Shown here: positions 1 through 50,189 of the stretch, piece after piece
Layout of the letters: each line of letters opens with the position of its first letter
Position numbering within the stretch: the first letter of the stretch is position 1
Assembly: GCA_017634575.1 (NCBI GenBank)
Contig: JAGBND010000039.1
Span: forward strand, 1-50,189
DNA length: 50,189 nt
From: Bacillota bacterium
GTDB lineage: Bacteria; Bacillota; Clostridia; Lachnospirales; Bianqueaceae
Direction of reading: 5' to 3'
Made by a program: the position numbers and the translations under genes
Notes under the pieces: model-generated
Databases searched by the model: none
What the model saw: the letters and a program-made list of their open reading frames with translations, nothing else
Told to the model about the DNA's origin: nothing

Positions 1-798
1 GTAAAGACCGTGCAGCGCGGCTTTGACGAACGCTGGATCGATGTCTATCCGAATGTCGGCAAGAGCGGCGGCGCCTACTCTTCCGGCACCTATGACAGCA
101 ACCCCTTCATCATGTGCAATTTCACCGGCACCATTGATTCTGTTTCCACGATCGCTCATGAAATGGGCCACAGCATGCATACCTATCTCGCCAATACCCA
201 TCAGCCCGCCCACTATGCAGGCTATACCCTCTTTGTCGCGGAGATTGCCTCTACTGTAAACGAAAACCTGCTGATCGAACAGCTATTAAAAGAAGAAAAA
301 GATCCCAAGGTCCGCATGTATCTCCTCAATCAGTACCTCGAGAACTTCAAGGGAACGGTCTATCGTCAAACCATGTTTGCCGAATTTGAACAGAAAGCCC
401 ATGAAATCATCGAAAAAGGCGGCGCCCTCTCCGCAGCCAAACTCAACCAGCTGCACCAGGAGCTCGTACAGCTGTACTTCGGACCCTCCATGGTCATGGA
501 CGAAGAAGTAGGATACGAATGGGCCAGAATTCCCCACTTCTACCGCTCCTTCTATGTCTATAAATACGCCACCGGATACTCCTCAGCCGTCGCCCTCTCC
601 GAAAAAATCCTCACCGAAGGCGAACCCGCTGTCAAGAAATATCTGGAATTCCTATCCATGGCAGGCTCCGACTATCCCCTCGCCACCCTCCAGCACGGCG
701 GCGTAGACCTCTCCACCCCCGCCCCCATCGAACGCGCCCTCCAAAAATTCGCCGCCATCGTCGAAGAAGCCGAAAAAACCTACGAAATGCTGAAATAA
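1..798 (+). CDS. pepF: oligoendopeptidase F, C-terminal part (5' end outside window)
   Basis: The reading frame is open from base 1 and lacks its N-terminal half, so about 265 C-terminal residues remain of a family that is usually near 600. The zinc-metallopeptidase motif HEMGH (in AHEMGHSMH) is visible at about residue 57, followed some 26 residues later by the downstream glutamate region (FVAEIASTVNE) that supplies the third zinc ligand in the M3 family. The tail HFYRSFYVYKYATGYSSA is typical of PepF. Family knowledge: a cytosolic M3B peptidase that degrades short peptides. The gene is followed directly by a strong terminator, so it ends its transcript. Truncation here is only the window edge. 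Confidence 0.93.
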   Translation, partial: VKTVQRGFDERWIDVYPNVGKSGGAYSSGTYDSNPFIMCNFTGTIDSVSTIAHEMGHSMHTYLANTHQPAHYAGYTLFVAEIASTVNENLLIEQLLKEEKDPKVRMYLLNQYLENFKGTVYRQTMFAEFEQKAHEIIEKGGALSAAKLNQLHQELVQLYFGPSMVMDEEVGYEWARIPHFYRSFYVYKYATGYSSAVALSEKILTEGEPAVKKYLEFLSMAGSDYPLATLQHGGVDLSTPAPIERALQKFAAIVEEAEKTYEMLK

Positions 799-826
799 AG
801 AATTAAAAATCAGTAAAAAGAAAAAC

Positions 827-902
827 AAAAACTGGTTATCGATCTCACTGTTAACTGGGCCATAACAACGCCCAACACATCAGATCGATAACCAGTTTTT
901 TA
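827..902. terminator. terminator after pepF
   Basis: A 19-bp perfect inverted repeat (827-845 with 882-900) has an A-run on the left and a T-run on the right. An inner GGGC/GCCC stem lies in the loop. The A/T flanks would allow termination in either direction. It separates pepF (plus) from the minus-strand vanZ-like gene. Confidence 0.9.
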
Positions 903-1009
903 TGACGCCTTAATGATTCTGCAGATCAGATATTGTTTTCTGTTTTCATAGCATTCTCCTTATTTTGCAGATAATCAAAGATTACCGTCGTTCTAATGAG
1001 CCGTGATGC

Positions 1010-1489
1010 TCAGGCATGATTCTTTTCGACTGAGCGCCCACGAAGCTTCTGAATCAGCAGGACGATTGCGATTCCCAGAACGCCGCCGGCCAGATCCAGC
1101 CAGACGTCCTGAATCTGTGGTCCCCGCCCGGAAAAAATCTGGATCGTCTCATCGAGAAAAGCAATCAGCCAGATCAGGAAGACGCGGCGGAGCGTAGCAT
1201 AAAGAAAGCCGGCAACGGTCAAGGCGGATCCGGCCAACTGAAGAAATCCCAGCTGGAGCCCCAGCAGAAAGTACTCGGTAAAATGCCCTGCTTTTCTCAC
1301 AAAATGCTCCAAATCAGCACCGGAGGGCAGCAGTCTGGACAAGACGGGGTAGACCAGCTTCGCCACAAATCCGCTTTCTGAAGATGACAAATGCGGCGGC
1401 ATCATGGATTGGCCCCAGATCAGGAGCAGGGTAAATAGAAGAAGGATCAGCTGAAAAGACTGAATCCTGGTATTTTGGGAGGGTTTCAT
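1010..1489 (-). CDS. VanZ-like family membrane protein
   Basis: The protein has 159 residues and about four hydrophobic segments: N-terminal near residues 11-28, then near 70-88, 95-112 and 132-148. The conserved VanZ-family pieces are visible: RKAGHFTEYFLLGL in the second segment and DETIQIFSGRGPQIQDVWLD before the last. VanZ lowers teicoplanin sensitivity in enterococci, but most family members have no known function and this one is not beside van genes. It has an AGGAG ribosome site just before the ATG. A copy of the structured repeat lies upstream of its start, between it and the DUF2974 gene. Confidence 0.85.
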   Translation of the reverse strand: MKPSQNTRIQSFQLILLLFTLLLIWGQSMMPPHLSSSESGFVAKLVYPVLSRLLPSGADLEHFVRKAGHFTEYFLLGLQLGFLQLAGSALTVAGFLYATLRRVFLIWLIAFLDETIQIFSGRGPQIQDVWLDLAGGVLGIAIVLLIQKLRGRSVEKNHA

Positions 1490-1546
1490 TTCATAACACT
1501 CCTGTATGCCAATGAATGGCTCGGGCTATATATACAATCTATAAAA

Positions 1547-1656
1547 AGCAGAGCCACCATAGACTTAACCTGCAGACGGCTTCCGCACATCCGAAGGATT
1601 TTAACAGGGACAGCATGGCGGCAGAGTATGCAGGTTAAGTCTATGGTGGCGACGAC
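1547..1656 (+). repeat. structured interspersed repeat, copy 1
   Basis: About 110 bp, with a perfect 22-bp outer stem (1553-1574 with 1629-1650) beginning GCCACCATAGA and closing TCTATGGTGGC. Inside is the family core: GCAGACGGCTTCCGCA, then AAGGATT, then TGGCGGCAGAGTATGCA. The edges AGAG and GGCGACGA are shared with the other copies. It lies about 20 bp past the stop codon of the DUF2974 gene. The outer-stem sequence differs from copies 3 and 4 but is fully self-complementary. Confidence 0.85.
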
Positions 1657-1675
1657 AATATCCCTATTGATTCAC

Positions 1676-3460
1676 TTAGGTTTTGGACAGAAGCTGATCA
1701 TTCCGGCCGCGAATCACCAGATACCGGACCAGGCGAATGAGTCCGTCAAGGATCAGCAATATGCCGATGGAAAAGGCGTAAGCGCCTATGGTTGCGGAAG
1801 GAATGACCAGAAAGCTGATTCCATAAAGCAGCGTGATGGCGCACTCGGCGATATGCAGCACTCTCAAAAACTTGTGTGTTTTGTCGGTGACGGCTTTTTC
1901 ACCGGAAAGATAGGACAGGACAAAACAAACGTTTCCGAAAATAAAGCTACCCATCAGAAACATCGCCTGCTCTTTCACAAGAAGGCAAATGAAGAGTCCG
2001 ATCATCACAAGGGATAAAATGATTCGCTCCCGCATCCCTTCCAGCGACCAGTGATTCTTATACAGTCTGCGGGCGGTAAGGCCGCACTGGACAAATACCA
2101 GCGAGAAAATCAGGATGGCGGAGGCGCTTTGTACAATGGAGTCGTTTGCCAGAAGGCATGCGGCGCCTGAAATCAGCATCATCAGAGCATGGGAAAGGGG
2201 GCTTTTCTTCAGCCAGCTGAGAAAGCTGGTTTTTGTGGTTTTCTCTTTGATGACTTTTAAATCTGCCGGATCCGGCTTTTCGATCAGGTGGTCAAAGACG
2301 ATATTTTTAGGAAGGTCCGCCAGAATCTGCCGGGTCACCTTGGATTTGTCCCGCAGGCTGATCAGGGCGGACTGCAGGGAATCCAGACTCAAATCGTCCA
2401 AAGAGGTGAGTCCGTCCGAGCCCAGCGCATCGAAGAGCTCGTCGATAAAAACAGGCCTGTCTTCCTGTGAGATACTGCTGATCCAATTGTTGATGGTTTC
2501 ATTCAGCCACCGGGCTTTCGGATCCGTTTCTCCGGCCTCTGCGAGATCTCCGTGATCCACCAGCCAGGAAGCCAGCGAGTGCTGCATAAAACCATCCCGG
2601 TAACTGTAAACAATCCGGGTATTGGACAGTTCGGGTTCAAAAAGCTTCCCGATCACATCGAATTCGGGAATGATCCGGGTCGTTTTCGAATCAATCCTTT
2701 TCAGCAGGGATACATCCAGCACCTCCGGACATAAGCCCGGTCCATCCAGGAGAAAAACGCGGGTGACTTTCTCCCATGCTTCGTTGGAAATGGTGCAGGC
2801 TGCGTACAGCGCCTGATTGCCCCCCTTTGAATGACCGCCGATATACCAGTCCGGTCCGTAAAGCTTTTCTTTCTCTATGCTGCCGTCTTCGTTTAAAAAG
2901 GCATATGCTTCATAGGGCTGACGGATGACTTTTTCCGCATATTCGGTGCTCATCTGCTGCGCCTCGGTCCGCATGAAAGAAATCATGCAGTCCTCCTTCC
3001 AGCCGGCCAGGGATGCGTCGGTGCCGCGAAAGGCCGCGAAGGAAAAATGCGCGGGATGGTGGAAGGTGACGGCGGCAAACTGCAGCGGGGAGGGGCCTGT
3101 CTGCAGCATGGTTTCATAGTCCGTCATCAAAAGATCGCCGAATCTCCTGGAACGGGCAGCCGCTTCAAAGATTTCCCGGTTACCCATGTCGCCGCCGGTG
3201 ATCTCCAGCGTCAGCGCCCCGGCTTCAATAAAGGGAATGCAGTCCCTGACATAAACCGGTCCCGGAACAGGAAGGCTCCCCTGAGATGGGGGGAGCTTTC
3301 CTGATTCCAATTCCTGGAGTTTTTTCATTTTTTCCTGAAAAACAGGACCTACATCGAAATATGAAATGACACAAAGGATGAGGGCATCGGCCTCGCGAAA
3401 GGGATAGACGTCGAAGTCTAATGCCCCGATCCATTTGACATAATCTACCAGCTTATCCAT
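1676..3460 (-). CDS. DUF2974 (Mbeg1-like) alpha/beta hydrolase with C-terminal membrane domain
   Basis: The frame opens at a TTG at 3511. The ATG at 3460 (MDKLVDYVKWIGALDFDVYP) matches the usual N-terminus of the DUF2974 family and is preferred, although neither start has a strong ribosome site. The first 360 residues carry the lipase-like fold: FRGTD, then the nucleophile elbow GHSKGGNQA, then the acid region LLDGPGL. From about residue 415 there are several hydrophobic segments resembling HdeD/DUF308-type helices. Family knowledge: DUF2974 members are predicted lipases or esterases of unknown substrate. The membrane tail suggests action at the membrane. The gene lies 81 bp downstream of the GH39 gene and is probably co-transcribed with it. 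Confidence 0.78.
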   Translation of the reverse strand: MDKLVDYVKWIGALDFDVYPFREADALILCVISYFDVGPVFQEKMKKLQELESGKLPPSQGSLPVPGPVYVRDCIPFIEAGALTLEITGGDMGNREIFEAAARSRRFGDLLMTDYETMLQTGPSPLQFAAVTFHHPAHFSFAAFRGTDASLAGWKEDCMISFMRTEAQQMSTEYAEKVIRQPYEAYAFLNEDGSIEKEKLYGPDWYIGGHSKGGNQALYAACTISNEAWEKVTRVFLLDGPGLCPEVLDVSLLKRIDSKTTRIIPEFDVIGKLFEPELSNTRIVYSYRDGFMQHSLASWLVDHGDLAEAGETDPKARWLNETINNWISSISQEDRPVFIDELFDALGSDGLTSLDDLSLDSLQSALISLRDKSKVTRQILADLPKNIVFDHLIEKPDPADLKVIKEKTTKTSFLSWLKKSPLSHALMMLISGAACLLANDSIVQSASAILIFSLVFVQCGLTARRLYKNHWSLEGMRERIILSLVMIGLFICLLVKEQAMFLMGSFIFGNVCFVLSYLSGEKAVTDKTHKFLRVLHIAECAITLLYGISFLVIPSATIGAYAFSIGILLILDGLIRLVRYLVIRGRNDQLLSKT

Positions 3461-3541
3461 TTTAACAAATCGTCTGTTTACTCCTGGCCGTTGGAAAGTC
3501 GTGAATTGCAAGCATAGAACCCTGAAAGGAAATGGACAGGT

Positions 3542-5212
3542 TTAATCGAATAACGTGATCATATAGACGTCGTTTACCCCAAGGGAGGCGCTAAGCAGCA
3601 CCTTTCCATCCTGATATGTATAGGGCCAGTTCTCCGTCAGGACTGCGCTTTCTGATTTCAGATATTCGATTTCCTTGCGGTTCAAAGACAGGGGGGAGCC
3701 CATTTCCTGCCAGAGTTTTAAGGGATTGCCGTGATCCTCGTCTACGCGGCGGCAGACCACGCTGGAAGGACGATTGGGCATTTCGAAGGTAATGGAAACG
3801 TCTTCCTTGGGAAGATCCAGATTTTTCATTTTCTGGCGGAACAGAACGATCTGGGTTTTCCCTTCGCCTCTGAAGGCGGCATAGCCGATTTCCCCTTTGG
3901 TGGCCTCATCGCCTAAATCAAAGCGCTGATCCCCTGCATCCGCCAGCATTTTCATGGCATGGTACACGGGCTTGGGAATGCCGTTTTGCGTCAGCATGCC
4001 GAATCCGCCGTGGAATTCCTGGGGGAAGGGATGGAGCTCTTCGAAAATATCGGAGAAGCACCAGATGGAGGAACCGTCAACGCTGTCCGCTACATCCAGG
4101 GCTGTTTTGACATCGTAGGCGGCCACCTTGCGGGTATCGTTGGTAAAAGCGGAGAAGGTGGCGTTTTCGTTCCATTCGGTGTAGAAAACAGGCAGGCCGT
4201 CCGCCTGATTTTTTACCTTGGGGGCATTGGTGATAAACACATTGTTGGGAACATCCTGGAGCTCGGATTTGTCCGGCATAAAGACCCGGAAGCCGTTCAG
4301 GAAGGTTTTGTCTTCGATGTCGCCCAGTTTTTTGGCCAGAGCCATCATCTGGGCCTGGAAACCAGCGGCCATGTCCTGCTTCGGCGCTTCTCCGGCAGCA
4401 TGCTTTTTCGCTTCGGCCGCCATCTCAGCCTCGGGAATCACGGATTTTTCTTCACCGGCAAGACCCTGATCTTCCACGCCGCCAAGGGGATCGCCGGCAT
4501 ATTGATGGGTGGAAACAAAGTCCACGGGAATCTCATTTTTTCTGCAATAATCCACGAAGGCCTTGACCCATTTGGATCCGCTGGTGGAAGGACCGCCGAC
4601 CTTGATCTGGGAATCCATTTCTTTGATGGCTCTGGCAGTGGTTTCGTACAGGGCAAAATATTCAGCCTGACTGCCGTTCCAGAAGGCTACCGGAAGATCC
4701 GGCTCGTTCCAGACTTCAAAATACCAGGTGCGAATTTCCTCGATGCCATAACGGTGAATCAGGAATTTCAGGAAGGCCTGGATATAGTCTTTCCAGGCTT
4801 CAAGATCAGCAGGCGGCACGATAATGGGTTTGTAGAAGAACATGCCGTTCAGCGCCCGGCCTTCTTCCTTCAAGGCCAGCTTTTCTGGCATAAAGGAGAG
4901 CTCTACGAAAGGCTTCATGCCGGCATCCAGCACGTTATCGTAAGCAACGCCGCAGGCATTGAAGTTGTATTCGGTGAACGCTTCGGCGCCGGGAATAGGC
5001 ATCTGCATGGAAAGGTCATTGAAGGTGCGCATGTCATCGTCGAAAATGCCGTGGAAGCGGACGCGTTCGATTCCCAGTGTGTCATGAATAAATTTCAGCT
5101 GTCTTGTGTAATCGGTGCGAAGCGCCAGAAGGGCATGGCCAGAACCGACGCAGAACTGCCAGTGCTTTTTGTGGGGCACTAAAGGGGTATTGCTGGAAAG
5201 CTTGATCTCCAT
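3542..5212 (-). CDS. glycoside hydrolase family 39 beta-xylosidase-like enzyme
   Basis: The start at 5212 is chosen because AGAGAGGAA lies six bases before its ATG; the frame itself opens further upstream. The protein has 556 residues, no signal peptide and is probably cytosolic. The GH39 (clan A) catalytic pair is visible: the acid/base Glu at about residue 170 in EVWNEPDL and the nucleophile Glu at about 346 in FYTEWNENA. RVRFHGIFDDDM near residue 50 is also typical. Family knowledge: retaining beta-xylosidase or alpha-L-iduronidase chemistry on xylo-oligosaccharides. An Ala/Glu/Lys-rich stretch at about residues 250-290 lies between the catalytic residues and looks like an insertion. Confidence 0.86.
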   Translation of the reverse strand: MEIKLSSNTPLVPHKKHWQFCVGSGHALLALRTDYTRQLKFIHDTLGIERVRFHGIFDDDMRTFNDLSMQMPIPGAEAFTEYNFNACGVAYDNVLDAGMKPFVELSFMPEKLALKEEGRALNGMFFYKPIIVPPADLEAWKDYIQAFLKFLIHRYGIEEIRTWYFEVWNEPDLPVAFWNGSQAEYFALYETTARAIKEMDSQIKVGGPSTSGSKWVKAFVDYCRKNEIPVDFVSTHQYAGDPLGGVEDQGLAGEEKSVIPEAEMAAEAKKHAAGEAPKQDMAAGFQAQMMALAKKLGDIEDKTFLNGFRVFMPDKSELQDVPNNVFITNAPKVKNQADGLPVFYTEWNENATFSAFTNDTRKVAAYDVKTALDVADSVDGSSIWCFSDIFEELHPFPQEFHGGFGMLTQNGIPKPVYHAMKMLADAGDQRFDLGDEATKGEIGYAAFRGEGKTQIVLFRQKMKNLDLPKEDVSITFEMPNRPSSVVCRRVDEDHGNPLKLWQEMGSPLSLNRKEIEYLKSESAVLTENWPYTYQDGKVLLSASLGVNDVYMITLFD

Positions 5213-5415
5213 GGTAAATTCCTCTCTTTGCATTTGGTCAGCTGCTGTAGAATACCTCTGTCCGAAATGCCTGAAGCAGCTGCGCAGTATCATAATAAGT
5301 TAAGTATATCACGGATCGAATAAAAGGAAAAGAAAGATATTCAAGATCAGAAATGGAAGAGGCCGGGCAATCCCAAACGCTGTCAGCAGGCGGGAGATGA
5401 AGGACATAGGGACGG

Positions 5416-6489
5416 CTAACGGATGGAATAAGCCTGAAAATGCGCGCCGGGAATGATCTCCTCCTGACGGATTATGGCGGATACCGTATCCTGATAGTCG
5501 CTGAAATACCGGGCCTTGCGGACCCTCTTCCAGTATTTCTCTCCATTCGTGAAGTTCACGTACCAGTAGGGCCAGAACTCCTTCAGGCGGTGAAGCACCT
5601 GATGAGACCCCTGCAGCACCTCGCTGTTTCGCCGCACCAGATCTTCATGGAAAGAGGCGAAGGCATCCATGGTAAGACGGCAGGCAGATGGCGCGGAAAA
5701 ATCCTTCGAAGCTGCGTTTTCGGGATCCTTTTTCCATGCCTTAAGCTTCAGCGCCAGGGCCGGATCTGTCAGCAGTCCCCGCCCCAGCATGAGGCCGCCG
5801 GTGGATGGAAAGGCTTTGAGTATGTTTTGACAGTCCTCTATGGTGGCAAGATTCCCGTTAAATACCAGGCAAAGCCCCTTGCTGCCGGCATCGCTGCCGG
5901 ATGGATATGGTTCTCCCGAACCGGTGGATGCCGCATAATCAGCTGCAAGCTGATAGATTTCTTTATGAACGGTCCCCTTGTAGAATTCCTTTTGTACCCT
6001 GGGGTGAATGATCAGCCTGGCAAGGGGATATTTCTGAAATACCGCCAGAATGTCCTCAAACTCGGCAGGATCTGCCACGCCGATTCTTGTCTTGATGGAT
6101 ACGCGGATGGGACAGTGGCCATAAATCTTTTCCAGAACCTGGTCCAGATAGTGGGTGTTCCGCAACATCCCGGCGCCCTTTCCCTTTGAAACCACGGTGC
6201 CGGAAGGATATCCCAGATTGTAATTCACTTCCTCATAGCCAAGGCTGGCCGCCTGATGAGCCGCCCAGAGAAAATGATCGGGATTTTTAGTCAGAATCTG
6301 CGGAATAACAACAAGCCCCTGATTGTTTTCAGGGGCCAGCTCCTTCCATTCCCGGCTTTGCAGGCTTTCGGTCTGGTTGGGAGAAATAAAGGGTGTGTAA
6401 TAGTGATCGATTCCGCCGAAGTGCTTTGCGAATACCTGACGGTAGATATAATTGGTAATCCCCTCCATGGGGGCCATTTCGATGAACAA
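5416..6489 (-). CDS. tRNA-dihydrouridine synthase family protein lacking the catalytic Cys
   Basis: Residues 5-9 (MAPME) and the FMN-binding barrel match the Dus family (COG0042), which reduces uridines in tRNA with NADPH. The start is a TTG at 6489 with AAAGGAG eight bases upstream. The catalytic motif normally reads N-L-G-C-P; here it reads NLGYPSG, so residue 94 is Tyr in place of the acid Cys. The codon is TAT. The rest of the site looks intact: SIKTRIG, IIHPR, NGNLATIEDC and MLGRGLL. With Cys lost, normal Dus turnover should be impaired, so the protein may be inactive, binding-only, or a subfamily with another acid. It is not beside nifR3/fis-type partners. The family assignment is secure but the activity is doubtful. 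Confidence 0.85.
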   Translation of the reverse strand: MFIEMAPMEGITNYIYRQVFAKHFGGIDHYYTPFISPNQTESLQSREWKELAPENNQGLVVIPQILTKNPDHFLWAAHQAASLGYEEVNYNLGYPSGTVVSKGKGAGMLRNTHYLDQVLEKIYGHCPIRVSIKTRIGVADPAEFEDILAVFQKYPLARLIIHPRVQKEFYKGTVHKEIYQLAADYAASTGSGEPYPSGSDAGSKGLCLVFNGNLATIEDCQNILKAFPSTGGLMLGRGLLTDPALALKLKAWKKDPENAASKDFSAPSACRLTMDAFASFHEDLVRRNSEVLQGSHQVLHRLKEFWPYWYVNFTNGEKYWKRVRKARYFSDYQDTVSAIIRQEEIIPGAHFQAYSIR

Positions 6490-6578
6490 AGAGGGTGCTC
6501 CTTTTGGCTGTTTTTTCTTCGGGAAGAAGCGCCGTAGTGCCGATCAGGCATCCATACACAGGCGTCCGGATAATTCTA

Positions 6579-7985
6579 TCACAAGGATGAGACGGCTTCA
6601 AGCTGTGTTTTTGCAGTGGAAAAAGGAGATAGGACAAGGAAAGCGGCAATGACCGTCGACAGGACATCTGTGATTGCCGAAGCATAAACCAGACCCATCA
6701 GTCCGAACAGGGCTTCCATTATATAGAGCACCGGGATATATACGATGCCCTGACGAAGCAATGAAGTGATGGTGGCTTTCTTCACCTGCCCGACAGCCTG
6801 AAGATAGGTTGAGGCGAGCTGATAGATGCCATAGACGGGCTGAGCTATGCAGGAACCGATCAGCATGGTCTTTCCTAGGGGAAGCACAGCCGGATCCGTG
6901 ATAAAGGATGAAACCAGGGGCCCGCGCAGGAGGATCAGCACAAGAGACAAAAGCGTTCCCACCAGCACGCTGCACAGGCCGGTTCCCTTCAGGATAGAGC
7001 TAAGACGTTTTCCGTCGCCGGATTTAAGCTTCATACCATAGGCATAGGAAATCGCAGGTTGAATCCCCATGCAGATTCCCATAATAACCATCGGGACGAT
7101 CATACCGACCTTTCCCCCGACGGCCCGGGCGGCAATGGCCGTACTTCCATAGGAAGCCATCAGGTTGTTTCCAAAGGCTCCCGCAAAGCTCATCAGCAGC
7201 GTTCCTGCAGCCATGGGTATGCCTAACGAAAGAACCTTCAAGGATATTTCTTTTTTCAGGGTCAGATCTTTCAGAGAAAGGGAGAAGGCCGGTTTTTTGC
7301 GGGTGACATACAGCATCCACAGACAGCTGACCAGGTTGCCGCAGACAGTGGCGATAGCAGCACCTTTTGCGCCCATGTGGAGAACGGAAATCAGGATAGG
7401 ATCCAGTACAATATTGATCAGATTTCCGGAAAGAACACCGATGAGTGCGGTTTTGGTATCTCCGTCTGCGCGGAGGGTATTGCCCATGGCGCCGCCCACC
7501 AGCATCCAGGGGGCTCCGATGGCCAGGATGGTCAGATAATCCCGGGTATAGGGCATGGTCTGGGCGTCTGTTCCCAGAAGGGGAAGCAGATAGGGCATGA
7601 AGGCAAGTACCAGGATCAGAACCAGAATACCCAGAAAAAGGGAGGCGTAAACCACAAAGCTGGAATACTGCCTGCTTTTGGCATAGCGATGGATATGGGT
7701 ATCGTCGGTCTGATCCGGCGAGGAAGCGCTGTCTGAACCCAGGGCAATGGAAATAGCGGTGCAGCCTCCGAAACCGATCAGTGTATTTAATGCGGAAATT
7801 GCGGTAAAGACCGGGCCGGCCAGAGAGACAGCCGCTACCTGTATGGTGTCGCCCGTGCGCCCCATAAAGAATACATCAGCTACATTGTAGATCACATTCA
7901 TGGTCATGACCAGAATCACCGGCAGAGACATGGTCAGGAGCAGTTTGCCAACTGAAGCTTCTCTTAATTTCTTTTCATCATTCAT
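6579..7985 (-). CDS. MATE family efflux transporter, first copy
   Basis: 468 residues with about twelve hydrophobic segments and the DinF/NorM-like opening SVGKLLLTMSLPVILVMTMNVIYN. The DVFFMGR and GTDAQTMPYTRDYLTI regions are typical of the clostridial MATE branch. Family knowledge: Na+- or H+-driven export of cationic drugs or metabolites across the cytoplasmic membrane. The gene is divergent from the TetR-type gene at 8136, and the two promoters face each other, so this exporter is the likely target of that regulator. The dus-like gene follows 89 bp downstream. Confidence 0.92.
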   Translation of the reverse strand: MNDEKKLREASVGKLLLTMSLPVILVMTMNVIYNVADVFFMGRTGDTIQVAAVSLAGPVFTAISALNTLIGFGGCTAISIALGSDSASSPDQTDDTHIHRYAKSRQYSSFVVYASLFLGILVLILVLAFMPYLLPLLGTDAQTMPYTRDYLTILAIGAPWMLVGGAMGNTLRADGDTKTALIGVLSGNLINIVLDPILISVLHMGAKGAAIATVCGNLVSCLWMLYVTRKKPAFSLSLKDLTLKKEISLKVLSLGIPMAAGTLLMSFAGAFGNNLMASYGSTAIAARAVGGKVGMIVPMVIMGICMGIQPAISYAYGMKLKSGDGKRLSSILKGTGLCSVLVGTLLSLVLILLRGPLVSSFITDPAVLPLGKTMLIGSCIAQPVYGIYQLASTYLQAVGQVKKATITSLLRQGIVYIPVLYIMEALFGLMGLVYASAITDVLSTVIAAFLVLSPFSTAKTQLEAVSSL

Positions 7986-8034
7986 AGCAGAAGTTCTCGC
8001 TTTCTCTGTGGGATTACATGTGAATCGGATTGGA

Positions 8035-8126
8035 TTAATCCGACAGTTGTTTTTTCAATCTGGTTATAGTATACTAGTCTGGTTCAGGACGTTCAACCGA
8101 TAATAATCGAATAAGTGTCGGATTAA
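8035..8126. promoter_or_regulatory. divergent promoter region with operator-like repeats
   Basis: Rightward promoter: TTGTTT (8047-8052), 17 bp, TATACT (8070-8075). Leftward promoter: TTGAAC read on minus (8091-8096), 17 bp, TATACT read on minus (8068-8073). Both -10 boxes occupy the same small AGTATACT palindrome, so only one polymerase can bind at a time. An 11-bp inverted repeat, TTAATCCGACA (8035-8045) and TGTCGGATTAA (8116-8126), brackets both promoters and is a candidate operator for the adjacent TetR protein. Confidence 0.7.
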
Positions 8127-8135
8127 AGGAAAAAG

Positions 8136-8705
8136 ATGAATAAAAAAGGAAACCGCCAGACCCAGGAAACGGATGAAAAGATTGTCCGGGCCGTGACGGG
8201 TATGATGGCCAGAGAACATATACCGATTTCAAAGATTACGGTCAGCGAGATCTGCAGCCGGTGCGGGATCCATCGCTCAACCTTCTATGCCCATTATCTG
8301 GATATCTATGATGTGGCGGAAAAGGTTGAAAAAACCATGGCCGAAAAACTGGGAGAAACCATCAGAGATAAGATACAGGAGGGTGCCGGCGCCAGGGAAT
8401 GCTTCTTGACTTCCCTTGATTTTATCAGGGAATACCGGGAATTCTATCTCCTGTATTTTGAACAGATGCGGTATTCAGAGGTGATTAATACCTCCTGGGA
8501 TCTGCTCAGGGAGAAATGGTCGGAAGAAGAGAACTATGGGTTTTCATCCATGAAGATGGTGGAATACCACGGTGCTTTTATGCTGCATGGCATGACGTCC
8601 TTCATTCTTCTGTGGCTGGAAAAGGGCTGCGAAGAAACCCCGGAGGAATTGCTGGGATATCTTCTGGAGATATCCGAAGCACTTTATAAAATCAAAGAAT
8701 GGTAA
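8136..8705 (+). CDS. TetR/AcrR family transcriptional regulator
   Basis: 189 residues. The N-terminal helix-turn-helix is clear (ITVSEICSRCGIHRSTFYAHYLDIYDV, about residues 28-54), and the rest is an all-helical ligand domain like that of the TetR_C_7 or DhaS-like group. AAAGGA lies just before the ATG. Family knowledge: a homodimeric repressor released by a small ligand. Context suggests control of the divergent MATE exporter and of its own transcript, which runs on through the SGNH hydrolase (13 bp gap) and AEC transporter genes. Confidence 0.9.
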   Translation: MNKKGNRQTQETDEKIVRAVTGMMAREHIPISKITVSEICSRCGIHRSTFYAHYLDIYDVAEKVEKTMAEKLGETIRDKIQEGAGARECFLTSLDFIREYREFYLLYFEQMRYSEVINTSWDLLREKWSEEENYGFSSMKMVEYHGAFMLHGMTSFILLWLEKGCEETPEELLGYLLEISEALYKIKEW

Positions 8706-8718
8706 AAGGAGAAATGTG

Positions 8719-9459
8719 ATGGCAATCAGCGAGGAATTCAAAAAAAGTCCCGAGTATCAGGAGCTGACGCAGGAAATGACCCGCCAGTTCATGGAGGGCA
8801 TGATGGAGCGGATGAAGGAAGAACAGGTCAATAAAGCCAAGAACTTTAAGACCTTGAACACCCATGCTGTGAAGGGCGGACTTCTTTTTACCGGTTCATC
8901 CCTGATGGAACAGTTTCCCATTTGTGAAATGGCCATGAGCGCCGGAGTGAAGGAACCGGTTTACAACCGCGGCATCGGCGGCACCACCACCGATGATTTT
9001 ATCCGGGAGATCGATGCTGTCCTACTGGACCTGGAGCCTTCCAAGGTATTTATCAACATCGGCACCAATGACATGACCGAAAGCGTCTACGGGGACGGTT
9101 GGAAGGATCATCTGGAGGCCAATTACGATCTGATTCTGAAAACCGCCAAAGAGAAAATTCCCCAGGCGGAGATTTACTGCATGGCCTTTTATCCGGTGAA
9201 CCATCACCTGCCCTGGTCCACACCGGAGCAGTCAGCCTGGTTTAAGGAACGGACCCAGGAGAACCTGGCGGAGATGAACAGCCGTGTGAAAGCGCTGGCG
9301 GAAAAGTACGGCTATCATTATATCGATGTCAATGAGGGCCTGACGGACGAGAACGGCGAGCAGAAGCAGGAATTTGCCATTGACGGCGTGCATATGCTGG
9401 CTGCCGGTTATGAGGTGGTCTTCCAAAATCTGAAGCCTTATCTGGGAATTGAGAAATGA
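8719..9459 (+). CDS. SGNH/GDSL-family hydrolase
   Basis: The ATG at 8719 is favoured over a GTG three bases earlier because AAAGGAG sits seven bases upstream. The SGNH blocks are visible: block I FTGSSLMEQFP (Ser in GSS), block II NRGIGGTTT (Gly), block III INIGTNDMTE (Asn) and block V DGVHMLAAGY (Asp-His). There is no signal peptide, so it acts in the cytosol, probably as an esterase or acyl-hydrolase on a small or carbohydrate ester. The first 50 residues are a helical extension. The last codons overlap the start of the AEC transporter gene by four bases, indicating translational coupling. Confidence 0.88.
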   Translation: MAISEEFKKSPEYQELTQEMTRQFMEGMMERMKEEQVNKAKNFKTLNTHAVKGGLLFTGSSLMEQFPICEMAMSAGVKEPVYNRGIGGTTTDDFIREIDAVLLDLEPSKVFINIGTNDMTESVYGDGWKDHLEANYDLILKTAKEKIPQAEIYCMAFYPVNHHLPWSTPEQSAWFKERTQENLAEMNSRVKALAEKYGYHYIDVNEGLTDENGEQKQEFAIDGVHMLAAGYEVVFQNLKPYLGIEK

Positions 9460-10361
9460 TCTTAACCTTAGCCAAACAGGTGCTCATCATGTTCCTGCTC
9501 TCCGGAGTAGGCTATTTGATGTTCAAAACCAAAAAGATTTCTGCGGAGGGCAGCAAAAGCATCGGGAATATCCTGATCTATCTGTCCCTTCCCTGTGTCA
9601 TTATCAATGGTTTTCAGGTGGAAAGAACGCCGGAAACTCTAATGGGACTGGGGCTCTCGGCCCTGGCGGCGGCAGTCATTCTGGCCCTCTGCATTCTGGT
9701 GTCCCGGCTTTTCTTTAAGAAGGATCCCATCGCCGCCTTCGCGGCCAGCTTTTCCAATCCCGGGTTCTTCGGCGTCCCGCTGATTGTGAGCTCCTTAAGC
9801 TCCGGCGCGGTGTTTTATGTGGCGGCCTTCATCGCTTGTTTGAATCTGCTGCAGTGGACCTATGGCGTGGCCATCATGACCGGGGAGAAAAAGGGACTGA
9901 AGCCTGTCGCGGTGCTGAAGGCGCCCTTCATGATCGCGATTCTCATCGGACTGTTCTTTTTCCTGACAGGACTTAAGATGCCCGCCATGGCAGGCAGCCT
10001 GGTGAGCACCATCGCGGCGCTCAATACGCCGCTGGCCATGTTTACCGTGGGTATCTATCTGGCCCAGACGGATCTTCTTCGAATGGTCCGCCGGCTGAAG
10101 CTGTATGGCATCTCTGCCGTCCGGCTGATTCTGATTCCGCTGCTGGCGATGGCTGTGCTTTCGCTGATGCCTGCCTCTCTGATGGATATGAAGCTGGCCA
10201 TTCTCATTGCCGCGGCCTGCCCGGTGGGCTCCAATGTGGCGGTGTATGCGCAGCTGCACGGAAAAGATTACGGCTATGCCGTGGAGACGGTTGTCATCTC
10301 AACTCTGTTTTCGATTGTCACCATTCCCGCCCTGGTGGGCCTGGCCGAACTGATCTGGTGA
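9456..10361 (+). CDS. AEC family transporter (auxin efflux carrier type)
   Basis: 301 residues with ten hydrophobic segments in a five-plus-five arrangement. The family signatures are present: the N-terminal LLSGVGYLMFKTKKIS, the motif SNPGFFGVPL after the third segment, and CPVGSNVAVYAQLHGKDYGYA in the eighth to ninth. Family knowledge: the bacterial members MleP and MdcF move malate or malonate and others are uncharacterised. Overlap with the SGNH gene suggests that it carries the substrate or product of that hydrolase. Confidence 0.9.
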   Translation: MILTLAKQVLIMFLLSGVGYLMFKTKKISAEGSKSIGNILIYLSLPCVIINGFQVERTPETLMGLGLSALAAAVILALCILVSRLFFKKDPIAAFAASFSNPGFFGVPLIVSSLSSGAVFYVAAFIACLNLLQWTYGVAIMTGEKKGLKPVAVLKAPFMIAILIGLFFFLTGLKMPAMAGSLVSTIAALNTPLAMFTVGIYLAQTDLLRMVRRLKLYGISAVRLILIPLLAMAVLSLMPASLMDMKLAILIAAACPVGSNVAVYAQLHGKDYGYAVETVVISTLFSIVTIPALVGLAELIW

Positions 10362-10447
10362 CCTGAATGACTTAAAATGAGACGTGCAGCAGCTGAATAC
10401 CATGGAGCGATGCAGTTTCTGAAACATGATTCAAAGGGATGTTTTTT

Positions 10448-11620
10448 ATGAATTTTGATTTGTTAACCAGATATCTGGACAGCATGGATGAAGAATATGG
10501 CGTAAAGGGTCTGGAGGTTATTGTATCGAAAGATCATGAAGTGGTATACCGCCATCAGGCCGGCTATTCCGATTACGATCTGAAGGTTCCGGTGGATGGA
10601 TCAGAGTATTACTACTTCTATTCCTGTACGAAGGTGGTCACCATGACAGCCATGATGCAGCTGATCGAAGCGGGAAAAGCCAGCCTTTATGATCCCATCA
10701 GCAAATATCTGCCGGAATGGGAATATGTCTCGGTGGTCAATGACGGCCGCTTTGCGGAAGATCCTGCCATGAATCCCACCCTCAGGGAGCCCAGTCATTT
10801 TGCAAAGAATCAGATCAGGGTGATCGACTGCATGGCCATGATGGCAGGCCTTACCTACGATACCAAAAACGAAGCCATTCAGAACCTGCTGAAAGAAAAG
10901 CCCAATGCGACGACCAGAGAGGTCATCGCGGCCCTGGCGAAGGTTCCGCTGATTTATGAGCCGGGGACCCGTTTCCGCTATTCACTGGGCCATGATGTGG
11001 TAGCGGCTCTTATTGAGGTCATCAGCGGCGAGCGTTACGGCGAATATCTGAAGAAGCATATTTTTGAGCCGCTGGGCATTACGACACTGACCTGCCGTCC
11101 CACGGAAGAAGAAAAGAAGCGCCTGGCTGCCATGTATACCTATGACTATGAAAAGAACCGGATCGTTCCCATTCCGGTAACCTATGGATTTGATTTAAGC
11201 CCCGAGTACGAAAGCGGCGGCGCTACCCTTTGCGGCAGCGCTTATGGCTATTTTACCGTGATCGACGCCCTGGCGAACGGCGGCGTTGGCGCAAACGGAA
11301 ACCGTATTTTAAAAGAAGAGACGGTTATGCTGTTCACCCATAGCGTGACAACTGATGCTGCCCTGGATGATTTTCATAAGCTGGGCAGACTGGAGTATGG
11401 TTATGGACTTGGCGTTCGGGTAAAGATCAATTCCTTCATGGGCTGCGCCCCGGCAGGGGAGTTTGGCTGGGACGGCGCTGCCGGCGGCTATTGCTCCATC
11501 AACCCCTTTGACCATATTGCCATTGTATACGTGCAGCATGTCATGAACTTTGGCGAGGTTTACAGGGCCGTGCATCCCAGGGTGCGGGACCTTGTCTATG
11601 AATGTCTGGAAAAGAATTAA
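10448..11620 (+). CDS. serine hydrolase, beta-lactamase class C / EstB family
   Basis: 390 residues from the ATG at 10448, which has AAAGGG nine bases upstream; an ATG three codons earlier is less well spaced. The SxxK motif (SCTK) near residue 60, the Tyr motif YSLG near residue 182 and a Gly-rich third element (WDGAAGGY) near residue 340 define the family. There is no signal peptide, so it is probably a cytosolic esterase or D-aminopeptidase-like enzyme and not a secreted beta-lactamase. It lies 86 bp after the AEC gene. Confidence 0.88.
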   Translation: MNFDLLTRYLDSMDEEYGVKGLEVIVSKDHEVVYRHQAGYSDYDLKVPVDGSEYYYFYSCTKVVTMTAMMQLIEAGKASLYDPISKYLPEWEYVSVVNDGRFAEDPAMNPTLREPSHFAKNQIRVIDCMAMMAGLTYDTKNEAIQNLLKEKPNATTREVIAALAKVPLIYEPGTRFRYSLGHDVVAALIEVISGERYGEYLKKHIFEPLGITTLTCRPTEEEKKRLAAMYTYDYEKNRIVPIPVTYGFDLSPEYESGGATLCGSAYGYFTVIDALANGGVGANGNRILKEETVMLFTHSVTTDAALDDFHKLGRLEYGYGLGVRVKINSFMGCAPAGEFGWDGAAGGYCSINPFDHIAIVYVQHVMNFGEVYRAVHPRVRDLVYECLEKN

Positions 11621-11644
11621 ACGGATTCGTCATGTGGTTTCAAC

Positions 11645-11673
11645 GTGACAAATAAGGGTAATCATGGTATACT
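11645..11673 (+). promoter_or_regulatory. promoter for the MATE-VTC-CotH-GT2 run
   Basis: GTGACA (11645-11650), a 17-bp spacer and TATACT (11668-11673) lie about 40 bp before the MATE start. The genes from 11712 to 20853 have gaps of at most about 40 bp and several overlaps, so this may drive the whole run. Confidence 0.65.
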
Positions 11674-11711
11674 TCTTGAATTAAGTAAGAACATAAAAGG
11701 GGAATGTTTCC

Positions 11712-13082
11712 ATGAGTGAAAAAGTAAGAACTGCCAATAAAATGGGGACAGCAAAAATGCTGCCCCTTATTCTTTCTATGGCCCTTCCGGCGATGTTTTC
11801 CATGCTGATCCAGGCGCTTTACAACGTGGTGGACAGCTATTACGTGGCGAAATTCAGCGACAAAGCCCTTTCCGCAGTGTCGCTGGCCATGCCGGTTCAG
11901 AACCTGATGATCGCTTTTTCTGTGGGTACGGCGGTAGGCGTTACCTCGTTAATTTCCAGGCGGCTCGGCGAAAAAAGACGGGAAGAAGCAGGGTACGGCG
12001 CCATGCACGGGCTGATTCTTTGCACCTTGACATCCGCTGTTTTCGCCATCTACGGCGCCTTTTTCTCCACGCCCTTCTTCAAGCTTTTTGAGTCGGATGC
12101 GGAGATTATTGCCATGGGCGATACCTATATCTCCATCTGCTGCATTTTCTCCATCGGCATGTTTGTTTCCACGATGCTGGAAAAGACGCTGCAGGCCACC
12201 GGTAATATGATCTGGCCAATGATTTTCCAGCTGATTGGCGCCGTTTCCAATATTATTCTGGATCCGATCTTTATCTTCGGCAAATTCGGCATTCCGGCCA
12301 TGGGCGTCGCCGGTGCTGCGATTGCAACCGTTGCCGGTCAGTGGATCTGCATGATTGTCTGTATTGTGGTGACAAAACGGGGAGAGCACGAGATCGATAT
12401 TACCTTCAAAGGCTTTATGTTCCGCTGGCGTATTGTCAAAGACATCTATGCGGTGGGTCTGCCGGCGATCGTCATGCAGGCAATCGGCACCGTGATGAAT
12501 GTAGGCATGAATGCGATTCTTTCCGGCTTCTCAACGGCAGCCTATACGGTCTTCGGCCTCTATTTCAAGTTGCAGTCCTTTGTGTTTATGCCGGTCTTCG
12601 GCCTGACGCAGGGTCTTCTTCCCATCATGGGATTTAACTATGGCGCCCGCAATAAGACAAGGCTTCTTTCAGCCCTGAAGAACGGTGGAATGATTGCGCT
12701 GGTCATTATGCTGGCTGGCATGCTCCTGTTCCAGATTGCTCCCCAATGGCTGATCGGCATGTTTAACCCGACAGAGGAAATGATGAAAATCGGCGTGAAG
12801 GCCCTTCGCGTCATCAGCGTCTGCTTCCCCCTGGCGGCCCTGGGCATCGTCAGCTCCAATATGTTCCAGGCCATGGGCCATGGCACCTATTCCATGATTA
12901 TTTCCCTGATGCGGCAGCTGGTGGTGCTGATTCCCGCTGCCTGGCTGCTGGCTAAGCTGACCGGAGAGGTTTCCTACGTCTGGTGGTCCTTCCCCATTGC
13001 CGAGATTTTATCGCTGGGAGCCAGCATCCTGTTTTTCCTGATCCTGTACCGGAAAGAAATCAGCACCATGCAAGCAGCCTGA
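11712..13082 (+). CDS. MATE family efflux transporter, second copy
   Basis: 456 residues, about twelve hydrophobic segments, ribosome site AAAGGGGAA. MALPAMFSMLIQALYNVVDSYYVAKFS and VGTAVGVTSLISRRLGEK are typical of the MATE family, and this copy differs clearly from the one at 6579. Family knowledge: cation-coupled exporter. It lies only 29 bp before the VTC gene and shares its promoter, so it may serve the polymer system downstream (for example export of a precursor), but this is inference from position only. Confidence 0.9.
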   Translation: MSEKVRTANKMGTAKMLPLILSMALPAMFSMLIQALYNVVDSYYVAKFSDKALSAVSLAMPVQNLMIAFSVGTAVGVTSLISRRLGEKRREEAGYGAMHGLILCTLTSAVFAIYGAFFSTPFFKLFESDAEIIAMGDTYISICCIFSIGMFVSTMLEKTLQATGNMIWPMIFQLIGAVSNIILDPIFIFGKFGIPAMGVAGAAIATVAGQWICMIVCIVVTKRGEHEIDITFKGFMFRWRIVKDIYAVGLPAIVMQAIGTVMNVGMNAILSGFSTAAYTVFGLYFKLQSFVFMPVFGLTQGLLPIMGFNYGARNKTRLLSALKNGGMIALVIMLAGMLLFQIAPQWLIGMFNPTEEMMKIGVKALRVISVCFPLAALGIVSSNMFQAMGHGTYSMIISLMRQLVVLIPAAWLLAKLTGEVSYVWWSFPIAEILSLGASILFFLILYRKEISTMQAA

Positions 13083-13111
13083 AACCATCCGGCCAAAGGA
13101 GGTGATCTGTT

Positions 13112-13807
13112 TTGAATGAAGTACTCAGACAGGAGAGAAAATTCCTGATTGACCAGAAGGATTTCTACGCCGTCAGCCGCAAGCTGGCAAAGGTCCTGAC
13201 GGAGGATCCCCACAACAAAGGAGACGGCTACCCGATCCGGTCCTTATATTTCGATTCTCTGGACGATCGGGATTACCAGGAAAAAGAAGATGGCGTGGAG
13301 CTGAGACGGAAAATCCGGCTGAGAAACTATGGGGCCGACAGCCCCTTTGCCATGCTGGAAATGAAGCAAAAGCAGGGTTCCAATCAGAAAAAGCGTTCCG
13401 TCCGCCTGAAGAGGGAGGATGCCATCCGGCTGACCCAAGGAGACTATACGCCGCTTCTGTATCAGCCCGAGTCCTTCGCCCAGGAATGCTATGCGCTCAT
13501 GAATATGCATGTATACCGACCGAAAGCGGTGGTGGAGTATAAGCGTATGGCGTTCATCGCCAAGGAAAATTCCATCCGCATTACCTTTGATCATCATATT
13601 ATCGCAACAGAAGCGAATTTCAATATCTTTGATGATCATCTGCTGCAGTATCCGGTGATGGATCCGGTGCTGGGGGTGCTGGAGGTCAAGTACAACGGGT
13701 TCCTGCTGGGCTATATCAAGGATCTTTTGAAAGAGATCCAGCGAAGCGAGCTCTCGGTAGGTAAATACGCCATGAGCCGCGGAATCAGCAAGCACTATTC
13801 CTTTTAG
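13112..13807 (+). CDS. VTC-domain (polyphosphate polymerase-like) protein
   Basis: The start is TTG with AAAGGAGG nine bases upstream; the nearby ATG is out of frame. The 231 residues form a single VTC tunnel domain: RQERKFLI near the N-terminus, RSLYFDS, ELRRKIRLRNYG with the basic strand residues, EMKQKQ, KKRSVRL, VEYKRMAF, and the C-terminal Glu-Lys pair in LEVKYNGFL. These match the conserved basic tunnel and metal-binding positions of yeast Vtc4, which makes polyphosphate from ATP. Bacterial VTC proteins of this kind recur beside DUF4956 and CotH genes, as here. The product in bacteria is not established. Confidence 0.88.
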   Translation: MNEVLRQERKFLIDQKDFYAVSRKLAKVLTEDPHNKGDGYPIRSLYFDSLDDRDYQEKEDGVELRRKIRLRNYGADSPFAMLEMKQKQGSNQKKRSVRLKREDAIRLTQGDYTPLLYQPESFAQECYALMNMHVYRPKAVVEYKRMAFIAKENSIRITFDHHIIATEANFNIFDDHLLQYPVMDPVLGVLEVKYNGFLLGYIKDLLKEIQRSELSVGKYAMSRGISKHYSF

Positions 13808-13848
13808 GAAATGAAGACATCAATTCAATGATCGGAGGAGTCATACCC

Positions 13849-14526
13849 ATGAAAGAGTTTTTTGCTGAATTATTATCAGAATCCGGCGCATTAAGCATTC
13901 AGGAGATTTTCCTGCACATTCTGGCATCCGGCGTGCTGTCCATGGCCATCTACCTTTCCTATTGGTTTACCCATACCGGAACCGCCTACAGCAAGAAATT
14001 CAACATCAGTCTGGTCACCCTGGCGATTTTAACCGGAACGGTCATGACCGTCATCGGCAATAACATTGTCCTGTCCCTGGGTATGGTTGGTGCCCTGTCT
14101 ATCGTCCGTTTCAGAACAGCCATCAAGGATTCAAGGGATACCACCTATATTTTCTGGGCCATCATCATTGGCATCTGCTGCGGCGTCGGCGACTATCTGG
14201 TAGCTTCCATCGGTACCGCCATTACCTTTGTCGTGCTGATGATCTTCGGCCGCGTGCGCAATGAAAACCGGATTCTTTTGATTATCCGCGGGGCGAAGAA
14301 CCTCTCTTCGGATATCGAAAAGCTGGTTTTCAGCTATTTCGACAAGAAGGCCCTGCTGCGGGTGCGCAATACAACGGCGAAAAATGTGGAGCTGATTTAC
14401 GAAATGCCCCGCAGCATCTGGGAGCTTAACTATCAGAAAGAAACCGATATTGCCGACGCGCTGTACAAGCTGGACGGCGTGGAATATGTCAACACGGTGA
14501 CCCAGTCGGATGAGATCACCGGCTGA
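13849..14526 (+). CDS. DUF4956 membrane protein
   Basis: The ATG at 13849 is preferred, with GGAGGAG nine bases upstream. The 225 residues start with about four hydrophobic segments (roughly residues 25-45, 57-75, 78-93 and 105-140). The motif SLGMVGALSIVRFRTAIKD lies after the third. A soluble C-terminal domain of about 85 residues resembles a small alpha/beta fold. It has no known biochemical function. The constant company of VTC and CotH genes suggests a membrane partner, perhaps a channel or scaffold for the polymer made by the VTC domain (inference). Confidence 0.85.
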   Translation: MKEFFAELLSESGALSIQEIFLHILASGVLSMAIYLSYWFTHTGTAYSKKFNISLVTLAILTGTVMTVIGNNIVLSLGMVGALSIVRFRTAIKDSRDTTYIFWAIIIGICCGVGDYLVASIGTAITFVVLMIFGRVRNENRILLIIRGAKNLSSDIEKLVFSYFDKKALLRVRNTTAKNVELIYEMPRSIWELNYQKETDIADALYKLDGVEYVNTVTQSDEITG

Positions 14527-14549
14527 TCAAAATCAGAGAGAAAAAAGCC

Positions 14550-16169
14550 ATGCAAAAAAGTAAATGGTGCATGCTGCTGGGGCTGCTTCTGGTGCTGGCC
14601 GGCGGCATCGCGTTCTCTTTTCTGGATACCGGAGGCTCCAGGCAGCGCGTTCAGCAGCACCTGGTATCTGCATCGGAGGAGGAGCTTCCCGCTGATGAGA
14701 CGGGCAGTGTTGTCCCGGACGAGCTGCTGGAAGCAGAGCCTGCAGCGTTTAATCAGGCGGCCGCTGACTATCTCGGGGACAAACTTACCACCCATCTGCC
14801 CATTCTGGTGCTGACCACATCGGGAGAAACCATCCCTGGAAAGCCTTTGGTGGAAAATGGCATTCACACCGGTTTTATCAGCGGTGACCAGGGACAGAGC
14901 GAGATCGTGGCCTCTTACCGGATTATCGATCAGGAAGGATCCTGGCATCATGTGGGCGATGCGGCAAGCGAAGAGGGCAGCTGCTTGTTTCGAATCCGCG
15001 GAAATTCTTCCAGATGGTTTGACAAGTCCAGTTACCGGATGCGTCTGGTGGATGGAATGGCTCCGGGGGATCTTGTGACCCAGGACATGGATGTTCAGAC
15101 CATCAAAAAAAGCCTGATGGGCATGGAAAAGGGAGACGAATGGGCGCTGTACGGGCCCTTCCTTGACAAAACCCTGATCCGCAATTATATGTGGATGAAT
15201 CTTTCCGGTCTTATTATGCCGGGCTGGACGCCTAATGTCCGGTTCTGCGAGGTCATTCTGGACGGATCCTATCAGGGGGTTTATGTCCTGATGGAAATGA
15301 TCGATGTTTCAGCGGACCGTCTGAACCTAGAAAAATACAGCGAAGGCGATCTGGCCACCTCCTATGTGGTCCGCATCGAGCCGAATATTTCATATGAAAA
15401 ATACATCCACAATTTTACGTTTTATACCTATCGGATGGAGCCGGGCAGAAAGATGGAGCTGATCTATCCGGGTCTGAAATATCAAAACGACACGGTCAAG
15501 CAATATGTGCAGACAGACTTTTCCCAGGTAGAGCGGATGGTCTTTGAATCCACATCAGTCGGCACGCAGGGCGTGTTTTCTTCTCCAGCATGGAAAAGCC
15601 AGGTCGATCTGGATTCCTTTGTGGATTATTATATTATTGAAGAATTCCTTGGCGTCAACGATGTGTTTTCAGCCTCCACCTATTTCTACCGGAATGTCAG
15701 AGGCAAGCTTGCCATCGGACCGGTCTGGGATTTCAACAACAGTCTGGATAACTTTTTCACACCGCTGCCGGAGGAGGGCTTTATGCTTTCCCAGCGCGGC
15801 TGGTTTGGACAGCTTTTAAAGGATGAGGCCTTTGCCAAAAAGGTGATCCGCCGTTACAGGCAGCTTAGATCCGGCATTCTCTCGGATGAAAACCTGCTGG
15901 CCTACATCCAAGAAACCGAAGGCTATCTGGGCAGCAGCATCGACCGCAACTATGCGGTATGGGGTTACAGCTTTAACACGGACAATCTGGATTACCGGCA
16001 ATACAAATCACCCGAGCAGGGTTCGGATACGCACCTGGAGGCGCTGAATCCGGACAGCTATGAAGAAGCCAATGAATGGATGGTGGAGTATATGCTCGCA
16101 AGAGCAGCCTGGCTGGATGACAATATCGACTCCCTCCTGCAGTACTCCCATCCCTCCAAGAATCAATAA
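14550..16169 (+). CDS. CotH kinase family protein
   Basis: 539 residues with an N-terminal membrane anchor or signal (about residues 7-27), so the kinase domain faces outward. CotH-fold signatures are visible: RIRGNSSRWFDKSSYRMRL with the nucleotide-binding Lys (about 150-168), DEWALYGPFLDKTLIRNYM, YQGVYVLMEMIDVSADRLNL, then GPVWDFNNSLDNF with the catalytic-region Asp near 395. Family knowledge: CotH phosphorylates serines of Bacillus spore-coat proteins, and other CotH proteins accompany surface matrices. Genes for VTC and DUF4956 proteins precede it within 24 bp, and the 728-residue gene follows after 26 bp. The substrate is unknown. Confidence 0.88.
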   Translation: MQKSKWCMLLGLLLVLAGGIAFSFLDTGGSRQRVQQHLVSASEEELPADETGSVVPDELLEAEPAAFNQAAADYLGDKLTTHLPILVLTTSGETIPGKPLVENGIHTGFISGDQGQSEIVASYRIIDQEGSWHHVGDAASEEGSCLFRIRGNSSRWFDKSSYRMRLVDGMAPGDLVTQDMDVQTIKKSLMGMEKGDEWALYGPFLDKTLIRNYMWMNLSGLIMPGWTPNVRFCEVILDGSYQGVYVLMEMIDVSADRLNLEKYSEGDLATSYVVRIEPNISYEKYIHNFTFYTYRMEPGRKMELIYPGLKYQNDTVKQYVQTDFSQVERMVFESTSVGTQGVFSSPAWKSQVDLDSFVDYYIIEEFLGVNDVFSASTYFYRNVRGKLAIGPVWDFNNSLDNFFTPLPEEGFMLSQRGWFGQLLKDEAFAKKVIRRYRQLRSGILSDENLLAYIQETEGYLGSSIDRNYAVWGYSFNTDNLDYRQYKSPEQGSDTHLEALNPDSYEEANEWMVEYMLARAAWLDDNIDSLLQYSHPSKNQ

Positions 16170-16195
16170 ACAGCAATTCGGAGATAGAACGATTC

Positions 16196-18382
16196 ATGAA
16201 ACGATTTCTGATCATAGGCTTGCTGGTGCTTGGCATCGGGATCGGCGCTTATTTTGTCATTTATGAAACAAGCTGGTACCTACCGTTCCTCAGGCAAAGC
16301 CCTGCCCAGGCCGCATATCGATCCAACGGCCGGGCGCTGGAGGAAATGACAGATGACGGCTATGAGGACCTGTCCTTGAAAGCGGTCAATATTTCTTCCT
16401 TCGTGCCGGGGCATCTGTTCAGTGAATATGCTCCCTCTCGGGAGGAATACCTGACGTGGTTGGAAGGCATCTTTCAGGTCGGAGCGAATACCCTTTGCGT
16501 ATCCAATCTGATGGATGATGACTTTTATAACGCTCTTTACGACTTTAATGCCTCTCACGAAGAAAAGCTTTACCTGATCCAGGGAATTGGAATACCGGAT
16601 GAGATCACCTTTTCCAGCCAGACCGCCTTCAGCGGGATTCTGGAAGAGCTGATCCGCATGGGAAAGCTGACCATTGACGCTGTCCATGGACGCAGGAATG
16701 TTCATGTCGGCTCCGTCAGTGGTTTCGGAAGCTTTCGAAAGGATGTTTCTCCCTATATCGTCAGCTATATGATTATGCTGGAGGATGCGCCGGATACCAT
16801 CGCCTTTACCGATCAAAGCGTCCTTCACAGGAGCGGATATCAGGGGAACTATTATTCAGCTTCTCAGGAGGCCTCCTTGTTTGAGACCATGCTTTGTCAG
16901 GTTATGGATGAAACCATGGCCTTTGAAGCGGACAAGTACAGAAGGATGCGCCCCATTGGGATCAGTCTTGACCCTGCCACGGATTTTCTGGTGTATCAGG
17001 ATGTCTATGCCAGACAGCTGAAAAAGTACGCCAGCATTGATCCGGAACATATTGTCCCATCCGCAGGCAACCAGGCCGGCATGACAGCCGGCTATCGTCT
17101 GGATAATGTTCGGAATGATTTTTACCGTTATCTGGATGAGACTTCAAAGGAAAAGCTGCGGCCGTGTTTTGACAGCATCGGCATTTCCCTGGACGAGGCT
17201 TCGAATCAGGAGACGGATTCCCCATCTTCTGCAGAAAGCTACGAAGGCTGGAACTATCTGGCCCTCCTGCGGGAATATCACACCATGCCTCTCTTTGGCT
17301 TTTTCGGAGCGTCCTCCGGAAAAGGACCGCTGGTGATCGGAGAAAATCCCATGACCGAAGAAGAGCAGGGACAGGCGCTTGTTCAGGTAAGCCGGATTCT
17401 GGAAGAGCTTTCCTACAGCGCGCAGATTGTCTGTGACTGGCAGGATGTCTGGTCCATGCGCACATGGAATACAGCCTTCATGACCCAGACAAGTGAAGCC
17501 TATCAGTGGTATGATATTGTCACGGAAACCAAAAACCGGGGACTGGTCAAGTTTGTACCGAACAAAATCCTGCGGGCGGATGGATCGAAAGAGGAATGGG
17601 AAGAGGTCAGCCCTCTGATTTCTTATGAAAAGACAGATTCTGCCGCTATCGACCAAGGCGCAGGCCCCGGGCAGAGCAGCCTCTTTGTGCAAAGCAACGA
17701 AGAGGGCGTCTTTCTTTTGATCGAAGGCATCGACCCCTCCGAAAATGCTTATATCCCTTTGGATGTGCTGCCCGATGCCGGAGCCATGCGTTCCTCGTCC
17801 GGTCTTTCCTTTGAGCGGGGCGCAGAGTATATTGTTTCCATCGAAAACGGAGAGGTAACCCTGCTGGTGCAGGAACGCTATGATGCAGCCAGAGAGGGCT
17901 TCCTTTTTGAGATGGAAGGCGTGGATCCATTCACCGAAATACCCGCTGCCGACACGGATGTGTTTGTGCCGGTTTATCTGGCGCTGGAAAATAAAACCCT
18001 GGTGGATCGCGTGGTGCCTCAGACAAAACCGCTGACCTACCTTGGCCGTTACGAGATCGGAAAGCTCTCTGACGCAGCCGGTTCTCAAAACGGTCAGGGC
18101 GACTTCTGCTACGGAGATGGTTTTCTTGAAATACGTCTTCCGTGGGTTTTGATCGGTTTTGGCGATCCCTCCAGCCGCGCGGTTCATAAAGACTACTATC
18201 AGTATTACGGGATCGAGGACAAAGCTGTCCGGTCGATCTATGTCGGGCTTTGTATCGGCCAAAAAGCAGAGACGGTTACCTTCAGCCCCTATAAACTGAA
18301 GGGCTGGACCCAGCCAAAAACAAGCATGGTTTTTAAGGACAGCTATTACATACTGCAGGAATATTGGAAAGGAGGCAAGTAA
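16196..18382 (+). CDS. membrane-anchored extracytoplasmic protein of unknown family (possible TIM-barrel domain)
   Basis: I do not recognise this 728-residue protein. Residues 2-22 are one hydrophobic anchor. Residues about 55-430 alternate strand-like and helix-like segments, with turns such as GANTLCVSNLMDDDFY, ISLDPATDFLVY and PLFGFFGASSGKGPLV. This resembles a glycosidase-like barrel, but no catalytic pair can be named. After about residue 470 there is a beta-rich C-terminal region with repeats of the style LLIEGIDPSENAYIPLD and FLFEMEGVDPFTEIP, like a carbohydrate-binding or sandwich domain. The stop codon abuts the HEAT gene with no gap. Its location suggests a surface role in making or trimming the polymer of the GT2 synthase. 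Confidence 0.6.
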   Translation: MKRFLIIGLLVLGIGIGAYFVIYETSWYLPFLRQSPAQAAYRSNGRALEEMTDDGYEDLSLKAVNISSFVPGHLFSEYAPSREEYLTWLEGIFQVGANTLCVSNLMDDDFYNALYDFNASHEEKLYLIQGIGIPDEITFSSQTAFSGILEELIRMGKLTIDAVHGRRNVHVGSVSGFGSFRKDVSPYIVSYMIMLEDAPDTIAFTDQSVLHRSGYQGNYYSASQEASLFETMLCQVMDETMAFEADKYRRMRPIGISLDPATDFLVYQDVYARQLKKYASIDPEHIVPSAGNQAGMTAGYRLDNVRNDFYRYLDETSKEKLRPCFDSIGISLDEASNQETDSPSSAESYEGWNYLALLREYHTMPLFGFFGASSGKGPLVIGENPMTEEEQGQALVQVSRILEELSYSAQIVCDWQDVWSMRTWNTAFMTQTSEAYQWYDIVTETKNRGLVKFVPNKILRADGSKEEWEEVSPLISYEKTDSAAIDQGAGPGQSSLFVQSNEEGVFLLIEGIDPSENAYIPLDVLPDAGAMRSSSGLSFERGAEYIVSIENGEVTLLVQERYDAAREGFLFEMEGVDPFTEIPAADTDVFVPVYLALENKTLVDRVVPQTKPLTYLGRYEIGKLSDAAGSQNGQGDFCYGDGFLEIRLPWVLIGFGDPSSRAVHKDYYQYYGIEDKAVRSIYVGLCIGQKAETVTFSPYKLKGWTQPKTSMVFKDSYYILQEYWKGGK

Positions 18383-19450
18383 ATGCGTTCCACGGTTGAA
18401 TTTGTCATCTATTTTTATCTCGCTGTATGCGCGCTTCTGCTGATTTTCAATATTCTTTATATCTTTCGTTCCAAGCTTCAGGCCAGCGCGCAGAAAAAAC
18501 GGATTGAAGTCTGGCGAAAGGCCATTCAACAGACGGGATCCTCCTATCTGATCAGTCAGACGGACCTGAAAACGCTAGAAAAACCGGAAGAGCTGACTGC
18601 CTTTTTCAATGCCCTTTCGGATACGGTGCTAAAAGAGAAGGACGCTTCCGTTTTCTTCATTTCCAATGCATCCCAGATTCAGCAGCTGGCTGTTCATTAT
18701 GGAAAGCTCTCCAGCATGGAACGGGCCTTCATGGCCTATGTCATTGCCTCTTTTCACGAGCCCGGAGCGCCGAACGCCAAGATGCTCAGCGAGATTATGC
18801 TGGGCTACCTGGAACAGTCCACGGTTTTCTGCCGTGAAAATGTCCTGCATGCCTTATATGCCCTTGGCAGTGAGCAGGCGGTGGAGCATGCCTTTGAGAT
18901 TCTGAATGAGAAGGGCTGGTATCACAACGCGAAGCTGATTTCGGACGGACTGGTTCTTTTCACCGGCGATAAAACATCCCTGGCAAAACGGCTCTTTAAA
19001 CACCGGATGGAATTTGAGGATTCTCTTATGGTAGGCACAGTCCAGTTTATGAGCTCCTTTGAATCTGGCGAAATCTCCGACCTGCTTCTTGAAGCGCTGG
19101 ACAAGGAGAGCGCGCTTTCTCTGGAAGTCCGTTTCGCCATTGTCCGCTATTTTCAGCGGCACGTGCGCGAAGAAGCCAAACCTGTTTTGCTGGAGCTTTT
19201 GGCGCATGACAGCAAGTCGGCAGGCTCCCTGTCGGTAGCCGCCGCCTCCGCGCTGGCCTTTTATGGCTGCGGCACGGTTAAAGAAGCCCTTCTGCAGGCG
19301 CTTCACAGCCCCAACTGGTATGTTAGGCGCAATGCGGCCATGTCCCTTCAGAAAATGGATCTAACCGATCAGGACGTCGAGATGATCCGGCAGAGCCATG
19401 ACCGTTATGCGCTGGAAATGCTGACCTATGCAAAGGAGGTGAGCGCATGA
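18383..19450 (+). CDS. membrane-anchored HEAT-repeat protein
   Basis: 355 residues, ribosome site AAAGGAGG. Residues about 5-27 form one transmembrane helix, and the rest is alpha-helical with repeated helix pairs from about residue 120. The last two are clear HEAT units (VAAASALAFYGCGTVKEALL and NWYVRRNAAMSLQKM). Family knowledge: HEAT solenoids act as protein-binding scaffolds. It overlaps the GT2 gene by four bases, and HEAT proteins are often paired with such synthases, so a role in assembling or regulating the synthase is plausible. Confidence 0.8.
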   Translation: MRSTVEFVIYFYLAVCALLLIFNILYIFRSKLQASAQKKRIEVWRKAIQQTGSSYLISQTDLKTLEKPEELTAFFNALSDTVLKEKDASVFFISNASQIQQLAVHYGKLSSMERAFMAYVIASFHEPGAPNAKMLSEIMLGYLEQSTVFCRENVLHALYALGSEQAVEHAFEILNEKGWYHNAKLISDGLVLFTGDKTSLAKRLFKHRMEFEDSLMVGTVQFMSSFESGEISDLLLEALDKESALSLEVRFAIVRYFQRHVREEAKPVLLELLAHDSKSAGSLSVAAASALAFYGCGTVKEALLQALHSPNWYVRRNAAMSLQKMDLTDQDVEMIRQSHDRYALEMLTYAKEVSA

Positions 19451-20853
19451 ACCCGGTGGTAATGCAGATCCTGCATATCGCGCAGATATTCTTTCTGATT
19501 TACCTGCTTTGCTATGCAACCTATCTTTTCCTCTCGGTGGCCGTGGGCGCGTGGAAGCTGTACTACGCGGATAAAATGCGGACCATTCACAACGAACTGA
19601 AACATGATTACTATTTTCCGGTTTCGATTCTGGTTCCTGCCTACAATGAAGAAGTAACCATCCTGGACAGCGTCGAATCCCTTTTGAATCTGGATTACAG
19701 ACTCTACGAGGTGGTGGTCATCGATGACGGCTCCAAGGACGATACCTCCAAGGTGCTGATCGAACACTTTCATATGCAGAAGGTCAGCCGGCCGATCCGT
19801 CTTGCGGTTCCCTGCAAGCCGATTCAGGAAATCTATGAATGCCCCGACAGCCGGGTTAAGCTGACGCTGGTGAAGAAAATCAACGGCGGAAAAGGAGATG
19901 CCCTGAATGTAGGCATCAATGTATCCCAGTTCCCTTATTTTATCTGCATTGACGCAGACTCCATGCTTCAGACGGACTCCCTGGAGAGAATTGTCCAAAG
20001 CGCCATGGAGGATGACGATATTGTGGCTGTGGGCGGCCTGATCCGCGTCGCGCAGTGCATCCGCGTCGATGACGACGGCAAGCTGACCTATCATCTTCCC
20101 TGGAATTTTCTGGCGTCCCTGCAGGTTATGGAGTATGACCGGTCGTTCCTGGCATCCCGTATTCTGCTGGATGGCTTTAACGGAAACCTGATTATATCCG
20201 GCGCCTTCGGACTGTTTAAGAAGGATGTGGTCATTGCGGCCGGCGGCTACGCCACCAATACCCTGGGTGAGGATATGGAACTTGTGGCCAAGCTCCATGT
20301 CTATTGCCGCAACAATATGAAACGCTATTCCATCCGTTACGAACCCAATGCGGTGTGCTGGTCACAGGCTCCCTCTTCTCTGACGGACCTGATGAAGCAG
20401 CGGCGCCGCTGGCATCTGGGCCTGTTCCAGTGCATGACCCGTTACCGGTTTATGTGCTGCCGCCCCAGATACGGCTTCGTTGGTTCTCTTTCCTATCTGT
20501 ATTATTTGCTGTATGAGCTGCTCTCGCCGTTTATCGAGGTGGTCGGACTTGGCGTGACCATCCTGGCCGGTGTGCTGGGACAGCTGAACTGGGCCTTCAT
20601 GATCCGGTTCTATCTGTTGTTTGCCCTCTACGGCTCGATCTTGAGCATCACCGCTTTTTTCCAGCGAATCTATACCCAGAAGCTGCGCATCAGCCGGTCG
20701 GATATTTTCCGGGCCTGTCTGATGTGTCTCATCGAAAATGTGTTTTTCCGTTTTATTCTGGACTATGTCCGCTTCACAGCCCTGATCGGCTATGGGAAGA
20801 AGAAAAATACATGGGGACAGATCAAACGGATCAAGCATAGCGAGACCCGATAG
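19447..20853 (+). CDS. processive family 2 glycosyltransferase (membrane polysaccharide synthase)
   Basis: 468 residues. There are one or two N-terminal membrane helices, then a GT-A domain with all processive-synthase motifs: VPAYNEE, VVIDDGSKDD, ICIDADS (DxD), LGEDMEL (the GED base) and QRRRWHLG (the QxxRW acceptor motif). Three or four C-terminal helices follow at about 345-445. Family knowledge: such enzymes (HasA, PgaC and BcsA relatives) polymerise a UDP-sugar and thread the chain across the membrane. No PilZ domain is present. Last gene of the run, followed by a terminator. The sugar cannot be deduced. Confidence 0.9.
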   Translation: MNPVVMQILHIAQIFFLIYLLCYATYLFLSVAVGAWKLYYADKMRTIHNELKHDYYFPVSILVPAYNEEVTILDSVESLLNLDYRLYEVVVIDDGSKDDTSKVLIEHFHMQKVSRPIRLAVPCKPIQEIYECPDSRVKLTLVKKINGGKGDALNVGINVSQFPYFICIDADSMLQTDSLERIVQSAMEDDDIVAVGGLIRVAQCIRVDDDGKLTYHLPWNFLASLQVMEYDRSFLASRILLDGFNGNLIISGAFGLFKKDVVIAAGGYATNTLGEDMELVAKLHVYCRNNMKRYSIRYEPNAVCWSQAPSSLTDLMKQRRRWHLGLFQCMTRYRFMCCRPRYGFVGSLSYLYYLLYELLSPFIEVVGLGVTILAGVLGQLNWAFMIRFYLLFALYGSILSITAFFQRIYTQKLRISRSDIFRACLMCLIENVFFRFILDYVRFTALIGYGKKKNTWGQIKRIKHSETR

Positions 20854-20871
20854 TCACGCAATTTGTTCGAA

Positions 20872-20900
20872 GCAGGTCCCGAAGACTTTTCGGACCTGTT
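20872..20900 (+). other. hairpin after GT2
   Basis: CAGGTCC and GGACCTG form a stem, extended by GAA/TTC inside the loop, about 20 bp past the GT2 stop codon and ahead of the main terminator. It has no T-run of its own and may protect the 3' end or cause pausing. Confidence 0.5.
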
Positions 20901-20925
20901 CGGCGCGAAGCATCTGTCATTTCCC

Positions 20926-20975
20926 AAAAAAGCACCCATGCCTGCCTGATTTAAGCAGGTTATGGGTGCTTTTTC
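20926..20975. terminator. terminator ending the polysaccharide run
   Basis: AGCACCCAT (20931-20939) pairs with ATGGGTGCT (20962-20970), with an inner CCTGC/GCAGG stem. It is flanked by an A-run on the left and TTTTT on the right. It could also stop leftward read-through from the glycosidase gene, whose stop codon is about 100 bp away. Confidence 0.9.
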
Positions 20976-21074
20976 ATATGGATCTTTATTTAGCGATTCT
21001 TGATTAAGTGGTTCTTAATTAGGTGGTTTTTTATAAAGGCACGGGTCCTGCTTTTGATGGATGCAGGCTTACCT

Positions 21075-23867
21075 TCATGAATGATAAACCAGTACCCTGC
21101 CGGTAATACCGGTGGGGGCTTTTTCTTTGCGCTCGAAGAGACGTTCATTCATTCCCTTGTTTTTGGCTGCGGAACGCTCCCTCTCAAGGGTCGTGGAAAC
21201 ATCGATACGGATCCGGTTTTCACCAGCCTTGACCAGAGAAGAGATATCATAGCGATAGGGCGGCACCACCTGAATGCCGGCGCTTTGTCCGTTAACGAAA
21301 AGCTCCAGTCCTTCATAGGCGTCGGTCACGACCAGATAGGTTTCGCCCTTGGCTTCACCCTCCGGAAGACGGAAGGTATTCTCGTAGCGGACCCATCCGG
21401 AAAAGCCCGGCTTTTCGCCGGCCAGATCGTCCGGAAGGAAAAGCTTTTTCTCTTCTGTGAAAGCAGGGTAATCCAGCGCGCTGGCTGTGCTTCTTGTCCA
21501 GGAGCTGTCCATCAGCAAGGAGCCATCCGCAGCGGAGGCTTCGATTCTGTCTGAAAGCGGCTGCTCCAAGGCGGCAGGGGCCTGGCCAAAGATCAGCAGA
21601 TAGCTGTCTAAGGGATTCAGCGTCAGGCTGAGAAGGGTGCCCGCTTCAGCGCCCTGCGCATGCGCTTTCTCCAAACGGTTCTGCCAGGCGTCATAGCGAT
21701 AACAGGAGCCTTTGGATGGCAGAAGAACTTCGCCGGTATAGACGGCATCGGATTCATTGACAAAGTAATACAGATCCTCGTTGTCCTTCTGATAGTGCAG
21801 GACCCGCAGACGGTTTGATTCGGGAGACGGCAGAATGTCTGCGATCTTTTCTTCCCGAAGGGTTTTCACCAGCTGATCCAGCGGAATAACCCTGCACCGG
21901 CTGAGCCTTTCTTCCCAGGATTCAGCGGGCGCATCCGTCTGGGAGCTGTCTTTTTCAGCGGGTGAGGAAGCTTTGACATCCGAGGTTGGAATGACAGCCT
22001 TTGGCAAAGCGTCAATAAAATAGACGGGAATATGATGATCCAGCAAGGCTTCGAGAGAAGCGGCCAGTTCATCGGTAATATAGGTGGAATGAGGAATGAT
22101 CAGCGCCTGATAGGTCTGGGTGTTGATGGTGAAGGAACCGGACTGAAGCGAACAGGCAAAAGCATCGGGCGTAAGCAGCGCATCCGCCGGAACGATGTCG
22201 GCCCCAATCTGATGATCGGCCAGCTGACGAAGCACTTTCTGGTCGTTCATGCAGCGCCCCATCCATTCAGCTTCCGCATGATACAATACGGCAGCCCTGG
22301 TGATCCGGACACCGTCCGAAATCAGCCCGCAGACCCGGTTCATGTAGCGCATAAGCGATCCGAAATGCCTGAACTGCGGATTGTGGCCGTGGGCATAGAA
22401 GTGGGGCGGGCAGTCGGGATCGGGGAAAGCCTTGGCGGAGAAGGCATGGGGCACAAAATGGTTGATGCCGTAAACCATAAAATGGTCTGCCAGATATTTT
22501 TCCAGACGAAAACCTTCCAGCCAGCCGTAATTGCCAAAGATTTCGCACATGGCGCGCCCTTGCTTCTTGGGATCCAGGCTGGCCAGGGATGCGCCCAGCT
22601 GAGGCAGCTCGTAGTGGAAGAATTCGCCGTCTCGGGGACGCATCTTATCAAAGACTGTGGGATAGGGAATTGTATCCTCGCCCTGAGGAAGCACCTGCCC
22701 GCCGATATCGTCGATGCCGGCCATATCCTGGCCCCAGAGGCCTCTGAAATAATGGCCAAGGGCGCCGCCGGTGCGGGCATGTCCGCTAAGGTCCTCTACC
22801 ACATGGCCGATATACATAACGCCATGCGCGCGGCACCAGTTTCCTACCTGTTCAGAAAAGGCCTTCTGAACCAGCCGGGTAAGCTCGTCCATATATTCGA
22901 AGCGAATCCTGGCAGCGCGTTTTTCGTTAGGCGCATCTTTGTTGGAAACGGGAATGGAAGCGGGCACGCTCGCCGGATAATCATCCCACAGGAACAGCAG
23001 CTTAGCCCGCCAGGCATCGCCCCAGCGCGCCTTCAGGGCTTCCTTCAGCTCATCCGACCAGGGAAGATCCTGGTCGAAGCCCATTTTTTCGTGAGAATAA
23101 GGAGCGCCATTGCCAAGCTCCGGTTCGTCGGAGAAAAAGCCGGCGATGGTCTTTCCGAATTCGTCTTTGTAGTGCTCCCAATGGGGTTCATAGACCGTAT
23201 CGATCAGAATCCGGCAGGAATCTTCGCTGGACATATTAATATAGCTGGGATGGGCGCCCATGCGCCAGGAAGCTTTGGTCAGTGTGAGCTTCCATTCGCC
23301 CTCCGGGCAGAGCCATTTCAGCTTTCCGCCGGCTACCTTTCCGGTCAGGTCGATGAGTTTTCCATCGGGACCTGCAGCGCACAGGCCAATCAGTTCATCC
23401 TTGGGGGTGACGGGGTCTTTTTTCACGCCCTGGGATGTGAACATGCCTATCAGACTCGGCTTCTGGGGATTCTTTTTCAGCAGGTCCTGGATGGATATTT
23501 CCTGCTCTTTTCCATTGCCCTTGACGGTTTTGGATACTCTGGCCAGACTTTGCCGGCGCAGATGCTTTTCCTTGCCGATCACAGCCCCGTTGGCATATCC
23601 GGTAGGGAAGTGGGAATCATCCAGAATCCAGACCTTCATGCCCAGCTTTTTGGCTTCATCCAGAATAATGTCCATATCCCGCCACCATCTGGGACCGCAA
23701 AAATCCGGATGCGGACGGCTCTCCACACAAACGGCGCCAATCGAGGCGCTGTGGATGATATTCATATAGCCCCGAAGGGTGGATTCTTCTTCTCCATGCT
23801 GCCAGAAAAAAGGCAGAATATAGTTTTCGTTCGTGCCGTTTAAATTGGCAAGTACTGTTCTTTTCAA
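21075..23867 (-). CDS. GH106-like glycoside hydrolase (alpha-L-rhamnosidase-like) with C-terminal jelly-roll domain
   Basis: The start codon is TTG with AAGGAGG seven bases upstream. The protein has 930 residues and no signal peptide. The opening (IHSASIGAVCVESRPHPDFCGPRWW, then DIILDEAKKLGMKVWILDD) and the barrel with GFFSDEPELG (about residue 243) are typical of large GH106-type or related glycosidases. The last 180 residues include SGWVRYENTFRLPEGEA and LELFVNGQSAGIQ, which mark a galactose-binding-like beta-sandwich. Family knowledge: removal of alpha-linked rhamnose from plant or bacterial glycans, though substrate assignment is uncertain. A Ser/Ala/Glu/Asp/Lys-rich insert lies near residue 640. 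It has its own promoter. Confidence 0.72.
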   Translation of the reverse strand: MKRTVLANLNGTNENYILPFFWQHGEEESTLRGYMNIIHSASIGAVCVESRPHPDFCGPRWWRDMDIILDEAKKLGMKVWILDDSHFPTGYANGAVIGKEKHLRRQSLARVSKTVKGNGKEQEISIQDLLKKNPQKPSLIGMFTSQGVKKDPVTPKDELIGLCAAGPDGKLIDLTGKVAGGKLKWLCPEGEWKLTLTKASWRMGAHPSYINMSSEDSCRILIDTVYEPHWEHYKDEFGKTIAGFFSDEPELGNGAPYSHEKMGFDQDLPWSDELKEALKARWGDAWRAKLLFLWDDYPASVPASIPVSNKDAPNEKRAARIRFEYMDELTRLVQKAFSEQVGNWCRAHGVMYIGHVVEDLSGHARTGGALGHYFRGLWGQDMAGIDDIGGQVLPQGEDTIPYPTVFDKMRPRDGEFFHYELPQLGASLASLDPKKQGRAMCEIFGNYGWLEGFRLEKYLADHFMVYGINHFVPHAFSAKAFPDPDCPPHFYAHGHNPQFRHFGSLMRYMNRVCGLISDGVRITRAAVLYHAEAEWMGRCMNDQKVLRQLADHQIGADIVPADALLTPDAFACSLQSGSFTINTQTYQALIIPHSTYITDELAASLEALLDHHIPVYFIDALPKAVIPTSDVKASSPAEKDSSQTDAPAESWEERLSRCRVIPLDQLVKTLREEKIADILPSPESNRLRVLHYQKDNEDLYYFVNESDAVYTGEVLLPSKGSCYRYDAWQNRLEKAHAQGAEAGTLLSLTLNPLDSYLLIFGQAPAALEQPLSDRIEASAADGSLLMDSSWTRSTASALDYPAFTEEKKLFLPDDLAGEKPGFSGWVRYENTFRLPEGEAKGETYLVVTDAYEGLELFVNGQSAGIQVVPPYRYDISSLVKAGENRIRIDVSTTLERERSAAKNKGMNERLFERKEKAPTGITGRVLVYHS

Positions 23868-23916
23868 TGTGATACCTCCTTAACTGTAAGGCGTTCCAAC
23901 TATTTCATTGTATCAC

Positions 23917-23945
23917 ATGATGCAAAAAGTGCCAAGTATTAGACG
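23917..23945 (-). promoter_or_regulatory. promoter of the GH106-like gene
   Basis: Read on minus: TTGGCA (23940-23945), 17-bp spacer, TACAAT (23917-23922), about 50 bp before the TTG start. Confidence 0.75.
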
Positions 23946-23952
23946 AAAATAT

Positions 23953-24064
23953 GTCGTCGCCTCAATAAGGTCTCTCTGCATACTCTGCCGCAATCCTGTC
24001 CAGGAATAGAATCCTTGGGATGCTGCGGAAGCCGTCTGCAGAGAGACCTTATTGAGGCTCTGAT
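23953..24064 (-). repeat. structured interspersed repeat, copy 2 (inverted)
   Basis: The same element as at 1547, in the opposite orientation. The outer stem is 22 bp and perfect (23959-23980 with 24037-24058), beginning GCCTCAATAAGG, a sequence unlike the stems of copies 1 and 3. The core CTCTGCCGCAATCCTGTCC with AATCCTTGGGATG and TGCGGAAGCCGTCTGCA is nearly identical to the other copies when read in the same sense. It lies head-to-head with copy 3, 68 bp away. Confidence 0.88.
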
Positions 24065-24131
24065 TCATATTTCGACAGTAACAAACGAATATGGGATCAT
24101 AGTTTGTATAACTCTTTCGTAGTCAATTAAA

Positions 24132-24242
24132 AGCAGAGCCACCATAGAGTCTCCCTGCAGACGGCTTCCGCAACGTCTTAAGGATTTTAACCTGGACAGG
24201 ATTGCGGCAGAGTCTGCAGGGAGACTCTATGGTGGCGACAAC
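24132..24242 (+). repeat. structured interspersed repeat, copy 3
   Basis: A perfect 25-bp outer stem (24138-24162 with 24212-24236), beginning GCCACCATAGAGTCTCC. The core is GCAGACGGCTTCCGCA, AAGGATT, CCTGGACAGGATTGCGGC. A-rich sequence (AATTAAAAGC) stands before it and CTTTATAATT after it, so the stem continues as A-T pairs after a small internal loop. It ends about 10 bp from the cysK stop codon. Confidence 0.88.
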
Positions 24243-24252
24243 ACTTTATAAT

Positions 24253-25182
24253 TTACTGGAATAATGGCGTCGAATAATATCTGTCTCCACTATCCGGCAG
24301 CAGGGCAACGATGGTTTTGCCCTTGTTTTCCGGCTTTTTCGCATAGGCGATGGCGGCGGAGAGGCTGGCTCCGGAGGAGATGCCTACGGAGATGCCTTCT
24401 TTTCTGGCCAGAAGGCGGGCGGTTTTGAAGGCTTCGTCGGCGGAGGCCTTGTAGACTTCATCGTAGATGCCGGTATTTAATACTTCCGGAACAAATCCGG
24501 CGCCGATGCCCTGAATTTTGTGAGGGCCGCCATGGCCTTCGGAAAGTACGGGGGAATCCGCAGGCTCCAATGCGACAATCTTCACGGCGGGGTTTTGCGA
24601 TTTCAGGTATTCACCTACACCGGTCAGGGTGCCGCCGGTTCCGACGCCGGCGATGAAGATATCCACCTGTCCATCGGTGTCCTTCCAGATTTCGGGTCCG
24701 GTGGTCTTTCTGTGAATTTCAGGATTCGCAGGATTCACAAACTGTCCGGGGATGAAGCTGTCCGGAATTTCCTTAGCCAGTTCGTTGGCCTTTGCAATCG
24801 CGCCGCTCATTCCCTTGGAGCCTTCCGTCAGGACAATCTCGGCTCCGTAGGATTTCAGAATATTCCGGCGTTCTACGCTCATGGTTTCAGGCATCGTCAG
24901 GATAATGCGGTAGCCCTTGGCGGCGGAGATGGCCGCCAGGCCGATGCCGGTGTTGCCCGAGGTGGGCTCTATAATGACGGATCCTTCCTTTAAAAGGCCT
25001 TTCTCTTCCGCATCCTCGATCATGGCCTTGGCAATGCGGTCCTTAACGGAGCCGGCTGGATTGAAATATTCCAGCTTCACCAGAATACGGGCTTCCAGCG
25101 CCAGTTCTTTTTCCAGATTGACGGGCTCGACCAGAGGAGTGTTTCCGATTAAGCCTAAGGTTCCCTGATAAATGTTGGACAT
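24253..25182 (-). CDS. cysK: cysteine synthase A (O-acetylserine sulfhydrylase)
   Basis: 309 residues, ATG preceded by AGAAGG. The PLP lysine is about residue 47 in PAGSVKDR, the substrate loop is [12 protein letters not shown] and the PLP-phosphate loop is [10 protein letters not shown]. Length and order are those of CysK: O-acetylserine plus sulfide gives cysteine, in the cytosol. It lies 154 bp downstream of metY on the same strand with no strong terminator between, so both are probably read from the attenuated promoter at 27.0 kb. Structured repeat copy 3 follows its stop codon. Confidence 0.96.
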
Positions 25183-25262
25183 ATGTGATACCTTCTTTCT
25201 ATTGGTGTTTTTGGTGTTTATGTGGACGAAAAGGCGGTTTTACGGGCTTGAAAGCGTGAAGT

Positions 25263-25295
25263 CATCTGCATGATGGAAACCCATCTGCATGATGG
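25263..25295. repeat. tandem CATCTGCATGATGG repeat between metY and cysK
   Basis: The 14-mer CATCTGCATGATGG occurs twice (25263-25276 and 25282-25295), and CCCATC...GATGGG can form a small hairpin. It sits in the 154-bp gap between the two sulfur genes. Possible processing or regulatory site; function unknown. Confidence 0.5.
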
Positions 25296-25336
25296 GTGGA
25301 AGCGATCCTGAGGACCGTGGTAAAACTTTGCGGTCT

Positions 25337-26623
25337 TCAGGCCAGTGCCGCAAAGCCTTTCTCCAGATCAGCGATAATATCGTCGATATGCTCCGTGCCG
25401 ATGGAGAGACGGATCGTGCTCTGATGGATTCCCTGATCTTCCAGTTCTTCGGCGGAAAGCTGGGAGTGCGTCGTGGTGGCTGGATGGATCACCAGACTTT
25501 TTACATCGGCTACGTTAGCCAGCAGGGAGAAGATTTCCAGGGCATCGATGAATTTCCAGGCTTCTTCCTTGCCGCCTTTAATATCGAAGGTAAAAATGGA
25601 GGCGCCTCCGTTGGGAAAATATTCCTGATAAAGATCATGCTGCGGATGATCCGGCAAAGAGGGGTGATTCACCTTTTCCACCAGCGGATGATTCGCCAGA
25701 TATTCCACCACCTTTTTGGTGTTTTCGGCATGCCGTTCCAGTCGGAGGGACAGGGTTTCCACGCCCTGCAGCAGCAGGAAGGCATTAAATGGTGAAATGG
25801 CAGCGCCTGTGTCGCGCAGCAGAATGGCCCGGATGTAGGTGGCAAAGGCTGCCGGTCCTACGGCATCTGCAAAGGAAATGCCATGATAGCTGGGGTTCGC
25901 TTCTGCGATCGGCGCGTATTTACCGGCCGCCTTCCAGTCAAACTTGCCGGAATCGACAATGATGCCGCCTAAGGTGGTGCCGTGTCCGCCGATGAACTTG
26001 GTAGCGGAATGAACGACAATGTCTGCGCCGTATTCGATGGGGCGGATCAGGTAAGGAGTGCCAAAGGTGTTGTCAATGACCAGCGGAATCTGATGGGCAT
26101 GCGCAATGTCCGCCAGGGCCCTGATGTTGGGAATGTCACTGTTGGGATTCCCCAGCGTTTCAATATAGATCGCCTTGGTTTCAGGACGGATGGCGGCCTC
26201 TACTTCTTTCAGATTGTGGATATCCACAAAGGTGGTGGAAACGCCGTATCCGGGAAGGGTGTGGGCGAGCAGGTTGTAGCTGCCGCCGTAGATGGTTTTC
26301 TGCGCCACGATATGCTCACCCTGCTGTGCGAGGGCTTCAATGGTATAGGTGACGGCGGCGGCACCGGACGCAACGGCCAAGGCAGCTACGCCGCCTTCCA
26401 GCGCGGCCAGACGTTTTTCCAGCACATCCTGGGTGGAGTTTGTCAGCCTGCCGTAAATGTTGCCGGGATCGGCGAGACCAAAGCGGGCTGCGGCATGGGC
26501 AGAGTTGTGGAATACATAGGAAGTGGTCTGGTAAATGGGAACGGCTCTGGAATCGGTAGCCGGATCAGCCTGTTCCTGTCCTACGTGAAGCTGCAGGGTT
26601 TCGAATTTATATTGGTTACTCAT
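25337..26623 (-). CDS. metY: O-acetylhomoserine aminocarboxypropyltransferase / sulfhydrylase
   Basis: 428 residues, the usual length of MetY and longer than MetB/MetC (about 380-400). The ribosome site GAGGAGG precedes ATG by eight bases. The PLP lysine is about residue 209 in VVHSATKFIGGHG. ETLGNP and the opening TLQLHVGQEQADPATDSRAVPIYQ (residues 9-32) are also MetY-like. It makes homocysteine (and possibly cysteine) from O-acetylhomoserine and sulfide in the cytosol. It is the first full gene after the Cys/Met leader and attenuator, and cysK follows. Confidence 0.95.
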   Translation of the reverse strand: MSNQYKFETLQLHVGQEQADPATDSRAVPIYQTTSYVFHNSAHAAARFGLADPGNIYGRLTNSTQDVLEKRLAALEGGVAALAVASGAAAVTYTIEALAQQGEHIVAQKTIYGGSYNLLAHTLPGYGVSTTFVDIHNLKEVEAAIRPETKAIYIETLGNPNSDIPNIRALADIAHAHQIPLVIDNTFGTPYLIRPIEYGADIVVHSATKFIGGHGTTLGGIIVDSGKFDWKAAGKYAPIAEANPSYHGISFADAVGPAAFATYIRAILLRDTGAAISPFNAFLLLQGVETLSLRLERHAENTKKVVEYLANHPLVEKVNHPSLPDHPQHDLYQEYFPNGGASIFTFDIKGGKEEAWKFIDALEIFSLLANVADVKSLVIHPATTTHSQLSAEELEDQGIHQSTIRLSIGTEHIDDIIADLEKGFAALA

Positions 26624-26639
26624 GTTGGGATCCTCCTCA

Positions 26640-26655
26640 TTATATCACATATGTG
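26640..26655 (-). promoter_or_regulatory. palindrome ATCACATATGTGAT before metY
   Basis: A perfect 14-bp palindrome lies directly before TATAATGAGGAGG. The TATAAT resembles a -10 box, but transcription from it would start inside the ribosome site, so a real promoter here is doubtful. ATCACATATG also precedes cysK (about 25180-25189), which hints at a shared protein-binding site for the two sulfur genes. Confidence 0.4.
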
Positions 26656-26715
26656 ATCTGATCGCGAAAGTATTTCTTTCATATGAATAAGATTGGTGAA
26701 TGAATGCCGGTTCCA

Positions 26716-26750
26716 CAAAAAAACCGGGAGCGGTCAAAAGCTCCCGGGCA
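26716..26750 (-). terminator. attenuator-like terminator between leader peptide and metY
   Basis: Read on minus: CCGGGAGC (26747-26740), loop, GCTCCCGG (26731-26724), then a run of seven T. It stands 56 bases past the stop codon of the leader peptide and about 90 bases before metY. Its 5' arm (TGCCCGGGAG, 26741-26750) is perfectly complementary over 10 bases to leader codons 12-15 (26857-26866), the arrangement expected for a terminator/antiterminator switch. Confidence 0.85.
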
Positions 26751-26805
26751 ACATGGCATATGTAAACAGGTGGAGGAATGAAAGGCTTTTATTCTGGAAC
26801 CTGAT

Positions 26806-26901
26806 TTACTTTATGGGAACATCGACGCACGCCGACGCGTCCCCCGCCACTGTACATGCCCGGGAGTACGGCATTCGACAATACATCAACATAGATAACA
26901 T
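26806..26901 (-). CDS. 31-residue Cys/Met leader peptide, candidate attenuator uORF
   Basis: A short frame with an excellent ribosome site (AGAAGGAG seven bases before the ATG). It encodes 31 residues starting MLSMLMYCRMPYSRAC, with Cys at 8, 16 and 25 and Met at 1, 4, 6 and 10. It lies behind a consensus promoter and in front of a terminator and the sulfur genes metY-cysK. Cys content plus the 10-base complementarity between codons 12-15 and the terminator arm suggest translation-coupled attenuation: a ribosome stalled at Cys8 would leave codons 12-15 free to block the terminator (inference). The downstream half (CTVAGDASACVDVPIK) is not simply Cys codons and may act as a nascent peptide or carry RNA structure. 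Confidence 0.75.
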   Translation of the reverse strand: MLSMLMYCRMPYSRACTVAGDASACVDVPIK

Positions 26902-26993
26902 GTTCGTTCTCCTTCTTTGAAAAATCTGTTTGAATTCTTTCCCTGGACCTGTCCGAGCATCCTTTGCGGATTCGTCAGATCGAGGATGAATGC

Positions 26994-27032
26994 ATCTTAA
27001 CATATAAAACCTACTATGTCAATAGGAATAAT
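26994..27032 (-). promoter_or_regulatory. promoter of leader-metY-cysK with embedded Rrf2-type operator
   Basis: Read on minus: consensus TTGACA (27017-27022), 17 bp, TAAGAT (26994-26999). The -35 box is the N6 of CCTA-N6-TAGTA (27012-27026), an element also present at the sufC and rrf2 promoters. The surrounding 29 bp (27004-27032) match the sufC site at 20 of 29 positions. A protein bound here would cover the -35, so repression is expected. Confidence 0.78.
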
Positions 27033-27068
27033 AAACTTTTTTATACTAAAGCGGAAAATGTCTCTGAA

Positions 27069-27084
27069 ATATGAACAATCGTTC
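27069..27084. promoter_or_regulatory. 16-bp match to the metal-operon ArsR operator
   Basis: ATATGAACAATCGTTC is identical to 16 bp of the palindromic operator in front of the metal-resistance operon (41410-41425, other strand). The right half then diverges (TCAG in place of ATAT). It lies between the suf terminator and the leader-metY promoter, about 50 bp upstream of that promoter's -35. Confidence 0.5.
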
Positions 27085-27094
27085 TCAGATAAGG

Positions 27095-27134
27095 GCAAAA
27101 AAAATCTCAGAGGGGAACTTCTCTGAGATTTTTT
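27095..27134. terminator. terminator of the suf operon
   Basis: AATCTCAGAG (27103-27112) pairs with CTCTGAGATT (27120-27129), with an A-run on the left (a T-run when read on minus) and TTTTTT on the right. It stands about 20 bp past the sufU stop codon. Confidence 0.9.
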
Positions 27135-27156
27135 GACAGGTATTGAATATGACCGA

Positions 27157-27585
27157 TCAGCTTTCCGGCAGTTTCAGCATGTTTTCCAATGTGTGCCAGC
27201 CCAGCACGGCACATTTGACCCTTGCCGGCATGTGGGAAACATCGATCAGTGCACCCGCTTCCTCCAGTTCTTCCATCTCTTCATCGGAGACGGATCCCTT
27301 GATCATGCGAAGGAAAATATCAGCCAGACGCAGCGCTTCTTCCTTGGAGCGGCCGATCACCAGATCCAGCATGATATCTGCGCTGGCCTGGGAAATGGCG
27401 CAGCCGTCCCCTGTATAGGCGCCATCCGTGATCTGATCGTCTTCAACCCGCAAAAGCAGCGTGATGTCATCTCCGCAGCTTGGATTGACGCCCCGCAGGG
27501 TAAGATTTGCATTTTCCAGCGTATGCTTGTTTCCCGGATGGAGATTGTGGTCATTAATAATCTCACGGTAAAAATTAGTCGGCAT
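27157..27585 (-). CDS. sufU: SufU, Fe-S assembly partner of SufS
   Basis: 142 residues. The three ligand cysteines are in NPSCGDD (about 37), GDGCAIS (about 62) and VKCAVL (about 124), with the Asp beside the first, as in Gram-positive SufU. Family knowledge: a zinc-dependent sulfur acceptor that takes persulfide from SufS and passes it to SufBCD. The gene overlaps the end of sufS by 11 bases and is the last gene of the operon. Confidence 0.95.
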   Translation of the reverse strand: MPTNFYREIINDHNLHPGNKHTLENANLTLRGVNPSCGDDITLLLRVEDDQITDGAYTGDGCAISQASADIMLDLVIGRSKEEALRLADIFLRMIKGSVSDEEMEELEEAGALIDVSHMPARVKCAVLGWHTLENMLKLPES

Positions 27586-28804
27586 AGCCCATCCTCCTTC
27601 GAACGGTTTTCAGACTTTCCGCCAGACGGATGATTTCTTCCTCGGTGTTGTAGAAGGCAAGGGAAGCCCTGGCAGTAGAGGGAGTTTTCAGCTGCTGCAT
27701 CAGCACCTGGGCGCAGTGATGGCCTGCGCGGATACAGATGCCGTCTGCGCTGAGTATTTCGGCAATATCGTGCGGATGAACGCCTTCCAGCAGGAAGGTA
27801 AAGATCCCGTGATGATCTGCCGCTTTTGAAGAACCCAGAATCTTCAAATGAGGAATCCTTCTCAGCTGTTCGAATGCAAAGCTTCCAAGCTCAGATTCAC
27901 GTTCCTCTATGTGATTCATTCCGATGGACTGATAGAAGCGGATTGCCTCAGCCAGCGCGCAGGCCCCGGCGGCATTGACGGTGCCGGCTTCAAATTTGTG
28001 GGGCAGCTCTGCCCAGGTGGCCTCGTCCCGGGTGACATATTCGATCATTTCGCCGCCGAAGAGAAAAGGCGGCATTTTTTCGAGCAGCTCTTTTTTTCCA
28101 TAGAGAACGCCGATGCCCATGGGCGCGCCCATTTTGTGCCCGGAGAATGACAGAAAATCCACATCCAGATCCTGAATATTGACGGATATATGCGGAACGC
28201 TCTGGGCGCCGTCGCAGATGAAAACGGCGTCTTTTTCATGGGCCAGCTGCGCGAAGCGGCGGATATCGTTCCTGGTGCCCAGCACGTTGGAAATATGGGT
28301 CATCGATACGATTCTGGTCCGGTCCGTGAGCGCGCTTTTAAAGGCTTCTTCCGTGATGAAGCCTTCTTCATTGCAGGCTATATAGACAAGCCTGGCGCCG
28401 GTTCTTTTTGCGGCCTGCTGCCAGGGAATCAGATTGGAGTGATGCTCCATGGTGCTGATGAGAATCTCGTCTCCTTCCTTCAGAAAGCTTCCCCATGTAT
28501 AGGATACCAGGTTCAGGCTTTCGCTGGCGTTGCGGGTGAAGATGATCTCCTCCGTATGCTTTGCGTGGATAAAATCCCGGACGGTTTCCCTGGCCTTTTC
28601 GTAGGCGTCGGTTGCCGTGACAGCCAGCTGATACAGGCCGCGCAGGGGGTTGGCGTTTTCGGTAAGATAAAACTGCTTTTCCCGCTCGATGACGCAGTTC
28701 GGCTTCTGAAGGGTTGCCGCGTTATCCAGATACGCCACGTCCGGATAATTCTTAAGCAGGGGAAAGTCTTCCCTGATTTCATTCCAGTTCATGTCGTTTT
28801 CCAT
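27575..28804 (-). CDS. sufS: SufS cysteine desulfurase
   Basis: 409 residues; an ATG four codons later (28792, MNWNEIREDFP) is an equally likely start because neither has a clear ribosome site. The class V aminotransferase fold shows the PLP lysine in SFSGHKMGAP and the persulfide Cys in RAGHHCAQ (about 364), the short-loop type II arrangement. It releases sulfur from cysteine for Fe-S assembly in the cytosol. Gap to sufD about 90 bp, overlap with sufU. Its substrate is the product of cysK, whose operon shares the Rrf2-type operator. Confidence 0.95.
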   Translation of the reverse strand: MENDMNWNEIREDFPLLKNYPDVAYLDNAATLQKPNCVIEREKQFYLTENANPLRGLYQLAVTATDAYEKARETVRDFIHAKHTEEIIFTRNASESLNLVSYTWGSFLKEGDEILISTMEHHSNLIPWQQAAKRTGARLVYIACNEEGFITEEAFKSALTDRTRIVSMTHISNVLGTRNDIRRFAQLAHEKDAVFICDGAQSVPHISVNIQDLDVDFLSFSGHKMGAPMGIGVLYGKKELLEKMPPFLFGGEMIEYVTRDEATWAELPHKFEAGTVNAAGACALAEAIRFYQSIGMNHIEERESELGSFAFEQLRRIPHLKILGSSKAADHHGIFTFLLEGVHPHDIAEILSADGICIRAGHHCAQVLMQQLKTPSTARASLAFYNTEEEIIRLAESLKTVRRRMGYAD

Positions 28805-28892
28805 TCGATTCGTTTTTTATCATGGATGGGTATATCGTTTGTCAGAGGGATTGAAATAGATGTTTGGAGTGCCGTCCCGGATGGACAGGTGC

Positions 28893-29684
28893 TTATCGGG
28901 AAAGCAGCGCTTCTCTCAGGGCTTCATCCGGCAGGGTTTGAATGATGCTGTCCAGTCTGGACCTGGCCATCAGCGTATAGAGATCATCCTTTTCGATGCC
29001 GCGGGAGGTCATGTAGTAGATCAGCTCCTCTGGAAGCTGGCCGATGGTGGCGCCGTGATTACCTTCGACATCTTCTTCTGAGCAGAGGATCATGGGAATG
29101 CTCTGATTGTGGACATCGTCGGAAAGAAGCAGCACGTCTTCATATTCATCACCTTTGGCGCCCTTGCAGCCGGTCCGAAGATCGATGGTGCCGCGAAGAA
29201 GCTTAAAGGCCTGTCCGTCCAGAACGCCCAGCGCCTTGATGTTTGAGGTGGTGCGCTTGCCCAGATGGACGGCTTCGCAGTTCATATCCATTCGGTTTTC
29301 GGCTTTCAGGTCGTATCCGATGCGGGCTGTGAAGCTGCTGTCATCGCCAATCAGCGTGACCTTGCAATCGTCATAGACGGCGGCAGAGCCCAGAATCAGG
29401 CGGTACCATTCGAAGCGGCCGTTTTTTTGCAGCTGGACCTCGATATGATGGATCCCGCGCTCATCTGAACGGGAGATCTGAATCAGCTTCAGAACGGCTC
29501 CCTCCTGAACCTCGATATGAAGCGCCCGGTTTGGACAGGCGTCATCCAGAATGAGCTGCTTTTCTTCAGAAGGGGAGAGGACGATGGCTTTTTCCTCGGT
29601 CTCTTCGGGAATTTCAAGGCTGGTTCCGTTCATGTGAAGCCATCCGAAGGTATTTGTCAGAGGCTTGTTCAATACTTTCTGCAT
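28893..29684 (-). CDS. sufD: SufD-like scaffold component
   Basis: 263 residues, shorter than proteobacterial SufD (about 420) because the N-terminal extension is missing, as in many clostridia. The SufBD beta-helix core is recognisable (KALGVLDGQAFKLLRGTIDL, then CSEEDVEGNHGATIGQLPEELIYYMTSRGI). The start overlaps the sufB stop codon by one base. It forms the SufBC2D complex that builds the Fe-S cluster. Ligand residues of SufD are partly different from SufB, as usual. Confidence 0.93.
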   Translation of the reverse strand: MQKVLNKPLTNTFGWLHMNGTSLEIPEETEEKAIVLSPSEEKQLILDDACPNRALHIEVQEGAVLKLIQISRSDERGIHHIEVQLQKNGRFEWYRLILGSAAVYDDCKVTLIGDDSSFTARIGYDLKAENRMDMNCEAVHLGKRTTSNIKALGVLDGQAFKLLRGTIDLRTGCKGAKGDEYEDVLLLSDDVHNQSIPMILCSEEDVEGNHGATIGQLPEELIYYMTSRGIEKDDLYTLMARSRLDSIIQTLPDEALREALLSR

Positions 29685-31096
29685 CAGCCGATGGCTCCTT
29701 TCATTTCGATCCGGATCAGGTTGTTCATCTCCACAGCGTATTCCAGGGGAAGCTCTTTGGAGACATTTTCCGCAAAGCCGCTGACGATCAGCGCCCGTGC
29801 ATCGTCTTCGGACAGGCCGCGGCTCATGAGGTAAAAGACGGCATCGTCCGAGATGCGGCCGATTTTGGCCTCATGTCCCACATCTGCTTTGGCCGTGCGG
29901 ATGTCCATGGCGGGAATCGTGTCGGACCGGGAGATGTCGTCCAGCATCAGGGACTGGCAGGAAACGGAGGCTTTGCTGCCGGCGGCTTTTTGATCGATGA
30001 CCAGCGCACTCCGGAAGGTGCTGATGCCGCCCGATTTGGAGATGGAACGGGTGTTCACATAGCTGGAGGTATCCGGGGCCTGATGCACCACCTTGCAGCC
30101 GGTATCCAGGTTCTGCCCGTTTCCGGCAAAGGTGACGCCGGTGAATTCACTTCGGGCGCCTGCACCGCAGAGAATGCTCATGGGGTAGAGATAGGAGACA
30201 TGGGAGCCGAAGGAACCGGATACCCATTCGATTTTTCCGCCTTCTTCCACCCGCGCTCTCTTGGTGTTCAGGTTGTACATGTTCTTGGACCAGTTCTCGA
30301 TGGTGGAGTAGCGAAGGGTCGCGTTTTTGCCGACGAAGAGCTCCACGCAGCCTGCATGCAGGTTGGCGACGTTGTATTTGGGAGCGGAGCAGCCTTCAAT
30401 GAAGTGAAGATAGGCTCCTTCTTCAACGATAATCAGCGTGTGTTCGAACTGGCCTGCGCCCGGTGCGTTCAGCCTGAAATAGGACTGAAGCGGGATTTCC
30501 ACGGATGCGCCCTTTGGCACATAGACAAAGGATCCCCCGGACCAGACGGCTCCGTGAAGGGCGGCGAATTTATGATCCGTGGGAGGGACAAGCTTCATGA
30601 AATGATCCTTGATCATATCGCCGTAGGGTCCTCTGAGAGCGCTTTCGATATCCGTATAAATGACGCCCTGACGGGAAACCTCTTCCCGGACATTGTGGTA
30701 AACCAGCTCCGAGTCGTACTGGGCGCCGACGCCGGCCAGGGATTCCCGCTCTGACTGAGGAATGCCCAGACGCTCGAAGGTGTCTTTAATATCGGAGGGT
30801 ACATCGTCCCAGCTTTGCTGCATGCGCCTGGTATTGGGCCGGACATAGGTGACAATATTGTCCATGTTCAATCCTTCAATGGAAGGGCCCCAGTCCGGCA
30901 TGGCGGTGCGGTGAAAAATGCCCAGGCAGCGGAGCCTGAAATCCCGCATCCATGCCGGGTCGTTTTTTTCTTCGGATATCTGTCTGACAATTTCCTCTGT
31001 CAGACCGCTGTCGACCTTGTATGCGGCGTTTTCCTCAAACCGGAAGTCATAAAACTCCCGGGAAATGTCTTCGATGATGGTTTTTTCTTCACTCAT
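29684..31096 (-). CDS. sufB: SufB, Fe-S scaffold
   Basis: 470 residues from the ATG at 31096, chosen because GAGGGAAA stands upstream and the start overlaps the sufC stop by eight bases; the frame opens further upstream inside sufC. The SufB signature CSAPKYNVANLHAGCVELFV (about residue 225) and SILCGAGARSEFTGVTFAGN are present. It is the main scaffold on which the cluster forms, working with SufC and SufD. Confidence 0.96.
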   Translation of the reverse strand: MSEEKTIIEDISREFYDFRFEENAAYKVDSGLTEEIVRQISEEKNDPAWMRDFRLRCLGIFHRTAMPDWGPSIEGLNMDNIVTYVRPNTRRMQQSWDDVPSDIKDTFERLGIPQSERESLAGVGAQYDSELVYHNVREEVSRQGVIYTDIESALRGPYGDMIKDHFMKLVPPTDHKFAALHGAVWSGGSFVYVPKGASVEIPLQSYFRLNAPGAGQFEHTLIIVEEGAYLHFIEGCSAPKYNVANLHAGCVELFVGKNATLRYSTIENWSKNMYNLNTKRARVEEGGKIEWVSGSFGSHVSYLYPMSILCGAGARSEFTGVTFAGNGQNLDTGCKVVHQAPDTSSYVNTRSISKSGGISTFRSALVIDQKAAGSKASVSCQSLMLDDISRSDTIPAMDIRTAKADVGHEAKIGRISDDAVFYLMSRGLSEDDARALIVSGFAENVSKELPLEYAVEMNNLIRIEMKGAIG

Positions 31097-31877
31097 TGGG
31101 CTTTCCCTCTTCGGATGCGGAAACGCCTGCCTCTTCGAAGTGGCTGAAGCCTTCCTTTTCGATTTCTTCAATCAGCTCCGGACCGCCCTCAGCCACGATT
31201 CTTCCATCCACCAGAATATGCACCTGATCCACCTGCAGGGCGGAGAGAATGGCGGCGTTGTGGGTGATAATCAGCAGGGATGCGTCTTTATCTTTCTGGA
31301 ATTCCTGAATGCCCTTGGAAACCGTCCGTACGGCATCCACATCCAGGCCGGAATCGGTTTCATCGAGAATGGCCAGCGAAGGCTTCAGCAGCAGCATCTG
31401 CAGGATTTCGGCTTTTTTCTTTTCGCCGCCGGAGAAGCCAACGTTCAGGTCACGCTCGGCATATTCCTCGTCCATCTGCAGGGCATCCAGCACCTGCTTG
31501 ACTTCTTTTTTGAAAGCCCAGGCGCGGATTTTCTTACCGGTCCGCATTTCCAGAGCCGTACGGATAAAATTGGAAAGGGATATGCCGGGAACTTCGATAG
31601 GATTCTGGAAAGAGAGGAAGAGACCGCTTCTGGCTCGTTCACTGACGCTTTTCTCCAGAAGGTTCTCTCCTTCGAAGGTGATCGTGCCTCCTGTAATCTG
31701 ATAGGCCGGATTTCCCATAATCGCTCCGGCCAGCGTGGATTTTCCTGCGCCGTTGGGTCCCATCAGAACATGGGTTTCGCCTTTCCCAATGGAAAGGGAT
31801 GCGCCGTTCAGGATGCCCTCCGCAGAATCCTCCACAGAAACAAAAAGGTTTTGTATGGATAACAAAGGTTCGGACAT
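31089..31877 (-). CDS. sufC: SufC ATPase
   Basis: 262 residues; the ATG at 31877 has GGAGG nine bases upstream. ABC-type motifs are in order: Walker A GPNGAGKST, signature FSGGEKKKAEILQ, Walker B LAILDETDSGLD and switch His in LIITHN. It is the cytosolic ABC ATPase that drives conformational change of SufB/SufD. First gene of sufCBDSU, the usual order in Gram-positive anaerobes, directly behind an Rrf2-type operator. Confidence 0.97.
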   Translation of the reverse strand: MSEPLLSIQNLFVSVEDSAEGILNGASLSIGKGETHVLMGPNGAGKSTLAGAIMGNPAYQITGGTITFEGENLLEKSVSERARSGLFLSFQNPIEVPGISLSNFIRTALEMRTGKKIRAWAFKKEVKQVLDALQMDEEYAERDLNVGFSGGEKKKAEILQMLLLKPSLAILDETDSGLDVDAVRTVSKGIQEFQKDKDASLLIITHNAAILSALQVDQVHILVDGRIVAEGGPELIEEIEKEGFSHFEEAGVSASEEGKPNE

Positions 31878-31899
31878 GGTATCGTGCCTCCGTGAATAA

Positions 31900-31955
31900 A
31901 TAATACTTACTAAACAGGTAGGTATTATGATAACAGATTCCCACAAAAAAAGCAA
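31900..31955 (-). promoter_or_regulatory. suf promoter with Rrf2-type operator
   Basis: Read on minus: TTGCTT (31950-31955), 17 bp, TATCAT (31927-31932). Just after the -10 lies a 29-bp dyad (31900-31928): ATAATACCTAC, 7 bp, GTAAGTATTAT, with ten of eleven arm positions paired. It includes CCTA-N6-TAGTA (31908-31922). Such a site would sit over the transcription start and allow repression. Confidence 0.78.
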
Positions 31956-32033
31956 GGGGAACTTTGGGGACGGTTCTCAAAGTTCCCCTTGGCACTTTGG
32001 GGACGTTGGCACTTTCAGGACGGTTCTCAAAAT
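31954..32033. repeat. GGGGACGGTTCTC repeat cluster
   Basis: AAGGGGAACTTT (31954-31965) and AAAGTTCCCCTT (31979-31990) form a 12-bp perfect hairpin around GGGGACGGTTCTC. Partial copies follow (CTTTGGGGACG at about 31995, CAGGACGGTTCTCAAAA at about 32017). A frame running through it on minus is not a gene. Repeats of this kind resemble REP sequences that RAYT transposases mobilise, but no such transposase is in the window. Confidence 0.7.
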
Positions 32034-32088
32034 GAGTACTTTTCGTTTTGATGATACGTAACGGAACCGTTTCGATAATCAATCGTTT

Positions 32089-32526
32089 TTATATGACGAA
32101 ACTATTGTTGCTCCGTTCCTGCTGCTGGTCAATTAGATCCTGCAGCGTGACAGAGCCCAGATAATCTCCGATGAGCTGGTCCAGCTTGGTCCATACGGGC
32201 AGAGTGGCGCAGTCCGCCTGCCTGGCGCATAGATTTTTCTCGGTCGACAGGCAGGCTACCGGTGCCAGCGAACCCTCCGTCGCTTTCAGGATTTCTCCCA
32301 GCGTATAGGCAGCGGGTTCTCTGGAGAGACGATAGCCCCCCTGAAAACCGCGAACCGTGCTAAGAAGGCCGAGGCGATTTAAGGTGGGTATAATCTGTTC
32401 CAGATATTTTTTGGAAATATCCTGCCTTTCTGCGATGTCTTTAAGGGCTACATATCCCTCTCCCTGGTTCTGTGCGAGATCCAGCATCAATCGGAGCGCA
32501 TATCTGCCCCTGGTAGAAATCATCAT
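32089..32526 (-). CDS. Rrf2 family regulator, IscR-like
   Basis: 145 residues from the ATG at 32526 behind GGAGG; the frame opens 26 codons earlier without support. The winged helix opens MMISTRGRYALRLMLDLAQN and includes the recognition region SKKYLEQIIPTLNRLGLL and GGYRLSR. Three cysteines at about 92, 100 and 106 match the Fe-S ligand cluster of IscR (92, 98 and 104 in E. coli), so an Fe-S sensing form is likely, in contrast to the cysteine-free CymR. It precedes the suf operon. Related operators at its own promoter, the suf promoter and the cysteine-gene promoter suggest one regulon. Confidence 0.9.
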   Translation of the reverse strand: MMISTRGRYALRLMLDLAQNQGEGYVALKDIAERQDISKKYLEQIIPTLNRLGLLSTVRGFQGGYRLSREPAAYTLGEILKATEGSLAPVACLSTEKNLCARQADCATLPVWTKLDQLIGDYLGSVTLQDLIDQQQERSNNSFVI

Positions 32527-32569
32527 ATCCTTCAGGCCTCCTTTTTGACTTTGAAAAATGAATAAACCT

Positions 32570-32598
32570 ATTCTACTACTAATTTTATAGGTTTTCAA
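32570..32598 (-). promoter_or_regulatory. rrf2 promoter with operator in the spacer
   Basis: Read on minus: TTGAAA (32593-32598), 17 bp, TAGAAT (32570-32575). The spacer holds CCTA-N6-TAGTA (32577-32591), the element found at the suf and metY promoters, and the wider site reads AACCTAT...ATAGGTT as a dyad. Autoregulation is inferred. Confidence 0.7.
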
Positions 32599-32602
32599 TG
32601 TC

Positions 32603-32668
32603 AATTTTGGGGACGGTTCTCAAAGTGTACATCACCTGATGTACACTTTGAGAACCGTCCCCAAAATT
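32603..32668. repeat. 66-bp perfect palindrome of the GGGGACGGTTCTC family
   Basis: AATTTTGGGGACGGTTCTCA (continuing to 32634) is repeated in inverted form at 32637-32668, giving a 32-bp perfect stem with a two-base loop (CC). The inner 8 bp are TGTACATCA-like, and the outer part is the repeat also seen at 31954 and 34078. It stands just upstream of the rrf2 promoter. Confidence 0.9.
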
Positions 32669-32724
32669 GCCCCCAAATTGCCGTCTGTTCACAAAAAGTT
32701 GTTTTTTTATCTATGAATTCTTCG

Positions 32725-32753
32725 TTGACAGAAGATGGGAAAAAGACTAAACT
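32725..32753 (+). promoter_or_regulatory. promoter of the alcohol dehydrogenase gene
   Basis: TTGACA (32725-32730), 17 bp, TAAACT (32748-32753). The start codon is about 110 bp away, leaving a roughly 105-base leader in which I see no clear riboswitch. The ribosome site is TAGGAG. Confidence 0.75.
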
Positions 32754-32866
32754 GAATAATGGTTCTGAAAAAGGACGATTCTGTCAGTGAAAGGCAGGGA
32801 AGGCATCCCTCATCTTTATTGAGTTAAAGGTATCAGAGCTAATCATATTTTTATAGGAGAATTGAA

Positions 32867-34018
32867 ATGGCAAACAGATTTGTGCTTAACGAGACATCTT
32901 ATCATGGCGCCGGCGCGATTCAGAATATCGTGACCGAGGCCAAGGCCCGCGGCTTTAAGAAAGCTTTTGTTGCTTCCGATCCGGATCTGATTAAATTTGG
33001 CGTGACCGCAAAGGTTACCAGCCTGCTGGATGAAGCCGGCCTTGAATATTGCGTATATTCCGATATCCAGCCCAATCCCACCATCGCCAACGTGCAGAAC
33101 GGTGTTGCCGCCATCAAGGAAGCAGGCTGCGACTATATAATCGCCATCGGCGGCGGCTCCTCCATGGATACCGCCAAAGCCATCGGCATTATCATTACCA
33201 ATCCGGAGTTTGCTGATGTCCGTTCCCTGGAAGGCGTAGCCGCCACCACCAAACCCTGCGTACCGATTTTCGCAGTTCCCACCACCGCTGGCACCGCTGC
33301 TGAGGTTACCATCAACTATGTAATTACCGATGTCGAGAAGAAACGTAAATTCGTCTGCGTCGACGTGCATGACATTCCGGTCGTTGCTTTTGTCGACCCC
33401 GATATGATGTCCACCATGCCCGCTTCCCTGACCGCTGCCACGGGTATGGATGCGCTGACCCACGCCATTGAAGGATATATCACCGCCGGCGCATGGGATC
33501 TTTCCGATATGTTCCATATCACCGCCATCAAGATGATCGCTGCCAACCTGCGCGACGCTGTGGCCAATGGTCCCAAGGGCCGCGAGGCTATGGCTCTGGC
33601 TCAGTACGTGGCCGGCATGGGCTTCTCCAATGTTGGTCTGGGTATCGACCACTCCATGGCACACACCCTGTCTGCTTATTATGGCACTCCTCATGGAAAA
33701 GCATGCGCCATGCTGCTGCCCACCGTCATGGAGTACAACGCTCCCTGCACCGGTGAGAAGTACCGTGAAATCGCCCGCGTCTTTGGTGTGGAAGGCGTTG
33801 ATGAGATGAGCCAGGAAGAATACCGTAAAGCCGCCGTTGACGCTGTCCGTCAGCTTTCCATCGATGTTGGTATTCCTCAGACACTGGTAGGCACTGTCAA
33901 CCCCGACGACATCCCCGCTCTGGCCGCTGATGCCATCAAGGATGCCTGCACCCCCGGCAACCCGAGAGAAACTTCCGTGGAAGATATCGAAGCTCTGTAC
34001 AGAAGCCTGATGAAATAA
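32867..34018 (+). CDS. fucO: iron-dependent alcohol dehydrogenase, lactaldehyde reductase type
   Basis: 383 residues, the length of FucO. The NAD-binding GGGSSMDTAKA (about 95-105) and PTTAGTAAEVT are present. Fe2+ ligands fall at Asp195, His199 (MDALTHAIEG), His262 and His276 (DHSMAHTLSAYYGTPHG), matching E. coli FucO positions within one residue. Family knowledge: reduces lactaldehyde to 1,2-propanediol, or related aldehydes and ketones, in fermentation. It could equally be a 1,3-propanediol or butanol dehydrogenase, so the gene symbol is tentative. Codon use is strongly biased to C-ending codons, suggesting high expression. Monocistronic. Confidence 0.85.
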   Translation: MANRFVLNETSYHGAGAIQNIVTEAKARGFKKAFVASDPDLIKFGVTAKVTSLLDEAGLEYCVYSDIQPNPTIANVQNGVAAIKEAGCDYIIAIGGGSSMDTAKAIGIIITNPEFADVRSLEGVAATTKPCVPIFAVPTTAGTAAEVTINYVITDVEKKRKFVCVDVHDIPVVAFVDPDMMSTMPASLTAATGMDALTHAIEGYITAGAWDLSDMFHITAIKMIAANLRDAVANGPKGREAMALAQYVAGMGFSNVGLGIDHSMAHTLSAYYGTPHGKACAMLLPTVMEYNAPCTGEKYREIARVFGVEGVDEMSQEEYRKAAVDAVRQLSIDVGIPQTLVGTVNPDDIPALAADAIKDACTPGNPRETSVEDIEALYRSLMK

Positions 34019-34041
34019 GAAATCTATTTGGAGAATGAATG

Positions 34042-34070
34042 CTCCCGAGCTTATTGCCCGGGAGTTTTTC
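34042..34070 (+). terminator. terminator after the alcohol dehydrogenase gene
   Basis: CTCCCGAGC (34042-34050) pairs with GCCCGGGAG (34056-34064) with one mismatch, followed by TTTTT. Confidence 0.88.
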
Positions 34071-34075
34071 ATGCC

Positions 34076-34110
34076 TGTTTTGGGGACTGTTTGGGGGCGG
34101 TTCTAAAATC
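34076..34110. repeat. degenerate GGGGACGGTTCT repeat
   Basis: TTTTGGGGACTG is followed by TTTGGGGGCGGTTCTAAAA, diverged direct copies of the repeat seen at 31954 and 32603. No hairpin remains. Confidence 0.6.
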
Positions 34111-34127
34111 GGTGTATCATGTTCCTC

Positions 34128-34157
34128 TTGACAGAGAATGCAGAAAACGAATACAAT
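34128..34157 (+). promoter_or_regulatory. promoter of the esterase/ATP-grasp pair
   Basis: TTGACA (34128-34133), 18 bp, TACAAT (34152-34157). Transcription would begin near 34164, which rules out the ATG at 34119 and supports the TTG start at 34188. Confidence 0.75.
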
Positions 34158-34187
34158 AGTCCAAATCAAAGGAAAGAGGTATGTGCC

Positions 34188-34931
34188 TTGCAGCGGGAAC
34201 TCATCCGGCATTTCAGCCGGCATCTTGAGAGAGAGATGGAGATGATGGTATACGGGTCAGGAGGAATTCCTTTTCTGGCTTTTCCGACCCAGAATTCGAA
34301 ATGCCGTAACTATGAAGAGTTCGGAATGATCCGGGAGCTCTCTGATTATCTGGACGAGGGCAAAATTCAGCTCTTCGTTGTGGATACAGTGGATGAGGAA
34401 AGCTGGTCCTTGCTGGAGGGCGACAAAGCCTCCCGCGCAAACCGGCAGGAGGCCTATTTTCAATATATTGTCGAAGAGGTGATTCCCCTTATCCGGCAGC
34501 GCAATGCCGAAGTGCCTGCGGTGACGGGATTCAGCATGGGAGCCAATCATGCCGTTATCACGTTCTTGAGGAGGCCGGATCTTTTTAGGGGTGTCATCGC
34601 TCTTTCCGGCGTATATGACTCCGATTATTTTTATCAGGGCTGGATGAATCCGGTGCTTTATGAAAGCTCTCCGGAGAGGTTCCTTCCGAATATGCCCGCA
34701 GATCATCCATACATTCGTCTTTATAATGAGCGGAAGATTATCCTCTGCTGCGGACAGGGCCCATGGGAAGAGGACGGGATCCGGACCATTAAAAACATGG
34801 ATCGCCTGTTCAAGGAAAAGGGAATCCATGCCTGGTGCGATCTGTGGGGATACGATGTGGCCCACGACTGGCCATGGTGGTATAAACAGATGCGGTATTT
34901 CCTGCCGTTTATCATTGAAGGGAGAGAATGA
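34188..34931 (+). CDS. alpha/beta-hydrolase, esterase family
   Basis: The TTG start is chosen because AAAGAGG is eight bases upstream and the promoter lies just before it. About 247 residues. The nucleophile elbow GFSMGANHA is near residue 125 and the C-terminal His is in YDVAHDWPWW. SGVYDSDYFYQG is typical of the esterase D-like group that sits beside ATP-grasp genes. No signal peptide, so cytosolic. The stop codon overlaps the start region of the ATP-grasp gene, indicating coupling. The substrate is unknown; an ester or amide made by the ATP-grasp enzyme is a reasonable guess. Confidence 0.82.
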   Translation: MQRELIRHFSRHLEREMEMMVYGSGGIPFLAFPTQNSKCRNYEEFGMIRELSDYLDEGKIQLFVVDTVDEESWSLLEGDKASRANRQEAYFQYIVEEVIPLIRQRNAEVPAVTGFSMGANHAVITFLRRPDLFRGVIALSGVYDSDYFYQGWMNPVLYESSPERFLPNMPADHPYIRLYNERKIILCCGQGPWEEDGIRTIKNMDRLFKEKGIHAWCDLWGYDVAHDWPWWYKQMRYFLPFIIEGRE

Positions 34932-34933
34932 GT

Positions 34934-36115
34934 ATGAACTTTATCTTTATTTCACCGAATTTTCCGCATACTTACTGGCAGTTCTGCGATCGGCTGCAAA
35001 GAAACGGGGTCAATGTACTGGGCATTGGGGATGCACCTTATGATATGTTGGAGGAGAATCTGAAACGCTCCCTGACGGAGTATTACCGGGTGGATTCTCT
35101 GGAAAATTATGATGAGGTTTATCGTGCGGTGGCGTTCTTTGCCTTCAAATATGGACGGATTGACTGGATCGAATCCATGAACGAATACTGGTTGGAGCAG
35201 GATGCCCGTCTGCGGACGGATTTTAATATCACCACCGGTATCCGGGAAGAGAGAATCCGTTTTATTAAAGAGAAGGCCTTGATGAAGCAGATTTACGAAG
35301 AGAATAGGATCCCCACTGCCCGGCAGCATCTTGTCAGCACCTTGCAGGAAGGAAAAGCTTTCGCTGAGAAAGTGGGTTTTCCGCTGATTGTGAAACCGAA
35401 TATCGGAGTCGGCGCGACGGATACCTGGAAAATTGAGGATATGGAAGAGCTGGAAACGTTTTATGCGGATCCTCCCGAAGTTCCTTATGTGATGGAGGAG
35501 TTCATCGAAGGTGAGATTTGCTCTTATGACGCGATTCTGGATTCGGTGTGTGAGCCTCTGTTTGAGAGTATGACCGTCTGGCCGCCGGTGATGGATATTG
35601 TCAACCGTGACCTGGATCTGATGTACTATACCTGCCCGAGAGTTCCGGAAAAATTGCGCGCTCTCGGCCGGCGAACGGTGAAAGCCTTTGGCGTCAGCCG
35701 CCGGTTTGTACATCTGGAGTTTTTCCGGCTGACGAAAGCCAAACCGGGCCTCGGCGAGGCGGGTGATTTCGCTGCGCTGGAGGTCAATATGCGTCCGGCC
35801 GGGGGATATACACCCGATATGATGGACTTCGCCCATTCTACGGATGTGTATCAGATCTATGCCGACATGGTGGTGCTGGACAGGCGGATGATGCCGGAAG
35901 CAGACGAGCACTTCTACTGTGTTTACGCAAGCCGAAAGGACGGCCATGTCTACCGGCATACCCATCAGGAAATCATGGAAAAATACGGGTCCGTCATGAT
36001 GATGCAGGAAGAAATGCCGCCTATGAACTGGCCGCAGATGGGCCGCTATATGTACACCGTCCGACTGAAAACCATGAAAGAAGTCCATGAATTTGTCCGC
36101 TTTGTGCAGGGATAA
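34934..36115 (+). CDS. ATP-grasp family ligase
   Basis: 393 residues from the ATG at 34934 (nine bases after GGGAG); an ATG two codons earlier is too close to the ribosome site. The ATP-grasp fold is clear: PLIVKPNIGVGATDTWKI (about 150), VMEEFIEGEICSYDAI (about 187) and the metal-binding ALEVNMRPAGGYTPDMMDF (about 282). Family knowledge: forms a carboxylate-amine or related bond with an acyl-phosphate intermediate. It resembles the CarB-like or D-alanine-ligase-like single-gene members with unknown product. Coupled to the esterase gene before it. Confidence 0.88.
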   Translation: MNFIFISPNFPHTYWQFCDRLQRNGVNVLGIGDAPYDMLEENLKRSLTEYYRVDSLENYDEVYRAVAFFAFKYGRIDWIESMNEYWLEQDARLRTDFNITTGIREERIRFIKEKALMKQIYEENRIPTARQHLVSTLQEGKAFAEKVGFPLIVKPNIGVGATDTWKIEDMEELETFYADPPEVPYVMEEFIEGEICSYDAILDSVCEPLFESMTVWPPVMDIVNRDLDLMYYTCPRVPEKLRALGRRTVKAFGVSRRFVHLEFFRLTKAKPGLGEAGDFAALEVNMRPAGGYTPDMMDFAHSTDVYQIYADMVVLDRRMMPEADEHFYCVYASRKDGHVYRHTHQEIMEKYGSVMMMQEEMPPMNWPQMGRYMYTVRLKTMKEVHEFVRFVQG

Positions 36116-36158
36116 AGCGTCTGTGATTAATCGATCACATTACATATCCATCCATAAA

Positions 36159-36270
36159 AACAGAGCCGCCGAAAGGTCTCTCTGCAGACGGCTTCCGCAG
36201 CATCCCAAGGATTATATTCCTGGATAGGATTGCGGCAGAGTCTGCAGAGAGGTCTTTCGGCGGCGACGAT
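36159..36270 (+). repeat. structured interspersed repeat, copy 4
   Basis: A 25-bp outer stem (36165-36189 with 36240-36264) beginning GCCGCCGAAAGGTC. It contains two changes that read as G-U and U-G wobble pairs in plus-strand RNA but as C-A mismatches in minus-strand RNA. The core GCAGACGGCTTCCGCA and CCTGGATAGGATTGCGGC matches copies 2 and 3. It is flanked by ATAAAAAC on the left and GATTTTTAT on the right, so it looks like a two-way terminator between the convergent ATP-grasp and htpG genes. Confidence 0.88.
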
Positions 36271-36284
36271 TTTTATACGTACTG

Positions 36285-38330
36285 TTATTCTGTCATCAGG
36301 CCGACGATCAGGTCGCTGATTTCGGAGGCGTTGGTAAGGCTGAGGCCGCTGACCAGTCTGGCCTGGGCGTACAGGATTTTGCTGTAGTTAGCCAGGCGGT
36401 CTTTATCGGTGACAAAGAGCTCCTTCAGCTTTTTGGCGATGGGATGGTTCATGTTGATTTCCAGCACCAGCTGGGCTTTGAACTGGCCTTCCTCCGCGCC
36501 GGGCATACGGCTTAAAGCTTTTTCCATGCTGACCGACAGCTCGCCTTCGCTGGAAAGAGCAGCGGGGTGATCCTTCAGCATGTTGGTAAAGCGCACTGCT
36601 GTTACCGGATCGCCGATGGTATCCTTCATGAAGGTGAACAGATCCTTGGACAGATCGTTTTCTTCCTTCAGAGATTCCTTCTCTTCTTCTGTGGACAGAT
36701 CGACATCGTCCTTGCAGACATTGGAGAAGGTTTTTTCGTTATAGGTGTTCAGGACCTGCAGTGCGAATTCGTCGATTTCTTCGGTCAGGTACAGAACTTC
36801 ATAACCCTTGGCGGTGACGGCTTCCACCTGAGGCAGCAGCGCGATCTGCTCCCTGGTCTCGCCGGGAGCATAGTAAATCTTATCCTGGCCTTCCTTCATC
36901 CGGCTGACATATTCCTTCAGGGTAGTGGAGGCAGGAATATAGTCCTTTTTGGAATCCGTCTCTTTGGCATCTTCGTTCTCAGCCTTGTCTTCGGCAGAAG
37001 CGGCAGGCTTTTCTGCCTTATAGCTGGTATCAAAGAGCAGCAGATCCTGCAGGGCATCCTTGTGCATGCCGTAGTTGGAGTAAACGCCATATTTCAGCTG
37101 GGTGCCGAAGGCCTTGAAGAACTTCTCGTAGGTTTCCCTGTCGTCCTCCAGCATTTTCTTCAGTTCCTGGGAAATCTTGCGCTCTACCGCCCTGGCAATA
37201 ATTTTCAGCTGGCGGTCGTGCTGCAGCATTTCACGGGAGATGTTCAGAGAAAGATCGGAGCTGTCTACCAGACCTTTGACAAAGCTGAAATAGTCAGGCA
37301 GCAGATCCTTGCACTTGTCCATGATCAGCACACCGCTGGAATAGAGCTGAAGACCCTTCTCATATTCACGGGTATAGTAATCATACGGCGCATGAGACGG
37401 GATGAAGAGCAGGGAAACAAAGTCGGAAGTACCTTCGGAATGCTGACGGATCACCTTCAGCGGCGCTTCGTAGTCGAAGAATTTTTCCCGGTAGAAGGTG
37501 TTGTAGTCTTCATCCGATACTTCGGACTGAGGCTTCTTCCACAGCGGCACCATGCTGTTCAGGGTTTCATCTTCTTTATAATCCTCATATTCAGGCTTGT
37601 CCTCGGGAGAATCCTCCTTTTTGCGGGAGCGGGTGACCTCCATGCGGATGGGGTAGCGGATATAATCGCTGTATTTGCGCACCAGCTCGCGGATCCGCCA
37701 CTCATCGAGGAATTCGCTGTATTTCTCGTCTTCTGTATCTTCCTTCAGCGTCAGGGTAATGGTGGTGCCGTTATCTGCCTTTTCACAGGGATCGATGTTG
37801 TAACCGTCGACGCCTTTGGAAGACCAGCGCCAGGCTTCATCCGAGCCATAGGCTTTGGATTCCACAACAATTTCAGAGCTTACCATAAAGGCGGAGTAGA
37901 AGCCGACACCGAACTGTCCGATAATATCGATGGGCTTTTCGGCTTTTTCAGGCTTGTTTTCACCCTCGGCGCCTTCGCCGGCCCCTGCCTCGGCTGACTC
38001 GGCACCGCTGCCCGCAGCCTGCTTGAAGTCCAGAGAACCGCTCTTGGCGATGGTTCCCAGGTTGTTTTCCAGCTCTTTTTCGGTCATGCCGATACCGTTG
38101 TCTTTGATCACAAGGGTGTGCTTTTCTTTATCCGGAATCAGACGGATTTCATAATCACCCCGTTTGAGGGTAACGCTCTCATCAGTCAGCGAACGGAAAT
38201 AAAGTTTATCGATGGCGTCGCTGGCATTGGAGATCAACTCACGAAGAAAGATTTCCTTATGGGTATAGATGGAGTTGATCATCATGTCCAAAAGCTTTTT
38301 GGACTCGGTCTTGAATTGCTTCTTTGCCAT
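36285..38330 (-). CDS. htpG: molecular chaperone HtpG (Hsp90)
   Basis: 681 residues from the ATG at 38330 behind CAGGAGG. The GHKL ATPase motifs are visible: ELISNASDAIDK, DNGIGMT and GQFGVGFYSAFMV. ATP-dependent cytosolic chaperone. Two Ala/Glu/Lys-rich insertions are unusual: about residues 111-135, between IAKSG and DIIGQFGVG near the ATP lid, and about 445-470 in the middle domain. No CIRCE element lies upstream, but there is a good SigA-type promoter. It converges on the ATP-grasp gene with structured repeat copy 4 between. Confidence 0.96.
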   Translation of the reverse strand: MAKKQFKTESKKLLDMMINSIYTHKEIFLRELISNASDAIDKLYFRSLTDESVTLKRGDYEIRLIPDKEKHTLVIKDNGIGMTEKELENNLGTIAKSGSLDFKQAAGSGAESAEAGAGEGAEGENKPEKAEKPIDIIGQFGVGFYSAFMVSSEIVVESKAYGSDEAWRWSSKGVDGYNIDPCEKADNGTTITLTLKEDTEDEKYSEFLDEWRIRELVRKYSDYIRYPIRMEVTRSRKKEDSPEDKPEYEDYKEDETLNSMVPLWKKPQSEVSDEDYNTFYREKFFDYEAPLKVIRQHSEGTSDFVSLLFIPSHAPYDYYTREYEKGLQLYSSGVLIMDKCKDLLPDYFSFVKGLVDSSDLSLNISREMLQHDRQLKIIARAVERKISQELKKMLEDDRETYEKFFKAFGTQLKYGVYSNYGMHKDALQDLLLFDTSYKAEKPAASAEDKAENEDAKETDSKKDYIPASTTLKEYVSRMKEGQDKIYYAPGETREQIALLPQVEAVTAKGYEVLYLTEEIDEFALQVLNTYNEKTFSNVCKDDVDLSTEEEKESLKEENDLSKDLFTFMKDTIGDPVTAVRFTNMLKDHPAALSSEGELSVSMEKALSRMPGAEEGQFKAQLVLEINMNHPIAKKLKELFVTDKDRLANYSKILYAQARLVSGLSLTNASEISDLIVGLMTE

Positions 38331-38449
38331 ATTTGCCTCCTGAATATATAAGTGAATCAATTTAATAAAGGATTCATAAAGCTGTACAAAAGCAGGGTAC
38401 AGAAACCTGTAATCCGATAAGAGAAGCCCTGTTTTTCCAGCAAAATACT

Positions 38450-38478
38450 ATTATAGGCTTATTTATCAGAAACTTCAA
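38450..38478 (-). promoter_or_regulatory. htpG promoter
   Basis: Read on minus: TTGAAG (38473-38478), 17 bp, TATAAT (38450-38455), about 115 bases before the ATG. The leader can form a weak hairpin (CAGGGTACAGAAACCTG); no HrcA-type CIRCE dyad is present. Confidence 0.75.
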
Positions 38479-38525
38479 GTATCAAAACGGCTGAAGTGTT
38501 AAGAAAGAATGAACTATTTGTAAAT

Positions 38526-38563
38526 TGAAAAAGACCCGTGAAACGCGCTGTTCACAGGTCTCT
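38526..38563 (-). terminator. terminator of the metal-resistance operon
   Basis: AGACCTGTGAA and TTCACGGGTCT (read on minus; 38551-38561 with 38532-38542) form a stem with one wobble, followed by TTTTTC. It lies 50 bp past the arsR-type gene. Confidence 0.82.
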
Positions 38564-38612
38564 TTGATGAAGCTGATGATTATACTGACGTATATCTGAC
38601 AGCGTCCAAACC

Positions 38613-38978
38613 CTATTCCTCCACATGCTCCAGACCCTGAGAAATAATGGTCCGGACATGGTCATCGGCCAGCGAGTAGAATACCTGCTTGCCTTCGCGG
38701 CGCGCTTTGACCAGCTGGGATTGTTTCAGGATGCGTAGCTGGTGGCTGATGGCGGACTGGGTCATGTTAAGAGCGCTGGCCAGATCACAGACGCAGACCT
38801 CTGCTTCGAAAAGCACAAACAGAATCCGGATCCGGGTAGAATCTCCGAAAATCTTAAACAGTTCGGCCAGGTCGTACAGCTCGTCCTCGGGAGGCAGCTG
38901 GTCGGACACGATCTTCAGCAAGGGCTCATGAATCTCGACCTGGTCGCAGCATTCGATGGGGGTAAAATCTTGTTTCAT
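38613..38978 (-). CDS. ArsR/SmtB family metal sensor, CadC-like
   Basis: 121 residues, ribosome site AGAGGAA. The winged helix is LASALNMTQSAISHQLRILKQSQLV. Metal-site candidates are the N-terminal ECC (residues 9-11) and EVCVCDL before the recognition helices, which match the alpha3N Cys4 site of CadC (Cd/Pb/Bi). The C-terminal DDHVRTIISQGLEHVEE matches the alpha5 Zn site, so it may sense both. Last gene of the operon HMA-ATPase-ArsR. It probably represses the operon at the dyad at 41405-41426. Confidence 0.9.
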   Translation of the reverse strand: MKQDFTPIECCDQVEIHEPLLKIVSDQLPPEDELYDLAELFKIFGDSTRIRILFVLFEAEVCVCDLASALNMTQSAISHQLRILKQSQLVKARREGKQVFYSLADDHVRTIISQGLEHVEE

Positions 38979-39000
38979 ACAGGGTTTCCTCTTTTGTTTG

Positions 39001-41058
39001 CTATGCCTTCAAGGCCCGGATGGCGTTCAATACTGCCAATACCATGACGCCTACATCGGCGAAAATGGCCAGCCACATATTGGCGATGCCCAGCGCGCCG
39101 AGCAGCAGGCAGAGCAGCTTGATGCCAATGGCAAAATAAATGTTTTCATAGACAATGCGCATGCATTTTCTGGACAGACGGATGGCGGAAGCAATCTTTA
39201 CTGGGTTATCGTCCATCAACACGACGTCCGCCGCTTCGATAGCGGCATCGGAGCCCAGGGCTCCCATGGCGATACCGATATCGGCCCGCGCCAGAACAGG
39301 GGCGTCGTTGATGCCGTCACCGACAAAAACCAGTGTATCAGAAGCTTTCTTCTGCTGCAAGCGTTTTTCTACCTCCAGTACCTTGTCCTGGGGGAGCAGT
39401 TCGCTTTTTACTTGGCTTACATGCAGAAGCGAAGCCACTTCCTCGGCCACTGCGCGGTTGTCACCGGTCAGCATGACGGTATCGGTAATCCCCATCTTAG
39501 ACAAGGCAGCTATCGCTTCTGGGGCGGTAGGCTTGATGACATCGGAAATGGTGATGGTTCCGGCATATTTTCCGTCAATGGCCACATAGACGACGGTTGA
39601 AGCCTTGGAGGTGGATTCCGCAGGCGGATCAATCTGCTTTAAACGAAGCAGCTTGGCATTGCCTACCAATACGGACAGGTTGTCTACCGTTGCTTCCACG
39701 CCGTGACCGGAAATTTCCTCTACCGCGCTGACACGGTTCTGATCCAGTGGGTTAGGAGAAACCTTTTCAGCACCCTCTGCGGCGTCTTTTTCCGCGGGCG
39801 AAGAAGAGAGCTTTTCAGCACCTCCCGCGGAGCCTTTTTTCGAGGACGCAGCAGATATCTCATCCGGTGAACCGGATATTTCCTTTATATAAGCCTCCTG
39901 CAGGCTGCGGCTGATGGGATGGCTGGAATGACATTCCGCCAGTGCAGCATATTCCAGCAGCTGGGCTTTGATCTCTTTCGGACTGCGTTCGGCGGCCCAG
40001 GTAAGAGCAGCATCCTCAGAAGGATCGATGTCTGTCACCTCAAAGGTTCCCCGGGTCATGGTACCTGTTTTATCAAAAACCACGGTTTTGGTTTTGGACA
40101 GCATTTCCAGATAGCTGGAGCCTTTGACAAGAATGCCCTGGCGGCTGGCTCCGCCGATGCCGGCGAAAAAGCTAAGGGGAATGGAAATCACCAGCGCGCA
40201 GGGGCAGCTGATAACCAGAAAGGTCAGCGCCCTGAAAATCCAGTCAGACCAGGCAGGAGTGGTTCCCATCAAAAGTCTGACCAAGGGAGGCAAAAGGGCA
40301 AGGGCCAGCGCACCATAGCAAACCGCAGGTGTGTAGACCCGGGCAAATTTGGTAATGAAATTCTCGGAACGGGACTTTTTCATACCGGAGTTTTCCACCA
40401 GATCCAGAATTTTGGAAGCGGTAGATTCATCGAACTCACAGGTGGTTTCGATATGCAAAAGACCAGACTGATTGATGCATCCGGAAATCACTGATGAACC
40501 CGGATGAACGGACCTGGGAAGGGACTCGCCGGTCAGGGCAGAGGTATCCAGTGACGAAACGCCTTCTGTAACAACGCCGTCAATGGGAACCTTCTCGCCA
40601 GGCTGCACGACGATCACGGTACCGATTTCTACTTCATCCGGATCCACCTTCACCAGCTGTCCATCCTCTTCGATATTGGCATAGTCGGGACGGATATCCA
40701 TCAGATCGCTGATGCTGCGCCGGCTTTTGCCGACGGCCACCGATTGGAACAGCTCGCCGATCTGGTAAAACAGCATTACGGCTACGCCTTCCACGTATTC
40801 GCCAAGCAAAATGGCGCCGATGGTGGCCACGGCCATCAGAAAGCATTCATCAAAAACCTGCTTATTGATAATGCCCTTCACTGCCTTGAGCAGAATATCA
40901 TATCCCACGATCAGGTAGGGAATCAGAAAGACCCCGAACCGCACATACGGAGCGATCTTTTTCGGAAGCAGCCGGTCAAAGGGAATCAGTACAAAGATTA
41001 GCATAAAGACTGCTGCGAGCAGAATTCGCAGCAGCATTTTTTTCTGTTTGGCTGTCAT
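39001..41058 (-). CDS. heavy-metal P1B-type ATPase (Zn/Cd/Pb exporter)
   Basis: 685 residues, about eight membrane helices. The metal-binding CPC is in SCPCALVIS, phosphorylation Asp in DKTGTMT, and the hinge GDGINDAP is near the C-terminus. The CPC type with a CadC-like regulator points to Zn2+/Cd2+/Pb2+ efflux (CadA/ZntA). There is no N-terminal HMA domain; the stand-alone HMA protein encoded immediately upstream (four-base overlap) supplies it. Between the HP motif (SSHPIS) and VEEISGHGVEA there is an insert of about 45 residues rich in Ser, Ala, Glu and Lys that is not usual in the family. Confidence 0.93.
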   Translation of the reverse strand: MTAKQKKMLLRILLAAVFMLIFVLIPFDRLLPKKIAPYVRFGVFLIPYLIVGYDILLKAVKGIINKQVFDECFLMAVATIGAILLGEYVEGVAVMLFYQIGELFQSVAVGKSRRSISDLMDIRPDYANIEEDGQLVKVDPDEVEIGTVIVVQPGEKVPIDGVVTEGVSSLDTSALTGESLPRSVHPGSSVISGCINQSGLLHIETTCEFDESTASKILDLVENSGMKKSRSENFITKFARVYTPAVCYGALALALLPPLVRLLMGTTPAWSDWIFRALTFLVISCPCALVISIPLSFFAGIGGASRQGILVKGSSYLEMLSKTKTVVFDKTGTMTRGTFEVTDIDPSEDAALTWAAERSPKEIKAQLLEYAALAECHSSHPISRSLQEAYIKEISGSPDEISAASSKKGSAGGAEKLSSSPAEKDAAEGAEKVSPNPLDQNRVSAVEEISGHGVEATVDNLSVLVGNAKLLRLKQIDPPAESTSKASTVVYVAIDGKYAGTITISDVIKPTAPEAIAALSKMGITDTVMLTGDNRAVAEEVASLLHVSQVKSELLPQDKVLEVEKRLQQKKASDTLVFVGDGINDAPVLARADIGIAMGALGSDAAIEAADVVLMDDNPVKIASAIRLSRKCMRIVYENIYFAIGIKLLCLLLGALGIANMWLAIFADVGVMVLAVLNAIRALKA

Positions 41059-41273
41059 AGGAAAATCTCACAGTCGCTTTCTACTTTTTTACAATTCTTC
41101 AGAACATCCTGCATGACAACGGCAGGATCTGCGCCTTCTTCAAATTCGACTTTCATTTTCAGGGTCATAAAATTGACAACAGCATCTTTTACGCCGGCAG
41201 TTTCCTGAGCGGCTTTTTCCATCTTGGATGCGCAGTTGGCACAGTCAACATCAATTTTGTAGGTTTTTTTCAT
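41055..41273 (-). CDS. stand-alone heavy-metal-associated (HMA) domain protein
   Basis: 72 residues forming one ferredoxin-like HMA domain. The metal loop is VDCANCASK (CxxC with Asp before it, where copper chaperones have Met), which suits Zn/Cd/Pb. AGVKDAVVNFMTLKMKVEF completes the fold. The stop overlaps the ATPase start (ATGA). It probably hands metal to the ATPase or regulates it, as a split form of the usual fused N-terminal domain. Confidence 0.92.
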   Translation of the reverse strand: MKKTYKIDVDCANCASKMEKAAQETAGVKDAVVNFMTLKMKVEFEEGADPAVVMQDVLKNCKKVESDCEIFL

Positions 41274-41404
41274 GGCTCTCTCCTGTTGGGATAATTGAAA
41301 TGAGAAGGTTTTGCGCTCACCCCGACATTTTTTAAGACCAATAGCAGCAGATCATCCTGACCTGGGCCGTTGGGAGGGCGTTTTGCAAACTTTCGAATCC
41401 TGAA

Positions 41405-41462
41405 CATATGAACGATTGTTCATATGATGGCTTTATTATAGCATACAGATTCTACCTGTCAA
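41405..41462 (-). promoter_or_regulatory. metal-operon promoter and ArsR-type operator
   Basis: Read on minus: TTGACA (41457-41462), 16 bp, TATAAT (41435-41440). Just downstream lies a perfect dyad CATATGAAC-GATT-GTTCATATG (41405-41426), the form bound by SmtB/CadC/CzrA repressors, over the expected transcription start. This fits metal-induced derepression by the ArsR protein of the operon. Confidence 0.88.
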
Positions 41463-41480
41463 GGGCTTGAAGATATTTTT
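41441..41480. repeat. left direct repeat of the AT-rich islet
   Basis: 40 bp, matching 42654-42693 at 34 of 40 positions, including an unbroken TGTCAAGGGCTTG and AGATATTTTT. It contains the -35 box of the metal operon. Confidence 0.75.
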
Positions 41481-41749
41481 TTGATATACGCTTTCTGATA
41501 TAAGTACGTTACTCATAATCCTATTGTATCGATACTTATGTACTTTAACTTGATTAATTCATTATAATGTGCTAATATGTTCATAAGGAATACATATCTA
41601 TCGCCCATATAACGGTCACTCTTGACTCTTCAAACAACTATGTTTGGGAAATATTATAAGAGAGCGATGTGATATAACTTAAAGTGATTTGCTTTTGCTC
41701 GTTTTAATTCATATCTTTCAAACACCTATGATGTATATGGAGAACATAT

Positions 41750-42214
41750 ATGAGGCATGCGAGATCACGTAATCGGATAGCTTTTAGTTGCATCCTATTT
41801 ATTATGATTATTGTATTGCTAAGAGCATTTTTATTGCCATATTTTAAAATGCTCAAGGAAAAACTATTAATTAATACATTGTTTGGTTCCGTTGTTTTTC
41901 CAACGATTACGGAGGCTATGATCTTTTTAGCCAGTGGAGTATTGTTGACATCTTTTTTTTCTCGGTGGTTACATTGTAATCTTAAAAACGGATTATTAAT
42001 CCGAAGTGCTGGTATAATAATTCTTGTCCCCGCACTAATGGTGGAGGCGGAATATATTATATGGTCTTTATTCTCAGTTAACATTGTATTAATTACAGTG
42101 ATAGTTTTGAATCGATGGGTATGGATTCTATTTTTCTGGTGTTTTCCATTCATCTCAGGTATTATGTTGGGTTTACCAATTAACCAGAACTCAGTTAATC
42201 ATGAAAATACTTAA
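41750..42214 (+). CDS. small hydrophobic membrane protein in AT-rich islet
   Basis: 154 residues, ATG with GGAG eight bases upstream. There are four hydrophobic stretches at about residues 10-28, 42-70, 85-105 and 108-140, with charged loops between. I do not recognise a family. Codon use is AT-rich (ATA, TTA and AAT frequent), unlike the neighbours, and the islet lies between direct repeats, so it is probably acquired. It could be an immunity or accessory membrane protein to the broken secreted-protein gene that follows, but this is only positional. Confidence 0.55.
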   Translation: MRHARSRNRIAFSCILFIMIIVLLRAFLLPYFKMLKEKLLINTLFGSVVFPTITEAMIFLASGVLLTSFFSRWLHCNLKNGLLIRSAGIIILVPALMVEAEYIIWSLFSVNIVLITVIVLNRWVWILFFWCFPFISGIMLGLPINQNSVNHENT

Positions 42215-42237
42215 AGACTTAGGAAGGAGTATGTCAA

Positions 42238-42499
42238 TTGAAGAGAGTATTATGTTGGATAATATTATTCGACCAAAAATGCTCATAATGAAACAGGTTA
42301 TCTGTTATCTTCTGTTTCTGGAAGCTGGCAAATAGTTGATTCATCTGTTTCTATTACAAGTAGAGAAGTAATATATGCTTGTACAGGAATAACTCTGACA
42401 GACACAGGTTTTGGTACTAATTACAGTCAATATTCTACAAGGTATCCATATACAAATTCCTTTTCTTATTCATCAGGTTTTTCGGTAAGTGATCATTGA
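42238..42499 (+). pseudogene. broken small secreted-protein gene
   Basis: GGAAGGAG at 42222-42229 precedes a TTG at 42238. It opens a signal-like KRVLCWIILF segment that hits a stop after about 16 codons. In another frame, 42263-42499 is open without a start and encodes a coherent secreted-type sequence (HNETGYLLSSVSGSWQIVDS to YSSGFSVSDH), rich in Ser, Thr, Tyr and Gly, with a single Cys. I read this as one gene broken by frameshift or deletion. A terminator follows the stop. The family is not recognised. Confidence 0.5.
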
Positions 42500-42511
42500 A
42501 AATAATTAACA

Positions 42512-42565
42512 AGGCATTGACTCATAACAGCAAAAATAGCTGAATAGAGGCAATGCCTCTTTTTT
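42512..42565 (+). terminator. terminator after the broken islet gene
   Basis: AGGCATTG (42512-42519) pairs with CAATGCCT (42551-42558), followed by TTTTTT, with an inner CAGC/GCTG stem. Confidence 0.8.
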
Positions 42566-42653
42566 GAAAGCTTGTTGTTCAAAACTAGTAATATTCCGTT
42601 AATAGTATCTGATAGTACGAAAATGATTAATCGATTAGAAACCATGACTGTTT

Positions 42654-42693
42654 GCAAAAAGATTCTCTTTGTCAAGGGCTTGCAGATATTTTT
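42654..42693. repeat. right direct repeat of the AT-rich islet
   Basis: The partner of 41441-41480 (34 of 40 identical). It contains the -35 box (TTGCAG) of the next plus-strand gene. Confidence 0.75.
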
Positions 42694-42707
42694 ATTTGGT
42701 GTACAAT
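42680..42707 (+). promoter_or_regulatory. promoter of the condensation-like gene
   Basis: TTGCAG (42680-42685), 16 bp, TACAAT (42702-42707). Transcription from near 42714 means the ATG at 42669 cannot be the start and supports the TTG at 42756 (an ATG at 42729 is possible). Confidence 0.7.
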
Positions 42708-42755
42708 AAGATAATTGTGGGTATTAGAATGAATAGAAAGGAGGGGCCGGCGGTC

Positions 42756-44141
42756 TTGACAAAGAGAATGAGTAAAGAAACAGACAATTCCAGGAAAAAT
42801 TCAAACACCAGATTCTGGATGCGGCTGGACAACGCAGCGCTGATTTTTCCGGCATCCCTTCGAAAAAATTGGAGCAACGCATTTCGTATTTCCTTTTCCT
42901 TTAACGACCCGGTGGACCCTGCGGTTCTTCAGCAGGCCCTGGATCAGGTGGTTCCGAGATTTCCCAGCATCTGCGTGCGGCTAAGGAAAAGCTTTTTCTG
43001 GTACTATCTGGAAGAGGCTGAAGTGCCCACAGTTAAAGAGGACAGCTATCAGCCGCTCATCGGGATGAATCGCAAGGATATCAGCCGCTGCGCTATCCGG
43101 GTTCTTTATTACAGAAACAGGATGGCGGTGGAGTATTTCCATTCGGTGACCGATGGAACCGGGGGCATGGTCTTTGCCAAAAACCTGGCTGCGGAATATG
43201 TACGGCTTTATTACGGTGTTGATGTTCCCTGCGAAGGAGATATCAAAGATCTTACAGAACCGGTGCCGCCTGAAGAGATGGAGGACTCCTTTCAGGAGCA
43301 TGCAGGGCCGGTTGCCGCGCCTCGGGATGATCATCATGTGTTTCATCTGACCGGTGAAAAGGAACCCGACCACTTTCTGCACGTTACCTGCGGCATTCTG
43401 GAGGGGGATCAGCTGAAGGCAAAAGCGAAGGAGAAGGGGGTTACCATCACCGGCTATCTTTCGGCAATTCTGTTAAAGTGTATTCTGGATATCCAGTATG
43501 AAAGGCTGGGAATTGAGCATCCCGAAGAGCCCTGGACGAAGCATATCCATTTCAGGGAGCTCCGGCGCAGAAACAAACTGGAGCCGGTTAAGGTGCAGAT
43601 TCCGGTTAACCTTAGAAAACTGTATGGTACAAAGACCATGCGCAACTTTGTGGCGGTCGTCAATATCGGCGTGGATCCGCGGATGGGCTATTATACCCTG
43701 GATGAGCTTTTTACCATCGTGCATCATCAGATGCAGCTGGAGATCACGGAGAAAAACATGCGGGCTATCTTTACCCCCAATGTGAACAGCGAACAGAATC
43801 CGGTGACAAAGGTGATGCCGCTCTTTATCAAAAATCTGGTGATGCGGGCCGTGTTTGATGCCATTGGGGAAAGCGTAGCCTGTATCTGCCTTTCCAATCT
43901 GGGCATGGTCTCCCTGCCAAAGGCTATGGAACCTTATGTATCCAGGGTGGAATTTGTGCTGGGATCCCAGTCCCAGACCCCTTACAACTGTTCGGTTACC
44001 AGCTGGAAGGGAAAAACCTATATCGAGATGGTCCGGAACAGCATTCGCCCGGAACTGGAAAAACGGTTCTTCCGTCTGATGGTTCAGGAAGGACTGCATG
44101 TAAAAATCGAGAACAATGACCGAAAACAGGAATCGAGGTAG
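42756..44141 (+). CDS. condensation-domain / alcohol acetyltransferase-like acyltransferase
   Basis: About 461 residues from the TTG at 42756, which lies 11 bases after AGAAAGGAGG. The catalytic motif HxxxDG appears as YFHSVTDGTGG (about 130), and the second half has the QxPYNCS-type element SQTPYNCSVTSW. Together they give the two-lobed CoA-dependent acyltransferase fold of NRPS condensation domains and AATases. Family knowledge: transfers an acyl group from CoA or a carrier to an alcohol or amine. No NRPS modules are nearby. It is coupled to the zinc-ribbon membrane gene (2-bp gap), so it may acylate a lipid or cell-envelope component. Confidence 0.8.
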   Translation: MTKRMSKETDNSRKNSNTRFWMRLDNAALIFPASLRKNWSNAFRISFSFNDPVDPAVLQQALDQVVPRFPSICVRLRKSFFWYYLEEAEVPTVKEDSYQPLIGMNRKDISRCAIRVLYYRNRMAVEYFHSVTDGTGGMVFAKNLAAEYVRLYYGVDVPCEGDIKDLTEPVPPEEMEDSFQEHAGPVAAPRDDHHVFHLTGEKEPDHFLHVTCGILEGDQLKAKAKEKGVTITGYLSAILLKCILDIQYERLGIEHPEEPWTKHIHFRELRRRNKLEPVKVQIPVNLRKLYGTKTMRNFVAVVNIGVDPRMGYYTLDELFTIVHHQMQLEITEKNMRAIFTPNVNSEQNPVTKVMPLFIKNLVMRAVFDAIGESVACICLSNLGMVSLPKAMEPYVSRVEFVLGSQSQTPYNCSVTSWKGKTYIEMVRNSIRPELEKRFFRLMVQEGLHVKIENNDRKQESR

Positions 44142-44143
44142 AA

Positions 44144-44848
44144 ATGTATTGTGTCAATTGCGGCGTTGAGCTGCAGAAAGGGATCCAAAAATGCCCCCTT
44201 TGCGGGATCAGGGTGTATCACCCTGATATCAAGGAGACGCCGGAACCTCCGCTGTATCCCCGGTTTGCTGAAACGGAAGAGACCTTTACCCCCGGCGCCC
44301 TTCAGTTTATTCTGGGATTTGTGTTTCTGCTTCCCATTGTCTTGTGCTTACTGATCGACCTTCATACCCATAAAGAAGTGATCTGGAGCGGTTATGTGGC
44401 GGTGTCTCTAGGCGCGCTGTATCTGATGGTCGGCTTCCCGCTCTGGTTTAAGCATAAAAATCCGGTTATTTTTGTGCCGGTGGCTATGGCGGCAGCTCTG
44501 CTGGTTTCTTTGTATGTAAGCCTGAAAACCGGAGGCGGCTGGTTTCTGTCCTTCGCCTTTCCGGTGGGCGGCGCACTGATTTTGCTGGTCGAAGCCTTTA
44601 TTACCCTGTGCCGGTATACCATCGGAGAGTATCCGCACCGCGTCCTGTACATTATCGGAGGTGCTGTGATTCTGCTGGGCGGTCTTTGCATACTGATCGA
44701 ATTTCTGATCCAGGTGACCTTCAAGGTGCCCATGACCTGGTGGAGCATCTATCCCATGACAGCCCTGGGCCTGATCGGCATCTTTTTCCTGATCGTGGCG
44801 GCCAACCAGAAGCTGAGAAGAACGCTGCACCGAAAGCTGTTTTTGTAA
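44144..44848 (+). CDS. zinc-ribbon membrane protein, DUF6320-like
   Basis: 234 residues, ribosome site GAGGTAGAA. The N-terminal zinc ribbon MYCVNCGVELQKGIQKCPLC has two CxxC knuckles. Then come about six hydrophobic segments (roughly residues 48-70, 80-98, 103-120, 124-150, 165-188 and 195-218). It resembles proteins annotated DUF6320, which commonly follow acetyltransferase-like genes as here. Biochemical role unknown. The cytosolic ribbon could recruit the acyltransferase to the membrane (inference). Confidence 0.72.
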   Translation: MYCVNCGVELQKGIQKCPLCGIRVYHPDIKETPEPPLYPRFAETEETFTPGALQFILGFVFLLPIVLCLLIDLHTHKEVIWSGYVAVSLGALYLMVGFPLWFKHKNPVIFVPVAMAAALLVSLYVSLKTGGGWFLSFAFPVGGALILLVEAFITLCRYTIGEYPHRVLYIIGGAVILLGGLCILIEFLIQVTFKVPMTWWSIYPMTALGLIGIFFLIVAANQKLRRTLHRKLFL

Positions 44849-44958
44849 AATTTACAAAATGTCTATGGCTTTTTTGCACCTGAAGGCGTACAATAGCCTT
44901 TCGATACTATTTTTAGAGAGGTAACTGTTCATTCTTTCAGTTACGGTTGGAGATTTAT

Positions 44959-46230
44959 ATGAAAAAAGCATTTTCCATTATTCTGACGATGGGCCTTCTG
45001 CTGGGAATCCTCAGCGGCTGCTCGTCAGCACAGGAGCCGGCCAAGGACCAGTCTGTCAATGTGCAGATTATCGAGGAGAGCAGCCTGACCGAAGCCTCGG
45101 CTGGGACCGATTCTGCCTCTACTGAGCCAGCAGCCGGCTTAACCGATGAATCAGCTGCGGAAACCTCTGCAGCCGATGGCGCGCAGACATCTGAAAGCGC
45201 TGAGAATACGTCCTCTTATGTTCCCTTTGATTTTTCCAGCGCTATCGACGATAACGGCTATCTAAAGGGCATTACCGCTAAAAACTATGTGGAGCTTTGC
45301 GACTATATGGGGATTGTAATCCCCGGGGATGTGGCTGCTGTGTCCGAAGAAGAAATCCAGTCAGAGATCGACTACATGTTGGAAAACTATGCTGAAACTG
45401 AGCAGGTCATGGACAAGGCGGTGGAGGATGGCGATACGGTGAATATCGATTATGTCGGATCCATCGATGGAGTCACCTTTGACGGCGGCAGCACGCAGGG
45501 ACAGGGAACCACGGTCACCCTGGGCGTTACCAGTTATATTCCCGGCTTCCTGGAGCAGCTGGTGGGACATATGCCGGGAGAGAACTTTAACATCGATGTG
45601 ACCTTCCCGGAAAGCTATCATGCCGAAAATCTGGCCGGCAAGGACGCGGTATTCAATATTACCATCAATTATATTGAGAACAAAAAGCTGCCGGAGCTGA
45701 CCGATGAGTTTGTGCTGGAGAATCTAAATGAAGCTTCTTATAATCTTTCCACCGTGGAGGATGTCAGGAACTTTGTGATTGAATCCCTGCGCGAGCCGAA
45801 GATCGATGCCTATGTTACCGAGTATCTGAATGAAAACTGCACCTTCAAAACAGCGCCCGGTTCTCTGATTACCTACATGCAGGATATGATGATCGATTAT
45901 TATGCCTACTATGCGGACAATTACGGCATGGATATTGACACATTCCTTCAGCAGTACGAACAGGTGGATTCCGTGGAAGCCTTGAAAGAGAAATATATGG
46001 ACGCCACCATGGAGGATGTGAATGCGGCCCTGCTTTTGCAGGCCATTGCCGAGGATCAGGGAATTGTGGTCACCCAGGACGAGATTGGTATGTATTTCGA
46101 AGAAATCAATGGTTCTCCTGACTACAGCATGTATGAAGAGGAATACGGTCTTCCTTATCTGATGCAGGCCGTCCTGCTGGAGAAGGTTCACGATCTGCTG
46201 ATCGACAATGTGGTGATTGAAGGAGAATAA
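44959..46230 (+). CDS. lipoprotein related to trigger factor (FKBP-type prolyl isomerase)
   Basis: 423 residues from the ATG at 44959 (GGAG six bases upstream). The N-terminus is a lipoprotein signal with lipobox LSGC (Cys near residue 22), then an Ala/Ser/Glu/Thr-rich linker to about residue 90. The central FKBP domain is clear (DGDTVNIDYVGSIDGVTFDGG, then YIPGFLEQLVGHMPGENFNIDVTFPE). A trigger-factor-like helical C-terminal domain follows (TDEFVLENLNEASYNLSTVEDV). The ribosome-binding N-terminal domain of true trigger factor is replaced by the lipid anchor. It should act as a folding factor on the outer face of the membrane, like PrsA. Confidence 0.88.
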   Translation: MKKAFSIILTMGLLLGILSGCSSAQEPAKDQSVNVQIIEESSLTEASAGTDSASTEPAAGLTDESAAETSAADGAQTSESAENTSSYVPFDFSSAIDDNGYLKGITAKNYVELCDYMGIVIPGDVAAVSEEEIQSEIDYMLENYAETEQVMDKAVEDGDTVNIDYVGSIDGVTFDGGSTQGQGTTVTLGVTSYIPGFLEQLVGHMPGENFNIDVTFPESYHAENLAGKDAVFNITINYIENKKLPELTDEFVLENLNEASYNLSTVEDVRNFVIESLREPKIDAYVTEYLNENCTFKTAPGSLITYMQDMMIDYYAYYADNYGMDIDTFLQQYEQVDSVEALKEKYMDATMEDVNAALLLQAIAEDQGIVVTQDEIGMYFEEINGSPDYSMYEEEYGLPYLMQAVLLEKVHDLLIDNVVIEGE

Positions 46231-46240
46231 AGCACGAAAT

Positions 46241-46291
46241 ACGGCATCACGACAGAGGGTTTGAAGCCTCATCGTGATGCCGTTTTTTTTG
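46241..46291 (+). terminator. terminator after the trigger-factor-like gene
   Basis: ACGGCATCACGA (46241-46252) pairs perfectly with TCGTGATGCCGT (46272-46283), followed by eight T. Confidence 0.95.
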
Positions 46292-46331
46292 TATATGGTG
46301 ATGGGGCTGTAGCAAAATAGCCCCCTAAAAG

Positions 46332-46386
46332 AAAATACCTGACAAGCAAAACAGAAAGAAATTACTGGATGTTTGTCAGGTATTTT
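46332..46386. other. hairpin near the IS left end
   Basis: AAAATACCTGACAA (46332-46345) pairs with TTGTCAGGTATTTT (46373-46386), A- and T-rich at the base, so it can act as a terminator in both directions. A small GGGGCT/AGCCCC hairpin (46303-46324) lies just outside. Confidence 0.7.
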
Positions 46387-46418
46387 TCGGTGAAAACAGG
46401 TTTCCAAGAAACCTGGAA

Positions 46419-46559
46419 ATCCTTTGCTTGGCTTAATGAACCTTTGCCACAAGATCTTCCTGCTCTGTCAAGGCCGCAGCCGCGCAGCGGTGCACCGTTG
46501 GTGCAGCCTTGACAGGCGGAAGACTTGTGGCATTTTTACGATTAAGCCAAGCAAAGGAT
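46419..46559. repeat. nested long palindrome upstream of the IS transposase
   Basis: Three stems are nested: ATCCTTTGCTTGGCTTAAT (46419-46437 with 46541-46559, perfect), TGCCACAAG...TTCC (46445-46460 with 46518-46532, one bulge) and CTGTCAAGGC (46465-46474 with 46506-46515). The tip is GC-rich. The RNA would fold into one hairpin of about 45 bp. Confidence 0.85.
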
Positions 46560-46595
46560 GAGACTGCCTGTGCCGGCTTTCCTCCAAAGAAAAAA

Positions 46596-46651
46596 GTCCT
46601 GCGCCGGATGGGTAAAACCCACATGTCAGGACCTTTTCCTTGTGGTATAAT
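46596..46651 (+). promoter_or_regulatory. anti-read-in hairpin and -10 box of the IS transposase
   Basis: GTCCTG (46596-46601) and CAGGAC (46627-46632) form a stem with an inner GGGT/ACCC, followed by CTTTTCC. TATAAT (46646-46651) then stands just before the GTG start at 46658. The hairpin would block transcripts entering from outside. Confidence 0.5.
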
Positions 46652-46657
46652 TAATGT

Positions 46658-47140
46658 GTGAATAAAAACAATACCGGCTATAATTATGGCATAACACGCC
46701 GGGTTATGCAACTGAAAATTGATGAAGCTTTTGCAGAAAAAGTAATACCAGCAGATGACAGCGTACGGCTCTTAGATCAAATCGTGGAGGAGATAAATAT
46801 CAGTTCATTAGAGAGAGCCTATGAAGTACGGGGTCGGAAGCCTGCAACAGATCCATCGACCATGCTGAAGATCATGATCTATGCAAACATGGAGAACATC
46901 TATTCTTCAAGAGACATAGCAAGAGCATGCTCCCGGGACATCAACTTTATCTGGCTATTGAATGGAAGCAAGGCGCCGAATCACTCAGAGATCGCAAGAT
47001 TTCGGAGTCAGCGGCTGAGCAAATGTGCGGAAGAACTGTTCTATGAGATAGTAAAGAAGCTGTATGAAGAGGAAGAGATCCGGTATGATGTTGTCCGGCG
47101 AATTAATCGCCGCCGAGTAAGTCAGATTAAAACTGGTTAA
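46658..47140 (+). pseudogene. IS1182 family transposase, N-terminal fragment
   Basis: 160 residues starting at GTG. The region ALIGN-like to DUF772 is clear: GRKPATDPSTMLKIMIYANMENIYSSRDIARACSRDINFIWL (split here as RGRKPATDPSTMLKIMIY, then SSRDIARACSRDINFIWLL) and HSEIARFRS. Full-length proteins have about 500 residues with a DDE domain, which is absent. The last dozen codons (after RYDVV) belong to the end of the adjoining transposon. Not functional. Confidence 0.85.
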
Positions 47141-47193
47141 AATCAAAGAGATTCACACTCTCAATCATATTATTCTAAGGCAACGAGTCACAT

Positions 47194-47241
47194 TGTTTCC
47201 TAAAGGGAAACACCGGCATGCACATTAAATGCACATGCCGG
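47194..47241. other. paired hairpins after the ATPase gene
   Basis: TGTTTCC-TAAA-GGGAAACA (47194-47212) is followed directly by CCGGCATG...CATGCCGG (47213-47220 with 47234-47241). They stand 10-50 bp past the ATPase stop codon and may act as a 3' end or as transposon-end structure. Confidence 0.55.
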
Positions 47242-47250
47242 CGGAAACAG

Positions 47251-48060
47251 TTAACCCAGCTCAGCATCACTGATAGCCTGCATAGCAGTATCCACTGAGA
47301 GAATATTCAAGCTCTGATTAGCCCCAATCAGCAGGCAGGAGGCACAAAGCTTGTTAATCATTCTGGGCACGCCACCGGAAGCATTAAGAATAGCTTCGAT
47401 GGCATTATCTTCAAAAACTTTCTGAGAACAGCCAGCACCGGAAAGCTTTTTAAGAATGTAGGAGCGGCCTTCATCTTTGGAGAGGACATCGAGATTGTAA
47501 TTCATAACGATCCTTTGCCTGAGAGGCTCATGGATGTTAAGAGACAGGGTATGGTTAAGAACGGGAAGGCCGGAAAGAAGGACAACAGCGCGGTCACGGG
47601 AATCCATGTCAAAGTTAAAGAGCATCTTGAGGTCATTAAGGATAGCGTTGGAGACATAGTTGGCCTCATCAATAATAAAGACAGGAGTGATACGCTTATC
47701 AAGAGCAAGGCGGGAAACTTCAGCCTGGATGATCTTGAAGTTATCGGTTTTTCTATAGGAAGGGATAAGGCCGAGCTGATCAACGAGGGAACGGTAAAAA
47801 TCCATAACCGTGAGGGTGGACATAGCAGAATAGCAGACTTTGTAGAGGGAAGGGTTCAAAGAATCAGAAAAGTGTCTGATGACGGTAGTTTTGCCAAGGC
47901 CCGGGGCACCGGTGAGGAGGCCGAAGCCTTTGGTAGAAGTAAGGTAATTGAGGCGGAATAAAGCCTCCTTGAATTCAGAAGTCTCGATGAGGATATCACG
48001 GGAGTTTTTGAGGAAAGGATTGAATTCAAGCCCAAATCTGACAAGAGGATCAGGAATCAA
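47251..48060 (-). CDS. AAA ATPase of the transposon (TniB/ExeA-like)
   Basis: 269 residues. Walker A GAPGLGKTT (about 50), Walker B PVFIIDEANY (about 128), sensor region VVLLSGLPVL and arginine region LRQRIVMNYNL. The C-terminal helical lid ASGGVPRMINKLC is typical of ExeA/TniB/TnsC-type target-selection ATPases. It overlaps the DDE transposase gene by four bases (ATGA). Family knowledge: it binds target DNA with ATP and activates the transposase. Confidence 0.88.
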   Translation of the reverse strand: MIPDPLVRFGLEFNPFLKNSRDILIETSEFKEALFRLNYLTSTKGFGLLTGAPGLGKTTVIRHFSDSLNPSLYKVCYSAMSTLTVMDFYRSLVDQLGLIPSYRKTDNFKIIQAEVSRLALDKRITPVFIIDEANYVSNAILNDLKMLFNFDMDSRDRAVVLLSGLPVLNHTLSLNIHEPLRQRIVMNYNLDVLSKDEGRSYILKKLSGAGCSQKVFEDNAIEAILNASGGVPRMINKLCASCLLIGANQSLNILSVDTAMQAISDAELG

Positions 48061-49304
48061 AGAGACTCACCCCCTTCAGAGAGATGAAGTTTGTTGCGTT
48101 TAATAACAGCATTCTCGTGTTTATTAAGGAGGCGGATGGGAACAAGTTCACCAGATGGATCAATAACAAAGATCTTCGACATATCTGAAGAATACCGCAG
48201 GCGAACCCTCTGGCGGGCAAAAGCCGGATCAACTTCGTACTCGACCTGATCGATGGTGATGACACAGTCAGCGGAAACACGACGCTCGATTTCAAGAAGG
48301 AAGGACTTCTGAATGGTCTCATCTGAAAGGCGGCGGATGCGGTCAGACTCGCTGAAGAAGCGGTCTGAGGGAGAGGAACCGTTTAAGGATGAATGAACAC
48401 GCTGATTATAGAGCTGGACAAAAGCAAACAGAGAACCGCGAAGTTCGTCAATAGAATGAAAGTCACGCATGTTAAGGGAGGCCATCCACTGATCCTTCAT
48501 AGTACGGAACCAGCGCTCGATCTTGGCCTTGGAAGTGGGCGTGTACGGCTGACAATAATTAATGGAAGAACCGATGCGGGCAGCCAGGAGTTCCATCTGC
48601 TGGTTGCGGTAAGGAGAACCATTGTCGAAGTTTAAAACCGAAGGAACGCCATACTTGGAAACAGCAGACTTGAGGACAGACATAAGGTTAACAAAGTTAT
48701 CGTTAAAGAAGACATCAATGCCGACAATAAAGCGGGAGGCATCATCAATAAGCGCGATGATGTAGACCTTTTGCCTGGAACCGTCCGGAAGAAAAAGCCT
48801 GGGACCGACAGAAGAATCACCGCACCAGACTTCATTGATATGAGGGCGCTCATAACGGCGCATGTCATTAACCGGAGCAGACTTCTCTTCCTGCTGAAGT
48901 TTAGCAATAAAGCGGGTGACGGTAGACTCGGAAACATCGCCGTGACAGATATCACCGTCATCAGAGAGTTGGCGGAAGATGGCAGCAGCGGAAAGACGAG
49001 GATAATGAGATTTGAGATAACGGATCCTCTGCTGAAGATCCGTATCAAGCTTACGAGACTTGCCTTCGTCAGCGCGGCCCTTAGGAATGAGGCCATCAAA
49101 ACCATGATTTTTATAGTTGAGATACCAGGATTCGATGGTATCCGGATGGTAATGGCGCGTTTTACCGGAAGCATCTTTGATGCCGTTGGAAGAAACGGAA
49201 CGAAAAAACTCAGCGTGCGAGAGGGAATCATCCGTACCGGTAATCAAAGGAGAGATGGCCCCATAACGCATAAGGGCGATTTCCTGTTGTTTTTCTGGTT
49301 TCAA
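48057..49304 (-). CDS. DDE (rve) transposase, TniA-like
   Basis: About 415 residues from a TTG at 49304, which lies seven bases after AAGGAGG; the frame opens 17 codons earlier. N-terminal helix-turn-helix region (HYHPDTIESWYLNYKNHGFDG, written here only as WYLNYKNHGFDGL), then the integrase core. First Asp in WCGDSSVG, second Asp in NFDNGSPYRN, Glu in KAKIERWFRT. A C-terminal beta domain resembles Mu transposase C (DPAFARQRVRLRYS). It cuts and joins the transposon ends with the ATPase as partner. It appears intact. Confidence 0.9.
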   Translation of the reverse strand: MKPEKQQEIALMRYGAISPLITGTDDSLSHAEFFRSVSSNGIKDASGKTRHYHPDTIESWYLNYKNHGFDGLIPKGRADEGKSRKLDTDLQQRIRYLKSHYPRLSAAAIFRQLSDDGDICHGDVSESTVTRFIAKLQQEEKSAPVNDMRRYERPHINEVWCGDSSVGPRLFLPDGSRQKVYIIALIDDASRFIVGIDVFFNDNFVNLMSVLKSAVSKYGVPSVLNFDNGSPYRNQQMELLAARIGSSINYCQPYTPTSKAKIERWFRTMKDQWMASLNMRDFHSIDELRGSLFAFVQLYNQRVHSSLNGSSPSDRFFSESDRIRRLSDETIQKSFLLEIERRVSADCVITIDQVEYEVDPAFARQRVRLRYSSDMSKIFVIDPSGELVPIRLLNKHENAVIKRNKLHLSEGGESL

Positions 49305-49376
49305 AGGGAAAACCTCCTTGTATGAAATGGTGTATGAGGCAAGTATACAAGGCAAAAACCAGAAGATCAGGTAAGG

Positions 49377-49925
49377 TTATGTTGAAAGAGGAAAAAGAAT
49401 ATTTGGAGTAGATTTTATCTGCATGAACTGGCGGGAAAAGTGAGCGAAGGAACCGCGGACAAGGGAAAGAAGGTCAGAAAGGCCGAGGCCGATGGAGATA
49501 AGTCGCTGCTTCCAGTGTTTGCGGAAAGAACGGAGAATGGCAGCGACATTGTTCTCGTCGATGGTGCTTTCTTCTTCAAGAAGGCTTTCCGTTCCCTCGC
49601 CAGACTCAGAAGCAACTATGACAGCTGCACAAACAGAAAGCCTGATCTGTGAGTAAGGAATGATCCAGTCAGGAAGTAAAGCATGTGTATGGCCGCAGGA
49701 GTTGCAGCGAATGCGCTGGATCCGCAGGGAGACGGAAAGGTCTGGCAGACGGAATGTCCGCCGATAGATGCCCCAGAGATAGAAAGAACCATGATGATGG
49801 CAATGAGGGCATTGAATCTGATGAAAAGGAAGGTCAGAAATGATGGACGAATAAATCCGCTGAAGAGAAGTTTCTGAATAGATTGATAAAAAAGGGTTGA
49901 AGTTTCCTGTCTGGATTGTTATCAT
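49377..49925 (-). CDS. zinc-ribbon transposon accessory protein, DUF6431-like
   Basis: 182 residues from the ATG at 49925; no good ribosome site is visible, and the frame is open further upstream to 50147. Zinc-ligand pairs CPHCHHHG and CNSCGH are about 35 residues apart, followed by LLPDWIIPYSQI and a helical C-terminus that could bind DNA. Such DUF6431-type proteins accompany DDE/AAA transposons of clostridia. Role unknown; end recognition or regulation is likely. The start is uncertain. Confidence 0.7.
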   Translation of the reverse strand: MITIQTGNFNPFLSIYSETSLQRIYSSIISDLPFHQIQCPHCHHHGSFYLWGIYRRTFRLPDLSVSLRIQRIRCNSCGHTHALLPDWIIPYSQIRLSVCAAVIVASESGEGTESLLEEESTIDENNVAAILRSFRKHWKQRLISIGLGLSDLLSLVRGSFAHFSRQFMQIKSTPNILFPLST

Positions 49926-50006
49926 AGTATCGTCGTATGAGTAAGACAATGAACACTTTCTTAGGATTTGGTACTTGATACCGTGTGTCATTGTCTGACG
50001 ACTATG

Positions 50007-50047
50007 AAAACAGGAGGTGCTTGGTAGGCTGGCTCCTGTTTTCTTTT
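50007..50047 (+). terminator. terminator-like hairpin at the transposon left side
   Basis: AAAACAGGAG (50007-50016) pairs with CTCCTGTTTT (50033-50042), followed by CTTTT. It may stop transcription entering the transposon. Confidence 0.75.
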
Positions 50048-50075
50048 GCCGTGGAATACAAATGATAACATAGAA

Positions 50076-50132
50076 AGCTCCAGGAGAAAAGATTCTGCTG
50101 TAAACTACAGCAAAAATCTTCACCCTGGAGCT
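50076..50132. other. cruciform-like nested dyad near the window end
   Basis: AGCTCCAGG (50076-50084) pairs with CCTGGAGCT (50124-50132), and the inner TGCTGTA/TACAGCA (50096-50102 with 50106-50112) stands on a partly matching AAGATT/AATCTT stem. Directly after it, ATTTTATCTGCA (about 50134) repeats a 12-mer found at 49412 within the accessory gene. Confidence 0.6.
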
Positions 50133-50189
50133 GTATTTTATCTGCACGGGGAAAGCGGGAGCAACCCTAACATAAAATGCCGAATAATA

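Follow-up and report, generated by a model that had tools for sequence, protein, structure and literature searches.

The leader that precedes metY-cysK in this Bacillota genome is very probably a ribosome-mediated transcription attenuator, which would follow the logic of trp/his-type systems and read the supply of charged tRNA-Cys. The preliminary description of this DNA had proposed ribosome-mediated attenuation keyed to cysteine, and the proposal is supported by a translated frame, a conserved cysteine codon (Cys8), covariation between a strand of the leader and the terminator, the sulfur genes downstream, and folding of the RNA beyond the footprint of a stalled ribosome. Judged from sequence, the testable features of a leader-peptide transcription attenuator all appear to be present, and switching by ribosome position is predicted from modelled folds. 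In the cell, cysteine limitation would be expected to turn the operon on, with methionine perhaps contributing.

The element lies on the minus strand of the window (the whole stretch of DNA analysed, 50,189 nucleotides), where it precedes metY-cysK and follows a suf-like gene cluster, the latter identified by reading of the open reading frames, with family tests covering the aminotransferase class V and the ABC ATPase. The promoter, strong ribosome site, 31-codon frame and terminator were all found at the positions given in the preliminary description (Table 1). The frame encodes MLSMLMYCRMPYSRACTVAGDASACVDVPIK and contains, as had been claimed, Cys codons at positions 8, 16 and 25 and four Met codons among the first ten (1, 4, 6 and 10). 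The perfect complementarity noted between ten leader bases and the 5′ arm of the terminator was likewise recovered: CTCCCGGGCA (26866-26857, from the last base of codon 12 to codon 15) pairs with TGCCCGGGAG (26750-26741), and the resulting 10-nt duplex has a folding energy of -21.0 kcal/mol. Scanning for promoters gave one consensus match against a mean of 1.3 in shuffled sequence, and scanning for terminators gave two terminator-like sites against 1.0 expected. Neither scan is significant alone, and the case therefore rests on comparison with relatives.

Table 1. Features of the metY-cysK leader and associated elements in the window.
Feature	Position	Strand	Basis
Operator-like box CCTATTGACATAGTAGG, inverted repeat overlapping the -35 hexamer	27010..27026	-	exact; conserved in homologs
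Sigma-70-type promoter TTGACA-17-TAAGAT, TG ahead of -10	26994..27022	-	position relative to leader kept in relatives
Ribosome binding site AAGGAG	26909..26914	-	7 nt 5′ of leader ATG at 26901
Leader ORF, 31 codons (coordinates include stop codon)	26806..26901	-	ORF list; homologs known
Cys8 codon TGT, predicted sensing codon	26878..26880	-	Cys conservation in homologs
Strand A UCGAAUG, last base of Cys8 to codon 10	26872..26878	-	conserved core; would be masked by a ribosome stalled at Cys8
Predicted protector hairpin, AUGCC 26874-26870 with GGCAU 26860-26856	26856..26874	-	RNA fold, window only
Strand B CUCCCGGGCA, antiterminator 5′ strand within leader ORF	26857..26866	-	covaries with strand D
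Second antiterminator strand ACAGUGGCG, partner 26758-26751	26845..26853	-	window fold and family swap test
Internal leader hairpin H2	26815..26843	-	window fold and family swap test
Strand D UGCCCGGGAG, terminator 5′ arm and antiterminator 3′ strand	26741..26750	-	folding; covariation with strand B
Intrinsic terminator, stem 26747-26724, U7 tract 26723-26717	26717..26747	-	fold, -17.1 kcal/mol
metY, O-acetylhomoserine/O-acetylserine sulfhydrylase	25337..26623	-	TIGR01326, 620 bits, above cut-off
cysK, cysteine synthase A	24253..25182	-	TIGR01139, 449 bits, above cut-off
Rrf2-family regulator gene, candidate partner of the box	32128..32520	-	PF02082, 136 bits

Searching related genomes for the leader upstream of cysK/metY, a check suggested with the original proposal, recovered it in seven other genomes of the same family and at about 190 further loci. 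Relatives were found by DNA search with the leader region followed by reading of upstream regions. Protein matches to metY were present in 53 of 58 related genomes, and the same layout was found 5′ of metY in three genomes of the same genus (G003, G005 and G006) and four of the same family (G008, G013, G015 and G018). Leader homologs thus precede metY in 8 of 19 same-family genomes, counting the genome under study; 11 of the 18 same-family relatives searched gave no leader match. An exact search of public genomes with the first 30 leader bases gave no match, and in whole-region DNA searches only the core was conserved at a distance. Across the eight same-family leaders this core is invariant, TGTCGAATG-N5-CTCCCGGGC, with the terminator 5′ arm then beginning GCCCGGGAG; Cys8 is kept in all eight, and Cys16 is replaced by Gly, Tyr or Phe in four. 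The metY leader of G017, MGKDFEKLVRENFRFGRMCRCK, has TCGAATG adjoining TCGATGT and no strand B; it is possibly decayed or a different version.

The pattern TCGAATG-N5-CTCCCGGGC occurred in at least 118 contigs of a collection with one genome per species, and at least 102 matches, including those of nearby relatives, were kept after filtering for a downstream terminator arm. Those removed for want of such an arm lay mostly in protein-coding genes of unrelated phyla; matches falling within mnmG or other coding sequences, from Proteobacteria, Acidobacteria and others, were set aside as chance. By record title the kept matches belong to Lachnospiraceae, Oscillospiraceae, other Clostridia and two Anaerovibrio (Negativicutes); single actinobacterial records among the matches listed came from Coriobacteriaceae, Eggerthellaceae and one titled just "actinobacterium". 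A covariance model added variants in 14 of 295 genomes of the order and 19 of 341 of the class (the weakest matches of the class search were rejected as not real), and in one bacterial family it found the leader in 75 of 115 genomes, with one to five copies each. The genome under study, which is 78% complete, carries one copy. One further locus (L097) has tandem cores at a distance of 127 bases, and the sequence between them is masked. In total 198 distinct homologous sequences were collected, mostly from Clostridia with some from Negativicutes and Coriobacteriia, and a terminator hairpin is present in 189 of them. Given this recurrence in relatives, sequence comparison places the leader-terminator arrangement far beyond chance.

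The leader frame has the hallmarks of translation, with a start codon and ribosome site in 191 of 198 homologs compared to 10 and 18 for the other two frames. Numbering codons upstream from the conserved CGA, position -1 (Cys8 in the window) is Cys in 95% of non-redundant members (representatives less than 80% identical) and position -2, Tyr in the window, is Cys in 77%, although matches from the covariance model carry some bias towards the Cys-codon columns. Among the pattern matches, where the first two bases of the codon lie outside the search pattern, the Cys8 equivalent is Cys in 89 of 94. Cys at any other position reaches 0-23%, with the position of Cys16 at 23%, and Met is found at -3 in 68% of members and at -4 in 34%. 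Cognate codons therefore occupy the control position, the window having Cys at -1 alone and most relatives having two. The recommended comparison of synonymous changes with Cys-codon conservation showed that N-terminal residues drift (21 synonymous versus 105 non-synonymous changes, spread evenly over codon positions, in 31 independent close pairs) while Cys8 is kept. The idea of cysteine-keyed sensing accordingly stands for Cys8 and falls for Cys16 and Cys25: Cys16 is unlikely to be the sensing codon because it is Cys in only 23% of members and because a ribosome stalled there would cover the antiterminator strand, leading to termination.

To model the switch, RNA was folded from the front edge of the ribosome while the A-site codon was moved along the leader, in the window and in 94 members. 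With Cys8 in the A site the predicted probability of the antiterminator (pairing of strands B and D) was 1.00 in the window and 0.90 on average in the 94 members; with codon 10 in the A site it fell to 0.37 and 0.17, respectively, and beyond codon 10 it was 0 by construction, since B is covered. Cys8 is the last codon leaving B free for front edges from +12 or +13 to +14 or +15, the codon after it still being permissive at +10 and +11, and the footprint result in the window was robust over front edges of +10 to +15 nt. Strand D is common to the antiterminator and the intrinsic terminator, which are thus mutually exclusive. Once the ribosome had reached the stop codon, the terminator was strongly favoured in the window (0.85, versus 0.00 for B:D), whereas the family average was less clean (terminator 0.36 versus antiterminator 0.55), such that termination in many members must rely on kinetics. 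Without translation, the leader at equilibrium likewise favours B:D (0.58 in the window, family mean 0.70). Ribosome position is therefore predicted to decide the structure, cleanly in the window and less so at the stop codon across the family.

Further helices surround this exchange. In family swap tests a second, flanking antiterminator helix scored -7.74 versus -6.88 kcal/mol (sd 0.17) and a hairpin corresponding to H2 scored -13.53 versus -10.72 kcal/mol (sd 0.24). The structure that would hold strand B in reserve is not uniform across the family. A consensus protector, in which A pairs with a downstream strand C and B with a G-run, was paired in 78% of cells compared to 36-47% when slid, while the window is predicted to use another, in which codons 10-11 lie against the 3′ half of B and sequester half of that strand. 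A ribosome stalled at Cys8 would cover the protecting strand in either case. RNAalifold gave no useful consensus on the core alignment because the search pattern fixes one side, and the count of named structures was used instead.

That the principal signal of the same attenuator is methionine, or methionine and cysteine together, is unlikely but deserves weight. Met codons are frequent at -3 and -4 and stand at codons 4, 6 and 10 of the window; stalls at -3 and -2 also free strand B in the folding analysis; and the targets include metY and MetQ/MetN-type transporters. Against this, the Cys codon at -1, although not part of the fixed core, is under stronger constraint than any other codon upstream of that core; with a front edge of +13, no stall beyond -1 would leave B entirely free. 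A third of members lack the Met at -3, and stalling at Met10, which lies within strand A, would cover part of B. We have high confidence in Cys8 as the main sensor and moderate confidence on whether methionine also counts; co-sensing of methionine beside cysteine is possible in view of its frequency at -3 and the antitermination predicted for a stall there.

The pairing of strands B and D also bears on the nature of the signal. With the two strands located independently (D from the folded terminator), the mean was 9.22 of 10 pairs compared to 8.89 ± 0.03 when D was shuffled among sequences, a procedure that ignores kinship, and 0 of 1000 shuffles scored as high. Position 10 of the duplex has undergone double changes (A-U in 114 sequences, G-C in 20, U-A in 17 and C-G in 2), position 8 has changed from G-C to A-U in six sequences, and position 7 shows a double change in one (L308). 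The preliminary description had suggested that the C-terminal half could make the leader a nascent-peptide sensor. On such a reading a CRMxxSRA sequence in the exit tunnel would sense cysteine, SAM or another metabolite and stall the ribosome. Most members do share CRMxxSRA at the peptide level, but the idea is not supported and is very improbable. Covariation with the terminator arm extends to the third base of the Ala codon. In three sequences (L273, L278 and L302) the spacer is one base longer, placing strand B in another frame (CRMLKFPGN), and B is kept and still pairs with D; L277 resembles a fourth such case that the automatic register missed. In a subfamily in which only CGGGCU pairs (L280-L287, L294, L295, L301 and L305) the usual Ser codon is freely Ser, Glu, Thr, Leu, Arg or Pro. 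Since pairing is kept when the frame or the Ser changes, the SRA motif arises as a by-product of strand B. Residues at the N-terminus are unconstrained, the C-terminal half of the leader is variable among homologs, and peptide conservation independent of RNA structure, expected of an arrest sensor, was not found. These comparisons indicate that the core is under selection for RNA pairing and not for the peptide. A CGATGTT motif near the leader end (26818-26824, minus strand) forms part of VDV in the window, whereas many relatives translate it as RC-stop, and it may thus be kept as RNA; a search for a pairing partner of CGAUGUU found weak pairing and none that was convincing.

A metabolite-binding riboswitch or T-box with an incidental short frame would account for a long RNA core conserved across two phyla, which is unusual for a leader peptide, yet this reading is scarcely credible. 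At the gathering threshold Rfam gave no match in the window or in 16 homolog loci, in agreement with the earlier statement that the window holds no SAM riboswitch or T-box, and below threshold the region gave chance-level matches only. Moreover, the frame is open with a ribosome site in one frame only and the Cys codons are fixed within it. A chance arrangement, in which an ordinary short frame happens to precede a terminator that is constitutive or under protein control, would agree with the near-shuffled numbers of promoter-like and terminator-like sites; its probability is practically nil given 198 distinct homologs with covariation, conservation having already refuted chance.

Taken together, these results support a model of cysteine attenuation in which transcription would start at the promoter carrying the operator-like box, with a ribosome trailing RNA polymerase into the leader. 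Under a shortage of cysteinyl-tRNA, this ribosome would stall with Cys8 in the A site, its footprint masking CGAAUG and five further bases, the strand that otherwise keeps B in the protector hairpin, and its front edge ending just short of B. The freed B would then pair with the terminator 5′ arm, such that no terminator forms and metY-cysK is transcribed. When cysteine is plentiful, the ribosome would pass over B to the stop codon, allowing the terminator arms to pair and transcription to end.

As expected of an attenuator, the genes downstream belong to the cognate pathway, namely metY, cysK and Met/cystine-type transporters. The first downstream gene was called in 92 cases: metY in 49, binding proteins of NlpA/MetQ or SBP_bac_3 type in 24, cysK in 7, ABC permeases in 7, MetN-like ATPases with a NIL domain in 3 and others in 2. 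Thus 90 of 92 first genes fall into metY, cysK, binding-protein, permease or MetN-like ATPase clusters, although the calls were automatic and some true first genes may be overlooked. At L062, L087 and similar loci the leader stands ahead of a lipoprotein that fuses an SBP_bac_3 domain to an NlpA (MetQ-type) domain (assigned at L087 by sequence and clustering), perhaps one protein for two sulfur substrates. At L065, L072, L074 and similar loci a MetQ-type gene under the leader is followed by an iron-containing alcohol dehydrogenase and then a 184-residue protein with no Pfam match.

The operator-like box CCTATTGACATAGTAGG recurs within four mismatches upstream of 180 of the 198 homologs, 96 times exactly, compared to 0.3% in shuffled sequence. 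In the window it is the sole match with up to three mismatches, and it is the sole exact copy in the genome. The Rrf2-family gene of the window lies upstream of the suf-like genes, and at one homologous locus (L015) an Rrf2-like gene is divergent from the leader, with CCTATTATATAGTAGG in front of that gene. We infer that the box is an Rrf2-type operator, bound by Rrf2. Box and attenuator appear together in nearly every member, as if travelling as one cassette. Tentatively, box, attenuator and Cys leader might form a single cassette that responds to Cys and Met codons together and is connected with an Rrf2-type repressor; this cassette might have been reused before several sulfur genes and moved among Clostridia, Negativicutes and Actinomycetota of gut and rumen, replacing S-box control there; we regard this broader scenario as possible rather than probable.

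Comparison of the leader peptides with NCBIfam and Pfam gave nothing meaningful, and a literature search, with subscription journals mostly outside its coverage, found no description of the leader motif or the operator box. The leader thus appears to define an unannotated family of cysteine attenuators that precede genes for sulfur amino acids in many bacteria of gut and rumen. Membership of the family serves to predict the transporters and enzymes of a cysteine regulon, and would let annotators name hundreds of short frames absent from the family libraries searched.

In Bacillota, control of sulfur amino acid genes is usually attributed to S-boxes, T-boxes and CymR-type repressors. A SAM-I riboswitch (S-box) before metY has the same position and target as the present leader; it senses SAM directly, has no leader frame and is absent in the window. 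In two genomes of the same order a SAM-I riboswitch precedes metY instead of the leader (L026, 1273-1373; L027, 1335-1435), and the sensing system has been swapped. The trp/his-type attenuators of Proteobacteria and Actinobacteria share a leader frame with regulatory codons, exclusive antiterminator and terminator, and cognate genes downstream. In contrast to these, the present family has one to three Cys codons only, an antiterminator strand inside the leader frame with sequence conserved across two phyla, and a shared operator-like box. A 2010 survey considered leader-peptide attenuators in Bacillota a new and isolated finding (PMC2965389); the Bacillus leader before hisS/hisZ described there is likewise such an attenuator, but with His codons, other genes and another sequence. 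Cysteine codons in a short upstream frame with a terminator and predicted ribosome-mediated attenuation are also found in the uORFC-8-2 motif before cysS of Rhodobacterales, which has tandem Cys codons 14-15 and an intrinsic terminator (PMC8632094). By that description it is confined to Alphaproteobacteria and cysS, and the present family differs in taxon and gene. Mycobacterial polycysteine frames before cys genes are cysteine-responsive, as is predicted here, and are reported to act by translation attenuation (Canestrari et al. 2020, as cited in PMC13236596). In the predicted mycobacterial candidates, runs of Cys codons lie close to the stop codon and a conserved terminator hairpin is lacking (PMC1262725), whereas the present Cys codons stand at the head of a structured core followed by a terminator hairpin in nearly all members. 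With cysteine leaders known or predicted in mycobacteria and Rhodobacterales, the kind is known, while the present family, its taxa and its gene set appear to be new.
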